Origin: Echinarachnius parma
Lineage: Eukaryota; Echinodermata; Echinoidea; Clypeasteroida; Echinarachniidae
DNA length: 64,000 nucleotides
Assembly (NCBI GenBank): GCA_037951105.1
Contig: JBAMJV010005473.1
Span: 1-64,000 of the forward strand
Reading direction: 5' to 3'
The translations under genes were made by a program, and so were the position numbers. Every line of letters starts with the position of its first letter. Within the stretch, counting starts at the first letter, position 1. The notes below the pieces were generated by a model. The model was given only the letters and a program-made list of their open reading frames with translations, had not been told where the DNA came from and did not search any database. Below, one piece after another: positions 1 through 64,000 of the stretch.

Positions 1-1184
1 ACGGCGTGAAAAGTTAATGTCCCGTGACGCAACGTTTTGTTGTCTAGATCACATATGCATGGCTCGTTTCCCCCAAATCAACTTGGATTCAATTCAACAT
101 TGCCTTGTCTAAAATTAAATACTAAATCACCGTTGTGAGTGTCTCAGAACTCACAGACTTTTGCAAAGATGTATATGGATGCAAAAAGTCATGTCCAAAA
201 GATGTAATGTCCGTGACGGCGCACATTTCGCAGAATTACTCAGTAACGAATTGGATAAATGTTCTGAAACTTTTTTTGCATACTTAACTAGGATATTGTT
301 TTGTAATCAAAATAAAAGTTAGACATTAGTTAGAGGTATGAATTAGTAGTGGCATTGGAAAGTCATGAAAATTCTCTGATTTGTAATGTCCGTGACGCTG
401 GAGTTGCCCATATAGGCTTTTTAGGTTCTTCACTATATTTTCACGTTTTAGAACTTTTATGTTTTTCACTTCATTTTCACGATTTAATATTGTTTTTAAA
501 AATCATGGAAGTCAGACAATGGTATAGACAAAATATTAAATGACATTGAATATCAAAAATACTAAAAGTTAAAATTAACAATAATTGAACGGCCTACATA
601 AACAAATAACTTAACAAATTGAGAAGGATAACGATAATAGTGTATATCGCGATTTTAATATTGCTTATTTAGAAATCATAAAATTCAGACAGTGAATGTG
701 AATATGCGACAATTATATAAAAAGGTTAAATGACAAACATAAATAAAGGAATAAATGAGACCATTAACTAAAGAATAATATAAAACGTTTTAACTTGAAA
801 TTTTCTGGAATACATTCAATGAATCTGAAATTGAGAATAGATAATACAGTTTTGTTGAGGATAAGTACTTTCTGTATAGCCTAAAACGCGTTAACGTTAT
901 GAACCTATACGTCAAAAACGCATCGTTTTTCTAAAATACTAGTAATCTAAATTGGTAAAAATGACAACTATCAAAATAATGATAGCGAATGCATTGGTGA
1001 GGGCAACAATGCATTCATTACTATAATCAACAACTTCTTGCTATTATACTGTATGATTTATTAATCCCGGAAAAAAATATTTTCTTTGCTCATCTTTCAT
1101 TTGTATTATATAATTCTGACTAGTTTCCTACGTTTGAAATAAGATGATTTTTTAGTTGCACACTGAGAAATTAGGGTACAAGTA
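1..1184. other. Upstream intergenic region with a repeated GTCCGTGACG motif
   Basis: No gene was seen. TGTAATGTCCGTGACG occurs exactly at 203-218 and 382-397, and with one extra C at 13-30. The region is otherwise AT-rich. Confidence 0.6.
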
Positions 1185-1345
1185 GGGTGAAAAATGCTGC
1201 TACAATAGCAGCACCCAGAAGGGTGCAATATTATTATGCAACCCAAATTGGGGTATTGGCACCCTAAGGGTGCATTCGTGCACCCCACTTTTGGGTGCAA
1301 ATTGCACCCCTTAAAGGTGCTTCTAATGTAGCAGCTTTTTCACCC
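1185..1345. mobile_element. 161-bp MITE flanked by TA
   Basis: The ends GGGTGAAAAATGCTGCTAC and GTAGCAGCTTTTTCACCC are inverted repeats with TA at 1183-1184 and 1346-1347. The interior holds several GGGTGC/GCACCC palindromes. The TA duplication suggests the Tc1/mariner type. Confidence 0.75.
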
Positions 1346-2100
1346 TATTTATTTTTCATCCAAATTTGTTCACCTTTATTTCTTTGTGTGTACGGTATGT
1401 CTCAATTTCTCCCCATCCATTTAATTCTCTAGTCTAATTTTCTGTCAAGCCTTCGCACCGGTCACATCAAATGGTCTTATTTTTCATATTTGATATTAGA
1501 ACAAAGAAATTAATTGAAATGTGGTGCACAAGTGCATACAATTGCGTTGAGCGAAAAATCGTCCTTCATATTCCGCTGGCTGGACGGTCTGATCGCTCAG
1601 AATGGGGTAGAGTAAAAAATCCGATATAAGAGTAAACCCCATGAAGAGACGGTATAATTCTGTCTAACAATGGCGTAGCTGCACCTGAGGAGGGGGGGGG
1701 GGGGGGGAGGGGGCTAGGGTGCCCCAAATAATGTAATAATAATACGAAAATATAAATGGGGACTGTGCACCCAATAAGTCAGTTCTAAAACCACACATTC
1801 AAATTGTGAAAGAGTATTGAAATGAAGTTCTAGTAACAATAGGCATAATTAATACCAATTCAATGAAGTTTAATACTATACGGTGAAGCACAATAAAACA
1901 AACTAACACTCAAAGAATCGAGTTAATTAATTGAGTCAATAAGCAAAAGTAATGACAAATTTGTTTTACTATGTTGTCAGTGTCCTAAACAAAGATGTAT
2001 GTGATGCGATGTATTTACAAAGCGATAATGACTTCACTATTTCTGTGTAAACATTCGCTTTCAATAAGAAACGCACAATGGATATGACACGATGTGATGT

Positions 2101-2496
2101 TTAAAGGGGACCACCAGACAAAGAACAACACATACTGTTTTGTTACCATTGTGTGATATAAAAAAAGATATCTACCATTTTGCAAAGGGTTGTGTAATGC
2201 ATAAACAATACAATTAAGTACCACTACTTACCATGCTTACAGAACCATTATAGCCTCATGGTTCAGTATGTACCAAACATTTCGGAGTGCGCCAATTCTA
2301 TTCACGTGTACGTTTGGAGACAATATAATCACAGACGATGCGTTCGTCCTAGACAAAAGGTAGTCTTCGTTGTAGTATGTTGATGTTTTTTTCCCAGTTA
2401 TATAATTTTCTGAACTTTTTGGTAAAATGGATTATTAAAAGACAAGTGTTACCTTTTATTCATAAGAATATTATTTTGGGTGGTGGTACCCTTTAA
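2101..2496. mobile_element. TTAA-flanked MITE, family C
   Basis: TTAAAGGGGACCACCAGAC to GGTGGTACCCTTTAA, 396 bp. It is the best intact short copy of this family. Confidence 0.75.
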
Positions 2497-2577
2497 GGCA
2501 TCAGAACGTTTACCCAACTTTATCTCGGTGTGGTATAATCCAGTAAAAACCAATCTCCACACACAAATATATTCAAA

Positions 2578-2765
2578 GACAAACAAACAAACAAACAAAC
2601 AAACAAACAAACAAACAAACAAACAAACAAACAAACAAACAAACAAACAAACAAACAAACAAACAAACAAACAAACAAGCCAACCAACCAACCAACCAAC
2701 CAACCAACCAACCAACCAAACAACCAACCAACCAACCAACAAACAAACAAACAAACAAACCAACA
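2578..2765 (+). repeat. (AAAC)n/(AACC)n microsatellite
   Basis: Tandem AAAC shifts to AACC and back to AAAC. The open frames across it on both strands are artefacts of the 4-bp repeat. Confidence 0.95.
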
Positions 2766-3544
2766 AAAACAAAAAAGGAATACATACATAAATAGATAAA
2801 CAAAGATCAAACAAACAAACAAACATACATACATATAAAAGCAAGGAAATGGAAACAGAAGCAAAGCAACGACCAGCAACAGTCACTGTGATTTGTTTAA
2901 CTCACGAATAAAAGGCGATATCAGCATCCGTCTGGTCATCAGATGAGCAGGAAAGCGTTCTCATCGTCGAAACTTTTACAGGCGCTGTTGATTCACCTGC
3001 AGTAGTACGTCATTAAAGGGCGCCTACAACCAGGTGGTGTCCTTGAAAAGTGCGATGCGAGACTATACTTACGCAGGTCGGTGTGATAGCAAGAGTTGTT
3101 CGAAAGAGAACTGAATAGCTAGTCAGTCACTCACTCATTTCATTAAACCTGGCCACCATTGCAATAAATTATTAGCCTACTTTGCGATACTCTCTGCTTT
3201 CATAAGAGCACGTTTCTTTTCTATTCCATTTAGGGCATAATTCATCTAGCTCAGGTAGTAATTATACTGCTCACTGGACCGTCATCTACACTCACGCGAG
3301 CTTGTAGCGAGCGGACCTGGACTTTACAACCCAACCGTTTACAAATCGAAATTCCCATATAATATTTCATTGATATAAAGTAATAGTACATCATTTTCAT
3401 GTAAGCAATCGGTAATGTATATATATGGCGGAAATATGACCATAGAAAATCGTGTCGCGGAGTTTGGATTTATGTTAACTTTAGATCTACCAGAAGACAT
3501 AATCACAGCAGCTCGAAAGAATCGCGTCATGTAAATGTATTGTC

Positions 3545-3617
3545 CACTACCATCATCATCATCTATATCATCATCATCATCATCCTCACCCATATCATCA
3601 TCATCTTCTTCTTCTTT

Positions 3618-3674
<57 letters not shown>

Positions 3675-3676
3675 TG
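3545..3676 (+). repeat. (ATC)n trinucleotide repeat
   Basis: An interrupted TCA/ATC tract gives false poly-Ser (plus strand) or poly-Asp (minus strand) frames. Confidence 0.93.
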
Positions 3677-3950
3677 ATGGCGCTGTCTGTGGCACTGTTG
3701 TATCCCTCACTTCACAAGAGCGTTCCAAATTTCACTCTGCTGCTGATCGAACTGGCTTACAAAAAACAACTTCAAACGGTATTGGAATGGGTTGCCTATG
3801 TGGGTGAAAAATGTTCTTGTATACAACATAATAAAGCCGACATAATTATATTCATTCAATTATTATTTCTAAATAGGTTAATTGTTATTGATGGTACTAA
3901 ATACTAGTGCGATTCAACTATGTTATTTTTCAATAATTTAAGTATCCAAT

Positions 3951-3997
3951 ACCGTATTTGTCGGTGTATTAACCGCTCCGGTGTATTAACCGCACCC

Positions 3998-4045
<48 letters not shown>

Positions 4046-4133
4046 TGGTTAATACGGTCGTGTATTAACCGCACCCCCTTTTTTTTTTTTTTTTTTTGAA
4101 AAAAAGTGCGGGTAATACACCGACAAATACGGT
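3951..4133. mobile_element. MITE with ACCGTATTTGTCGGTGTATT ends
   Basis: Inverted ends ACCGTATTTGTCGGTGTATT and AATACACCGACAAATACGGT enclose poly-A and poly-T tracts. The internal GTATTAACCGCACCCC is repeated. Confidence 0.75.
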
Positions 4134-5634
4134 AAAACTGTCATTACCACGACCCAGTTCGTAATCGATCGAGTAATGAGTTTCATCCTATACAGTAGTA
4201 AGATATTGGTCAATGAATAATTTGAAGTTCGTCTCTTGTCTAACCCCTCCCACCCTTTCACCTCGTTGCATCAAAAGAAAATCGGTCATAATATTGTGAA
4301 ATCAATAATTAATTCAATGTTGACTTTGCAAAGCTTTGTCTGGCACCAAGTCCCCTTTACATATTGTTGCATAAATCAAAACACGATCTGCTTGTTGCAT
4401 AGACAAAGTGTTAGTTAAAATTAGATTTCTATATAGAGCTTTGTCTAATCCCTTCCCTTTTCTCATCTTGTTGGGTGAAATAAAAATCTAAATGATATCG
4501 AGAAATCGGTAATAATTTTTCATTTGAATTTATCATTTTATCCGAGCCAACCATTCCAGATTAACCATGTATCATCATCGAGATATTTACTACGTACAAA
4601 ATACTTTTAGGTTCGGATGAAGAAAAAAAAAACCCACACCGGTTCAGTGTTATGTACAATAAGCACAATAAAACTAGCCTGCTTACCAATGATCGACCTG
4701 CGGTGTAGAACAGAGCCGTATAATAGTAGAATTACAAACAGTGCCCTCTACATCCTCGTGCATGACAGTATTTGAAGCTTATTCCAGCTTAGTCAGTGCT
4801 TATAGAAGTGGGGGGAAAAAGTTCCCATGATGTTTGCTGACTCAATTACCTCATTTGTTAACCTCTGATTGGTCTTTTCTCCTATAGCTGGTCTGGATCT
4901 TTATAATGCTTGTTCTGAACTTCTGAAAGGGGGAGGGGAGAGGGGGGAGGGGGGTATTTCCCACGGGTCTCCCGAATGTTTATCTGACTCTGTGTCCTTC
5001 AATATGGACCCCGTTCTATAACTTCTAGCTTCGCCATTTTCTCATGGTCCGCCTCTCAAGCTTGATTAGGAGTGCCGATAAAGGAGCTAGCGAACAATCT
5101 TATCGCACCTCGCTATCTCCGATAATTATCTTGCCAATAATTAGTCAATTTTCTTTTCTTTGTAGATTAAGCTTGTGCATCGTATTATTCAAATATTTTG
5201 TCACAATCCCTGTAATGATGAGTGTGAGAGCGGCAAATATTATGCCTCAGGGCTGCTTCGCTCCAATGGGCGTGAAGCTGTAATCGCGATGTAAGGATCG
5301 CGCACCTTTTAACAAGATGCGCTCATTTTGTTGTCTTTTCAATATTGTCCATCGGCAAGCTCCCGTGAACTGCCGGAATGAATAGTAAAGTGTATTGGAT
5401 TATGAAGCTAAAACCGATAAAGCGAGAAATTAAGAACATCTTTCCTTTTCAAAAATAAAAATCGATCGAAAGCTCCGGTTAACAACAAAAATTGTCCAAC
5501 TATTCTATTGTTTGTTCAATTGCTGTGAAGCGGCCTGGTACCAAATCTCACGACTCTCACGACTTGTATTCAGAATTTCCAACAATATTGTTCAAAACTC
5601 ATTTATAACGATTTTAAATGTTTATGAAAGAAAG
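4134..5634. other. Intergenic, nothing recognised
   Basis: It is AT-rich with one G-rich patch near 4927-4955. No supported gene or repeat was seen. Confidence 0.5.
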
Positions 5635-6037
5635 TTAAAGGGACTTCGTAACATTGTCCAAATCCTCAAAATCCAATTGGAATTCTAGCGGTTCCCTCAT
5701 ACCTTGTTGTATTCGTATTAACAATAAAAGCACAGGACAGGTTTTGGTTTTTCATATTTCCCTTTCGTTAAAAAGATATTTACGATTGAAGTGTTCAGAT
5801 GTTAAATTATCCACTGGATCGTCAAAACCGTGTACAAAATGAGTGCATGAGTTAGTGAATATCACTTTGTATTTTTGCTCATTACTCGGCCATAATTATA
5901 AAGTCCATTTAACTTGAAATTCACATAACACCCAGTGGACATATCATATAACAACAATATACATTGTATCAAATATACATTGTACCAACCACTCATCTCT
6001 TTTTGCACTCGTCAATAAAGTTACTAGATCCCTTTAA
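5635..6037. mobile_element. TTAA-flanked MITE, family B
   Basis: TTAAAGGGACTTCGTAACAT to GTTACTAGATCCCTTTAA, 403 bp. A fragment of the piggyBac-like family (AGACCGGGTTATTTTGG) follows at about 6168-6215. Confidence 0.75.
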
Positions 6038-6634
6038 CTCCAATAGAGTGCCAAGCTCGCCTTTTTGCGAGTTACAATACACATGAATTCCACAGAGCAT
6101 TAAAATCCCTGGCACTCAAAGTGTTTAAGTCGCCCCGACATTAAAAAGATCAACATTTGACTTTTACCTAATCAGACCGGGTTATTTTGGTTAGGCTATG
6201 CTATATCCGCCTTTATCCGGGCTGTTTAAAAAAATTGATTTACTTACATTGTTTATTTGTTTTATTTATTAATTGTATTTATTTATTTAAAACTTTATTT
6301 TAAAACATACAAGCAATAATACATATGCATAGGTAAACAGAGGAAAATACAAAAACATGGAAAATCATAATACAAGTATGCAAATATTTATGTTTGGTAA
6401 TATACCAGTAGGAAGGCAGTACCAACGTAAAAAAGGTAACGATATTCAAAGTAATACTACAACATCAACATAATTACATGCACATACGCACAAACACTTT
6501 GTATTTATCGAGTAAAAGTGTTTTGTATACTTTTTAAAATACATTTACAGACCCTCTATAATATAAATAGGCAAATCATTCCATATTAAGACCATTAAAG
6601 ATGGTACATTTTATGAAATGCTGAGGTTCGAGTA

Positions 6635-7178
6635 TTAAAGGGGTAGTTTAGTTTTGGTAAGGCTGAACTTTAGTAGCCAAAACCTGCACAGTTACATTAT
6701 AAACTAATAGTTATAACTCCACCATGCTCGAAAGATATACAAAATTACAAACGACTAAGTAAAAAGCCTGTTATCATTAAAAAAAGAGCCATTAAAACAC
6801 AAGAGGGCGCTTTTTAAAAAGGCATTGGTTTCCACCATTTTTCATACAAAATTATGCATGTGATGTTGTATTGATATAATGATTAAATAGCGAGTTCATC
6901 AACAACTATTTTAAAAACGCTTTTGAAAATTTTTGAAAAAGTGCAAGCATTTTTTTTTTTTTTTCTAAAAATCATCTAATTTTTTCGGCCCCAAATAATT
7001 ATAAGATCAGATATATTTATTGATATTTCAGCCGTTTCTGGGTCGATTTTGACCAAATAAAGTTTATTCTGCCATTAAAATTGTATGTTCTCTCAAATTC
7101 GACACTCAGTTTTTCATTACCTCACAACAAATTGTGATGTGCAGCGCCCTCTCTACCAAAACTAAACTACCCCTTTAA
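6635..7178. mobile_element. TTAA-flanked MITE, family A
   Basis: TTAAAGGGGTAGTTTAGTTT to AAACTACCCCTTTAA, 544 bp. Another copy lies inverted at 7252-7728. Confidence 0.75.
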
Positions 7179-7251
7179 TACGATGTAGATACAAATTATT
7201 GCAATTGCGTATCCTATGTTCATGAATTGTCACAGTTAAGTTAAAATGGCT

Positions 7252-7728
7252 TTAAAGGGGTAGTTCAGTTTTGGTATAGAGGGCGCTGCAAGAAATAATT
7301 TGTTTGAGAGATAATGAAAACTTATTGTAAAATTTGAAAGAGCATACAATTTTAATGACAGAATAATCTTTATTTGATCAAAATCAGTTCAGAAACGGCT
7401 GAAATATCAATAAATATATATATATTTTTAAATGCTTACACTTTTTCAAAAAGTTTCAAAACAGGTTTTTAAATAGAGGTTGATGATCTCTCTATTTAAT
7501 CATTATTTCAACAATACATCACATGCATCATTTTGTATGAATAATGGTTGAAACCAATAATATTAACCAATGTTTCTTTTTTGTAATGATAACAGGCTTT
7601 TTACTAAGTCGTTTGTAATTTTCTAAACCTTTCGAGCATGGGGGAGTTATAACTATGAGTTTATTATGTTATTGTGCAGGTTTTGGTTACTAAAGATCAG
7701 CCTTACCAAAACTGTACTACCCCTTTAA
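7252..7728. mobile_element. TTAA-flanked MITE, family A, inverted copy
   Basis: TTAAAGGGGTAGTTCAGTTT to GTACTACCCCTTTAA, 477 bp. Its interior is the reverse of the neighbour at 6635. Confidence 0.75.
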
Positions 7729-7896
7729 AATACCAGTGGAATACCCGGTTCTAAATCCGTATAGGTTTTCATTAATTACGTTGCACCTTCCCAATAAATC
7801 GCATAAACAAGTCTATACATATATCTCTAATATACCTATAGAAAAAAATGGGGAGTACATTATATTGGACAATGATTATTTAAATATTCCTTTGGA

Positions 7897-8190
7897 TTTT
7901 GGACGTGGTGTGGCAAGTTTGGTAGAGCGCGCGCTTTGTGATCGTGAGATCCCGAGTTCGAACCCTGTGCATGTATGCCCGGGGTATGCCCATTGGTTGT
8001 GTGTTAATTAGCCTTTGCGCCATCATCAGTGGCAGCACGGCTAGTGTACTCCCCGGGGAGTTGAGCAAGTACGCAATATCATTGTGTGGGTTTAAAATGT
8101 ACCTGATGACCATGGGTAATAATAATACGTATGCGCCTCGGAATAGGTTACCTATAGATGGCGCTTTATAAATGCTTGATATTATTATTA
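7897..8190 (+). mobile_element. tRNA-derived SINE
   Basis: An A box (TGGCAAGTTTGGTAGAGC) and a B box (GAGTTCGAACCC) are followed by a body with GTACCTGATGACCATGGG and GCGCTTTATAAATGCTTG and a TTATTA tail. The body recurs at 47195-47395. Confidence 0.85.
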
Positions 8191-8484
8191 TTAACCACTC
8201 TGATGTATATGGGAACAACCTGGGCAATTTTCATTTGTTCTGGAAAAACGCATGTGGAAATAGATACCTTAATAATTTCACATACTACTATAGAGGAAAA
8301 TGTGTATGACATTTTTAAACATTAAATATTGGATTTTAGCATCTACAGACTGACAATTATAATACACTTTCTGGGGTAAAATATTTATCTTTGAGGCATT
8401 ACCAGTAATATTATTCACAACTTCCATGTGTTCTTTATATTACATGCAACAGCTGAAAACTCTCTTACAACACTCATTCCTAGT

Positions 8485-9870
8485 AGTCCTGTAGATATTA
8501 ATTAGACCTAGAAATGTTCTTTAGTACAATGTTTTATTATTGATTAATATTCTAGAAGGGTTTAGAAGAAATTTCAGCTTTGTTGCCACCTCGGCAACTT
8601 TGGGCAACTCTTTTTATAAGCATTATAAAGATAATTAGCTAATTTGCATATTTCTGAGATAAGGTTTAGTCTAATCTAGTCTATCTAGGTATAGTACAAT
8701 AGTAATTAAAACAAATATTCTAGGGTATTTTGGGGCAAGGAATCCATTTCCGGTGCTCGTTTGCAAGTGCCATGTAGGCAACACCCTGAAATCCAAGATG
8801 GTGGCCCCTAATTTGCATATTTATGAATATTATTGATTTTCAGTGGCTATAGCCTCAAATAAGCAATAACTTGTCTTTATTTTCCTTCAGTCATGTTCTC
8901 AATGTGCATTAAAGATACTTCAGCTCGGTTACCACCTTGGCAACCTCTGGCAATGCATATAATTAGCATTATTATATTATTTACCTAATTTGCATATTCC
9001 CAGAAATCAGGTAAAATCGTGTATATTGTGAACCCAGAAGGTTAAAAAGACAAGAAATACCACTTTTCCAAGGTTTTAGGGGGCAACAAATCCATTTATG
9101 ATACTTAAATCGATGTATCACCTTTGCAACCAACATTAATCCAAGATGGCCGTCGTTGGCATTTTCATGGAGATAATGCTATTTTTCACTTTAACAGCAT
9201 TTATTTTATAAAACTGTAATATTTTTACTGTAAGCACACATCTACATTGTGATTAAAGTGTTCTACTTGCTAATTCAAATAATTGAAAGTCCAAAAATTA
9301 TAATATTGATCTAATATAACCAAAAGAATGAAGTCGTGTATCATAATATGTGAAATTTGATGAGCAGCCATCTTGGATTGAGAAGGTTGCCATGGTGATA
9401 TATGAAAATAAGTATCAGAAATGGGTTTGTTGCCCCCTAAAACCTTGGAAAAATGGTATCACTTGTCATTTTTACTTTCCGGGTTTCCAATATACGCGAT
9501 TTGGGGGAATATGCAAATTAGGTAAATAACCTAATTATGCAAATAATATGCTATCTAGATGTTGCCATAGTGGCAACAAATCTGAAATATCTTAACTACA
9601 TATTTAGAACATGATTAAAAAATAATAATCTTAAATTATTGCTTATTAGAGGCTGTAGTCACTGAAAATCAATAATATTCATAAATATGCAAATTAGGGG
9701 CAGCCATCTTGGATTTCAAGGTGTTGCCCATTCGGCACATGGAAATGAGCACCGGAAATGGATTCCTTGCCCCAAATTACCCTAGCATAATAGTTTTGAT
9801 CACTATTGTACTATTCCTCGATAGAAAATGAAATATAGGACCGTCTACAGGACTATAGCTTTCTTAATTT
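8485..9870. repeat. Large foldback (inverted repeat) region
   Basis: The arms meet near 9250. Examples are GGGGCAAGGAATCCATTTCC (near 8731) inverted near 9755, and GGGGGCAACAAATCCATTT (near 9080) inverted near 9430. Segments with TAATTTGCATAT and CCAAGATGG recur in each arm. No ORF was seen. Confidence 0.75.
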
Positions 9871-9894
9871 CAAGAGTAACGTTATTTTTATATA

Positions 9895-10125
9895 AACAGC
9901 AAATAATTTTTTTTATCGAATAATAATTTGTGGGGCCCCACAATTATTACAAATGGTTATGTTTATGGATATTTCAGCCAATTCTGAACCGATTTTGATA
10001 AAATAAAGTTTATTCTGTCATTAAAATTGTATGCTCTTTCGAATTTGAAACCCAGTTTTTCATTACCTCACAGAAAAATGATTGTGTGTAGCGCCCTCTG
10101 TACCAAAACTCAACTATCCCTTTAA
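9895..10125. mobile_element. Truncated family-A TTAA MITE
   Basis: Only the right part ending CAACTATCCCTTTAA is present. Confidence 0.6.
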
Positions 10126-10224
10126 AAAAAGGAGCCCAAAGATGATGGCAGGCCCCATAGCCCCCTTCCACGCCTCGCCTAACGCATATACTGTAGATAG
10201 TTAGTTAGATAGATAATGTAGATA

Positions 10225-10232
10225 CTGTATAT

Positions 10233-10283
<51 letters not shown>

Positions 10284-10284
10284 T

Positions 10285-10367
<83 letters not shown>

Positions 10368-10374
10368 TAAAGAT

Positions 10375-10457
<83 letters not shown>

Positions 10458-10520
10458 TATAGATATATAGATAGATAGATAGATAGATAGATATATAGAT
10501 AGATAGATAGATAGATAGAT
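10225..10520 (+). repeat. (GATA)n microsatellite
   Basis: About 290 bp of AGAT repeats with a few interruptions, some 500 bp upstream of the YTHDC1 start. Confidence 0.96.
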
Positions 10521-11045
10521 TATATTTGGCCTTCAAACATGCAAATGTTACCCCCACTGGCCCACAAAATGTGTCATTTGCCCGAGTATCATGATATTTT
10601 CCCGAATACGGTGATCATTTGTCCCGAATCGTTTTTCTTCTTCCCGAGGACAGTGAGGATTGGACCTCAAACGCAATCCCTGCGCGCAATGACTCATGAC
10701 TGCCCCGAAGAGGCCCCCGAGGAAGATATCTTCAAAACTGAAATTATACTGTAAGGGTCATAACGACTTTGACACAAATTGCTTTTCATACCACAGCGCA
10801 GCAGTTGCAAAATCTCGCAATTTCACGTAGTTCACATAATTTGCTTGCGTTAGTACAGTGCACACAGTGCATGCAGTGCATGGTATATAACGGTTCGTAT
10901 ATAACGTGTGCAGTGTTTACACGAGATTTGGCGAGAAAGAAAGAATAAAGAAGAAAGCGATGTGTGTGCCCTTCCTAAAGTCGATCTAGTTGGAGCTGTG
11001 AAACTCGACGTAAATTAGCAGAATTTCTCTACTCTACGAGTAGAT
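10521..11045 (+). promoter_or_regulatory. Putative YTHDC1 promoter and 5' UTR
   Basis: This stretch lies between the GATA microsatellite and the start codon. Two TATA-like stretches occur at 10884-10890 and 10898-10904. They are followed by a purine-rich segment that could be 5' UTR. The transcription start is not determined. A short upstream ORF (10960-10989, nine codons) would lie in the leader if transcription begins at these TATA-like sites. An in-frame stop at 11016-11018 precedes the YTHDC1 ATG. Confidence 0.4.
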
Positions 11046-11076
11046 ATGTCAGAAGTAGAAGAGGAGAAGAATAAAG
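11046..11076 (+). CDS. YTHDC1: YTHDC1 exon 1 (start codon)
   Basis: The exon encodes [10 protein letters not shown] and ends in phase 1 at a GTGAGT donor. The ATG has a purine at -3 and an in-frame stop 28 bases upstream. The short acidic start fits the family. The first-exon call rests on phase and donor match with exon 2. Confidence 0.8.
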
Positions 11077-14000
11077 GTGAGTTTGGTTGCATTGCACGAT
11101 TTCGATCGTGAGGATTTACTTAATATTTCAAGCAATAAATTGTGTTTATTTTTCGATAGACTTGATTTCTGTATCGCACGGTACGGTACGGTATGTGCAG
11201 TGCATGAATATTGTGCAGGGTTTATTATGTATTGGGCCAAGAGCGCGCCGCATCCAATAAATGCAGTGCAGTGAGAATGCAGCTTGCCTTTAGCTTTGCC
11301 GTGTGCATGATACGTGTGTTGACAGAGGGTGAGCATGCATTGTATGATCATGATCACTGATTAGTTTAGGGTAATCAAGGTATCAACTTAAACCTTCTGT
11401 TTTCAGCTGATCACTCGCATAATAAATCGATGTTTTAACACCCGAAAAAACAATCTGAATGCGCAGTGAGTTAGGAGACTTGCACTTGAAAACTTCATTT
11501 TGCTACCACAGTGCATAAATTTTCCCAACTTCCATGCCAGAGTAGGGGTTCGTAAACTCCCTCTACGTTGAATTTGAGGCCATTGTCATGAGCAGAATCT
11601 GATCTTTCGAATGACACCAAATTCGCCGGAATTTTTTGGAATTTTCACCTTGCAAATTTTATTTTTTTGAAGGATTGTTTTGCTGACATTTTTGCATCGA
11701 TTTTCGGCACAAAAATTCGACGAAAAATCGTTTAAAACTGGAGGAAGGAATCTGAAAAATGTATGGAAAAGTAGTATTTTATGAAAGTGTGTTGATTTCT
11801 CTACACATTGAAATACATTACTATGGGAGTAGTAATAGCGCTAAGCTGCGATCATCCAATGTAAACAAATTGCCCACGTACTGATTTTGATATTTTTAGC
11901 CATGTTGAGGCATGCGTTTTCTATTTATAGCGCTGGGGCACGCGCAGAGCATAGTTACCGTCCATCGGCTGAAACTGGCAGAACCAAACTTTGTACCTTC
12001 TACCTCTAAAATTGGAATATCTCCACTAATATTGAAGCTAATAAGTTGATTTAAGCATCATTATTTTTCTCACTTTACAAGCTTTCCAATGATATTAAGT
12101 TTGTTGAGGTTCCTTCAATAAATCCAAAAGTCACCGAACTCCCTAACTATAGTCTAGACTCTAGAGAGTACAGTTTTAACAGTTTTGGTAAACCCAAGTC
12201 CTAACCACGCTAACCAGGCGCCGTACGAAGGCGAAACACGACACCGGCGCCTGACACTGAGTCTGACCGAGTCTGAGTGACTGACGGTGACAGTCGATCT
12301 TGCATACATTTATTGCCCCTCCTTGATTTAAAATGTCCTCGTTTTAAGAACACATTAATGTCATTAAGCAACTAACAACTGAGCATAACAATGATAAAAA
12401 CGCAAGTCACAAAACATCTAAAATAACAACAAACTTATGAGAAACATGAAAATACACAGAGTCGTTTTGTTTTTTGATTACACGTAAAATCTGCGATCAA
12501 AACAAATTAACACTGGCTGATGACATCCGTGATTGCTGAGACCTGAAAATGCTGACCCCATTGAATGGTGGCACCCCTCACGAGTCACAGCTGCCGATTG
12601 TCTTGAACACTCAGCGACATGCTGATCCTGATGACAGTGGTCCAGCCTCGTGCGTAGCCATACAGTTCCAGCTCGCTGCAGCTCCGGACGTCTTTAACTG
12701 TCAATAATTGTTCCAGACGGACATCTGGAAGTTGAATCTCCCTCATCCGTTATCTTAATTGATGGCAGGCCTTTGGGCAAATGCTAACTTCTGTTTTGTA
12801 ATGAAATGGTTGAATATTGCCTTTTATGAAACGTTGTCTGTCTTCACTGTTTATCACTGATTGTATTGTCTTGCATCTGACCCTTTCTCTCTATCTCTCT
12901 GCAGGTGGAGAAGATGTTGTTAACGTGTTGACAGATATTATGGCCCCAGTCGATGACGACTTTGACGAGGAAGTTAAGACCACCACATCTGCCAAGAAGG
13001 CTGGTAAGATACAGTGCACATACGTGTACTTTATCCATTCTATTGTCATGCCACTAAGTTGTAAAGTTGATCTGTTTTTTTTTTTATTGTATTGGGTAAT
13101 GAAATGGGCTGTTAACTGCAAAAACTTCCATACATCTGAAAAACAAAGCATTATAAAAAATACTTAGCTCATGACATCGTCTTTTCAGCCCCAAGCTTTA
13201 TTGAGGCAATTGGAATGTACTTTGTAAGTGAGTTACATGTGTGTAATTTGTTTGCTTTTGACATTCTTGCTAACACAATTGTTTTGAGTTTTGAGTTCTA
13301 AAGTACTTTTCTCAAATTTAGCCTGATACAAGTAACTTTTCTGTCTCCTGTCGTGTCATTTAGCTCCAGCCTCCAAGAAAGTTACCAAGACAGCCAAGGC
13401 CACTCCCCAAGCAAAGACTGTAAAAAAAGCAGGGAGTCCTGTGACAGCCAAAGCAGCAGCAGCAGCTAAGCCAAGCACTCCCACAGCACAGGGGGAGCCT
13501 GGTGCATCCCAGGGAGAATCTACGGAAAAGCAGGACATTAGCGCCACAACCGCTTCTGCTTCTACCACCAATACCACCACTGCCTCCACAACCTCGGCAA
13601 CATCAGGTGCTACCACCACAACACCAGCCTCAGCAGCAACCACTGGTGCAGCCCCGGCAAAGACTGCAACCACAACCACAACGCCATCCAGTGCGACTGG
13701 CACAAAGACGGTCAAGAAAGTTGTGAAGAAGGTTGTCACAAAAACTAAGGCGGGGGCTGCGTCTGGAAAAGTGACACCTGCAAAGACAGCAGCGGGCAAC
13801 AAAGCACCAGCAGGCAAAGCAGCAGGAGGAAACACTAAGGGAACAACAACTACCATCAAGAAGAAGGTGGTTAAGAAGCTTGTTCCCAAGGCCAAGACTG
13901 AAGCAGCAGCAGCAAAGGGGAGTGCAGAGTCTGCCAGCAAACCAGCAGCAAAGACAAGTGTAAAGAAACCTGCGGCTACCCAGAAAGAGACTGCAAAACC

Positions 14001-16037
14001 AAAGGCGGCACCAGCAGCTGTAGCAGAAGAGCTGGTATACTCTTACTTACATTTTGTTTTGAATGTAAAGCTTGGAATTTGAAGTAAATCATCCCCCCTT
14101 TTGACAGTTTAAGAAACATGGCCCAATTAACCATCTTTTAGAAGTAAATGTTGTGGTGCTGAATGATAATTTAATTTACTGCTAATTATAGTGTTACAAG
14201 CCAATTAGGATCAGCATTGGGAAAGTTACCCAAAAGCATCTATTTTGCCCAAACTAATTGATCAGTATTGTTGTAAAAGTATACAAACTTTGAACCTTAG
14301 TATTGTTAAATGCAGAAATATCATTGAAAGTTCCATGTGCATCTCTGAGATAAGGCCAAAATTTAATTTTCACCGCCTCTTAAGTCTTTGCCGGGCTGAG
14401 TACATGCAGCATATCACACAAACTGTTTGCATGCAACATAGCTGCAGTTTTTGCATGCAGCGTGCGTACATACGGTTTAATTGAAGCGTAGGTGCTAGAT
14501 TTGTTTTTAATTGTATTGCTTGAATAGTCTACTCCATTTCAATGCATTTATTTTCAAAATCTTTACATCTTTAACAGATATGTTAAGATGTATTCTTTCA
14601 CATAATTTCCTAATACTGTTATTTAGCTTTAAATTTAAAGGGTACCACCAACCGAAAATAGAAAAAGAAAAAAAAAATTGGAAAACGCATCACCATTCTA
14701 AAGCATGCGTTCATGCGGTCTGAATTGCGAAGACTAATGTATGCAGAGCGAAAGAATCGCCCGGGAATCTATTCTCTACAAACGTACGCGTGAATAGCAT
14801 TGGCGCACTCGCAAATGGTTGGCCCGTATGGAACCAGGAAATAGTAGTGGTTTCGTAAGTGGTTGAAATTAATTGCTTTGTTTATGAATTAGACAACCCT
14901 TTGCAAAATGTTGGGTATCTATTTGATATCACAAAACCGTACCAAAACATATAATAATGTGTTGTTCTTTGCCTGGTGGTCCCCTTTAAAGAGGGCAGTT
15001 TTACAATGCCTACGATAGTGCTACACAAATGTCACACTTGGACATGGCAGATCTATAAGCTAATTGTTGCTCCGTTCATTGTTTCATTGATTTCTCATTT
15101 GTCCCATAGGTGGAGCCAAAGGAGGAGGAGACTCATATGGAAACAGCTGAAGGTAAGACTAGTATGCTATTGAGAAGCCTGCTGTGTTATCTAAGACAGG
15201 GCTCCACACTTACCTTTTTTGTCAGTTGCCCGGTCAGGCCAGTGAAATAATTTCTCCCCCTTTTCTGGTGGCCCAACAGAACAATGTACTGGCCTGGAAA
15301 TGTTATTTCATGAGTTATCTTTTTACCAATCAAAATAACACCCTTTCCTGATCAAACCAGTGATGATAGATGAAGCATGACGTGGAAGAAAACAAGATTT
15401 TTCAAATTTTGTTAATGTCTGGTTGAAAATCTGCTTGCCCGATCGGGCCACCAAAATATGACTTTCATACATTTTTGCTGGCCCGAAGTGCAATTTCACT
15501 GCCTTAGTTTTCATGCAGAGCAGACTTAGACCTTTACAGCAATATAATATTGTATGGGATACATTATTATTTTGCGGGAGATGCTTACACTTTTTCAAAA
15601 ATTGTCAAAAGAGGTTTGAAAATTGTTGTTGATGATCTCTCTATTTAATCATTATTTCGACAAAACATCACATGCATAATTTTGTATGAAAAATGGTTAA
15701 AACCAATACTTTTTAGAGATCGCCCTCTTGTGTTTTAATGGCTCTTTTTGAATAACAGGCTTTTTACTTAGTCGTTTGTAATTTTCTATACCTCTCGAGC
15801 ATGGTGGAGTTTTAACTATTAGTTTGTAGTGTTATTGTGCATGTTTTGGTAACTAAAGCTTAGCCTTGCCAAAACTGTACCACATTTCTTGCTGAAAGAC
15901 ACACATGAACAAGTAAGGATTCGAACTAGTGCTGTAACCGATCATCGGATCGGCATGCCGATCACGATCCGATCATACATGATCGGACCGTTTTTGCCGA
16001 TTTCCGATCATGCAGAAAAAATCGGAAGATCGGATCG

Positions 16038-16080
<43 letters not shown>

Positions 16081-16474
16081 TTTTTTTTTCTTTGGAAAAT
16101 GATCCCAAAAAACATATTTTGGGAATATAAATGAATACCAAAGCAACATATATCCATATTAATAAGCCCAAGGTAATCTTGTATGGGTATGCTTTCATTT
16201 AAAACTGATTACCTCTCCTTTTACAAAATTATTCGCGCCGATTTTGAGCTTAGTCCCATGTGTTTCTGAAAGGTTACGCCAAATTAATCACATGGCACTA
16301 AGCTCAAAATCGGCGTGAGTAATTTTGTAAAAGAAGAGGTAATCAGTTTGAAATGAAAGCATACCCGTACAAGATTACCTTGGGCTTATTAATATGGATA
16401 TATGTTGCTTTGGTATTCATTTATATTCCCAAATTGTGTTTTTTGGGGATCATTTTCCAAAGAAAAAAAAAAGA

Positions 16475-16505
<31 letters not shown>

Positions 16506-19500
16506 TTATAGCCGATCATCCGATCCCGATCATCGATCCGATTTCGAAGATCGATAAAATTTTGCCGATCCGATCAAACGATCCGATCATCAAGGTCAGT
16601 TACAGCACTAATTAGAACCCATGACCTTTGCATTGAAAGATGATGGCACTGTTGGCACAGGCCTTTCAAATGAACAAGCTAAAGATGGAACCAGCCTTAT
16701 TATGTAAAAATTACAAATGTCTTTCTTTTTTTGTCATTAGTTGAAGATCAAGGGAAATCAACAGAAAATCAAGCAGATATCTCAACAGAGACAATCCCAG
16801 ACTCGGACATAAGCAAGGAAGAGGAGGTCGCCGAAGCAGGAGACGAACAGGAACAAGAAAACCAGGGTCAGGAGCAAGACCAGGAGCAAGGGCACAGTCA
16901 GGACCAGGACCAAGCAGAAGAGGAACAAGAAGAGGAGGAAGAGGAGGAGGAGGAAGAAGAGGAAGAACACGAGGAGGAGGAGCCTCAGGAGAACGCAGCT
17001 GAAGGAGAGGGTGGTGAGAACGGAGCAGGAGACATGGAGATGCCAGACTTTAATGATTCTTTTGACGTGCGCAGCGAGGCCAGCTCAGACAGTTCGGAGA
17101 GCCAGATCGGTGAGTTTGACTTTGCGAAGTTACTATCACTTAAATGCGAAAGAGAAGTTAAAGAGATCTAGTATCATTGTTTTTACTTAGAATTCTAGCG
17201 GTTCTCTTAAACTCTCATTGTATTTGTATTACCAAATAGAAGTATGTAACAGGTTATGGTTTTCCAGATTTCATGTTAGGGCATATTGTAGTAGTTAACC
17301 TGATTAGGTGCACACAGTGCTTTATATAACCAATCCCTTATCTACTAGGGAACGTTGCACATGCAGTTGCAATGGTTCGTTAAGTTGCAGTATATGGCAA
17401 GTCAGAACATGTGACTAAATATGCATAATCTGATTGGATTAAATGTGAATTTTTTCTGACTTACAATTAATTGCAACGTTACAATCGATTGCAACTCTGC
17501 AATGGAGCACATGTGACCTATGTTTTTAAAGGGATCTAGTAACATTGTCAACATCCACAAAACTTACTTGGAACTCATGTGGTTCTTACATACCTCATTG
17601 TATTTGTCTGTCCAATAGAATCATGGAATAGTTCCCGGTTTTCCAAATTACTCTACCGTTATAAAGATGTAGTGTGCAATTGAAGTGTTCAGATTTTTAA
17701 AACTACTGGACAATCATAACTGTGTACAAAGTCAGTGCAATGAGGTAGCAAATATCACTTCACATTTTCGCTCATTACTCGGCCATATAACATCCATAAC
17801 ATAAAATGTTTACACATTACCTAGTGGACATATCAGATCACAAAAATACACATTTTGTCACCCATTTATCACTTTTTGCACATGTCAACAAAGTTACTAG
17901 ATCCCTTTAAACCTCATTTATTCACTCCATTGCTTGTTGTTGTGCAGATGACAGTGACCATGAGAGAGGTGGCAAGGGCAGGAAGCGTCAATACTCACCT
18001 ATAGTCTACGAGGGCCAGGAAGATACAGACTCAGAAGGTGAGCTTACATCTTATCAGAGCTGCCAAGTCTTCCTCTTTTCACAGAAGACTTCCTGAAAAT
18101 AGACCAAGTTTACTGCATCAGATAGCCAATCTTCCTTTATTATCACCAATTTATTGTCATTAGGTTGTATGCATTTTATAGATATCTTCCCGATTTCTAA
18201 TCAAATTTCTGATATAATTGTACTTGTTATTCCTCCTGCCAAAAGCATTTTCCAGGGGTTAAATAGGAGTCCGCATATTGTCGGATTGGCAGTCGGTCCA
18301 TCGCAAAAACCATGTGGAGTTCCACAGTTTAAAGCATTTTTAAGAAACTTGGTACATGTGATATTTTAGTCAGGCATTAGCTTTCTTTTTAATTTTACAT
18401 TCAGTATCTATTATTTTGATGAAGTTGATATGATTTTACCATCAATGATCCCTCGCACAGAACAGATATTATAGAATCCATCTATAGAGGTCACGTGTCA
18501 ACAGTGGTCACAGTTTTGACTTAACATACATTTCTGTGGAACCCAGCCTGACATTTCTTAGACCCTATTCCTCATTGAGGCAAACCTGTTTATCAAAGGG
18601 AACCACCACAGCCCTCTCCGATGTTTCCCTGATAGATTTGAGGGGATTCATCAGACAACAGATGCTGCTCTGACCTGGCTTAGAAACTTAGACTTGAATT
18701 TATAAAATGTGCACATGTATATGTCATACGAAACAAACAAACCACCCAAAAATAATATGAAATGTAATAGTTTTAGTTGTCCATTCCACCAACAAGTTCA
18801 GAAAAATTGGTTTCCAGAAAAATTGTGTAATTTGAAAACCCATCATGATACTAAAGTAATTGTTCATGGGTCTGTATAGAAAGACTGGTCCATTCCATTG
18901 TCTAGGATATTGGTTCTGTGAGTTTTGGTGATTAATTGCATTGTTTATGAATAACACAACCAAGGCTGAGTTGGTTCGGTCGGTCAAACCGGTTCCCGAC
19001 CGTCACCATCGGGTCCCGGTTTCGTTTTTTCGGAACTGTTTTTTTTTTCTCGGGGCACCGGGTCCCGACCGTTGCAAGTCGATCAGGACCTGGTTTATAA
19101 AATATCCGTAATGACTCGGCCTTAAACACAACCCGTTGCAAAGTGTTGGACATCTAGGTACCAAATCATAGGTGTTGTTCTTTGCATGGTGGTCCCCTTT
19201 AAATTATCTACTTGTAGCATTGTGATGTTCCTCTTGATCATTGTCATTCAAAGAGCAAATATGCCAAATGTGCGCATATAATATGGCTCTGGTTTTTTTA
19301 AAGGTGCCAAAAGGCTTAATGGCACTTTGAGGGCCTGTATTTTTAAAAACATACTGAACTGAAAACTTATTTTTGTATTTTCTTATAGCATCCACCTAGA
19401 TTGATCTCCCATACCTTAACGAAAATATTTGGACTTCCCTTTATATAGGTCAGATAACCCTAAAGGGCCAATTGTTAACGGAAATTTGTCAACCAAAAAT

Positions 19501-22500
19501 GGGTTCAATTATGTCCAGGTATAAAAAAACACTAACAGATTTTTATGCCTCCGCCAACGAAGTGGCCGGAGGCATTATGTTTTCGGGTTGTCCGTCCGTC
19601 CGTCCGTCCGTCCGTCCGTACGTCCGTCCGTACGTCCGTCCGTACGTCCCGTTTTCGTTCTCGCGATATCTCAAGAACCGGTGGACGGATCGATTTCAAA
19701 CTTGGTGTGAGTGTACATATTGGGGTGACAATGATCTGATTAGATTTTAGGGGTCATGAGGTCAAAGGTCAAGGTCAAAGGACTCGATATATATGCAAAA
19801 ATGCCTCGTTCTCGCGATATCTCAAGAACCGGTTGACGGATCAATTTCAAACTTGGTATGAGTGTACATATTGGGGTGACAATGATCTGATTAGATTTTA
19901 GGGGTCATGCGGTCAAAGGTCAAGGTCACAGGACTCAATATATATGCAAAAATGCCTCGTTCTCGCGATATCTCAAGAACCGGTTGACGGATCAATTTCA
20001 AACTTGGTTTGAGTGTAAAATTTGAGGTGGCAATGATCCGATTAGATTGTGGGGTTCATGAGTTCAAAGGTCAAGGTCACAGGACTCAATATATGTGTAA
20101 AAATGCCTCGTTCTTGCGATATCTCAAGAACCGGTTAACGGATCAATTTCAAACTTGGTATGAGTGTACATATCGGGGTAGCAATGATCTGATTAGATTT
20201 GGGGTTCATGAGGTCAAAGGTCAAGGTCACAGGACTCCATATATATGCGAAAATGGCTTGTAATTGCAAAATTTCAAGAACTGAATGTCAGATTTCAATC
20301 AAACTAGGTACCTGAATGTATCATAAAGAGTCAACGTAGCCATAAAATGTTGGGGTCATGAGGTTGAGGTCAAGGTCACAGCACTCATTATACATGCAAA
20401 AAAGCTTGTAATGCCAAAATCTCAAGAACTAAATGTCAGATTTCAATCAAAGTTGGTACCTGAATGTTTTTTAGGGAGCCATCAAAGATTGGGGTCAATA
20501 TGGTCAAGGTCACAGGACTCAAAATATATGAAAAATATTTTTACAAATTAAATCAGTGCATGTTAATTTGGGCTTGATATTAAAATCGCGTGATAGCGGA
20601 GGCATAATTTTCGATTGCGCGCAATCGAAGATCCATCTAGTTTTCTTTTTTTATTTGTTGATAATTATGAACGAGTGTGATTTAAACTTTCAGAAAATTA
20701 ACGGCGCTTAATATGTAAAGTAATATTTTGACAGTACAATGCCATCAAATTTGGTGTTTCGGACGTTACATCCTCCGTTAACAATTTAACCCCTCATTAC
20801 CCCTACCAGTATCATAATTTATTGAAATGATATCAGTATGAAAATTGAACTAACAGTTTCCTCATCATATTGCCTAAAAGGGAAATGACTGATTTCTTAA
20901 GCCAGCGATTAAAAAAAAAAAAAACATGAAATGCACACATGCTCTCATTTTCCGTAAACAATTTTGTAACGTCCGAAACAATATTTCTTTAGAAATAATT
21001 TTTAAAAGGGGGATAACACAAACAATTATTTATCTCAGTTTTGAAGAGACTTGATGTACCTTCCCATCACAGAAAAAAATAATGTAATAGCTCATTGCAT
21101 TATGATTATATATTCAAAATTAACTTTCCGTTAACATTTGTAACATCCGAAACAAATGTAACGTCCGAAACAAAAAATGTAACTTATAAGCTCATAAGTC
21201 ACAGGAAAGGGCACATTATATGAATCAATCATCATAATATAAAATAGTATTCATTTTAAAACAAATTTACACATGAATTGGGTAATTAATTGCCAAAACA
21301 AATGTTTGAGATCAACCAATGTAAACAAATGTGTTTCGGACGTTACATGGGGTAATTGTTAACACAAAATTGATATTTTAGTGCATTTATTTTCAAAATG
21401 ATAATATATGGTTATTATTATTCATTTAGATCAAGTAAATGAAACATAATCATCAAAATACATGATGCTTTAACAACATTTAGATGCTTAGTCTGCCCCA
21501 AATCCACATTTTCACCAATTTTTCATCGATTTTTCTCAGCTAATTTGTAACCACTAAAGTTTTACAAGACACTTGATATAGTGAATGATATGACTAATCT
21601 ACTTGGAACAATAACCTTTCTTTTGTGGAACTGAAAAACTACCTGCTGCAACAACTCCTGTATTTTGTTTACCATTTACAGAATCTTTTGTATGGTATTG
21701 TGAGCTCGTTTCGGACGTTACAAAATGGTGTTAACACACATTTTGATTGCACAAAAAATTCAATTTGGAACATTTAAAAAAGTATTATCTACATTTTTCA
21801 TGATCTATATGCTTCCTGCTCCAGCAAAAGTGTTTTGAAAAATAAATGATCAGTTATTTGTCTCTGGGAAGGAACTTTTATTTATAAACTGTGAGGAATT
21901 GCTATTTTTGCCCCATAATTGTTCATGTTGTAAAGTACACAGAACTACATATATACTGATTTTGTTTTTTGTATCACATCAAATGCATTATTAGGTTGAT
22001 TGCCTTTATAATGTTCTATAAGAAACGAATGTTAAGTCTCTGTTTCATTATTCATTTAGTGGAAATATAGACATTTTCATTAACAAAGCCTTTTAGTGGT
22101 ATACAAAAGTACACTATAACTATGCTAAATTTACTCTTCTGATATCATTCATTAGTTGCAAAATATGTTTTTCCATACTTAAACTTGATAAGAAGAAAAT
22201 AATCTGCGTTGATCCACATGTTTTACTGACAATAATTAAAATGTTAATCATTTGTATTTTAAAAATCCACATGTTAAAACAAAAGTTACTTTTGAAATAC
22301 TATATGGCATATGCCATGTAAACTATAGGTACATGTACACCAAGATAATTCCTTATCATATTCTTAAGACAATTTCCAGAACATTACTGGTTTATGATCA
22401 ATTACATTTTTGTGCAAGTCAACTATCTTTGAAAAATATAACCATATCTGCTGGAACAAATATAATTTCTTGACCGTAACCTTATGTGGTACATACAAGT

Positions 22501-25500
22501 GTACTGTACATGTGCCATTATAACTTGAATTTGAGGTTTTGCTAATATCATATTGATCAGTAATGCATTTCTGACAGTTATTCAAATTTTCGATAATAGT
22601 TTGATAAAATTAGTTTGAGCTTCATATTTTATCAAAATAAGAAAATGGAAAATTTAAATCATATACAATGTATGTCATTGTACATATACATATACTTTTA
22701 TCTTTTGGAAAATGATGAAGGAAACTCTGGAAAGTCACATCGATCATCCTTTGACTGTATATAATAACAGTTTCTAATTGCATGCATGTAATATTTGTAC
22801 AAAATCTTGGATTTTGTCTATCAATATGGACTACATTCACTATCCCTTTCCTTGGGAGTTCAATTAATGCACATATTTATGGGTTTTGCTTGCAAAATCA
22901 TGCAAACAAAGCGAGTTAAGATATGTTTTGAAGTGATGTTAACACCATGTAACGTCCGAAACAAAATAGGGTATGTCATAACATAATGCAACTTTGCTAC
23001 AATAAATTATAGATCACAATTCTCAAATGTAGTTATTGTAGTACTAGGTACTTCATAATTTCACTAAAACCCTTAAAATTGTCTCTACTTTGGAGATCTG
23101 AACATAATTATAGATAAATCAAATTTACATGTACTGTAATGTATAATGTCATATATGGTTGATAGAAGACCCCTTTCTGTGCTATGAAGTTAATTTGACC
23201 ATTTCAAAGAAGAATTTGGATAGATTTACATCTAAACATATACTTTCTGTATTTAAATATTCCAAAACAGCAAAGATTTAAACCACAACTGGTCATAGAA
23301 GTGTGAAAAAAGGGTAAATGTTAACAATGTGTAACGTCCGAAACACATACAAGAATCAAATTTGAATTTTGTTTGCAAGTGTCTTGCTCCAATTTTATAT
23401 CATGTAAATATGTCCTATCATGTATTGTTTTCATACAATAAGTTTGAACCAACAACAGTAAACAAAATTTGCATTATAAAAACTTCAAATTGCAAAATCC
23501 AAATTTTAAGGCTATTTTTCACTTTAAAATGACCTAAAAACTAAAATTTAAGAAACAGAAGCCCCCAAAATGGCACACATGATGTCAGAAGCCCACTTTA
23601 ATTATTTGTATTATTTGTAATGCCATTTGGAATAGTAGGATTTTAGTATGGCAATGTGAAAATGTATCATATTTTTCTTTTAAATACAGGAAATCCTAAA
23701 TGTTCATAGATATTTTGCAGAATTGGGGATAGATTAAGCCCAGATATTTATATTTCACGAAAATATAAGTTGTGTCAATGTTAAAAAAACATGTATGAAG
23801 TTAGTTCACTTAATTTCAATTTTGACCATGTTGGTTGACACATTTGGCATCTTTAAAAAAACCAGTGCCATATATGTACAAACTCTTTTGTTCTATTTTG
23901 TGTCGTTGCAGATAGCAGTAAGAAAGCCAAACTCTCATCAAGCATCAATGAAGTCATACCAGGTACAGTAGAGACATCAGAGTTGTTTTTTTCTGGCAAA
24001 CAAAAATGCATCTTCTATTTCAATTCATTTCTCCTAATTAGACAATAATGATTTCCATAAGAATCCAGGTGACACTGATCGATTGCATTTTAGTACACTG
24101 TCTATCTCAAGTGCACTATCGAGAGGCGCAATATTACCCAAGGTTGGTCATTAGGATTTGCCAGTTCACTTAAAATTACATAAATTAACATTTCAAATTT
24201 CATTTATTCAGGTTTGAGATAGACGGCGTATAAGGTTTGTTATATGAGTTTATGTAAAGTTGAGCCAAAAGCAGGATATTCAGGAAATTCAAATCACTTC
24301 TAAGGAGAATATGCAGTGTGTTTAGTAAGGCTGAGTCGGTTCGGTCGATCACACCGGGTACCGACCGTTTCAATCGGTACCTGGTTTCGTTTTATCGGAA
24401 ACGGTGCCCCGAAAAAATAAATAAAATAAAATAAAATGTTAAAAAAGAAATTAAGATTATCACTTAATGTAGCGGAATTCAAATAAAAACGGGGCAATCG
24501 ATATCATTTACTTTAAAGAGTGGTTATTTTCGAGAAATTCTTGATTTGTTACTTTGTTTGACAGTCAGAAATTAAACAGGATCCGCAAAATTGCTAGTCA
24601 TTTGAACGATATTGCCAACAGATGTTCACGCAAAGTTAGGCCGACACTCAAGGGGAGATATCTGATGGATATCTATATGATCGGGCTGATGAGCCAGTGC
24701 ATTCAAAAAGTGGCTCAAAATACGCTACTTACATGATTGCATGGCGTTTGAAAGCTGAACAGAAAAAAAAAGAGCCCCAAAACAATGAAAAAAACTACGC
24801 AAAATATCGGTAAATTTTGATGTGGTGGTCCTAGCCGGGTAATTCGTAACTGAAGTTAGCTAGCATAGCACTCAATCTTCTCGCGATATCGCGCGCGCTG
24901 CGAGGTACCGAAAACTTGCTGCTAACTTCAACCTTCGATTATAGCGGCCGATTTCAGCTTATTACCTCCCGAACGTTCTTTTTCAGTTTTTTCATTGTTT
25001 TGGGGGTCATTTTTTATTCTGTTCAGCTATCAAATGCCATGTTATCATGTAAGTAGACTACCAAAATGGTGTAGATCACAAAAATGCTAATTTATAGCCA
25101 CTTTTTGAAGGCAGTGGCTCACCAGCACGATTGTACAAATTTACATTTTATGTTTCCCCGCGACTGGCGGGCTGAGTTTCTGTGAACGTGTGGCGCGATG
25201 CTGAACAAACGATCGATTTCTAGGTCCAATTTACTTCGGAAAAAATACTTTTCTTGCGAAACTGAGTTAATTCTGGATAGTCTGTAACTATTTTTCCGTA
25301 AAGATTGATATGTAAATCCATCAAGGCATCAATATTTGTACTATTATTTGCATTAAAAGAGCAATATAAGCCCCAAACAGTGCATTTTTGCCGATGCTTG
25401 CACGATTGAGTGATTTTACCGGTCCGAGTTTCGACGGCAAAAATTTATTGGGATACCGGTTCCCGACCAGTTATAGTTTATCGGTACCCGGTTTTGAAAA

Positions 25501-28500
25501 TATTCAACATGACTCGGCCTTAGTGTTTAGCCTTAATACCAATTAAAATCATTCTTTGCTGTATGCAGATTTTCTGTCCTCTGCCAAGACTTCAATAGTT
25601 CGAACGTGAACATCAATATTACTTGGGACTTTACCAGACTTATCCTTCAAAATGCCTGGGAAAAATTGCAACAAGTTTTAAAAATCCCCCTTTTCAGTGT
25701 GTTAGTCAGGCTTTAAAGGGATCTATTAACTTTGTTGACATGTGCAAATCTGACGTGGATTGATAAAATGTGTATTTATGTAATCTGATATGTAACTGAG
25801 TGATGTGTACAAATTCCATGTTAAATGAATGTCATATGGCCGAGTAATGAAAACAAATGCAAAGTGATGATTGTACACAGTTTTTATTAACCAGTGGATA
25901 ATTACAAATTCCAACTCTCTAATCGTAAATATCTTTCTAAGAAAAGAGAAGTTTGGATACCACAATGTATTCCATTCTTGTATAGGAAATTATACAAATG
26001 CAACAAGGATGCACAACCGCAAAAGTTACATTTTTGTGGATTTTGACAATGTTACTATATATTCCTTTTTGGCCCCCCCCTGTCGTTTTTTTCGACGTGC
26101 ATCTAGACCGTTTGGAATTTCAAGTTCAAACTTCATGACTATTTTCTCTCAAGTCTCCCGCATGTTTTGATATATAATTCACCCCTGTCGGACCTGTAGA
26201 TCTGATTTTAGAGGTCGATAATTGCTCGTCCGTCACAAAAAAATGTAATTTTTGTACAGGTTTCTATGTAATTCCTATATCCGATGCCATGTAAACTCCA
26301 AATCTGTTATAATTGTTACTTTGAATTATAATTTGGATTATTTCTTTGTTATTAGTTGAATTCATACACTTCAGAGATAAATTCTTCTTAAAAAAACAAA
26401 AAAACAACAACAAAAAACAATAAAATACATAAGAATTAAAACAATGTGGATAAATCCGGGAATACTAATTTGCATATTTATGCAAATTAGTGATATATTT
26501 TATCACCATAAAAAACATGGATATGATGAATAACATCATTTGAAAGTATTTTTACAGAAAACCTGAAGAAATCCTGTAATTTCTTTTGATTTTAGATGAA
26601 AATCCCAAATTTTCCCCAAATTCGTCAAAAATTTGCATATTCAAAATTTTAATTAATTATAAAAAAAAAAATAATGGTCCAATTTTTGTTTTCTTTTTCA
26701 TATTCTTATTCTACTTGACTTGTTTTACGTGTGTGCCAATTTTCAAGTCGATCGGTCCATTCGTTGCCGAGATTTGAGGGGGGGGCCAAAACAGCCCCCC
26801 CCCCCCCCCCCCCAGTGGACTCAAGTGACCAAAATAACCCAGTGGGATTAGGGTTAAAGGAATCCTTGAGATTTAAATTGTGGTGTTGTTGATGTAATGT
26901 ATACTGGATTCATGTGTGGTTTGTGCTTTTTCCTCTTCTTTCTTGCATGTTGCTGTACCTATAGTAGACCAGACGGCCAAGATGAAGTACCTCTTCAGGG
27001 ACGCACGCTACTTTGTCATCAAGAGCAACAATCATGAGAACATTGCATTGGCAAAGACAAAGGTATGCCCCTTCTCAAATGGTTACCCCTTTCCTGGGTG
27101 CCCCTTCTCATATGGTTACCCCTTTTCTGGGTGCCCCCTTCTCATGTACCCCCTTTTCCTGGGTGCCTCCTTCTCCCCATGTATCCCCTTTCCTGGGTGC
27201 CCCTTCTCACATGGTTACCCCTTTCCTGGGTGCCCCTTTTCACATGGTTACCCCTTTCCTGGGTGCCCCCTTCTTGGGTGCCCCTTCTTCCCATGTACCC
27301 CTTTCCTGGGTGCCCCCTTCTCCCCATGTACCCCTTTCCTGGGTGCCCCCTTCTCACATGGTTACCCCTTTCCTGGGTGCCCCTTCTCACATGTTTACCC
27401 CTTTCCTGGGTGCCCCCTTCTTCCCATGTACCCCCTTTCCTGGGTGCCCCCTTCTTCCCATGTACCCCCTTTCCTGGGTGCCCCCTTCTTCCCATGTACC
27501 CCCTTGCCTGGGTGCCCCTTCTCCCCATGTACCCCCTTTCCTGGGTGCCCATTCTCACATGGTTACCCCTTTCGTGGGTGCCCCCTTTTCCACATGTACC
27601 CCCTTGCCTAGGTGCCCCTTCTCACATGGTTACACCTTTCCTGGGTGCCCCTTATTATATGGTTACCCCTTTCCTGAGTGTCCCTTCTCACATGGTTACC
27701 CCTTTCCTGGGTGTCCCCCCTCACATGGTTACCCCTTGCCTGGGTGTCCCTTCTCACATGGTTACCCCTTGCCTGGGTGCCCCTTCTCACATGGTTACCC
27801 CTTACCTGGGTGTCCCTTCTCACATGGTTACCCCTTGCCTGGGTGTCCCTTCTCACATGGTTACCCCTTGCCTGGGTGTCCCTTCTCACATGGTTACCCC
27901 TTGCCTGGGTGTCCCTTCTCACATGGTTACCCCTTGCCTGGGTGTCCCTTCTCACATGGTTACACCTTTCCTGGGTGACCCCTAATCCCCATGTACCCCC
28001 TTGCCTGGGTGCGAATTTTTTTTTCCCAAACAGGTTTACAAATCCTTGTGAATTAGCGACTTGGTCAGAGACCACGCATACCCGACATTTCCGACTTGTA
28101 TAATATCGAACATTGAGTACGATTTTACGCAAAAGAAGCGGCAAAGCCGGGTTTCGAACCCGGCGTCTTTAAATTATCAGACTAGCATGCTTCCGATTGC
28201 GCCACAGCGATTCACTTGATTTGTGGCAGGACAGAAGGGGTTTTGTCTTAGTTTCGGGGGATATATAACCCTAACCTAACCCTAATTTGGTGGCTATAGG
28301 TCAGATTAGTGGCTATAGGTCAGATTTAGTGGCTATAGGTCAGATTTAGTAGCTATAGGTCTATTTATAACTCAAATTGAATACGCGCGCTTTGGTCTCC
28401 ATTCAAGTCGCCCGATTCCAATTAAACGGGCATATCTTATGCGTTAACTAGTGCCATAGTAAACCTGTTTGGGAAAACAAAATTTGCTGCCTGGGTGTCC

Positions 28501-31500
28501 CTTCTCACATGGTTACCCCTTTCCTGGGTGCCCCTTCTCACATGGTTACCCCTTTCCTTGGTGCCCCCTTCTCCCCATGTACCCCCTTTCCTGGGTGTCT
28601 CTTCTAACATGGCTATCCAATTCCTGGGTGCCTCTTATTCAAAGCAAGGCTCAACTTTGTGTGAAATATGCTCTGTCCTCCTTCCAATGGGCATTCTTCC
28701 GAGTAACCCCCCCCCCTACCCACCCAGAAAATAATACAAATGTTGTACCCCCTTTGCTTTTACTACAGTTTAATGTGAAGGGTGTTATTAGTTGATGTGA
28801 GTGAGTGTACATGAAGTGAGCATATTAGTGTAATATGTGTGTTGGTATATTTCTGTTCAGTTAATGTGCGTGTCTGTGTGGATTTGGTGTCATGTGTATA
28901 AGTTTCAGTATATCTGAAATGTTGACAAAGATATATTTAAATCATTATTTTAGAGAAAATGCAGTAATGTTAAAGTAAGCAATTTTATGGATCATATTTT
29001 TTATAATAGTATAGTTTAATGTATGATATATTAAATTATAAACTCAATGAATTGTATAAATTGTATTTGTTCTTGCTCTAATTGATATATTGTTTTTTGT
29101 AATTATGAAATATGTTAATGCACCATCAAACTTGGACAGACTTTGTATCATTTCCTAATCCATCAAATGCCTCAAGTTTTATCAATGTTGGAGTGTGAAG
29201 CTACACAAGAGGATACAGCAGATGTTGCAGAATGAGTCATCACACAGCTTCAGATCCCAGAGTATTACTTCCAGCAAACTTCCTGGGGCCCGTTTCAAAA
29301 AATGTCTAATTGTTGTGAATGTCCAATTATTGTAACTGCTGTGTCAACAGCCAATCAACATGGAGCATTGTAGTTGTTGCCACATTAGTAACAAAAATTG
29401 GACATTTACAACAATTGGCAAAGTTCTGAAATATGGTCCTGGGCAGCGTGGGACGTCTTGGGAGGAGAAGAGCCCTGTGTTGGCTTGCAGAGCTGCAGTA
29501 TCCAGTGCAAGTACATGTATAGTCACCCTAAGGAGAGAATGCTGATTAGCTGTGCTGCAAAGTGTCACCAGTGACGAAAGCAGTCCTCGATTTGAGTTGG
29601 ATGGCCTGCGGATTGCGTCTCCAAATTGTGCATCGGCAGCCATCATTTGCAGATTGGAAGGAAAGCGTTACTTGTCGCAGTGGAGTGAGGTAGTATGACG
29701 CGGTGATGAGGTGATGCAGTTTGCTTGGAAACGACGCTGTCTGCTTATGCATCACGTTCAACTGGATGCCTGTCACAGGAAATGTGTTTATTATACGACG
29801 TGAGTGTGATGATTTTAATGAACTGTTGATTTGCTCTTGACCCTCACCATTCATAAACTGTCAGTGAACTCACTAGTGATCAGAACTTTGCTTAGTTATC
29901 TTTATTTGGTCAAGAGCATATCAAGAGCATGAAATGAACTGCATTGGGGAGAAAAATATTGCTTTTGAAAATTGCCTTCACAAAGCCATGGAATGGACGA
30001 TTAATGAAATGAAATTGAGCTGTCTCATTAGAACTTTTATTTTAATGGAAAAAATGTCTTCAAAGTGAAGGAATGTGTACATTCCCTACTTATGAACTTA
30101 TCACACCCATTTGGACTGATTTCTCTTTCTACAAATTTGGCGCAATACTACTATGGACCAATATTGAAAGCAATTCCTGAATTACTCATCTGGACTCCAT
30201 GACGGAGAATAACATTTATTGGAAAGAATTAATACATTTATGCACTCTCATATATAGTCTTGATAATATGTGTGACCTGCTGCACTTGATTTGCACATCA
30301 TTTATCCACTTGTCAGCTGCTTTACCATTTTATGTCTCCATCTTTAACAGGCTGATGCTTCATTTGGTATTTTATAATACTTTTGCAACAAAGTGGTCAG
30401 AGGCATTATGTTATCGGTTTGTCTGTATGTCCATCCATATGCCCCGTTAGCGTTATCTCAAAAACTAGTTGGCAGATAACCATCAAACTTGGTCCCTGTA
30501 TGAATGTAGGATCCAATGAACTGATAAGATTTGGGGGGATATGAGGTCAATGATCACAGAGCTCATTGTGCAAAAATAGATTTTAATTACAATATCTCAA
30601 CAATCAGCGCGACTAAACTATTTTGTCATTTCAAAGGTCAATATTTACACAAAGGCATATTTTGTTCAACTGCTTGCAGTGAACATGCTTTAGTTTTATT
30701 GTCGAGCCCACCGTAGGTGGAGGGGAGACTAAAGCCCTCTGCAGACAGAGCAGACTCGACCCGATCCGACTGGTTTTCATTCGGATCGGCTCGGTTTTTA
30801 GTGCGTCGCAACACACATTTTGCCAGTCGAGAGACAGTCGGATGCCAGTTGGGGCCGATTCAACACGATGAATCGGATCCGACCGACCGGGCCCAACTCT
30901 AGCCTGATTGAAACCAGTCGGATCGGGTCGAGTCGGCTTTGTCTGCAGAGGGCTTTAGGGATCCAAATTGTGAAGGGTCAATGTGAAGTTTTTGGGGTAA
31001 GAGTCTATTAGGGTCGATAACTTTCCAACCCTGCATCTGTTTGTAACCAAACTTGATTGGTAGATGCCCTTTATCGGCCTCCATGATATGCTGGGGTCAA
31101 AGGTCACATAAGTAAGTCAAAGGTCAAATGTGAAAGTTTTGGGGTAAGTGTCTATTAGGGTTGATAACTTTCCAACCCTGTATCTGTTTGTAACCAAACT
31201 TTATTGGCATGAATGTGCGCAATAGGGCGAGACACATTAAGGCTATCGCCTTGTTCTGAAAATATGAATCAGTGATCAGCTTCAAAGCAAAACAAAAAAA
31301 CACCAACAAAAACAGGAATCTGTACAAAACACTTAGTACACAAAATAAGTACAGCTATATGATGATTGTACACAACTGATATACCTACATGTACATACAT
31401 AGGACTTAAGCCAAGCCTTCAAACTAACTTTTTTTCTACCTGCCCATTCAGGCAAGTCAAATCATGAATTTCTACTTTTTACTTGACCAAACAGAAAATG

Positions 31501-34500
31501 TACTTGCCTGCAAAAACCAAAGGGAAAAAAGCAGACAGTGATGCTAGGTGGCTCTATCTGCTTGACAAAAATCATGCTTTTTTTTCTAAGGATTTACATT
31601 TTACTCTGGGAGTTGAACAGAAATATTAGTTGCCCAATCAGGCAACTTGCCCTACATCAAATTTTTACCTGCCCCAAGATATTGGGCCCTGCTTCTGCTT
31701 CTTTCTTCCTTCTGCACTCAAACATGAAATATTGTTAATTGCTAAGAACAACCAAACCAGACATGATATGCAAAACCCTCAAGAATCACAACCTGGATGC
31801 AAAACCCTCTTGTAAAAGGTGTTCACAATGATGAAAAGGATGAAATGTACTCTTTAAGTACTTTACTCCTACTTTACTCTATTTTCCTTTACTTTTATGT
31901 ACTAGAAGCTAAATACTCATATGGGGAGTATAACTAAAATTCATAAGTATGAATGAAAATATATCCCACAAAATAATCATGAACCCCATATAATATTATA
32001 CTGCCGTGAAGGTCTAAGTGTGCTCTGCATGAAAACATCATTAGTTGTCTAGAGCTATCTCAGAAAAAATTATTATGTAAAATATTGACCTCAATAACGG
32101 GAAACAAAATTTCACATTTTATTTAATATAAAAAGTAAATGTACACCTAGTGTTATTTCTGAGTGCATAATTGGGTTCCTTGTGAAATTTCCTTTCAGAA
32201 AATGTATACTTTTGATAGGATATGGGGAGTTCTTAAGAAAATATTTCTCTCAACTGTAACATTGTCCTGCAGAAGCCCAAATCGGCATGTAACACAAAAG
32301 GAGGCGACCTCATGACGCAAGACCATATGTGAACGGCTATGCCTATAGCAAAACCCTGCACTTGTCGGTAAAAATAAAAATGTTGATTTTCATACCATTG
32401 GAAAGGCCTCATACAAGCTTTCATTTAATGCTTTGTTCTAATAAATTGGTCAGTAATTGGCGAAGATATTGTTTCAATTTTACAATCATAAGTCTTTTAC
32501 ACACATTATGTGAACTTAAAATGCCCATTTCTTCAAAACATGAATTACCGACAAGTGCAGGGTTTTGCTATAGCCGATCACATATATCATGAATTATACA
32601 TTTTACTTCTGGACAATGAAAAGTCCTTTCAATGTATTTTCACATTTAGGGCCACTGGGAATTGCCAATTTGTCTGTAATAGTTTTTCTTAAGATTTCTG
32701 CATTTTTCTCACTCTAATTCCATAGTTTTTTTTATTAGAATTTCCAGTAAATTTGTTACAAGATATAACTCAACTTAGCACAGGAGCACTGACATGGGAC
32801 CGGTTTCATAGAGCTTTTGGCTTGATGTATGTGTCCAATTAATGTAACTACCATGGCAACAGCTGCTGTGCTCAATGCTGATTGGCTATTGACCAACTAG
32901 TTACAATAATTGGACATAAACAACAATTGGAAAAGTTTTATGAATTAGGTGAACCTAGGGATCAGACCGCATATTCATGAAACCCCGCTAGCTTAACCCT
33001 AGTTGGGGACTAGTAAAACTTTTTGTTGCTCAATAAACTGCGCATTTGAAATACACTTGGCAAGGAACTAAGCTAGCGGGGTTTCATGAATATGGGGCCT
33101 GATCCCTAGGTTCACAAAGTTGTGATGGGTCACCCTAAGAGACACAATAAGGCAACCAACATATTAAAATATCCTCAGTGCTTTTCTGTGTTTGAGGGCT
33201 ACTAGAGCATTACTGAGCATGCAGGACAAAAATAATCTTAACACTTTTTAAATCAACCAAAAAAGACCAAGTTCTGAAACTGAGCAACACATGTTGCAGA
33301 GCACAGTATTCAATAGCGTGCTTACGATCTTGGACCGTGAGTTAGTGGACCGTAAAATGTTTACGGTCGAGTCAGGTGACCCGACCATACATCGCGCGAA
33401 AACTGTTCACCAAAAATTAGTCGACCGTAAGGCATTACGTCATACATGCGCAGAACAGATGCGCACTCGTATTTTACGGTCGACCGTGCTGACGGTCCAG
33501 GATCGTAAGCACGCTAAAGTCCCCTTAAAACGCAGCAGCGTTGCATTCTTGTTTAGAGTTAAATAGGAGAACTTAATTAAATTGCTCTCATCATATCAGT
33601 AATTATTATGTTCAGTCTTATTCACGCTAGATAGTGTTTAGCTAACTGCGCTACAACTGGACTGTAAATTTGAGTTGTCAACATAATGAAATAAATAGAT
33701 TGATACTCTGTTTTGCAATTGTTACAAATATTAGATACTTTAAACAATGCCAACAGCATTAACATGAAAAATACACAAAGCAACTTTTTCCCCACAATTA
33801 GAAATCTAATCTTAGCAATTTACTACCCTTACTTAGGGCTCAACAAGTTTAAAAAGTAGTAGTTTCTAGTTTGAGGTGTGTATCCGTTGATGGGGTAATT
33901 ATAATAGCGCTTAGGGCTTCATTGCAATTTTCACTCTGTGATCATTGCATTGACTAATTGGACATTACAAGTTGGGACTCATCGATCAACTGCAAAACAT
34001 GAAGCAGATTCATATCAAAAGTTGGATCATTTTTACTGAAACTCTTCCAAGTTCAAAACAAATTTGGAAGCCAGGTGGAACAAATTATGTGCAGCATATG
34101 CAGCAGGTCACTATTTGTATTGTTTTTGTTCATTTCTTCATCTTGTTTTATTTTGTTTTTCTTCTGTTCTAGAAATTGTGTACAACTATAGCATATAACA
34201 ATCTTTAGTTTCTTGCTTTCAATGTTAATGTCTCGCAATTATTGATATTTTAACACTCTTTTCCATTTTCCTTTTTCAGCGTGCCAGAGAGGGTAGGAAT
34301 TCCAACCTGCTGACAATGTCCAACAGAAACAACACACAGGATTGTGATTCACCATCACGTCACAGGACAAGGGTGAAGAACTGCTCACGTTTGCAACATG
34401 CAAATAGTGGACCTATGAAACATGGTGGGCTTCTTAAACAGGCACATTGTGGACTTGGTAAGCGTAGTCGTTCTGCTTCTTACGCAGCTGCCATTAATTC

Positions 34501-37500
34501 TAGTGCAAAAAGTAGCGGGAGGCATCGCAGCACATTAAACAGTGTAAGCGAAAGTGCAAATGTTGACAATGCTGGGAGAGGAAGTGTGTTACATGATGAG
34601 GCAGAGACTCTGGCTGGGGAGGAAGATGCTGAGCTGTCGGAGGAGGAAGTGTTTCCACCTCACGATCTGGAGGACTATGTATCTCTTGATGAAGGGGATC
34701 TTTGGGTTGGTGAAGCCCTTGAATCTACAAGTCCCCATCCTAGGCCTGTGTCAAGGCACAGAATCAAAAGGCAACGACCCACCCAGGGTCCTTCTAGAGG
34801 TGTGCATGTGATGCCACAGCGTGGTCTTCCCAGGTTAGTGACATCACACCAGGGTGTCCCGAGACAAGTCCGATGGCAGCAACAGAAGCGAGACCCTAGA
34901 GTTGGCCAGGGTGCTATGCATAGCAGTAGCAGTGGCAGAGCGTCACATCTCAACATGGCAAACACCATTCCCCAAACCATTGAATTTGACTATGCGCATG
35001 TAGGTTCCAATAGTACCCGCTTTAATGGGGAACTTTTGAACCAAGAGGAGGAGTACTCTAGCCTTGACGGTGAGGGTGTGATGTCACCAAGAAGACCTTT
35101 CAGGAACAGTGGACTGGACCAGCTATGTCATGAAGATGTTAATGTTGTAGACAGCCATGTAGAGTTTGATAACCACAGAGAACAATACCAACATAATCAG
35201 AGACATGAAATGGAAACACTTTTACGTGATGCGGCTACAAAATTAGGTGATCAGGTAAGTTAATTGATTTTGTTATCATTCCTTCATGTTAGCTTTCTGT
35301 TTATGATGTGTATTTACTACTTGTATTTAGACAAATAATTTGCAGGTAAAAAAAAAATAACAGCACCTCTTGCCTTATTAGTTCAAAAGAGTAAATTTGT
35401 ATTTGACACAGAGAGGGAGACTAGAAGCTTATAAATGCAATTTACCCACTGAATATTCAATGAAATTCATGTAAGTCATGCCAATTTCTTAATTTACGAA
35501 TGCATTGAATTTGATCATAACTACCAGTGCATGATGTCATTTTTGTCGAGCCACCGTAGGTGGAGGGAGACTTAAGGGATCCAAATTGCGTCCGTCGGTC
35601 CGTCCGTCTGTCTGTCCGTCCGTGACGCTTACACAAATTTGAACTTGATTGGTAGATGCCCTATACCGGCCTCCATGATATGCTGGGGTCAAAGGTCACA
35701 TAAGTAGGTCAAAGGTCAAATGAGGGTCAATGTGAAGTTTTTGGGGTAAGAGTCTATTAGGGTCGATAACTTTCCAACCCTGCATCTGTTTGTAACCAAA
35801 CTTGATTGGTAGATGCCCTACATTGGCCTCCATGATATTCTGGGGTCAAAGGTCACATAAGTAGGTCAAAGGTCAAATGGGGTCAAATGTGAAGTTTTAC
35901 CTGCAAGAGTCTATTAGGGTTGATAACTTTCCAACCCTGCATCTGTTTGTAACCAAACTTGATTGGTAGGTGCCCTATATTGGCCTCCATAATATTATGG
36001 GGTCAAAGGTCACATAAGTAGGTCAAAGGTCAATGTGAAATTTTACCTGCAAGAGTCTATTAGAGTTAATAACTTTCCAACCCTGCATCTGTTTGTAACC
36101 AAACTTGATTGGTAGGTGCCCTATATTGGCCTCCATGGGGTCAAAGGTCAAAGTAGGTCAAAGGTCAAATGAGGTCCAATGTTGCATGAATGTGCGCAAG
36201 TGGGCGAGACACTTTACGGCTATCGCCTTGTTTGATAGTGGGAGTTTCAGATTTTAAAATATTTTGTATAGACGAGGACATGTTGTTAATTTGTAACTAT
36301 AAGTTTTAAAAAAAGTCTTACATTGTTATGAGGAATTGAAAAGTTAAATATTATAGATATTATTAAGTGTTGTTGTCATTAATATTTCTTTCAAGTTGTA
36401 ACCAAATGTACCAATTTGTTTGCTTGATGTTTTTCCCAGTCCTCCCTGCAGTTGAGGGTCAGTCAGCTGGAGAGTGTGCTGGGTGATCTGATCAAGGTTG
36501 TACAGGGGCTGGTGCGCACAGATCAGCCAGGATCCACCAGGGGACATCCTTCATCCCAGGAAAGGCGGTCAAACATTCGGACTAGAGAAAGAGCAGGACA
36601 GAGAGGTCAAGCACAGAACATTCAGTCACATGTGCGTGGCAGTCAAAGGAATGCAGAAGTTGATGTTGATCTAGTGCATAGCTTGCCAAAGAATAGAGTT
36701 GGTGTCCCAAATAATGTAGAGTTGGAAAGCCAAGTGCATATATTGCCAAAGAATAGAGTCAATGTCCAAAATAACATGGAAATGGAGATCCAAGTGCATA
36801 CTTTCCCAAAGAATAGAGTAAACTTTCAGAGCAATATGGAAGTCCAGAACCAAATGCTCAACTTGCCATCAAACAAATCAAGATTTGAAGAAAACACAGC
36901 GATTGACAGCTCCATGGAAAGCTTGGAGGATAGCTTGCCAAAGAATAGAGTAAACACCCAAATCAACATAGATCTTGCCAAACAAATGCCAAACTTGCCA
37001 AAGAACAGTGTCGGCACACAAAGAAACATGACACGTAAAGAAAACCATGCATCTCAGACTTGCCACAAGGATGCAAATAGAAATGCTAATGAGTGGAATC
37101 ATGCAATGTGTGACTTAAATGATGAGACAGATGACCTGCCTTCAGATCAGCAAAACAGAGAATCTAGTACACTGAAAGGGTCAGATACCATTGCAGCTCA
37201 TTGTAATAGCGGAATTAAAGAAGTTCCAGAGGCTCCTGAAGCTCTGAGTGGGTGTAGACACTTACCTAGTACCTCTTCTGTATTAGAACAACATCCTACT
37301 TGTGAAAATGAGACACTTGATGATGCACCTGTTGAAAATAGATCAGGATGCCAAGGAAATGTTCCTGGACAAGATGAAACATCTCCAAAGGATGATGCCT
37401 CTGGACTAGATGGAAGAACTCCACACAACAGGACATCAGTAGAGCAAGGTGCTGTGAGCTATGAGCAATGTTCCTCCAGTGGGGAGGGATCAGAGACTGT

Positions 37501-40500
37501 ACATCCCCCGGTGCCTGATAGTCCTGTGATCATCCTTGTGAAGTCTGAGGTTGAGGACGAGAGCAGCTGTATGTCTGTACCCATTAGACTTTGCCAAAGT
37601 GTTTCCAGCAAAGGGAGCTTAGATGGTGCTTCCACTAGTGATCATAATATTGGACACAGCTCTTCGGTGCCTTCGTATTTAGGAGATGAGGTCAGCACAG
37701 CTTTTGAGCAACCCATCTCACTAATACAAAACAAGAAAGGTGATGTGAATGACACAGTGCAGCAGCCAGCAAATATGAAATCCTTGCGGGAGATTTTCAC
37801 TTCTGTCACAGGGTCCAGTATGGATGACCTCTTTGGAGAGCAGACTGTGTCTAGGAGCCTGCAAGCATTTAGAAACCCCACTTTGTCACAACTCGATCAA
37901 GCACCTTTGTTAGCTGCAAGCAAGGCAAATGTTGTCCAGCTTTCCATGCATAATACATCTCAGCATCATTCCCACGAGAGACATTTTGCTGATCCTATCC
38001 TTCTGAATGGAAGCAGGAACTTCCAAACAAGTGCAGGATTGAATCCTGTTGTCATCATACCAAGAGAAAGCAGTCCCCATGTACCTGGGCTGTATGCCCA
38101 GCAATCCCAAGCAGCTGCCACTATTCCTGGTTTGAGAAACTTGCATAGTATGAATCCTGCACAGAATACACATCATATGATGCGTAGTGTTCCTGGAGTT
38201 ACCTCAGGCAGAGTTTCCAACTGGCCAGAACCTATGGGAAATGTCCAGAAGCCTCTAGGTCAAGTATCCATGCCCAACAGAATTGAAGTCCTTGAAAGCT
38301 CCTTACATGGTCATCCAGAACAGAGGCTTTCTAGCAGCGGTTCTCCGATCAGATTACGACTTGGCCCTCAGAGCAATGGACATACTCATAGCCACAAGAA
38401 GGTCATCCCAACCATAGCGGAATGTACAAATGTCCACCTCCGATCGGTACCAAACAACCGCGGCAAATTGGTTGTCAATTATGACGACCTCCCCCACATG
38501 ATGAACATGAATAGCCAGGCTGGTGTTGGGAACCAAGGACGTTCCGTCAATGAGCAACCAAACCAGGCAGTTATCAATCTTGATGACGATGGCGACTGTG
38601 CCATTGTTTTGCAGGATGCTGTGTCGGTTGGAGGTCAGAGTGATCAGAATCAGGCATATGCATATGCTGACAGTAAGTGTCTTGCTTAATAGTTGCTTTT
38701 ATCACATTATTTGTAATGGGAATATGGGATTCTGGCAGTAAAGCTAAAACTTGGCAAGCATTTTTCAAATACTCTATTTTGTGCCACATTTTGCAAAATT
38801 GAACTATCCAAATCAAAGATATAATTCAATGGCAATATAACAATTATTTTCTTTTCTTTATACACCAGATATCCAATACAATGACTAAAGAGCAAGTATA
38901 TTATCTGTATTGTACTCCGTAGTAACCCACGTTGAAGAAGAAGATTGTCTGTATACACCAGGGCCGGTATTCAATTCCATACTTAAGTCAACAGTTAAGC
39001 AGTTTAAATTGGAATTAAAATTATTCATCAACTGAAAATCTGACCAGAATTTGTATGTCATAGTGTCTTCAAATATTACATTTAGATTATGTTTTACTGA
39101 ATTAAAAGTCTGAAAATCAATTTTAATAAGAGATGAGTAAAGTTCTCAACTTAGAAAAATGCTTAGTAAATTTCTTAATCTAAGAATTGAATTGAATACC
39201 AGCCGATACAATGACTTTAGAACAAGGATTTTTATTCTGTATCTACACTAGATATCATAACCAGGATCCTAAAGGAGAGAGACTGGAGTATGGCACGGTC
39301 CTGTGTAGACGGAGCTACGTCCCTGGCCAGAGCTCTTGCTCAGGCTCTGTTTGGGGATAACATCCTCATACGCAGCACCTTCAAGAGCCAGGGTAGGGGC
39401 AGAGACTACGAGGAACTCGATCCAACCATTCTACAGAAAGTCAGAGGTTAGCTTTTCTTGATTCTAACTTCTAAGTGAATTGTCATAGTTTGGTTTAATA
39501 TCTCTGAATATACAAATTATGATTTTAGTTTCAAATTGTATGTACTATTTAACCCTAAAAAGGCCGGGCTATTTGAGGTCTTCAGCAGGCCGGGGGGGGG
39601 GGGGGGGGGGGCATTATGGCCATTATGGCCCCCCCCCCTAAGATCTCGGCCGCGGAGCAGCCGATCGGTGTGAAAATTTGCACGCATGATGAGTGAAGTG
39701 TATAGAATACAATGGTAATTTTAGTTTTTTGAAAAATTCATTAATTTGCATATTTATGGTAATTTATGCAAATAAGGTCATAAAATTCATATTTTTACCC
39801 ATAAATCATATATTCTTCATAATTAAACATTGGTTTTCACTACATATATTCTTTAGAGCATTTGGAATAATAATGCGACAACAAAATTTGGAAGAGCCAG
39901 GTTCTTCCTTATGTATCTTATGTTCTTCCTTATGTTATGTATACTTCGAACAAAAAGTTCCGCAATCGAGGTTTGCGCATTAATAACTTTTCTACTAGGT
40001 TATTACCATTGATAAATTTGGTATCATTGGAAAGCGTGAATTCTCCCCTTTACATTGATATAACATTTGCTATGAGTATTTTATCATGGAATGTGCATTG
40101 CATCCAAATGTAGGGCAAAGTCAAAAGTGAAATGTTGCAAAATGCACTGATTCTGTCAACAAAGGGCCTTCCTTTTGTTTGAAGATTAAAATGTGGCTTG
40201 AATGCCTATTACGTTATTACCATTCATAAATTTGGTATCATTGGAAAGCGTGAATCCTCCTCTTTACATTGATATAACATTTGCTATGGATATTTTATCA
40301 TGGAATGTACATTACATCCGAATGTAGGGCAAAGTAAAAAATGAAATGTTGCAAAATGCACTGATTTTGTCAAGCCAAGGAAGGCACTATGTTGACAAAA
40401 TCAGTGCATTTTGCAACATTTCACTTTTGACTTTGCCCTACATTTGGATGCAATGCACATTCCATGATAAAATATTCATAGCAAATGTTATATCAATGTA

Positions 40501-43500
40501 AAGAGGAGGATTCACGCTTTCCAATGATACCAAATTTAAGAATGGTAATAGCGTAATAAAAAAGTTATTAATGCGCAAACCTCGATTGCGGAACTTTTTG
40601 TGCGAGGTATATTTCTTTGTTTTTTTAAACTTACGTATTGTATTGTTTTTGTTGTTTATTTTATTTCTAACTATAATTCAACTATTTTGAACCCCAAAAC
40701 AAACATATAAAATGTAAACCAAATAACCAATGATATACCTCTTTTTACGAAAACTGATATTGCCATATGTTTTGTACACAAATCACGAAATTGAGCGATT
40801 TTCGGGCTGACATGCATAGACAAAAGGTCATGTGACATCGTAACGGTAGGTCCGATTTTCAAAATTTTTGTTTTAAAATATGCGCAAGACCCCCCCAATA
40901 AAAGCAATTAAAAAAAAATCGCGGAGGGGGGGGGGGGGGGGGGGGCATTATGGCCCCCGGCCTTTTTAGGGTTAAATTGTTCAAGACATGTTTTTGCTTT
41001 CAACATCAGTACGTTGATCTTTGCATCAGTTTAACCTTGGTTAGTTATTGACGTAGATACTACTTGGGAGCCTGTATGCAAGATGATTCTCGCCCATGTT
41101 AACACGATATGAACTAGATTCTTTGATAGTGCATGCATGTACACGTAGTTATCCTTATGAGGTTGCACAAACCCCACCGTTAACTTTACTTTGTACACTT
41201 TCTGTGTAATTTGTACCTAGTCATTTCCATTTATGATTGTTTGTTTAAAAATGGTAGATATTGGTGTTGCAAGATTGGTAGAGTGTGCACAAGATTGGTA
41301 GAGTTCAAAATCAGTGTACGGCCATTGTGGTTGTTCTTCGGAAAGATAATTCATCCACTATCACTGCTCTCTACCATTGTGAATAGAAGGTACCTGTTAG
41401 GGAGGTTAAAGCCAATACAAGTATGAATGATCTCATTGCCCATGAGCCACTTTGAAGAAAGCCTTCTCACTTGCCCATGAACTGCTCATGCTCCCCAGGA
41501 CATGGGGATGGTGCACATGTGTGCTGGCTGGCTTGTATCCCATGACTCTGGTCACTTTTTAGTAATTCTAACAAATTATACTGTTTCATTATTAGGGCAC
41601 ATGTAGATCACACCTGGCTATTATAACTTATAAAAAAAAAATTTGCTCCATTTTGCAGATGCAGTGATGAATGTGTTCTGCCAGGGGCAGGACCCCCAGT
41701 TCGGGAAGCACATCTGGGCACAGTGCAAGGCTTCTCTCAGCCAGCGCATGAAGTATCTGCGCAGTCGCTACAATGTCATCTAGATTAGCATTACAAACAA
41801 TGAAATCAAACAACCATTTGATTGTTCTTCTACAGCAGTACTAACAGTTGTTTGTTTTTGTATTACATAGGACATGAAATTGTGCAATAATTAAAGAATA
41901 GTTTGATTTATCCGATTGTGAAATTGGTAGATCAAATTGTGTTGTCATTTTTCTTCCTGAACAATGTTCTCTGCAGAATACACTTGTGTCAGGGTTCAGA
42001 CCTTTCATGAGAACATAAAACGCATTTGTAGAAGACTCACAGTAATGTGACAAAGATGATCTAACCCTCTGCCATGAGAAGGAATAACTTCTCCTGTCAG
42101 GCCATCAGTAATATGATTGAGATGATTGAGATGATTGGTACAGTCAAACCGCATAATAACGAGCACATTGGGCCCATTGGATATACTCTGTTGTCAGATT
42201 TCTCATATCGGGGCTTAAAATGGATAAATGACATAAAACCTGGACCTGTGAAATTACCTCCCTATAGAAGGTACCTTATTATAACAGCTCATTATAAAGA
42301 GGTTCCACCGTATAGTAATGTACATGTTGTCTAAACGTATGTAACGGGAAGAGCTCACTTCATCAGTAGAATTTTGCAATATGGTTGATCATTTCCTTTG
42401 GTATAAGAGGCTGAAAGAAAACTTAAAAAAAAAAAAAAAAAACAGTTAGAGGAGAATAGTAATAAAAACATAAGTACATTGTCAATTTGTGCAATTTAGA
42501 TATGAGAGTTCCATTGTGTGCATTTTTTGGATTTTTCTTGCGATAATGTTACATTCACTTTCTTTGCATGATAGGTGTGCTCAAACCAAGCAAAAGACAA
42601 GCATGAGACTACTCCATGCTAAATAATGAACTCGCGTTCTCACTTGTGGAATATTGTATTGACTTTGAAAATGTAAAAAATTGATAGTCGGTCTCATGAG
42701 TACTGGACTATGAAGATACTGTTGCATTAGAATTCAGGTAATACAAGTACTATAGAAAGTACATGCTTCGGTCTGTTTAAGGAGTTGGATCTATTGTGAT
42801 ATTCAAAATGTTCTTCTTGAAAGTTGTAACGGTTGCTTACTTCAATACTGAGCTCACAGAAAGTCTGTTTGCAAAGAGATATTAAGGTATTCTGATCATG
42901 AAATTATAATTGAAGAGAAAATGTATTTCACTAATGTTTAATCATGAATTGTTTGAGAGCAAAATCCCAACGGACCCTTGAAGGCTGCATCTATAGAAAT
43001 ATAAACCAAAGAATTATAAATATGTTGTGTATTTTTTATATATTTTGACAGAATAATGTGCAAATTGAGGCCAAAAATAAACAGTACAATGCAATATGAG
43101 TGGATAGCATGTTCTCTGTTGTCGTTCCTCTACATATAATGTTTTTCTGTGTTAATGTTCAGTAACACTCCACAGCAAGATGTAGGTACTAATCCTTGCT
43201 TAATCCAGGAATCCAGTATCCAGGAAACTCTAGAATTGTCGCTTGCTGTTACTGATAAGTGCAGAATTCCTGTCGATTCTAGTCGTATATTTCCTCTTGG
43301 GTATCACTAATAATGGAAATGATCTTGTTTTTGAAAACGCTATCAACTGTTTTGACTTGGCACTGGAGGCTGCCATGTTTTCCAACTGTACCATATGAAA
43401 CGTCATCTGAACGCATCTGAGCATGCACTAACAAAAGCGGACTATGTAACCGTTGTTGAATCTGCTGCTATGTCAGTGATTATGTAACCCGCTTTTGTTA

Positions 43501-46500
43501 GTGCACGCTCAGATGTGCTTAGATGACATTTCATATGGTACAGTTGGAAAACATGGCACCCTCCAGTGCTCCGTTAAAACAGTTGATAGTGGTTTCAAAA
43601 TATTGATTATTTCCATTATTAGTGATACCAAAGAGAAAATATATGTGACCGGCTGTAGCAAAACCCTGCACTTGTCGGTAAAAATTAAACTAGATTTTCA
43701 CACCATTAGAAAGGTCCTATCACTATCTTTCATTTCATGCTTTGTTATAACAAATTGGTCAATAATTGGCGAAGATATGATTGTTTCAATTTTACAATCA
43801 TAAGTCTGTAACACACATGTGAACTTAAAATGCCATTTTCTTCAAAACATGAATTACCGACAAGTGCAGGGTTTTGCTATAGCCAGTCACATATGACTAG
43901 AAGTGACAGGGATTCTGCGCTGATCAGTAACAGCAAGCAAACATTCAAGTGTTTCCTTCTTAATTGTGCAGTTTTGCAACCATTTTTTCTCATTGTAGCA
44001 GTTAAAACAGTATATTTTGGTACACTTTTTGTTGAGAGTATTGGCAGCAGCAAAGTAAAGACTACAAAATGAATAATGTGTGCTTGACTTTCAAAATGCT
44101 AGCATTACTTATTTTGTATTCCTAAATTATATTTATTTTTAGAATGTAGATTACAAATATTTTTATGGTAATTAAAGGGTACCACCAGACAGAGATTTAG
44201 CTCTCTTACATCAAAGACATATCTTAAATGAACATACAAAACAAGTCTGTGATCCTGAAAGTATTTCTACATCGCCAGAGAATCATTTTTAATATAACCT
44301 ATCAATCATTATGTCAGCGCAGTTCCGATTACGATATCACTTAACGATCCTCTTATCGGAAGCAACTGCGATATATCGCAGCAAGCAGAGAGAATCTCGA
44401 AAATCTCTTGTGTGCAGCGAATAAAAAATCAACTTGGCGTTCAGAAACAACATCTATCCCGTATGCACGCGTAGCGCTATACAAGCATTGTAATGTTGCA
44501 TGCATTCAGAGTATATCTACATTGTATTATGCATGGTGCGGTGGCTATAATAGCGCTGGGCATTTACCTTGACTCCAACACTGCCGTTGTAGTGTGTACA
44601 TCAAAGTGCGAGCACACACGGGCGTATTGGCGGCATGCCATACGATACTAACTATCGCATGGGCTATGCGATAAATCGCATACTACCATAATAACGTACG
44701 CGTATTGATTGAGCGGTCGTGCAAACAAAGTCGCCCGCGCGAACCAGTAAATAGCCGTGGTTCCGTAGGTCGTAGTAATTAATTGCATTGTTCTCAAATT
44801 ACAGAAACATATCAGACCCCATGAGAGTATGATTGGTATTCACTTATAGTACCAAAACAACTAAGGATTGGTTTTATCATGCCCGGCGGTACCCTTTAAT
44901 AATAACGGTTAAGCTAAAATTCGAAGCATATTTTGAAACGGGTGTTCTAAGATTAATGGGAATTACTTCACGTGTAATTATCAAATCTATACTTGATTAT
45001 TTTAGTATAGCTGATGATGTATTGTGTATGAAATTTGCATTTTGGGTTGCCTTTGTTTGACATGTATTGTGATTTATATTGCATGATGGTGACCTGAATA
45101 TGCTGAGTGCAGAGATGATGTATGAACATTGTAACAGTATGTGAGTATGTACATTTATGTATCAAGTGATTTGTTTGTGTATTTGTGGTGATGTGTGTGT
45201 GCCACTCTTTACATGTAGTACAGGTAAACCATGCAGAAAACTTGCCAAGTAAGTATGAGCATCACAAAGAGGAGTGTTTACTAGTTGTAGTAAAATGTTT
45301 GTTCTATTTATTCATGAAACGCATTTTTCACAGACCTGTCACAAAGACAATTATGTATACATTGCTATAGAGTCATATAATGTATATGTATTTATATTGA
45401 AAAATTAAACATGGTTTGATTACATCAATTTTTATTTAGATACATGTAGCTTGTGAAACACATTTAGCGTTTTTAGATAATTTGAAATGTCATTCATGTC
45501 ATAGGCTCATTCAGTCAAAACTTAGTAAGATTCTTGGTCTATTCTGCTTTCAAGAGATATCCAAAAATGTATTCTGAACCCTATGGGGTTCCTTCCTCAA
45601 TACCTTGTGATAGAATTCAGATAGGTTTCTTGTCTTCATATTATATTCTGTGGACTTCTAAACATGTCAAGAGATTGCTGGACCTTACACACTTTGTCCG
45701 TGCAATGGCAATGTCATATTCAGTGTAATACGGTACCTTGTACATGTATGTCATTGTCATATTTGGTGTAATATGGTACCTTGTACATGTATGTTATGTT
45801 ATCATTGTTATTTGATGCATCTTTCTTTCTGTTGATGTCTGTGCAGGGTGTATGGTCTACCTTGCCCTACAACGAGCAGCGTCTGAACCAAGCCTTCCGG
45901 GAATCCAGGAATGTTCTGCTCATCTTCTCTGTCAAGGAAAGTGGCAAGTTCCAAGGTAGGTTGCTTGCGTCCATATGTAGGCACTTATTCAAATACTGAG
46001 GACTGTGGTGAACTATTTATTTTCTCCCTGTCTGCTCTTGCCAACTAGATCGCGATAAACCCCCCAAATCCACTTACGAGAGAATTAGAGATGCCATTTA
46101 CGAAAGATCCACTGACCACCACAATGTGGTGAAAGTGGATCTCTCCTGTAAATGGGTTTATCGTCTTGTGGTCCCATTGGTTGTTGAGTTAGGCTTGTAT
46201 CGACTTGTTTAATTGGCAATGCCTTCTAAAGGCTTGTGGGAGGGCTAGTGCAAGAAGGGACATAGTATAAGATCAACATTAAATTCTCTTTAATATCAAT
46301 GAGAAAAAATAGTACAGGATTGGAGAATGTACATGTATGTAACTAAGATACATCACATTCTCATAAAACTTGATGCGAGATAGTACACAAAATCATTTAA
46401 CTTCATGGGGTTTTTCAAATGTTTTGTTTCTTTCCTCTTGGTCTTCTACCAATGTTTCAGGCTGTACTCGATGCGGTCAGTGAAAAGAGAGATGGGCAAC

Positions 46501-49500
46501 CCGTCGGCTTCGTTCGTCCTAGTGCCATGAATAGTTCCTTCCAGAAATCTCTTATTTCAATGTCCGCCTGCTTCCTCATTTACTTACTATATCTGTCTTT
46601 ACTAACTTACAAATTTGTTTTGTAGTGCAGGCTTTGCCCGTATGCTAAGTGGTAAATCCAAGAAGGACAAACAACCCATCAGAAGGATCCTTCCTAGTGC
46701 CATGAATAGTTCCTTGTATAGATTCGCCTCCTTTTCTTTCTAACTTTATTGCCTCCCTTTTTTTTTGCTTTGTAGGTATTACTGGTACATGTATCTCTCT
46801 CTGTTTACTTAGTGACTTCCTAATTTGTTTCATGTTACATGTTTCAGAATCTCAGAGAAATGGACAACCCCTTGACTGGGTGCTTCTGAGTGCCATGAAT
46901 GGGACCTTGTACAGATCTTACTCTGCTCATGATAGTATTGCCCTGCCTGCTTACTTAGCTTATTTGCTAACCCTGCTAACTTACTTACATCACTTTGCTA
47001 ACTGATTAATTTGTTTCATGTTTCAGGGTTTGCCCGTATGCGTGGTGAATCCAAGAGGGATGGACAGCCCGTTGACTGGGTGCTGCCCAGTGGCATGAAC
47101 CGATCCATCCTGGGAGGAGTCTTCAAAGTGGATTGGATTACAAGGTAAAATTACTCTCTGCCACTAATTGTGTATAATACGGTATTTGGTCGTGTGCTGA
47201 AATTAGCCTTTAGCGCCATATATAGTAGACTAGCTGGGGTAGTATGCTCCCCTGGGAGTTGAGATGGTGGGCAAGATAATTGTGCAGGTTTGAACTGTAC
47301 CTGATGACCAAGGGTAATAATGCGCCCCTGAATAGGGTGACTCGATGCATGGCGCTCTATAAATGCTAAACATGTATATTATTATTATTATTATTTTACA
47401 TGTAAAAGCTTGATTAGGCCTTGAATTAATTTTGTCATTAATTCGTTATTAAATTTTGTACTGTGATCAATCTCAGTCTCCTGACCTTATTCTGAATTTA
47501 TATCGTGCATGAATTAAATGAATGAATGGACAATTAAGTAAATGAATTTATACATAAATGTAGTTGTGTTTTTCATTGTCTTTCTCCCAGATATAAACTG
47601 CATGCTCATTTTCATTTCTATTATACATTTCTTGTCAGTTTCCTTTTGTTTGAAATTATTTACTTCATAGAGCTGCATCTGTTTGAAGATCCCTCACACA
47701 TATCCCTTAGTTGATTTCTTATCACTAGCATTGAAAAGGGTTTCAGGGACAAACAACCAGCACAAGGGCTTTCTAGCTCAGTAGGGGTGAGCATATTCAT
47801 TCAGCCTAGCAATCAGGAGGTCTCAAGTTGGAATTCCAAGGAAACTATTTTCTTTGCTCATTTTCATAAACGTTATACATTTCTATAAAATCTATTTTTA
47901 ACTTTTGATCACAATACAAATATTTACCTCCAAAATTTTCGGCTGTCATCTACAGCCTTGGTCAGCGATGTGACCCAACTTGACCATCGGGTCGTAGACA
48001 TTCGGTAGCTTGTATCGCCCCCCATCTCAGTTCAGTGAAGGTTGAAAGGCCCGGATGTAGATTGCTTCCTTCACCCCTCTCTCGAAGTATCGAGTCTCCC
48101 TGTCCAAGATGCAAACCTCTTTCAAGTCCACTTGATGGCCAGGAGACTCGATATGGATGTGTTGTGACACCTCCGATGCATACGAGCTGGGGCGTCGGGT
48201 GTTCCAAAAACCTGGTCTTGAGTGATCGTTCTGTTTCTGTGACATCTGTGACATTTCTGGTCACTTTCCCTATGTTTAAAATGTATAAATGAAATTAAAC
48301 ATTGAAGGGAATCATGTTTAATTGTCTTTCCCCAGACATGACCTGCCATTCACCAAGACCACCCACCTCTACAACGTATGGAACGACAACAAGCCAGTCA
48401 AGATTGGCAGAGATGGACAGGTATTCAACCCAAAACCATTTCCTAAAGTAATAGTAGTTTCTGATGGTCTGACAGTGTGGGCATTCATTCTCGTAATGTT
48501 CTGAAGCTAAAGGAAATGTTCCTTGTGATAAAGACATCTTTTAAAACACAATTTTGAACTTACAATCTCAATTCTTTGAAAATAATAATGATCTTCCTGA
48601 TAATTTGTTTACGGGTCTACCAGTTCATTTAGAAAACATTTGGGAACCAGTGCGACCAACTGAAAGACCCATCTGTAATTCTAATTGTTGGGAGGTTGGC
48701 ATTTGCTAGACCCTTTGTTGATAAGTCGGGTGCTCATTCCTGTTTCAGTTCTTCCTCTTCATCATGTCATGGTGAGTAATATGGCAAGTAATAGGTTATG
48801 CTGTCCTGGTGACTGGTGTTCATCCATTGATGTAGGGGATATAAGATACCCTTCCTAATCCTTTGTTTGTTATTCAGTGAAACAGTAGAAGCCATGAGTG
48901 TATTGTTCTTTTCTTTCTCAAACTTATCCAATCTTATCAAAAAAATGTCAAGAGCAGTGCCATGTATGATTATAATTAGAATAAATATGAAATATAGTTA
49001 ACAAAAATAAATATGAAATATGAAGTAGCATTTTTAACTGAAAAAACTCTCATTCTGATGAAATACCAATACAAATTGATTGGCATCAATACTTCATTTT
49101 GGACAGATTGCCATTAAATAATATCCACAACAACTGATCCATTGATTGAATATGAATTACCTCTCAGGAAGTGGAGCCGAAGTGTGGAGAGGCCCTGTGT
49201 CGCCTGTTCCCCCGTGATGAGCACATTGATGTAGTGGAGATCTTGCGAGCTGCTCGGCGTCGCAGGGAGGAGGCAGGCCTCTCAGGCAGGCTGCCCATAC
49301 CCAAGCCACGATTCGAGTAAGACACCAACTAGCAAACTATTCAACCCCACCACTTGTGACTTCAGTTGTATTACACATAAAGTTTAGGCTCTTTTTTAGT
49401 TCTTCATTGAATACAAGCTTTTTTCCTTGTCCATTTACATATTTGGAATGGAAGGAACATACTATTAATTTAATGTTTGTTAAGAAATTTGGTCTACTCA

Positions 49501-52500
49501 ATTCCTGCAATGTTCTTTTAATTGCTTGGTTATGAAAAGTTTAACTTGACAGATATATATTTAGTAACTAATTTTAACAATATTTGAAGATAAAAATATT
49601 GTTGCTTTCTTTAATTTGTTTTCCCTTTTTTATGATTTTATCTTTTGCTCATCTTTTAAATCTTTATATAGAGCAATATGCTGCTTGAAAAGTTCATATT
49701 GTGGGATTATTAATTTTAAATGTTTTGATTTCTTGTACTTATTTTCATTAACATAATGGGACAGTTTGTAGTAACATCTGATTTATCATTTTTTAAAAAT
49801 AAAGTGATCTAGTAACGCCAAAATCCTAAATTGTAGCAGTTCGCTTATACATTGTTGTATTGGTATTATCAATAGAGCATAGAAATCGGTTTTGGTTTTC
49901 ACAATCTCTGTTTTGGTATAAAGATATTTATGATTGATGTGCTTAGATTTGAAAGTCACAATGGGAGACTTTCAACTGTGTACAAGGTTAATGCAATGAG
50001 TTAGCAAATATCACTCTGCATTTTTGCTCATAACTCTGTCAATATGATGCTTATTTACGATGGAATGTCCACACATCACTAAGTGGACATATCAAATCAC
50101 AGAAACGCACATTTTACATACCCTTTGACAGTTTTGCCACATGTCAACAAGGTTACTAGATCCCTTTAACGATTTTACTTAGATGACGCCAGAAACCACT
50201 ATTATCTAGTATTATTTATAACAGTGATTTAGAGAAATAATTGTAAGTCCAATCTTTATTATTGACTGTATATTTGCAAGTCGTTGCATTGTTGTTAATT
50301 CAATTATGTATGATTACTTTTGACTAATTGCCAACATGCAATCTCTTTGTGTCTGTGATAAGTTTCAGCACCAGCTGTGGTCTGGATGTGGCCCACACAC
50401 GAGGGAGCTGAGTAAACTTCCATTCCTGACTTAATTCTAAAAGCTCTTCCGCTCTGTTCACGGACAATAATCTTCATTTTAATCAAATGCCCTTTCCTTC
50501 TAAGAACATTTGAATGAACATTGTGTTTATTGTGAGAAGAACAATCCTCTTGAATATACTCAAATGCCTTTTCTCGCCAAGAAGGTTCGAGTCTGTGTGT
50601 TTTAAGTAATGAACATTTTGAATTGTTTGTTAATGGTGAGAAGTTTTGCAATGTGCCATGTCCTTACTCCCCATTCTCTTCAGTGCATGTGGTGTGGTAT
50701 GGGTGCAGAGAAGGGAGGTACTGCACTATAGACTGAAATGAAACACTTCTCACTGAATGCTTAGACACTTAGCCCAATGCTTATGGGAGCACTGTACCAT
50801 GGGACTTGATAATGTGTAGGAGGGTTAGGGTTAAATTGTACAGTGTAGCTGCGCCATGGACTGGCATGCAAGTGATGGATCGCGTTGGTAGGAGGGTCAG
50901 GGTTAACTGTACAGTGTAGCTGCACCATGGACTGGCATCCAAGTGATGGATCGCGTTGGTTTCGTTTTCTACTCGGAGTTGCTGGCACAGGATAGAATCG
51001 GTGCACTCACTTGAATGCATAGTGCGTAGCTGGATTGTGCATAAAAAGGATTTCATTTGCGTTGGGCCCAGTGTTGCTTTCTATAATATGGAGGACTCGC
51101 TCATACTTCGTGAAATGTGATGGACACAAAAAATGGAATTTTCACAAATTGATTGGACATAAAAATTTTAAGGACTTTCTAAAAAAAACAAAAAACTTTT
51201 CCATCAATGAGCAGGCTGATATGTATAGCTGTAAGAGCATTGTTTGGGACTCATTTTTCGTTTTCATCGGGCATAGTAGCCTATCAAAGGATGAATGGAC
51301 TAGCCACATTTATTTCATGATCTAAAAAAGCAGCCAAATTCAATACACAATACAACGTTTATTGCAGATCATACGGTATTGAATTTGGTTGCCGCGAATG
51401 GACATTCAAATTTAGAAATGAACTAATTCTACATTATTTTACTGTGTGATGGTCAACAAAATATGGACACAGTACTAATGAGCAGAGAGCTATGAATGGG
51501 GGACCGACTAATGGGACTTGATTGTTAGCTGTTGTAGAGATACTCTATGTAAAGCTGGCTCAACTGATCAGCCCCTACAGTTCCTTGAGCGTACGGTATG
51601 TGGGCAAGTTGTGTTGGGGATGGGATCCAACATTTTTGTCAAGGCCTAAAAGTGAAGCCATATTCAATATTGTTTGACGGAAGAAAAGAAAATCTAACAA
51701 ATGTGTTATCGTTATTGTTATAGAATATTTTGTCACCACTTTTAACACTGAATTGAGTCAAGTGACTGTTAATTTCTTGTCACTGAGAAGAAAGTTAATT
51801 TGAAATTCTTCTGAAGCAGAGCCTCAAGTTACACCAGTTTTCTCTCCTTGCCTGGTCAGGCAATACAAATAATAATGTCAAAAGTTAATGCCATAAAACT
51901 CCAAATTTGTTAGCCACAAAACAAAATTTGATTTTAAATAGACCAAGATATAGTTTATTGATCCAGCAAGTGGGCCAGGACAACAATAATTGTAGCTCTA
52001 TTCGAAGTGGGTCCACTATTGTACCATTACATAGGTATCAAGGCATGCATAGAGCCCTATTCACTTCGTTATTTATGCTGGACATATATGGTTTTTGTGT
52101 CGAGGTTTGATTGTTAGAATACAGCTTCTTTACTTCCTTGTTTATAAATGTATGTTCTTCCGTAGGGAGCTAGTTGCTTGCATATTTCTCACTTTGTTTG
52201 TGGTTTTGTTGTGTACCATAGTCCTAGACGCAGACGCCCAGACAACAGAGACTTTCACAACAGAGACTTTCGGCCACGCGGCGGCGGGAACCGTGGGATG
52301 AAGAGGCGCATGCCCCCTGGCAGAGACCGTGAGTAACACATCTCTCAATAAATGTATCATTTACTTGTATTGAGAGCCAATGACAGTTTTTGGAAACCAC
52401 ACAAACACAACAAAAAATCTGTTCATATTGTTCATTTTAAAGTTAATTTTTGTTATAATCAGAATATTCTAAAACAATATTCTAAAACAGAATATTCTGT

Positions 52501-55500
52501 TGGGCCAAAAAAATCATGTATTTTTATTGTTTGAACTTACAGGTATGCATACGTTGGACAGTGCATAAGTAATGATTTATGGTGGGGAAGGGTTTTGTGC
52601 TCAGTGCTTTCATATGTATTGACAAAAATGCCTTTGCATATCACTGTGGTAATAAGTTGATGAATTATTATTTTCAGGCTTTCTCATTGATTTTGTTGTG
52701 GTTCCCCAAAACTGCCTTAAGATGGTTTTATGAATGATTAAGAAAGAGGTAACTGCAGTGGCGTAGTGTGGTCGAACTAATTGGGGGGGGGGGGGGGTGG
52801 GGGGGGGGGGGGGCACATTGTATGCATTTCTTTGTTTTTTCAAAAACTGTCCACTTTTTGTCGAGCCCACCGAGGTGGAGGGAGACTAAGGGATCCAAAT
52901 TGCGTCCGTCTGTCCGTCCTCCGTGACGCTTACACAAATTTGAATAACTTTCCAACCCTGCATCTGTTTGTGACCAAACTTGATTGGTAGATGCCCTATA
53001 TTGGCCTCCATGATATTCTGGGGTCAAAGGTCAAATGAGGTCAAATGTGAAATTTTACCTGCAAGAGTCTATTAGGGTTGATAACTTTCCAACCCTGCAT
53101 CTGTTTGTAACCAAACTTGATTGGTAGATGCCCTATATTGGCCTCCATGATATTATGGGGTCAAAGGTCACATAAGTAGGTCAAAGGTCAAATGAGGTCC
53201 AATGTTGCATGAATGCGGGCAAGTGGGCTTCACGGCTATTGCCTTGTGTTTCCAATTGTTTTTTCTTCAAATTATTGGGGGTGGGGGGGGGGGGGGGGCT
53301 GATGCCTCCCGTCGTGTGTAGTCAGTCTTAGCTCAATCTTCATCAACAGGGTTTGAAGGACGATTTCTTTGCATCTGGACATTGTGTTAGGATTGAAAGC
53401 TTAAACCAATCTTTACCCTCTCCCCACCCCCCACCCCCCACCCCCAGCATAATGACACATTTGTATTAAATTCTTTGTTCCTATTCCATTAAATCAACTT
53501 TTGTACTTTTATCATTTATATTGGGGTATGGAATGTTTTAGGTTTACACACAGTTTTGATAATTATTATTTGGTTTGGTTTGGTGAGTAAGTAGCAACAT
53601 TTACAAACAAAATTCAGTATCCTATTCTTCTATAAAAATGTTCACTTCGTTCTCATTTTATATTTAATGCCAAATGAATGCAAATCTATGTTTGATTTGC
53701 AGTACAATTATATACGGACAACCACAACCACAACCACAACTTTCGAGGGAGGGGAAGATCGAATCGTCGCTTTCCCCCCGGCCGAAATGGTATGGACCAG
53801 AGATGTTGTATACGTCATATATTTCATGGTGGTTTGATTATCTGTCAATGTTTCCTGAATTTCGTGAACTGTATAGTGTATTGTTTGTTCTCTTCTACTT
53901 GCAATTCCCTAAGTAATAACTATTATATAGATGATAACTGTCTGAAGAGGGAACATCACAGAATGTTCCTCTTCGAGGAATTAGATGATGTTCCCTACAA
54001 CAAAGTTAGCATCCATTATGCTATAACATAGTTTACAAATCTTTACACTTTTAGCCTCTGTGCTCTATTAGAAATTGTGGCTTTTTGAAGTGATATTTTT
54101 TGACAAGTCTTTTTCCTCTACATGCCATGCGTACAAGACTGGTACCATAACAATTCAATAATTTGTCCAGCTAAAGATGGTATTCCTGAAACCCAACAAG
54201 TCTATTCTGCACGTTGTACATCAGTTAAAAGTTAAAGGGGAAGGAACTTCTAGCCTTTTGACTTAGTGGATGTGATGAGAGCATAACTCTTGTCATTTCT
54301 AGTCACTTATTTCCTCATGAATATTCCCAATAATGAAAATAATCAATATTTTATGGCCCACTGTCGTCTGCTTTCAATGCCAACAGGAGGCGGCCATTTC
54401 TTCAACTTCTCGCGGTGAAATGACGTGCCAGGCGGAGAACACAATAGCGGGTTACGATAATGCTATTGTGTTCTCCGCCTGCCACATCATTTCACCGCGA
54501 GTAGTTGAAGAAATGGCTGCCTCCTATGGGCATTGAAAGCAGACGACAGTGGTCCATAAAATATTGATTATTTTTGTAATCGGGAATATTCATGAGGAAA
54601 TAAGTGACTAGCAATGATAGTAGTTATGCTCTCATCACATCCAGTAAGTCAAAAGGATAAGGGTTAATTCCCCTTTAAGGATTTCATTTGATATTTATGG
54701 GGTGCATTTTGTGTTAGTTGTAGCCTAGGGGGGGGGGGGGGGGGGGGGTTGCACAAAGAGTTGCAATGATTTGTAAAGTTGCAATTAATTGTAACTTTAC
54801 AATCGATTGTGATAGACAAAATGTGTCTCTAAAAAATTATGTACTGGATAAAATAAAAGGTATTACAGAGTACTTAAATCCATGTAAAAATACATTTAGT
54901 AATGACTTCAAAATATGAATGATTCCCTCCAAGTGCTTGCATACTTGTTTGAAGTTTGCTAATATTGGTCCCTCCAATGTGTACCCATGAGATCAGTTCA
55001 ATTTCAGTACAGTAAAACAAATTACACAGGGGCTCGGGGTGAATTCGTCCCCAATATGCAAAAAATAGCCCCTAAAAATCAAACCGTGGAGTGTCATTTT
55101 CATGCCCGCAAGCTAGAAATGTAGACCTGAAATTTTTAAAAATAATTTTGTCCCCGTTTCAGTAGAGCTGGCATTCCAACATTTATTTTGTATGAGAAAT
55201 ATGTAGGCGCAATCATGCAAACATAAACCTGATGATATTTCAAGAGTATTCATGAATGCTCTATTCCATGTATTTTGAAACTTAACGAAGCTTGACAGTC
55301 GACCAGTACGGTACTCGTTATTGTCTTTAATATGTCCAGTTCATCTTTCTTTGTGCAATTAATGTGTTTGTTTGGAAGTTAATTTCTTTGATATAATGAA
55401 TACTATTTGAAATAACCTGTGGAATTGTCTCCTTTCTTTATTACAGATCGTCGTCGGATGAGGCCCCCTCCTCCACCCCCACCCCCACCTCTTCTGGATC

Positions 55501-58500
55501 CCCCCAGGGATCTGCTGCTAGGTCCGGTAAGTCACAATAATTCTCTTGTTCACTGCACTGCAGATGTCAGTTATAAAGGATAGTAATTATAGTGATGAAA
55601 ATGATAATGATAATTACAAATAGCACTCTTAAAGGGATAGTTTTGGTATAGAGGGCGCTGTACAAAATTTTTTTGTGAGGTATTGAAAAACTGAGTGTCA
55701 AATTGGAAAGAGGATACAATTTTAATGACCGAATAAACTTTATTTGATCAAAATTGGTTCAAAGACAGCTGAAATATCCATAATTATTACCCATATCAGA
55801 CATCTTAGCTGTGGTCTTACAAAATTATATTCCCCTTGTTTCAAGTGCCAGCAGGTGAAAGAGGGGAATATTTCCCATATTCCCCTCTTTCACAAAAGCC
55901 TATGGGAATTACGTGTTAAAAAAGAGGGGAATATGACATCCGGGCACTTCACGATTCATAGTCGAAATTTTACAAAGTGAACTGGCCCGCGGGAAAAATC
56001 TTGCGATAGTGATTTGCCATTGGTTTGTACACGAAACAAGCCGCAGCCGTACTTGTGACATTTTATCAAGCAGAGAGTTTTGGTATGTTTAAATACAAAT
56101 TTTACATTTTACTAATTTCCGTTACTGCTCAAGATGTCTGATATGGGTAATAATAATGATATTGACTGGCTCTTTCGGGGAATACGACATATATTGCCTT
56201 CACTAGGATCCATATTGCCCTCGTCTTCGACTCGGGCAATACGAATCTAGTTCAGGCAATATATGTCGTATCCCCCTCAAGGTCAGTCAATATTATATAT
56301 ATATAACTATTTGTAATTATTGTGGGGCCCCACAATAATTCAATCATTTTGAACCAGCCGTCGAAAAAAAAAAAAAATTGTACACTTTTCAAAAATTTAA
56401 AAAGTTGTTTCTAAATAGTTATTGATGATCTCTCTATTTAAACATCTTAATAAAACATCACATGCACAATTTTGTATTGAAAATGGTTGAAACTAATCAG
56501 TTTTTAGAGAGCGCCCTCTTGAGTTTTAATGGCTTTTTAACAGGCTTTTTACTTCGTCGTTTGTAATTTTTTTAAATACTTTTCGAGCATGGTGGAGTTA
56601 TAACTATTAGTTTGTAATGTAATGGTGCAGGTTTGGGGTACAAAATACATTTTGACCAAAACTGTACTCTCTATACCAAAACTCAACTATCCCTTTAAAG
56701 GGATCTAGTAACTTTGTTGACATGTGCAAAAAGTGATGAATGGATGATGCAATGTATATTGTTGTTATCTCATATGTCCACAGGGTATTGTGTGAAAATT
56801 TCAAGTCAAATGGACATTGTATGGCCAAGCAATGAGCGAAAATGCAAAGTGATATTCAGTAACTCACTGCACTCACTTTGTACACAGAAGAAAAACTCGC
56901 CCGGAGTTACATATCTTTGTAACGAAAGGGAAATTTGAAAAACCGAAACCTGTCCCATGATTTTATTGTTAATACGAATACAACACGGTATAAGGGAACC
57001 ACTAGAATTAGAATTTTATTTTGAGGATTTGGACAATGTTACTTAGTCCCTTTAACCCTAACCAGGCCGGGGGGGGGGGGGGGGGGTGGAATCCACCCCC
57101 CCCTCGACTTTTCGCGCGATAATTCCGCAACGCGCGCAGGTTTTGCCGCGCGTCTTCATGAGTTTTTACGTTGAAGTCTTGCGCAACTTTTGAGACCAAA
57201 TTTGCGATGACAGGGTATACCGTTCTAAAGTCACATGACCTTTTGTAAGTGAGCGTCGGCCCGAAAATCGCTAAATTTTGTGATTTGTGTACAAATCCTA
57301 TGGAAATTGAATATTTCCTAGAATAGACAAAACCTTCATTATTTTTCAATCTAATCACTGCAATCATTTAATTTGGGGCTAAATATTGTTGAATAATGGT
57401 TAATAATTTATTCCATCGAAAAAAACAAAAAAAACAAAAGTAAAAAAACAAAGAAATACATAAGAAATTCCAAAAACAAAGAAATACATAAGGAATTTTT
57501 TGGCTGTCGCAATTTTTAATGTTGAAAACCTTTTAATTAGGTAATAAAGAATATTCATGCACAAAATTAGCATATTCTGATCCATATTTAGTGATTTATA
57601 GACAAAAAGAGGATTTTTGCATAAATTTGCATAATTAAGTAGAAATTTATTTTTTTCAAAAAAATAACAATGCAATCTTGTAGATTATGTCGCAAACTAT
57701 CTGTGTGCCAAATTTTGCGGCGGCCGCGCGTTTGGCGGCCGAGATCTCAGGGGGGGGGTGGAATCCACCCCCCCCCGGCTATAGCATAGCCAAAATAACC
57801 CGGCCTGGTTAGGGTTAAATAGTCTTTCATGCAAAAGTAGCTGGTATGAAACAAGAAGCTCCTCTCAATGTTATGCTGGCTTTCTATTTGTTGCTGTGTT
57901 TGTTTTTGTTTGTTCATTATAAACATGTAGGAAATATGCTGACTCTCATCTTCAGTAAACACAGAGCTCATTTATGCAATTAAAAACAAAATAAGATCAT
58001 TATTATTGAAATGCAAACCATGTTTTGCTATGATTGCAAATTTGATTTTTTTAAATTTGTATTTATTATTATTATTTTGGAGAGAATTCTTGCCTAGAAC
58101 TTAAAACTAATTTAAATATGTGATTGTTAAAATAGTTTCAGTCACTTCTATGTGGATATTCAGTTTTGTCAAATGGATATTTAACACACTTATTTACCTA
58201 TTTGCATCATGACAATAGGCAGAAAGAGCATTTGATGCAGAGAGAAAAATATATAGAATCTATAGATGTAAATGTACTGATTGCTGCTTGCTCGTTTGTT
58301 TCCTCTAGTCATACCAAGACTACTTGAAGGACTACTCCAACAGGTCCATGGCCATGCCAATGCCTCCATACCCATCACAGGTAAACAAAACTTTATTTCA
58401 TCATAATAATGTATTCATTAAAAGTATTGACAAATTCATTTCAGCTTCATTTATATTAAACAAAAATTAATTATAAAACCTCTACCCCTAAATATTTGCT

Positions 58501-61039
58501 TAGAGATATGACATTGACAAATCATTGCCATCATTACAAATTTACTTTCCATGGCCATATAATGGAATTCAGATGCATACAGTTATGTAATGCTCGATTA
58601 AGCTAAACATATACTTTTGAACTGCTGTTGCCTTTATTGTAGAAATATTTGAAAGTGATGGGTGTAAATATTTCATAGTTAATCTTTTTAATATTATTAA
58701 CACCATATAACCTCATAACAAGCACCTGGTGCCTATTGAATTTACCTTGTAAAGATGTCTTGTATCAGGACTCAAATAATAGAATACATAGAATCTGGAA
58801 CTGAATTTACTCACTGAAGGTAACTTGTTATATCAGAGCTCATTATAGAGAGGTTCCACTGTTGTTAGTATTTATTTGTTGTAATATATGCATGGACATT
58901 CATATCGTTCAATATTTCAATATTAATACATGTACATAGCTGCCAACTGTTACGAAAAATTTGTAATTGTTACGAATTTCCCACCCTCTTTACAAAATTA
59001 CGAATACTCCTATAATTTTTTTTTTTCGTTTTTTTTTTCGTTTTCACGTTTTTAAACGTATAGAGACAACGTTCAAACGTAAATCTGACCAAATCATACC
59101 TAGTAATTGTGCAAAAATGATGAAAAATAGGGCCATGGATGCCGGCCGCAATGGACTCCGGCCGCAATGGACTCCGCGCTTCACGCTCCAGAGCCCTAAA
59201 GCGAGCCCTGGACCCCGGCTAAAGGGACTTCGCGCTCGTGATGTGTGCTTCGCGCACATGATATTCAGTTTTGCTTAAATGTTACTAATTTAAAATTCCA
59301 AATGTTGGCAGCTATGCATGTATAGTTGGTGTCCATTAACCATAATTGAATTCCCTGTCTGTTTGATCTCTCCCCTCCTGTCCTTTGCAGACGTACTACG
59401 ATCCCATGATGCCTTTCCCACCCAGCTACCCCCCTCCTGGTCCCCCTCTCTCCTCCCACCGCCTGGGGGACTACCCCCCACCGCCCCTCACATCAAACGC
59501 CTCCAGACGGGAGAAGGAGCACCATCACCGTGAGCGGGACCGTGAGCGTGACGGGGAGCGCTCAGACAGGCGTGTGCGTCGTCGGGAGCACAGCAGCCGA
59601 GACCGTTCGCGACGGGAACATGGCAAGGATCGAGAGCGCCGTTCGGTACGTCAACTTCATTTTTGCCATGATTCATCCATTTAAAATCTTAAGTTTGTAC
59701 AAGATATGATGGTGGACTGTTGGTATTCAGAAAATAAACCTTTTCTATACAGGACATAAACTCTTGTTATACTACAGGGTTGACTTAATTTGTCTTAATT
59801 CAACCATTTAAGTCGTCAAGGATGTTTGGAAAATAGTGGACTGTTGGTATTCAGAAAATAAACCTTTTCTGTAGAGTACATTAAATCTTTTTATACACTG
59901 CCAAAGTTAAATTTTCCAATTGAATTATATTTTGCATTTTGTTTATAATCCTAATTAAATTGATGAATATTACATTTATATATATAATACATGATTATGA
60001 GCTATTGATCACTAGGGTCCAGTGTTTTTATGACAATGCAAATACACAGTTGTATAATGCAAATCATTGATGATCCTTCTCTTAAAAGCGTGTAAAGACA
60101 GATCATCATGATGATATATATGATGATTCATTGTGTATGAGAATGCATACGTTTTGTTTTCACATTTTGGAACATGAATGATGAATATGAACTTGAGCTT
60201 ATACTTACAGGTTTCTATCAATTGATTTTGCCAAAGAACAAATGACTGATTTAATGCAAAACCAGATAAAACCATGCTTACCAATTTAAAGTGATTGCAT
60301 TTGGACCTGCTGAAAACAATGGAAATAATGAAAAATGTGTGGTAATTTTAGTCTTATATTTTCAGCAATATACCTTGATATGCAATGAGTAAGGTATGAT
60401 TTAACCCATTCAGTGGGGTGTTTCACAAAGATCCTAAGTTGATCTTAGCACTAAGACTAAGACTAAGATGGTCTTAAATATTATGGAAAGCCATTAGTGT
60501 CTTGAAACATTTTTGTAAAAGTTATGTTGAAATGCATAAAATATTGATTCAAATCATATATATTTTCTAATTATCAAAGAGAATTCATGAATTTTATGTG
60601 AAGATTATGAATCTCTTTGATAATTAGATAATATGTATGATTTGAATCAACATTTTATGCATTTCAACATAACTTTTATAAAAACTGTTTCAAGACACTA
60701 ATGGCTTTCCTTAATATTTAAGACCATCTTAGTGCTAAGATCAACTTAGGATATTTGTGAAACACCCCCCAGGACAGGTCCAGTAAATACTCTGGCTAGG
60801 GTTTTGGAGAATACATGAAATTGCAAATCCAAGCAATCCTCAACCGGGTTAAAGACAAAATATTTGCTGTACCTTTATCTTTTAAAAACCCAAAATGGCA
60901 TTGGTCCTTTTTTGCAATATTTCTTGTCTGTTTCCTCCCCCTGCAGGCCTACGACCGCTCCCATGCAGACGAGTGTGATGATTTCTTGCGACGCACGACG
61001 AAGACCAGCTATGGATCTAGGCACACCAGCCGACGATAG
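11046..61039 (+). CDS. YTHDC1: YTHDC1, nuclear m6A reader (whole gene, 18 coding exons)
   Basis: Joined exons (11046-11076, 12905-13003, 13364-14034, 15110-15152, 16741-17109, 17948-18037, 23912-23962, 26965-27062, 45847-45955, 47027-47144, 48336-48420, 49168-49316, 52222-52328, 53703-53789, 55447-55526, 58309-58380, 59391-59645, 60947-61039) total 2607 nt, or 868 residues. All introns are GT-AG and all phases match. The family binds N6-methyladenosine in nuclear RNA and acts in splicing, export and chromatin silencing (established knowledge). The YTH domain is about residues 457-618. KSNNHEN (471-477), W487, S488, W538 and L549 line up with human K361-N367, W377, S378, W428 and L439 at a constant +110 offset. 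The N-terminus is acidic and low complexity. The C-terminus is Arg/Pro-rich and ends with a DDFLRRT motif as in vertebrates, but the RE/RD-rich block lies before that motif rather than after it. An in-frame stop at 11016 supports the start. Intron 8 contains another gene. Confidence 0.95.
11077..12904 (+). other. YTHDC1 intron 1
   Basis: The intron runs from GTGAGT to a pyrimidine-rich CTGCAG acceptor. No gene or clear transposon was seen. The segment around 12530-12780 is more GC-rich than its surroundings but has no long open frame. Confidence 0.7.
12905..13003 (+). CDS. YTHDC1: YTHDC1 exon 2
   Basis: It encodes [20 protein letters not shown], which matches the conserved N-terminal GELNVLDDIL-type motif of YTHDC1. 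Both ends are phase 1, with a CTGCAG acceptor and a GTAAGA donor. Confidence 0.9.
13364..14034 (+). CDS. YTHDC1: YTHDC1 exon 3, Lys/Ala/Thr-rich region
   Basis: This is the largest coding exon (671 nt, residues about 44-267). It is low complexity: a Thr/Ser/Ala-rich middle is flanked by basic stretches such as [11 protein letters not shown] and [13 protein letters not shown], resembling a histone H1 tail in composition. Vertebrate YTHDC1 has a basic, Ser-rich region here but not this Ala/Thr expansion. It enters in phase 1 and ends in phase 0 at GTATAC. It is probably intrinsically disordered. Confidence 0.85.
14635..14989. mobile_element. TTAA-flanked MITE in YTHDC1 intron 3 (Kolobok-like, family C)
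   Basis: The ends are TTAAAGGGTACCACC and GGTGGTCCCCTTTAA, with related copies at 2101, 18738, 44172 and 62991. TTAA flanks plus AGG termini fit the Kolobok superfamily rule (TTAA duplication, 5'-RRG). No transposase is encoded. Confidence 0.7.
15110..15152 (+). CDS. YTHDC1: YTHDC1 exon 4 (43-nt small exon)
   Basis: It encodes [14 protein letters not shown] between a CCCATAG acceptor and a GTAAGA donor. It enters in phase 0 and leaves in phase 1, which is exactly what exons 3 and 5 require. It is acidic and short, and identified by phase bridging, so somewhat less certain than the YTH exons. Confidence 0.75.
15190..15885. repeat. Truncated repeat copies in YTHDC1 intron 4
   Basis: 15190-15500 resembles parts of 31395-31700 and 51825-51900 (a GCCCGGTCAGGC-type segment). 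15580-15881 is an end-truncated copy of the TTAA MITE family found at 6635, 7252, 9895 and 55629. It shares the GATGATCTCTCTATTTAATC stretch but lacks the terminal CCCTTTAA. Confidence 0.6.
15927..16610. mobile_element. Non-autonomous hAT-like foldback element
   Basis: The termini are TAGTGCTGTAAC and GTTACAGCACTA. The flanking 8-bp duplications are ATTCGAAC (15919-15926) and ATTAGAAC (16611-16618), which differ at one base. The interior is a near-perfect inverted repeat of roughly 330 bp per arm with poly-A and poly-T at its edges. An 8-bp duplication is the hAT hallmark. It lies in YTHDC1 intron 4 and has no transposase. Confidence 0.8.
16741..17109 (+). CDS. YTHDC1: YTHDC1 exon 5, acidic Glu/Gln-rich region
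   Basis: Residues about 282-404 form a Glu/Asp/Gln-rich stretch with long poly-Glu, ending in [17 protein letters not shown]. This corresponds to the Glu-rich block followed by DTRSEASDSGSES in vertebrate YTHDC1. Phase is 1 at both ends. Without splicing the frame continues only to 17171. Confidence 0.9.
17158..17295 (+). repeat. Partial family-B TTAA element
   Basis: It begins TTAAAGAGATCTAGTATCAT, a diverged left end of the family intact at 17526-17910. It fades out after about 140 bp. It lies just inside YTHDC1 intron 5. Confidence 0.5.
17526..17910. mobile_element. TTAA-flanked MITE, family B
   Basis: The termini are TTAAAGGGATCTAGTAACAT and the complementary GTTACTAGATCCCTTTAA. Related copies lie at 5635, 25713, 49797 and 56695. 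It is Kolobok-like by TTAA and AGG ends, with no coding capacity, in YTHDC1 intron 5. Confidence 0.75.
17948..18037 (+). CDS. YTHDC1: YTHDC1 exon 6
   Basis: It encodes a basic stretch, then [15 protein letters not shown], matching the conserved GISPIVFDRSGSS region just upstream of the YTH domain. Phase is 1 at both ends, with a GTGCAG acceptor and a GTGAGC donor. Confidence 0.92.
18738..19202 (-). mobile_element. Family-C TTAA MITE carrying a nested hAT-like MITE
   Basis: The right end GGTGGTCCCCTTTAA and the interior match the family-C element at 2101-2496 in reverse. The left end is eroded. It is interrupted at 18961-19124 by a separate element. Confidence 0.65.
18961..19124. mobile_element. 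Short hAT-like MITE nested in family-C element
   Basis: This 164-bp element runs from CAAGGCTGAGTTGG to CATGACTCGGCCTTA-type ends (here AATGACTCGGCCTTA). Perfect 8-bp duplications AACACAAC lie at 18953-18960 and 19125-19132. It is the same family as the 1.2-kb element at 24326-25522. Confidence 0.8.
19282..23872. mobile_element. Roughly 4.6-kb element with 30-bp inverted ends in YTHDC1 intron 6
   Basis: The left end at 19282-19311 and the right end at 23843-23872 are inverted repeats matching at about 28 of 30 positions (core GGTTTTTTTAAAGGTGCC against GGCATCTTTAAAAAAACC). The flanks share TA. The interior is AT-rich, has no long ORF, and holds eight copies of the 16-mer TGTAACGTCCGAAACA or its complement, mostly paired with GTTAAC. 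A GCCTCCGCC-type repeat of about 1.1 kb (19536-20640) is inserted in its left part. The superfamily is not recognised. Confidence 0.55.
19536..20640 (+). repeat. Dispersed GCCTCCGCC repeat with internal tandem units
   Basis: It begins ATGCCTCCGCCAACG and ends near GCGGAGGCATAATTTTCG, with a TCCG/TACG microsatellite at 19583-19650. Inside are about four to five tandem units of about 150 bp, each with a 'TCTCAAGAACCGG' segment and an AGGTCAAAGGTCAAGGTCA-type cluster. A partial relative occurs at 30385-30640. Confidence 0.75.
23912..23962 (+). CDS. YTHDC1: YTHDC1 exon 7 (51 nt)
   Basis: It encodes [16 protein letters not shown], matching the GSEKKHEKLSSSVRAV segment immediately before the YTH domain. 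The acceptor is CGTTGCAG and the donor is GTACAG. Phase is 1 at both ends. Confidence 0.88.
24326..25522. mobile_element. 1.2-kb non-autonomous hAT-like element
   Basis: It runs from TAAGGCTGAGTCGGTTCGG to CATGACTCGGCCTTA, with perfect 8-bp duplications GTGTTTAG at 24318-24325 and 25523-25530. Internal arms are partly inverted (around 24600-24800 against 24970-25130). No transposase frame was seen. It lies in YTHDC1 intron 7. Confidence 0.82.
25713..26070. mobile_element. Family-B TTAA MITE, right end eroded
   Basis: It starts TTAAAGGGATCTATTAAC and its interior matches family B in reverse orientation. The right end decays into a C-rich stretch at about 26070. Confidence 0.6.
26070..26857. 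repeat. Degraded G/C-tract element with terminal TTAGGGTTAA
   Basis: It contains CCCCCCC near 26075, a GGGGGGGCC block near 26780 and a 16-base C-run near 26798. It ends ATTAGGGTTAA. Its layout resembles the piggyBac-like elements at 39549-40975 and 57052-57818, but the left end is lost. Confidence 0.45.
26965..27062 (+). CDS. YTHDC1: YTHDC1 exon 8, start of YTH domain
   Basis: It encodes [20 protein letters not shown] and continues to KTK, ending in phase 0. This is the first strand and helix of the YTH domain, with the RNA-contacting KSNNHEN. The acceptor is a tandem TAGTAG, so the exon may start at 26965 or 26968 (with or without one Val). The donor GTATGC is immediately followed by the minisatellite. 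Confidence 0.95.
27066..28010. repeat. 33-bp minisatellite at the start of YTHDC1 intron 8
   Basis: About 28 units of roughly 33 bp have a consensus core of CACATGGTTACCCCTT plus CCTGGGTGCCCCTTCT, C-rich on the plus strand. Units vary at the left and are more uniform at 27680-27970. Because 33 is a multiple of three, all frames look open as 11-residue repeats. These are not genes. The array resumes at 28488-28640 after an insertion. Confidence 0.92.
28143..28213 (-). tRNA. tRNA-like segment, probably a pseudo-tRNA
   Basis: Read on the minus strand there is an A-box-like TGGCGCAATCGG, an anticodon-arm region AGTCTGATAATTTAAAG resembling elongator tRNA-Met (CTCATAA changed to CTGATAA), and a perfect T-arm CCGGG-TTCGAAA-CCCGG. 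The acceptor stem does not pair and the D and anticodon stems are weak. It is therefore more likely a pseudogene or promoter module than a functional tRNA. Confidence 0.45.
28256..28350 (+). repeat. Short tandem repeat GTGGCTATAGGTCAGATTT
   Basis: Four units of about 20 bp follow a telomere-like CCCTAACCTAACCCTAA stretch. It lies inside the 477-bp element. Confidence 0.7.
28488..28640. repeat. Continuation of the 33-bp minisatellite
   Basis: About four to five further units follow the inserted element. They share the CACATGGTTACCCCTTTCC core and decay after 28620. Confidence 0.85.
30702..31256 (+). repeat. TCGAGCCCACC dispersed repeat with nested MITE
   Basis: It starts TCGAGCCCACCGTAGGTGG and ends GGCTATCGCCTTGTT. 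Internal units contain GGGTCAAAGGTCA. A MITE (30731-30955) with ends AAAGCCCTCTGCAGACA and TGTCTGCAGAGGGCTTT is inserted after GAGACT. Other copies are at 35546-36232 and 52861-53247. Confidence 0.8.
32328..32582. mobile_element. MITE with CCTGCACTTGTCGG inverted ends
   Basis: Inverted ends carry GCAAAACCCTGCACTTGTCG and its complement. The same family is nested in the foldback at 43646-43890. It is about 255 bp, with no coding. Confidence 0.75.
32949..33115. mobile_element. Palindromic MITE
   Basis: The ends GTGAACCTAGGGATCAGACC and GGCCTGATCCCTAGGTTCAC are inverted repeats. The arms continue through TTCATGAAACCCCGCTAGCTT. It is 167 bp. Confidence 0.75.
33314..33516. mobile_element. MITE with TAGCGTGCTTACGATC ends
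   Basis: The inverted ends are TAGCGTGCTTACGATC and GATCGTAAGCACGCTA, with several GGACCGT/ACGGTC repeats inside. It is 203 bp and lies in intron 8. Confidence 0.7.
34280..35254 (+). CDS. BEN gene coding exon 1
   Basis: The acceptor at 34277-34279 follows a strong pyrimidine tract. The first Met is at 34316 (ACA before ATG, so A at -3). The 12 codons before it ([12 protein letters not shown]) are open in frame. The exon ends in phase 0 at GTAAGT. The content is basic and Ser-rich, then acidic (residues 90-125), with no domain recognised. Confidence 0.8.
34280..41783 (+). CDS. BEN domain protein gene nested in YTHDC1 intron 8
   Basis: Exons 34280-35254, 36440-38672, 39252-39446 and 41659-41783 join in matching phases. 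From ATG 34316 they give 3492 nt, or 1163 residues. The C-terminal segment (about residues 1076-1160) carries BEN-domain features: [15 protein letters not shown], then an [17 protein letters not shown] helix, then [22 protein letters not shown] domains bind DNA or chromatin proteins and act mostly as transcriptional repressors (established knowledge). A predicted coiled coil ([20 protein letters not shown]) sits at the exon 1/2 junction, as in several BEND proteins. Residues about 395-510 hold 20-residue LPKNRV repeats. The rest looks disordered. The gene is on the same strand as its host and ends in its own stop. The specific orthologue is not recognised. Confidence 0.85.
35546..36232 (+). 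repeat. TCGAGCCACC dispersed repeat with tandem DR1-like motifs
   Basis: It begins TCGAGCCACCGTAGGTGG and ends GGCTATCGCCTTGTTT. Four tandem units of about 150 bp each carry GGGTCAAAGGTCA and AGGTCAAAGGTCA. It sits in the BEN gene intron between coding exons 1 and 2. Confidence 0.82.
36440..38672 (+). CDS. BEN gene coding exon 2 (2.2 kb)
   Basis: The acceptor is TTTCCCAG and the donor after GCTGACA is GTAAGT. It enters in phase 0 and leaves in phase 1. It starts [20 protein letters not shown], a coiled-coil-like heptad pattern. A 60-bp coding repeat follows at 36683-37030, then a Ser/Asn/Gln-rich region without a recognised domain. Confidence 0.88.
36683..37030 (+). repeat. In-frame 60-bp coding repeat (LPKNRV units)
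   Basis: Six units of about 20 residues start LPKNRV, LPKNRV, FPKNRV, LPSNKS, LPKNRV and LPKNSV. Spacing is 20 residues except one step of 24. It lies within BEN gene exon 2. Confidence 0.9.
38963..39204. mobile_element. MITE in BEN gene intron
   Basis: The inverted ends are GGCCGGTATTCAATTCC and GAATTGAATACCAGCC, with subterminal inverted TTAAG-rich segments. It is 242 bp. Confidence 0.6.
39252..39446 (+). CDS. BEN gene coding exon 3, BEN domain first half
   Basis: It encodes [17 protein letters not shown], then [15 protein letters not shown], and on to [10 protein letters not shown]. Phase is 1 at both ends. This is the best-conserved part of the BEN fold (first helices). Confidence 0.88.
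39549..40975. mobile_element. piggyBac-like foldback element with G-runs
   Basis: It is bounded by TTAACCCTAAAAAGGCCGGG and CCGGCCTTTTTAGGGTTAA, that is TTAA plus CCCT termini, as in piggyBac-type elements. Two G-runs of about 20 bases lie near the ends. Large internal arms (about 39945-40330 against 40380-40610) are inverted repeats. It has no transposase and lies in the last BEN gene intron. Confidence 0.65.
41659..41783 (+). CDS. BEN gene terminal coding exon
   Basis: It encodes [16 protein letters not shown], then [20 protein letters not shown], then YNVI and TAG. The acceptor TTTTGCAG is in phase 1. It completes the BEN domain, with the stop four residues after the final helix. Confidence 0.88.
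41784..43110 (+). other. Putative 3' UTR and poly(A) region of the BEN gene
   Basis: There is no coding. AATAAA at 43076-43081 is followed by GT-rich sequence, a plausible cleavage site. A tRNA-free MITE-like segment at 42135-42325 (ends like AACCGCATAATAACGAG and GAGGTTCCACCGTAT) lies inside. Related segments are at 58702-58865 and 62669-62860. Their pogo/Tigger-like appearance is tentative. Confidence 0.45.
43234..43939. mobile_element. Foldback element with nested MITE
   Basis: The arms 43234-43443 and 43488-43939 are inverted repeats (for example CCATATGAAACGTCATCTGA against AGATGACATTTCATATGG). The right arm is interrupted at 43646-43890 by the CCTGCACTTGTCGG MITE, flanked by ATAT. It lies in YTHDC1 intron 8. 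Confidence 0.75.
44172..44899. mobile_element. Family-C TTAA element, 728 bp
   Basis: It is bounded by TTAAAGGGTACCACCAGAC and GGCGGTACCCTTTAA. It is longer than the other family-C copies and contains no ORF of note. Confidence 0.7.
45847..45955 (+). CDS. YTHDC1: YTHDC1 exon 9, YTH domain
   Basis: It encodes [20 protein letters not shown] and on to [11 protein letters not shown]487 is the first m6A-cage tryptophan (human W377) and S488 its neighbour. It enters in phase 0 and leaves in phase 1 at GTAGGT. Confidence 0.97.
46461..46555 (+). pseudogene. Degenerate copy A of YTHDC1 exon 10
   Basis: After a TGTTTCAG acceptor the DNA aligns with exon 10 through the GGGCAACCCGTCGGC and AGTGCCATGAATAGTTCC regions. 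A net 2-base loss shifts the frame and gives an early TGA. It is non-coding as it stands. Confidence 0.75.
46631..46743 (+). pseudogene. Degenerate copy B of YTHDC1 exon 10
   Basis: After a TAGTGCAG acceptor it opens in phase 1 as [20 protein letters not shown] and stays in frame to TAA 46741. The tryptophan of the m6A cage (DWV in exon 10) is replaced (RRI), and the LGGVFKVDW half is absent. If spliced in, it would terminate the protein. Confidence 0.78.
46848..47005 (+). pseudogene. Degenerate copy C of YTHDC1 exon 10
   Basis: After a TGTTTCAG acceptor it opens in phase 1 as [18 protein letters not shown], keeping the cage tryptophan but lacking the GFARMRG start and the LGGVFK half. The frame runs open to TGA 47003. 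No strong donor was seen. Confidence 0.75.
47027..47144 (+). CDS. YTHDC1: YTHDC1 exon 10, YTH domain
   Basis: It encodes [20 protein letters not shown] and on to [13 protein letters not shown]. It contains W538 and L549, the other two cage positions (human W428 and L439). It enters in phase 1 and leaves in phase 2 at GTAAAA. Confidence 0.97.
47195..47395 (+). mobile_element. 5'-truncated SINE with (ATT)n tail
   Basis: It matches the body of the SINE at 7897-8190: GCTCCCCTGGGAGTTGAG, GTACCTGATGACCA, GCGCTCTATAAATGCT, then an ATT repeat tail. The tRNA-like head is missing. Confidence 0.75.
47766..47842 (+). repeat. tRNA-like relic
   Basis: TAGCTCAGTAGGGGTGAGC matches a tRNA A box and D-arm. 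A degenerate B box (AAGTTGGAATTCC) follows about 60 bases later. It is probably a SINE head or a pseudo-tRNA, in YTHDC1 intron 10. Confidence 0.4.
47940..48285 (-). pseudogene. Fragment of a Penelope-like retroelement (GIY-YIG region)
   Basis: Two overlapping minus-strand frames together give a GIY-YIG-type C-terminal pattern: [13 protein letters not shown] in one frame, then [26 protein letters not shown] and PSLN in another. Such regions follow reverse transcriptase in Penelope-like elements. It is frameshifted and lacks reverse transcriptase. It sits antisense in YTHDC1 intron 10. Confidence 0.6.
48336..48420 (+). CDS. YTHDC1: YTHDC1 exon 11, YTH domain
   Basis: It encodes [20 protein letters not shown] and VKIGRDGQ, matching [21 protein letters not shown]. 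It enters in phase 2 and leaves in phase 0. Confidence 0.97.
49168..49316 (+). CDS. YTHDC1: YTHDC1 exon 12, end of YTH domain
   Basis: It encodes [20 protein letters not shown] and an Arg-rich helix, closing the YTH fold near residue 618. It leaves in phase 2. Reading past the GTAAGA donor gives an immediate TAA. Confidence 0.95.
49797..50168. mobile_element. Family-B TTAA MITE, left end eroded
   Basis: The right end GGTTACTAGATCCCTTTAA is intact. The left end (AAAGTGATCTAGTAACG) has lost TTAAAGGG. It lies in YTHDC1 intron 12. Confidence 0.65.
50810..50965 (+). repeat. Tandem duplication of about 75 bp in intron 12
   Basis: Two copies share TACAGTGTAGCTGC, CCATGGACTGGCAT and AAGTGATGGATCGCGTTGGT. 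The rest of intron 12 (49317-52221) shows no exon. Confidence 0.75.
52222..52328 (+). CDS. YTHDC1: YTHDC1 exon 13, Arg-rich
   Basis: It encodes [20 protein letters not shown] and on to [10 protein letters not shown]. It enters in phase 2 and leaves in phase 1. It corresponds to the Arg-rich region after the YTH domain. Confidence 0.88.
52861..53247 (+). repeat. TCGAGCCCACC dispersed repeat, third copy
   Basis: It starts TCGAGCCCACCGAGGTGGAG and has two internal units with GGGTCAAAGGTCA motifs. Long G-runs flank it (52783-52813 and near 53285). It lies in YTHDC1 intron 13. Confidence 0.8.
53703..53789 (+). CDS. YTHDC1: YTHDC1 exon 14
   Basis: It encodes [20 protein letters not shown] and PPGRN. 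Phase is 1 at both ends, with a TTTGCAG acceptor and a GTATGG donor. The His/Asn and RG-rich content suggests RNA association. Confidence 0.85.
54232..54678. mobile_element. Near-palindromic TTAA foldback MITE
   Basis: It is bounded by TTAAAGGGGAAGGAAC and TTAATTCCCCTTTAA, with arms of about 200 bp (for example TATTTCCTCATGAATATTCC inverted on the right). It is Kolobok-like by its ends and lies in YTHDC1 intron 14. Confidence 0.78.
55447..55526 (+). CDS. YTHDC1: YTHDC1 exon 15, Pro-rich
   Basis: It encodes [20 protein letters not shown] and LLLGP. It enters in phase 1 and leaves in phase 0 at GTAAGT. Confidence 0.87.
55629..57818. mobile_element. Three abutting TTAA elements sharing their TTAA sites
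   Basis: 55629-56698 is a family-A element enlarged by internal sequence. 56695-57055 is a family-B MITE that starts in the same TTAA. 57052-57818 is a piggyBac-like element (TTAACCCTAACCAGGCCGGG to CCCGGCCTGGTTAGGGTTAA) with a G-run, again sharing TTAA. All are non-coding and lie in YTHDC1 intron 15. Confidence 0.75.
58309..58380 (+). CDS. YTHDC1: YTHDC1 exon 16 (72 nt)
   Basis: It encodes [20 protein letters not shown] and YPSQ. Phase is 0 at both ends. It matches the NDYVREFHNMGPPP-type stretch of the vertebrate protein. Confidence 0.87.
58938..59311. mobile_element. MITE with AGCTGCCAAC ends
   Basis: The ends AGCTGCCAACTGTTAC and ATGTTGGCAGCT are inverted repeats. It contains a GC-rich inner part (CTTCGCGC). 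It lies in YTHDC1 intron 16. Confidence 0.55.
59391..59645 (+). CDS. YTHDC1: YTHDC1 exon 17, Pro-rich then RE/RD-rich
   Basis: It encodes 85 residues: a Pro/Tyr-rich half like the MPPYPGMEQPP region, then [18 protein letters not shown] and further Arg/Asp/Glu mix. Phase is 0 at both ends. In vertebrates the RE/RD tract follows DDFLRRT. Here it precedes it. Confidence 0.92.
59705..59875 (+). repeat. Direct duplication of about 45 bp
   Basis: GTGGACTGTTGGTATTCAGA and AAATAAACCTTTTCT occur twice, about 123 bases apart, in YTHDC1 intron 17. Confidence 0.8.
60414..60770. mobile_element. Palindromic MITE with GGGTGTTTCACAAAGATC ends
   Basis: Near-perfect arms of about 170 bp start GGGGTGTTTCACAAAGATCC. 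A related element lies at 61679-61970. Confidence 0.8.
60947..61039 (+). CDS. YTHDC1: YTHDC1 exon 18 (stop codon)
   Basis: It encodes [20 protein letters not shown] and on to HTSRR, then TAG. It contains the conserved DDFLRRT near the C-terminus. The protein ends shortly after, without the long RE/RD tail seen in vertebrates. Confidence 0.95.
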   Translation, partial: AYDRSHADECDDFLRRTTKTSYGSRHTSRR

Positions 61040-61678
61040 ATGGAGCTAACAAGGCTTAGAAACACTTGTGAATATTAGTTTACTTTTTTACGCTGGCTAG
61101 GCATTTGTTGATGGATTTTATGCAACGTAAACATAAATTTTAAAAAGAAATATTAGTAAATTGAGACACCTTCGTTGTTTGTTTTTGCTGGGCATGTTCT
61201 ATAAGAGACTCGAACATGCAATGTGCAAATTAAAAAGAGAAGGACATTTGTTTTTAAACAAGAATCAACACAAACTAGTTCTTTTCCGTTAAAACCATTT
61301 ATACATTTCACGACTTATTTTGACAGTATTACGTTGAGTTGAGAATGAGGTTGTATACATGTATCGCCTTTCAACTAAATTTTATGTCTGCCCGACAGAT
61401 TGGGATAGTTATTTCAATTTTGTGTGTTCTTTGTCAGAAAGTTAAGTTCATGTGTAATATTTTCGTCGTATGTATAGACCCACTGAACCAGAGAATGATG
61501 ATCTCAGTCATATAACCAGTCATTGCTTACTGTATATTTGTTGGGGTGATACAGAAACCTGTTGAGATTACATGTGTTTGTAATCTTCTATCAGAGAATG
61601 ATGATCTCAGTCATATAAACAGTCATTGCTTACTGTATATTTGTTGGGGTGATACAGAAACCTGTTGATTAAAGGACT
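61040..61678 (+). other. YTHDC1 3' UTR (extent uncertain)
   Basis: There is no coding. A weak signal ATTAAA occurs at 61229. AATAAA at 61783 lies inside a MITE. Two copies of an about 80-bp segment (CAGAGAATGATGATCTCAGT start) recur 103 bases apart at 61489 and 61592. Confidence 0.5.
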
Positions 61679-61970
61679 GGGGGTGTTTCACAAAGATCTC
61701 AAGTTGGACTTAAAAATTATGGAAAGCCATTAGTTTCTTTTTAAAATTGTTAAACAAGTTCTTTAAACAGGCCTACAATTTTAATAAAACTCATCACAAT
61801 TTTCTTTTATCAAAGAGTCTTCGGGTTATAGATGTAAAATGTTGTTGAAAGTTACAAATATTCACAATTGGGCTCTTGACTGTCTTATTCCGAAGCTACA
61901 AATGGCTTTCCATAATTGTTAATATCAACTTAGTGTTCAGTCCAACTTTGGATCTTTGTGAACACCCCCC
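61679..61970. mobile_element. Palindromic MITE, second copy
   Basis: The ends GGGTGTTTCACAAAGATCTC and GGATCTTTGTGAACACCCCC match the element at 60414-60770. The arms are more diverged. Confidence 0.7.
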
Positions 61971-64000
61971 TGGTCTATAAGGTACAAAGACTCCGCAGGG
62001 GATGCATCTGAGATAGAGTCCATAATGCAACTCCATCAAACCCTTTCCATCATTAGCATCTGCAGGTCACCTATGTCCTTTATGATAGTGTCATTGTAAT
62101 GGACAAATCTTGTCCCTTCGTTTGTACAAGGTAGACTCATGCAGATCACATCTGCCAACATACTTTTTAGTCAATACATATGAAAACCAAAACAGAAATA
62201 TCCCTTTAATGCACTTCTTTTTTTTAAAAGAAAAGTGATGTATGGGATGCCGGATGCATCACATTCATAACGGTTTCAAATGCTTTCTAGATTGCGTGTA
62301 AAGAGTTGTAGGAGAGCAGGGAATAATTTTCCTGGTATCGCATCGCAATTTGCTATGCATTTTTGCATGATTGCTATACAAAATATCTTTTGTGTAGCAG
62401 TTTTCTTCCATAAAAGTGTACAGAATTTCATTTGAAATATTGATCCTTCGGTTGAAATCGCTAATCAAATTTGAGGATGAAAATTATTCCCTGGGAGAGG
62501 AAGATAGCAATTCTAGTAGACTGATTTGCCAACATATCAAACGTTTGTAGCATATCCTTTTAACAAAGGTTGTTGCTGTCAAACATAAATCTTGCCCAAG
62601 GTTGGCCTGGCATAGCAACAGCAATTGTATGCAAGGTGGATTCCAAGTATTGCATTATATTTAAAGTAAAACCTCATTATAACAAGTACTTTATGCATAT
62701 TGCATTTACTTTGGTATATCCGATATCTTGTTGTATTAGGGCTTACAATCATGAAATACATAGAACCTGGACCTACAACGTATGAAATTAGTCACTTACC
62801 TCCCTATCCCATGTACCTGGTTCTAACAGCTCGTTATAAAGGGGCTCCACTGTATAAGGAACACGCTAAAGAAATATCTTGTCTGAAGGTCCCAAGGCAT
62901 TCTTTCATATGTATAGTCATGCAATGGCCTCTGGCCAGTGGGCCTGTGTTAATTTGAGCCCTGCCTAAAGCAAGGAATGAGCAGAAAGAGTTAAAGGAGA
63001 CCACCAGGCAAATAACAACACATAGTATTATGATTTGGTATCGTTTTGTGATATAAAATAGATACCCAACATTTTGCAAAGGGTTGTGTAATTCATAAAA
63101 AAAGCAATTAATTACCACCACTTACGGAACCACTATTATTTCCTGGTTCCGTACGGGCTAAACATTTGCGAGTGCGCCAATGCTATTCACGCATACATTT
63201 GGAGACAAATAGAATCCCGGACGATTCGTTCGCTCTGGACAAATTAGTCTTCGTAATTCAGACCCATGAACGCATGCTTTAGAATGGTGATGCGTTTTCC
63301 AATTATGTATTTTTTTTCTGCAAACATATTTGTGTGAACTTTTTGATGGAATGGACTTCTAAAGGTGTTACCTTTCATTTTTAAGAATATTATTTTTGGG
63401 TGATGGTACCCTTTAATGAATCGGACTCTTGTTTTTATTTTTGTTTTGTTTGATGTTGAATTGCAAGATGTACATAATAAGATGATGATGATGTATCTAT
63501 GATGAACATACATGCATCATTTTTTAATGGTATCCATTGAGTATTGAGTATGTTGTTTAGACATTGCTCAGTTTGCAGTATGTTATGAGAACATTTGTGT
63601 AATTTACACAATTGCACTGTTTACACAATTGCACTGTTTGATAAAGCATATTTTCAGTAATGAGGAAGCTTATTTTCATTCTTACCACTTCAAATTGTGC
63701 TGTAGGCTTTTGATAGCTTTAACCAGTAAACTTTGTAAATGCTAAGCTATTCAAGGGTCCTTATCCATGTTTTATTCAATGCTATTTTGAAAGAAAGTAT
63801 GATAGGTTTTTTATTCAATGTAATTTGCTCCATAGTCAATATTTTTCAATTGTTTTGAACATTGTATCATTCGTTCCTCAATTCATAAATAACAAAAAAC
63901 ATGTGTTAAAAAACACATTTTGAAAAGGAGATGTTTCTCCACATTCAATTTACTTTTGATTGTGTTCTCTGATCATTAAAACAACATTTCATACAAATAT
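61971..64000. other. Downstream intergenic region
   Basis: No gene was seen. It holds a pogo/Tigger-like MITE segment (about 62669-62860) and a family-C TTAA element (62991-63416, TTAAAGGAGACCACC to GGTACCCTTTAA). The rest is AT-rich without recognisable content. Confidence 0.6.

Follow-up and report, generated by a model that had tools for sequence, protein, structure and literature searches.

Degenerate partial copies of a YTH-domain exon in intron 9 of Echinarachnius parma YTHDC1, most likely relics of an old tandem duplication

Results

The YTHDC1 locus

The window analysed here is the first 64 kb of a 126,022-base contig (JBAMJV010005473.1, forward strand) in the Echinarachnius parma assembly GCA_037951105.1, which comprises 1.2 Gb in 14,790 contigs. 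The gene was identified as YTHDC1 by the match of its joined exons 9–12 to human YTHDC1 (PDB match, E 2.2e-58). Its YTH-coding exons are intact, with exons 8–12 encoding a complete YTH domain (Pfam YTH, E 1.4e-47, positions 1–134 of 135). Exon 8 was placed by a local score of 118 against a piece of human YTHDC1 (best other place in the window, 36), ends at the donor AAG/GTATGC as read from the sequence, and lies about 19 kb upstream of exons 9–12, beyond an intron 8 of 18.8 kb. A second gene copy or a haplotig was rejected after an assembly-wide protein search with exons 9–12 found no second YTHDC1; its seven scored candidates gave six rows, five of them at the locus itself (exons 9–12 and copy B, see below). 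The sole other YTH-like row (contig C1775:53845-54252, minus strand, 33% identity) lies in a 636-aa open frame that is perhaps a YTHDF-type reader.

Several further features were seen along the gene. A degenerate array with repeating translated units, read from translations and sequence, begins directly at the exon 8 donor and runs from 27063 to about 28700. Intron 8 contains a 753-aa open frame on the same strand (36428-38689) and a further open piece near 39335, which is reminiscent of a BEN domain; the two could possibly represent a nested gene, and Pfam returned no match for the former (E 0.001) or the latter (E 1). Intron 8 also holds nested inverted repeats forming a foldback element at 43222-43957 (arms of 164, 67 and 41 nt, 86, 84 and 95% complementary), and a 43-nt tandem duplication, 88% identical, lies at 45705-45790, about 60 nt before exon 9.

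Table 1 Exons, exon 10 copies and spacers in the window; stops are those in the phase set by exon 9.
Feature	Position	Strand	Basis	Remarks
YTHDC1 exon 8	26971..27062 (start approximate)	+	local match to human YTHDC1 piece	N-terminal part of YTH domain
YTHDC1 exon 9	45847..45955	+	translation; PDB match to human YTHDC1 for joined exons 9-12	
Copy A	46461..46538	+	repeat finder and alignments	frameshifted; stop 46481-46483; acceptor-like TTTCAG kept
Spacer A to B	46539..46630	+	matches spacer C to exon 10	intron-derived part of unit
Copy B	46631..46713	+	repeat finder and alignments	phase kept despite an added codon; Arg in place of Trp; stop 46741-46743 in spacer
Spacer B to C	46714..46847	+	matches spacer C to exon 10	
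Copy C	46848..46906	+	repeat finder and alignments	in phase; 21 exon nt lost (one parse); Trp kept; stop 47003-47005 in spacer
Spacer C to exon 10	46907..47026	+	spacer comparison	presumed working acceptor, 8.8 bits
YTHDC1 exon 10 (real)	47027..47144	+	translation, pairwise alignment, protein search	118 nt; 47027-47106 is the repeated part
YTHDC1 exon 11	48336..48420	+	translation, protein search of assembly	
YTHDC1 exon 12	49168..49316	+	translation, protein search of assembly	

Three degenerate copies upstream of exon 10

Three degenerate copies of the opening 80 nt of exon 10 and of the intron end before it lie in intron 9, all on the strand of the real exon and upstream of it (Table 1). 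The repeat finder reported four members in register (at 46486, 46661, 46854 and 47054), of which the last three were 68, 72 and 66% identical to the first over 65 nt. The six pairwise local alignment scores (63, 68, 72, 75, 83 and 110) all exceeded the shuffle maxima of 33–41 (300 shuffles per pair), and when the first 80 nt of exon 10 served as the single query, copies B, C and A scored 69, 66 and 51, respectively. Copy B was also recovered by the protein search of the assembly (E 0.81). A Pfam search with the translated copies B and C, with hits accepted up to E 1, gave no YTH match. The first-pass annotation of this stretch had described three decayed tandem copies with acceptors at 46460, 46630, 46847 and 47026; both the copies and the four positions were confirmed by sequence and alignment. 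Significant homology of this kind, linking an exon to the intron beside it on one strand, is one of the marks of a tandem partial exon duplication relic. The copied part had been given as the first half of exon 10; the first part is indeed what was copied, but it amounts to 80 of the 118 exon nt and includes the 3′ end of the intron.

The repeated unit ends inside exon 10 and extends into the intron

The unit recurs with a spacing of 175–200 bp and consists of the intron 3′ end followed by 80 nt of exon, ending inside exon 10. A scan with the first 71 nt of exon 10 gave scores well above background in the array only, as judged from the 14 top-scoring + strand places listed (best score on the − strand, 27). 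The final 47 nt of exon 10 (47098-47144), which lead into its donor, had no second occurrence on the window's + strand (best elsewhere, 28), and neither had exons 9, 11 and 12 (best elsewhere 35, 30 and 31); all four values lie far below the scores of the copies. Because the unit is made up of the intron end and 80 exon nt, only the last copy is joined to the remainder of exon 10 and its donor.

Homology also extended into the flanking intron, as in a duplication at the DNA level: for two of the three spacer comparisons, A to B and B to C each against C to exon 10, only 1 of 1000 shuffles was as good. The comparison of the first two spacers with each other was weak (56 of 1000 shuffles as good), and the sequence before copy A did not match any of the three spacers (446, 470 and 126 of 1000 shuffles as good).

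Divergence and reading frames of the copies

Over aligned codons, the differences from the real exon were 27% for copy B (26 codons), 25% for copy C (19) and 28% for copy A (18), the last compared only downstream of its frameshifted start; the copies differed among themselves by 28, 28 and 37%. Counted by codon position, the differences between copies were [5,4,6], [5,4,6] and [9,4,8], showing no third-position excess in these short sequences. Against the real exon they were [1,4,10] for copy A, [8,4,9] for copy B and [5,2,7] for copy C. The third-position excess of copy A (P about 0.01, calculated by hand, uncorrected and one of six comparisons) is the one sign of coding constraint, yet copy A is frameshifted, and the excess is partly the real exon's own synonymous change.

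Copy B had been described as open in the correct phase and then stopping, and this was borne out. The stops of copies B and C sit in spacer sequence beyond the exon-like parts, so that an in-frame stop on inclusion depends on where the exon would end. Copy C is in phase because, under one parse of its acceptor, an in-frame stretch of 21 nt (7 codons) is missing from the exon part. As had been claimed, it retains the tryptophan codon of the m6A cage, which we take to be human W428, where copy B has Arg and copy A Phe. In shuffled intron sequence, open frames as long as those of copy C (51 codons) and copy B (36 codons) occurred with P 0.040 and 0.105; these chance probabilities are not strong.

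We simulated drift with substitutions only, without indels, at d 0.30–0.35. A stretch of 78 nt stayed open in 56–58% of cases and at least two of three copies were open with P about 0.6; all three acceptor AGs survived with P 0.14–0.18, and the Trp survived in at least one of three copies in 76–81%. The surviving acceptors, open frames and tryptophan thus fit 25–28% neutral divergence.

Variants shared among the copies

Variants shared by the copies and absent from the real exon had suggested that the copies diverged as a group. Of 54 columns comparable in all four sequences, four have the three copies agreeing against the real exon, two join A with B and one joins A with C. The support is weak: given four sequences, the class in which all copies agree simply reflects the branch leading to the real exon, unless an outgroup serves to polarise it. 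At three of its four columns the real exon has a synonymous third position and may itself have changed there; only the fourth is polarised by the human protein, with Gly in human and the real exon and Ala in the copies. In addition, the motif AGTGCCATGAATAGTTCC is exact only in copies A and B, copy C having AGTGCCATGAATGGGACC.

Splice signals and possible splicing roles

Splice sites were scored with approximate weights. The acceptors of copies A, B and C scored 7.3, 4.9 and 7.3 bits, compared to 8.8 for exon 10 and 8.1, 9.5 and 2.2 for the other real acceptors. As the acceptor of exon 12 itself reaches only 2.2, those of the copies are not weak and cannot be called dead. The four real donors scored 10.1, 7.8, 4.7 and 5.7. 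Between 46461 and 47026, GT sites above 3 bits were found at 46476 (5.4), 46652 (6.4), 46772 (3.3), 46776 (3.3) and 46785 (4.3), and the donor scan found none above 3 bits between the acceptor of copy C and exon 10. The strongest acceptor-like site in 45990-47040 (14.2 bits; poly-T followed by TAG) is also at 46776, between copies B and C and outside the exon part of any copy.

These signals bear on the proposal that copies B and C act as poison exons or alternative acceptors, whose joining to exon 9 would introduce a premature stop and lead to nonsense-mediated decay or to a truncated protein unable to bind m6A. Both copies are in the correct phase, with preserved AGs and with stops in the phase of exon 9, and self-regulation by splicing of this kind is reported for many RNA-binding proteins (PMC6547761). 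However, the donor of exon 10 is present in none of the copies; no site above 3 bits follows copy C, and past its exon-like part copy B has only donors of 3.3, 3.3 and 4.3 bits, the 6.4-bit site lying inside that part. The stops of B and C fall outside the exon-like parts, the copies show no codon-position constraint among themselves, and the features they retain are within drift. In the 16 papers listed as containing both YTHDC1 and “poison exon”, neither term appears in a title. We therefore found this proposal of the first-pass annotation unsupported and consider it improbable.

An alternative explanation is that the first 21 nt of copy B (46631-46651) form an in-frame microexon with the donor GTG/GTAAAT, adding FARMLSG inside the YTH domain. 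Its donor at 46652 scored above two of the four real donors, and 21 nt preserve the frame as read from the sequence. Against this, 106 of the 3681 GT sites in the window reach at least 6 bits, so that one at 46652 is unremarkable, and a similar motif, GTGGTGAAT, stands at the equivalent place in the real exon. Exons of such small size need special signals to be recognised well, and the chance that this one is used appears close to negligible.

The copies could also tune exon 10 splicing without being included, as decoy acceptors or RNA-pairing elements. Three acceptor-like sites do remain upstream of the real one, together with the stronger site at 46776, but survival of all three AGs was within chance in the simulation, and no inverted repeats of at least 18 nt were found in intron 9. 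We regard such tuning as very doubtful. A splicing role of the copies, possible as far as the sequence goes, found no positive support in these analyses.

Local arrays in the same assembly

Twenty 10-kb stretches of this assembly were scanned with overlapping 80-nt windows of similar complexity, and four of them held comparable arrays (at least three local copies with a spacing of at least 100 bp). The stretches were taken from contigs carrying the 47172-47300 repeat described below and are not a random sample. Such arrays accounted for 29 of 1385 sampled 80-nt windows, and 17 further windows had at least three copies at shorter spacing. A looser count over 21 stretches gave 82 of 1675 windows, and 5 of 198 when only the most complex were considered. 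Since local degenerate arrays are common in this genome, finding one across the edge of an exon is no surprise.

On the 40 of 739 candidates that were scored, an origin of the exon 10 array as a dispersed element was rejected: the 39 other genome matches listed all fell on the 47172-47300 repeat, with no match to the array, although array-like sequence may occur elsewhere. This repeat is an abundant dispersed sequence just downstream of exon 10 (83–90% identical in those matches), SINE-like by our judgement, and may extend past 47300, where the query ended.

Discussion

The copies are best explained as relics of an old partial tandem exon duplication that decay neutrally and most likely have no function, a reading to which we assign a probability of about 0.88. 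Roughly 190 bp, running from the last part of intron 9 through nt 80 of exon 10, would have been duplicated in tandem several times, presumably by slippage or unequal exchange. As the duplicated unit ended in the exon, the last copy alone would have remained attached to the exon's remainder and its donor, so that the gene stayed functional. The other three would have become intron sequence and drifted by substitutions and indels, and they are probably neutral and not spliced. Some observations run counter to the relic reading: all three acceptor AGs survive at sites that are not weak, copy B gained 3 nt and copy C lost 21 nt without breaking the frame, the open frames of both copies are fairly long for shuffled sequence, copy A differs from the real exon mostly at third positions, the match between the first two spacers is weak and the sequence upstream of copy A does not match any spacer.

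YTHDC1 is itself a splicing regulator, and if the copies were spliced they would provide a means of tuning m6A reading. Recruitment of the duplicated acceptor side of a YTH exon as a splicing switch that turns off m6A reading in YTHDC1 is, in our estimate, highly improbable. As relics, the copies illustrate neatly that a tandem duplication ending inside an exon can spare the gene and fill an intron with exon-like decoys, which a human annotator or a gene finder may take for alternative or poison exons. Literature listings yielded no mention of the YTHDC1 exon 10 copies, and YTHDC1 combined with exon duplication gave nothing relevant.

Dscam1, Mhc and 14-3-3 zeta are named as mutually exclusive exon arrays in PMC9013439. 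The YTHDC1 array is like these in that several tandem relatives adjoin one exon in one gene. As far as is known, mutually exclusive copies in those genes are complete exons that carry an acceptor and a donor and preserve the frame. The YTHDC1 copies are not, and the + strand and donor scans did not show the complete set of acceptor, full exon and donor in each of them. With the poison exons of RNA-binding protein genes the copies share that in-phase inclusion would bring a stop, depending on where the exon ended; unlike those exons, they have no donor comparable to most real ones.

A further comparison is with tandem exon duplications in human genes, for which Ivanov and Pervouchine (2022, PMC9013439) give 4,027 unannotated intronic targets homologous to exons. 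The cases described there differ from the YTHDC1 copies, in which 80 of 118 exon nt were copied, on the acceptor side and without the donor, and the identity of 72–75% in aligned codons compares with the 80% cut-off of the main counts in that study. The likeness lies in the arrangement itself, an unannotated homologue of an exon within an intron of its own gene.
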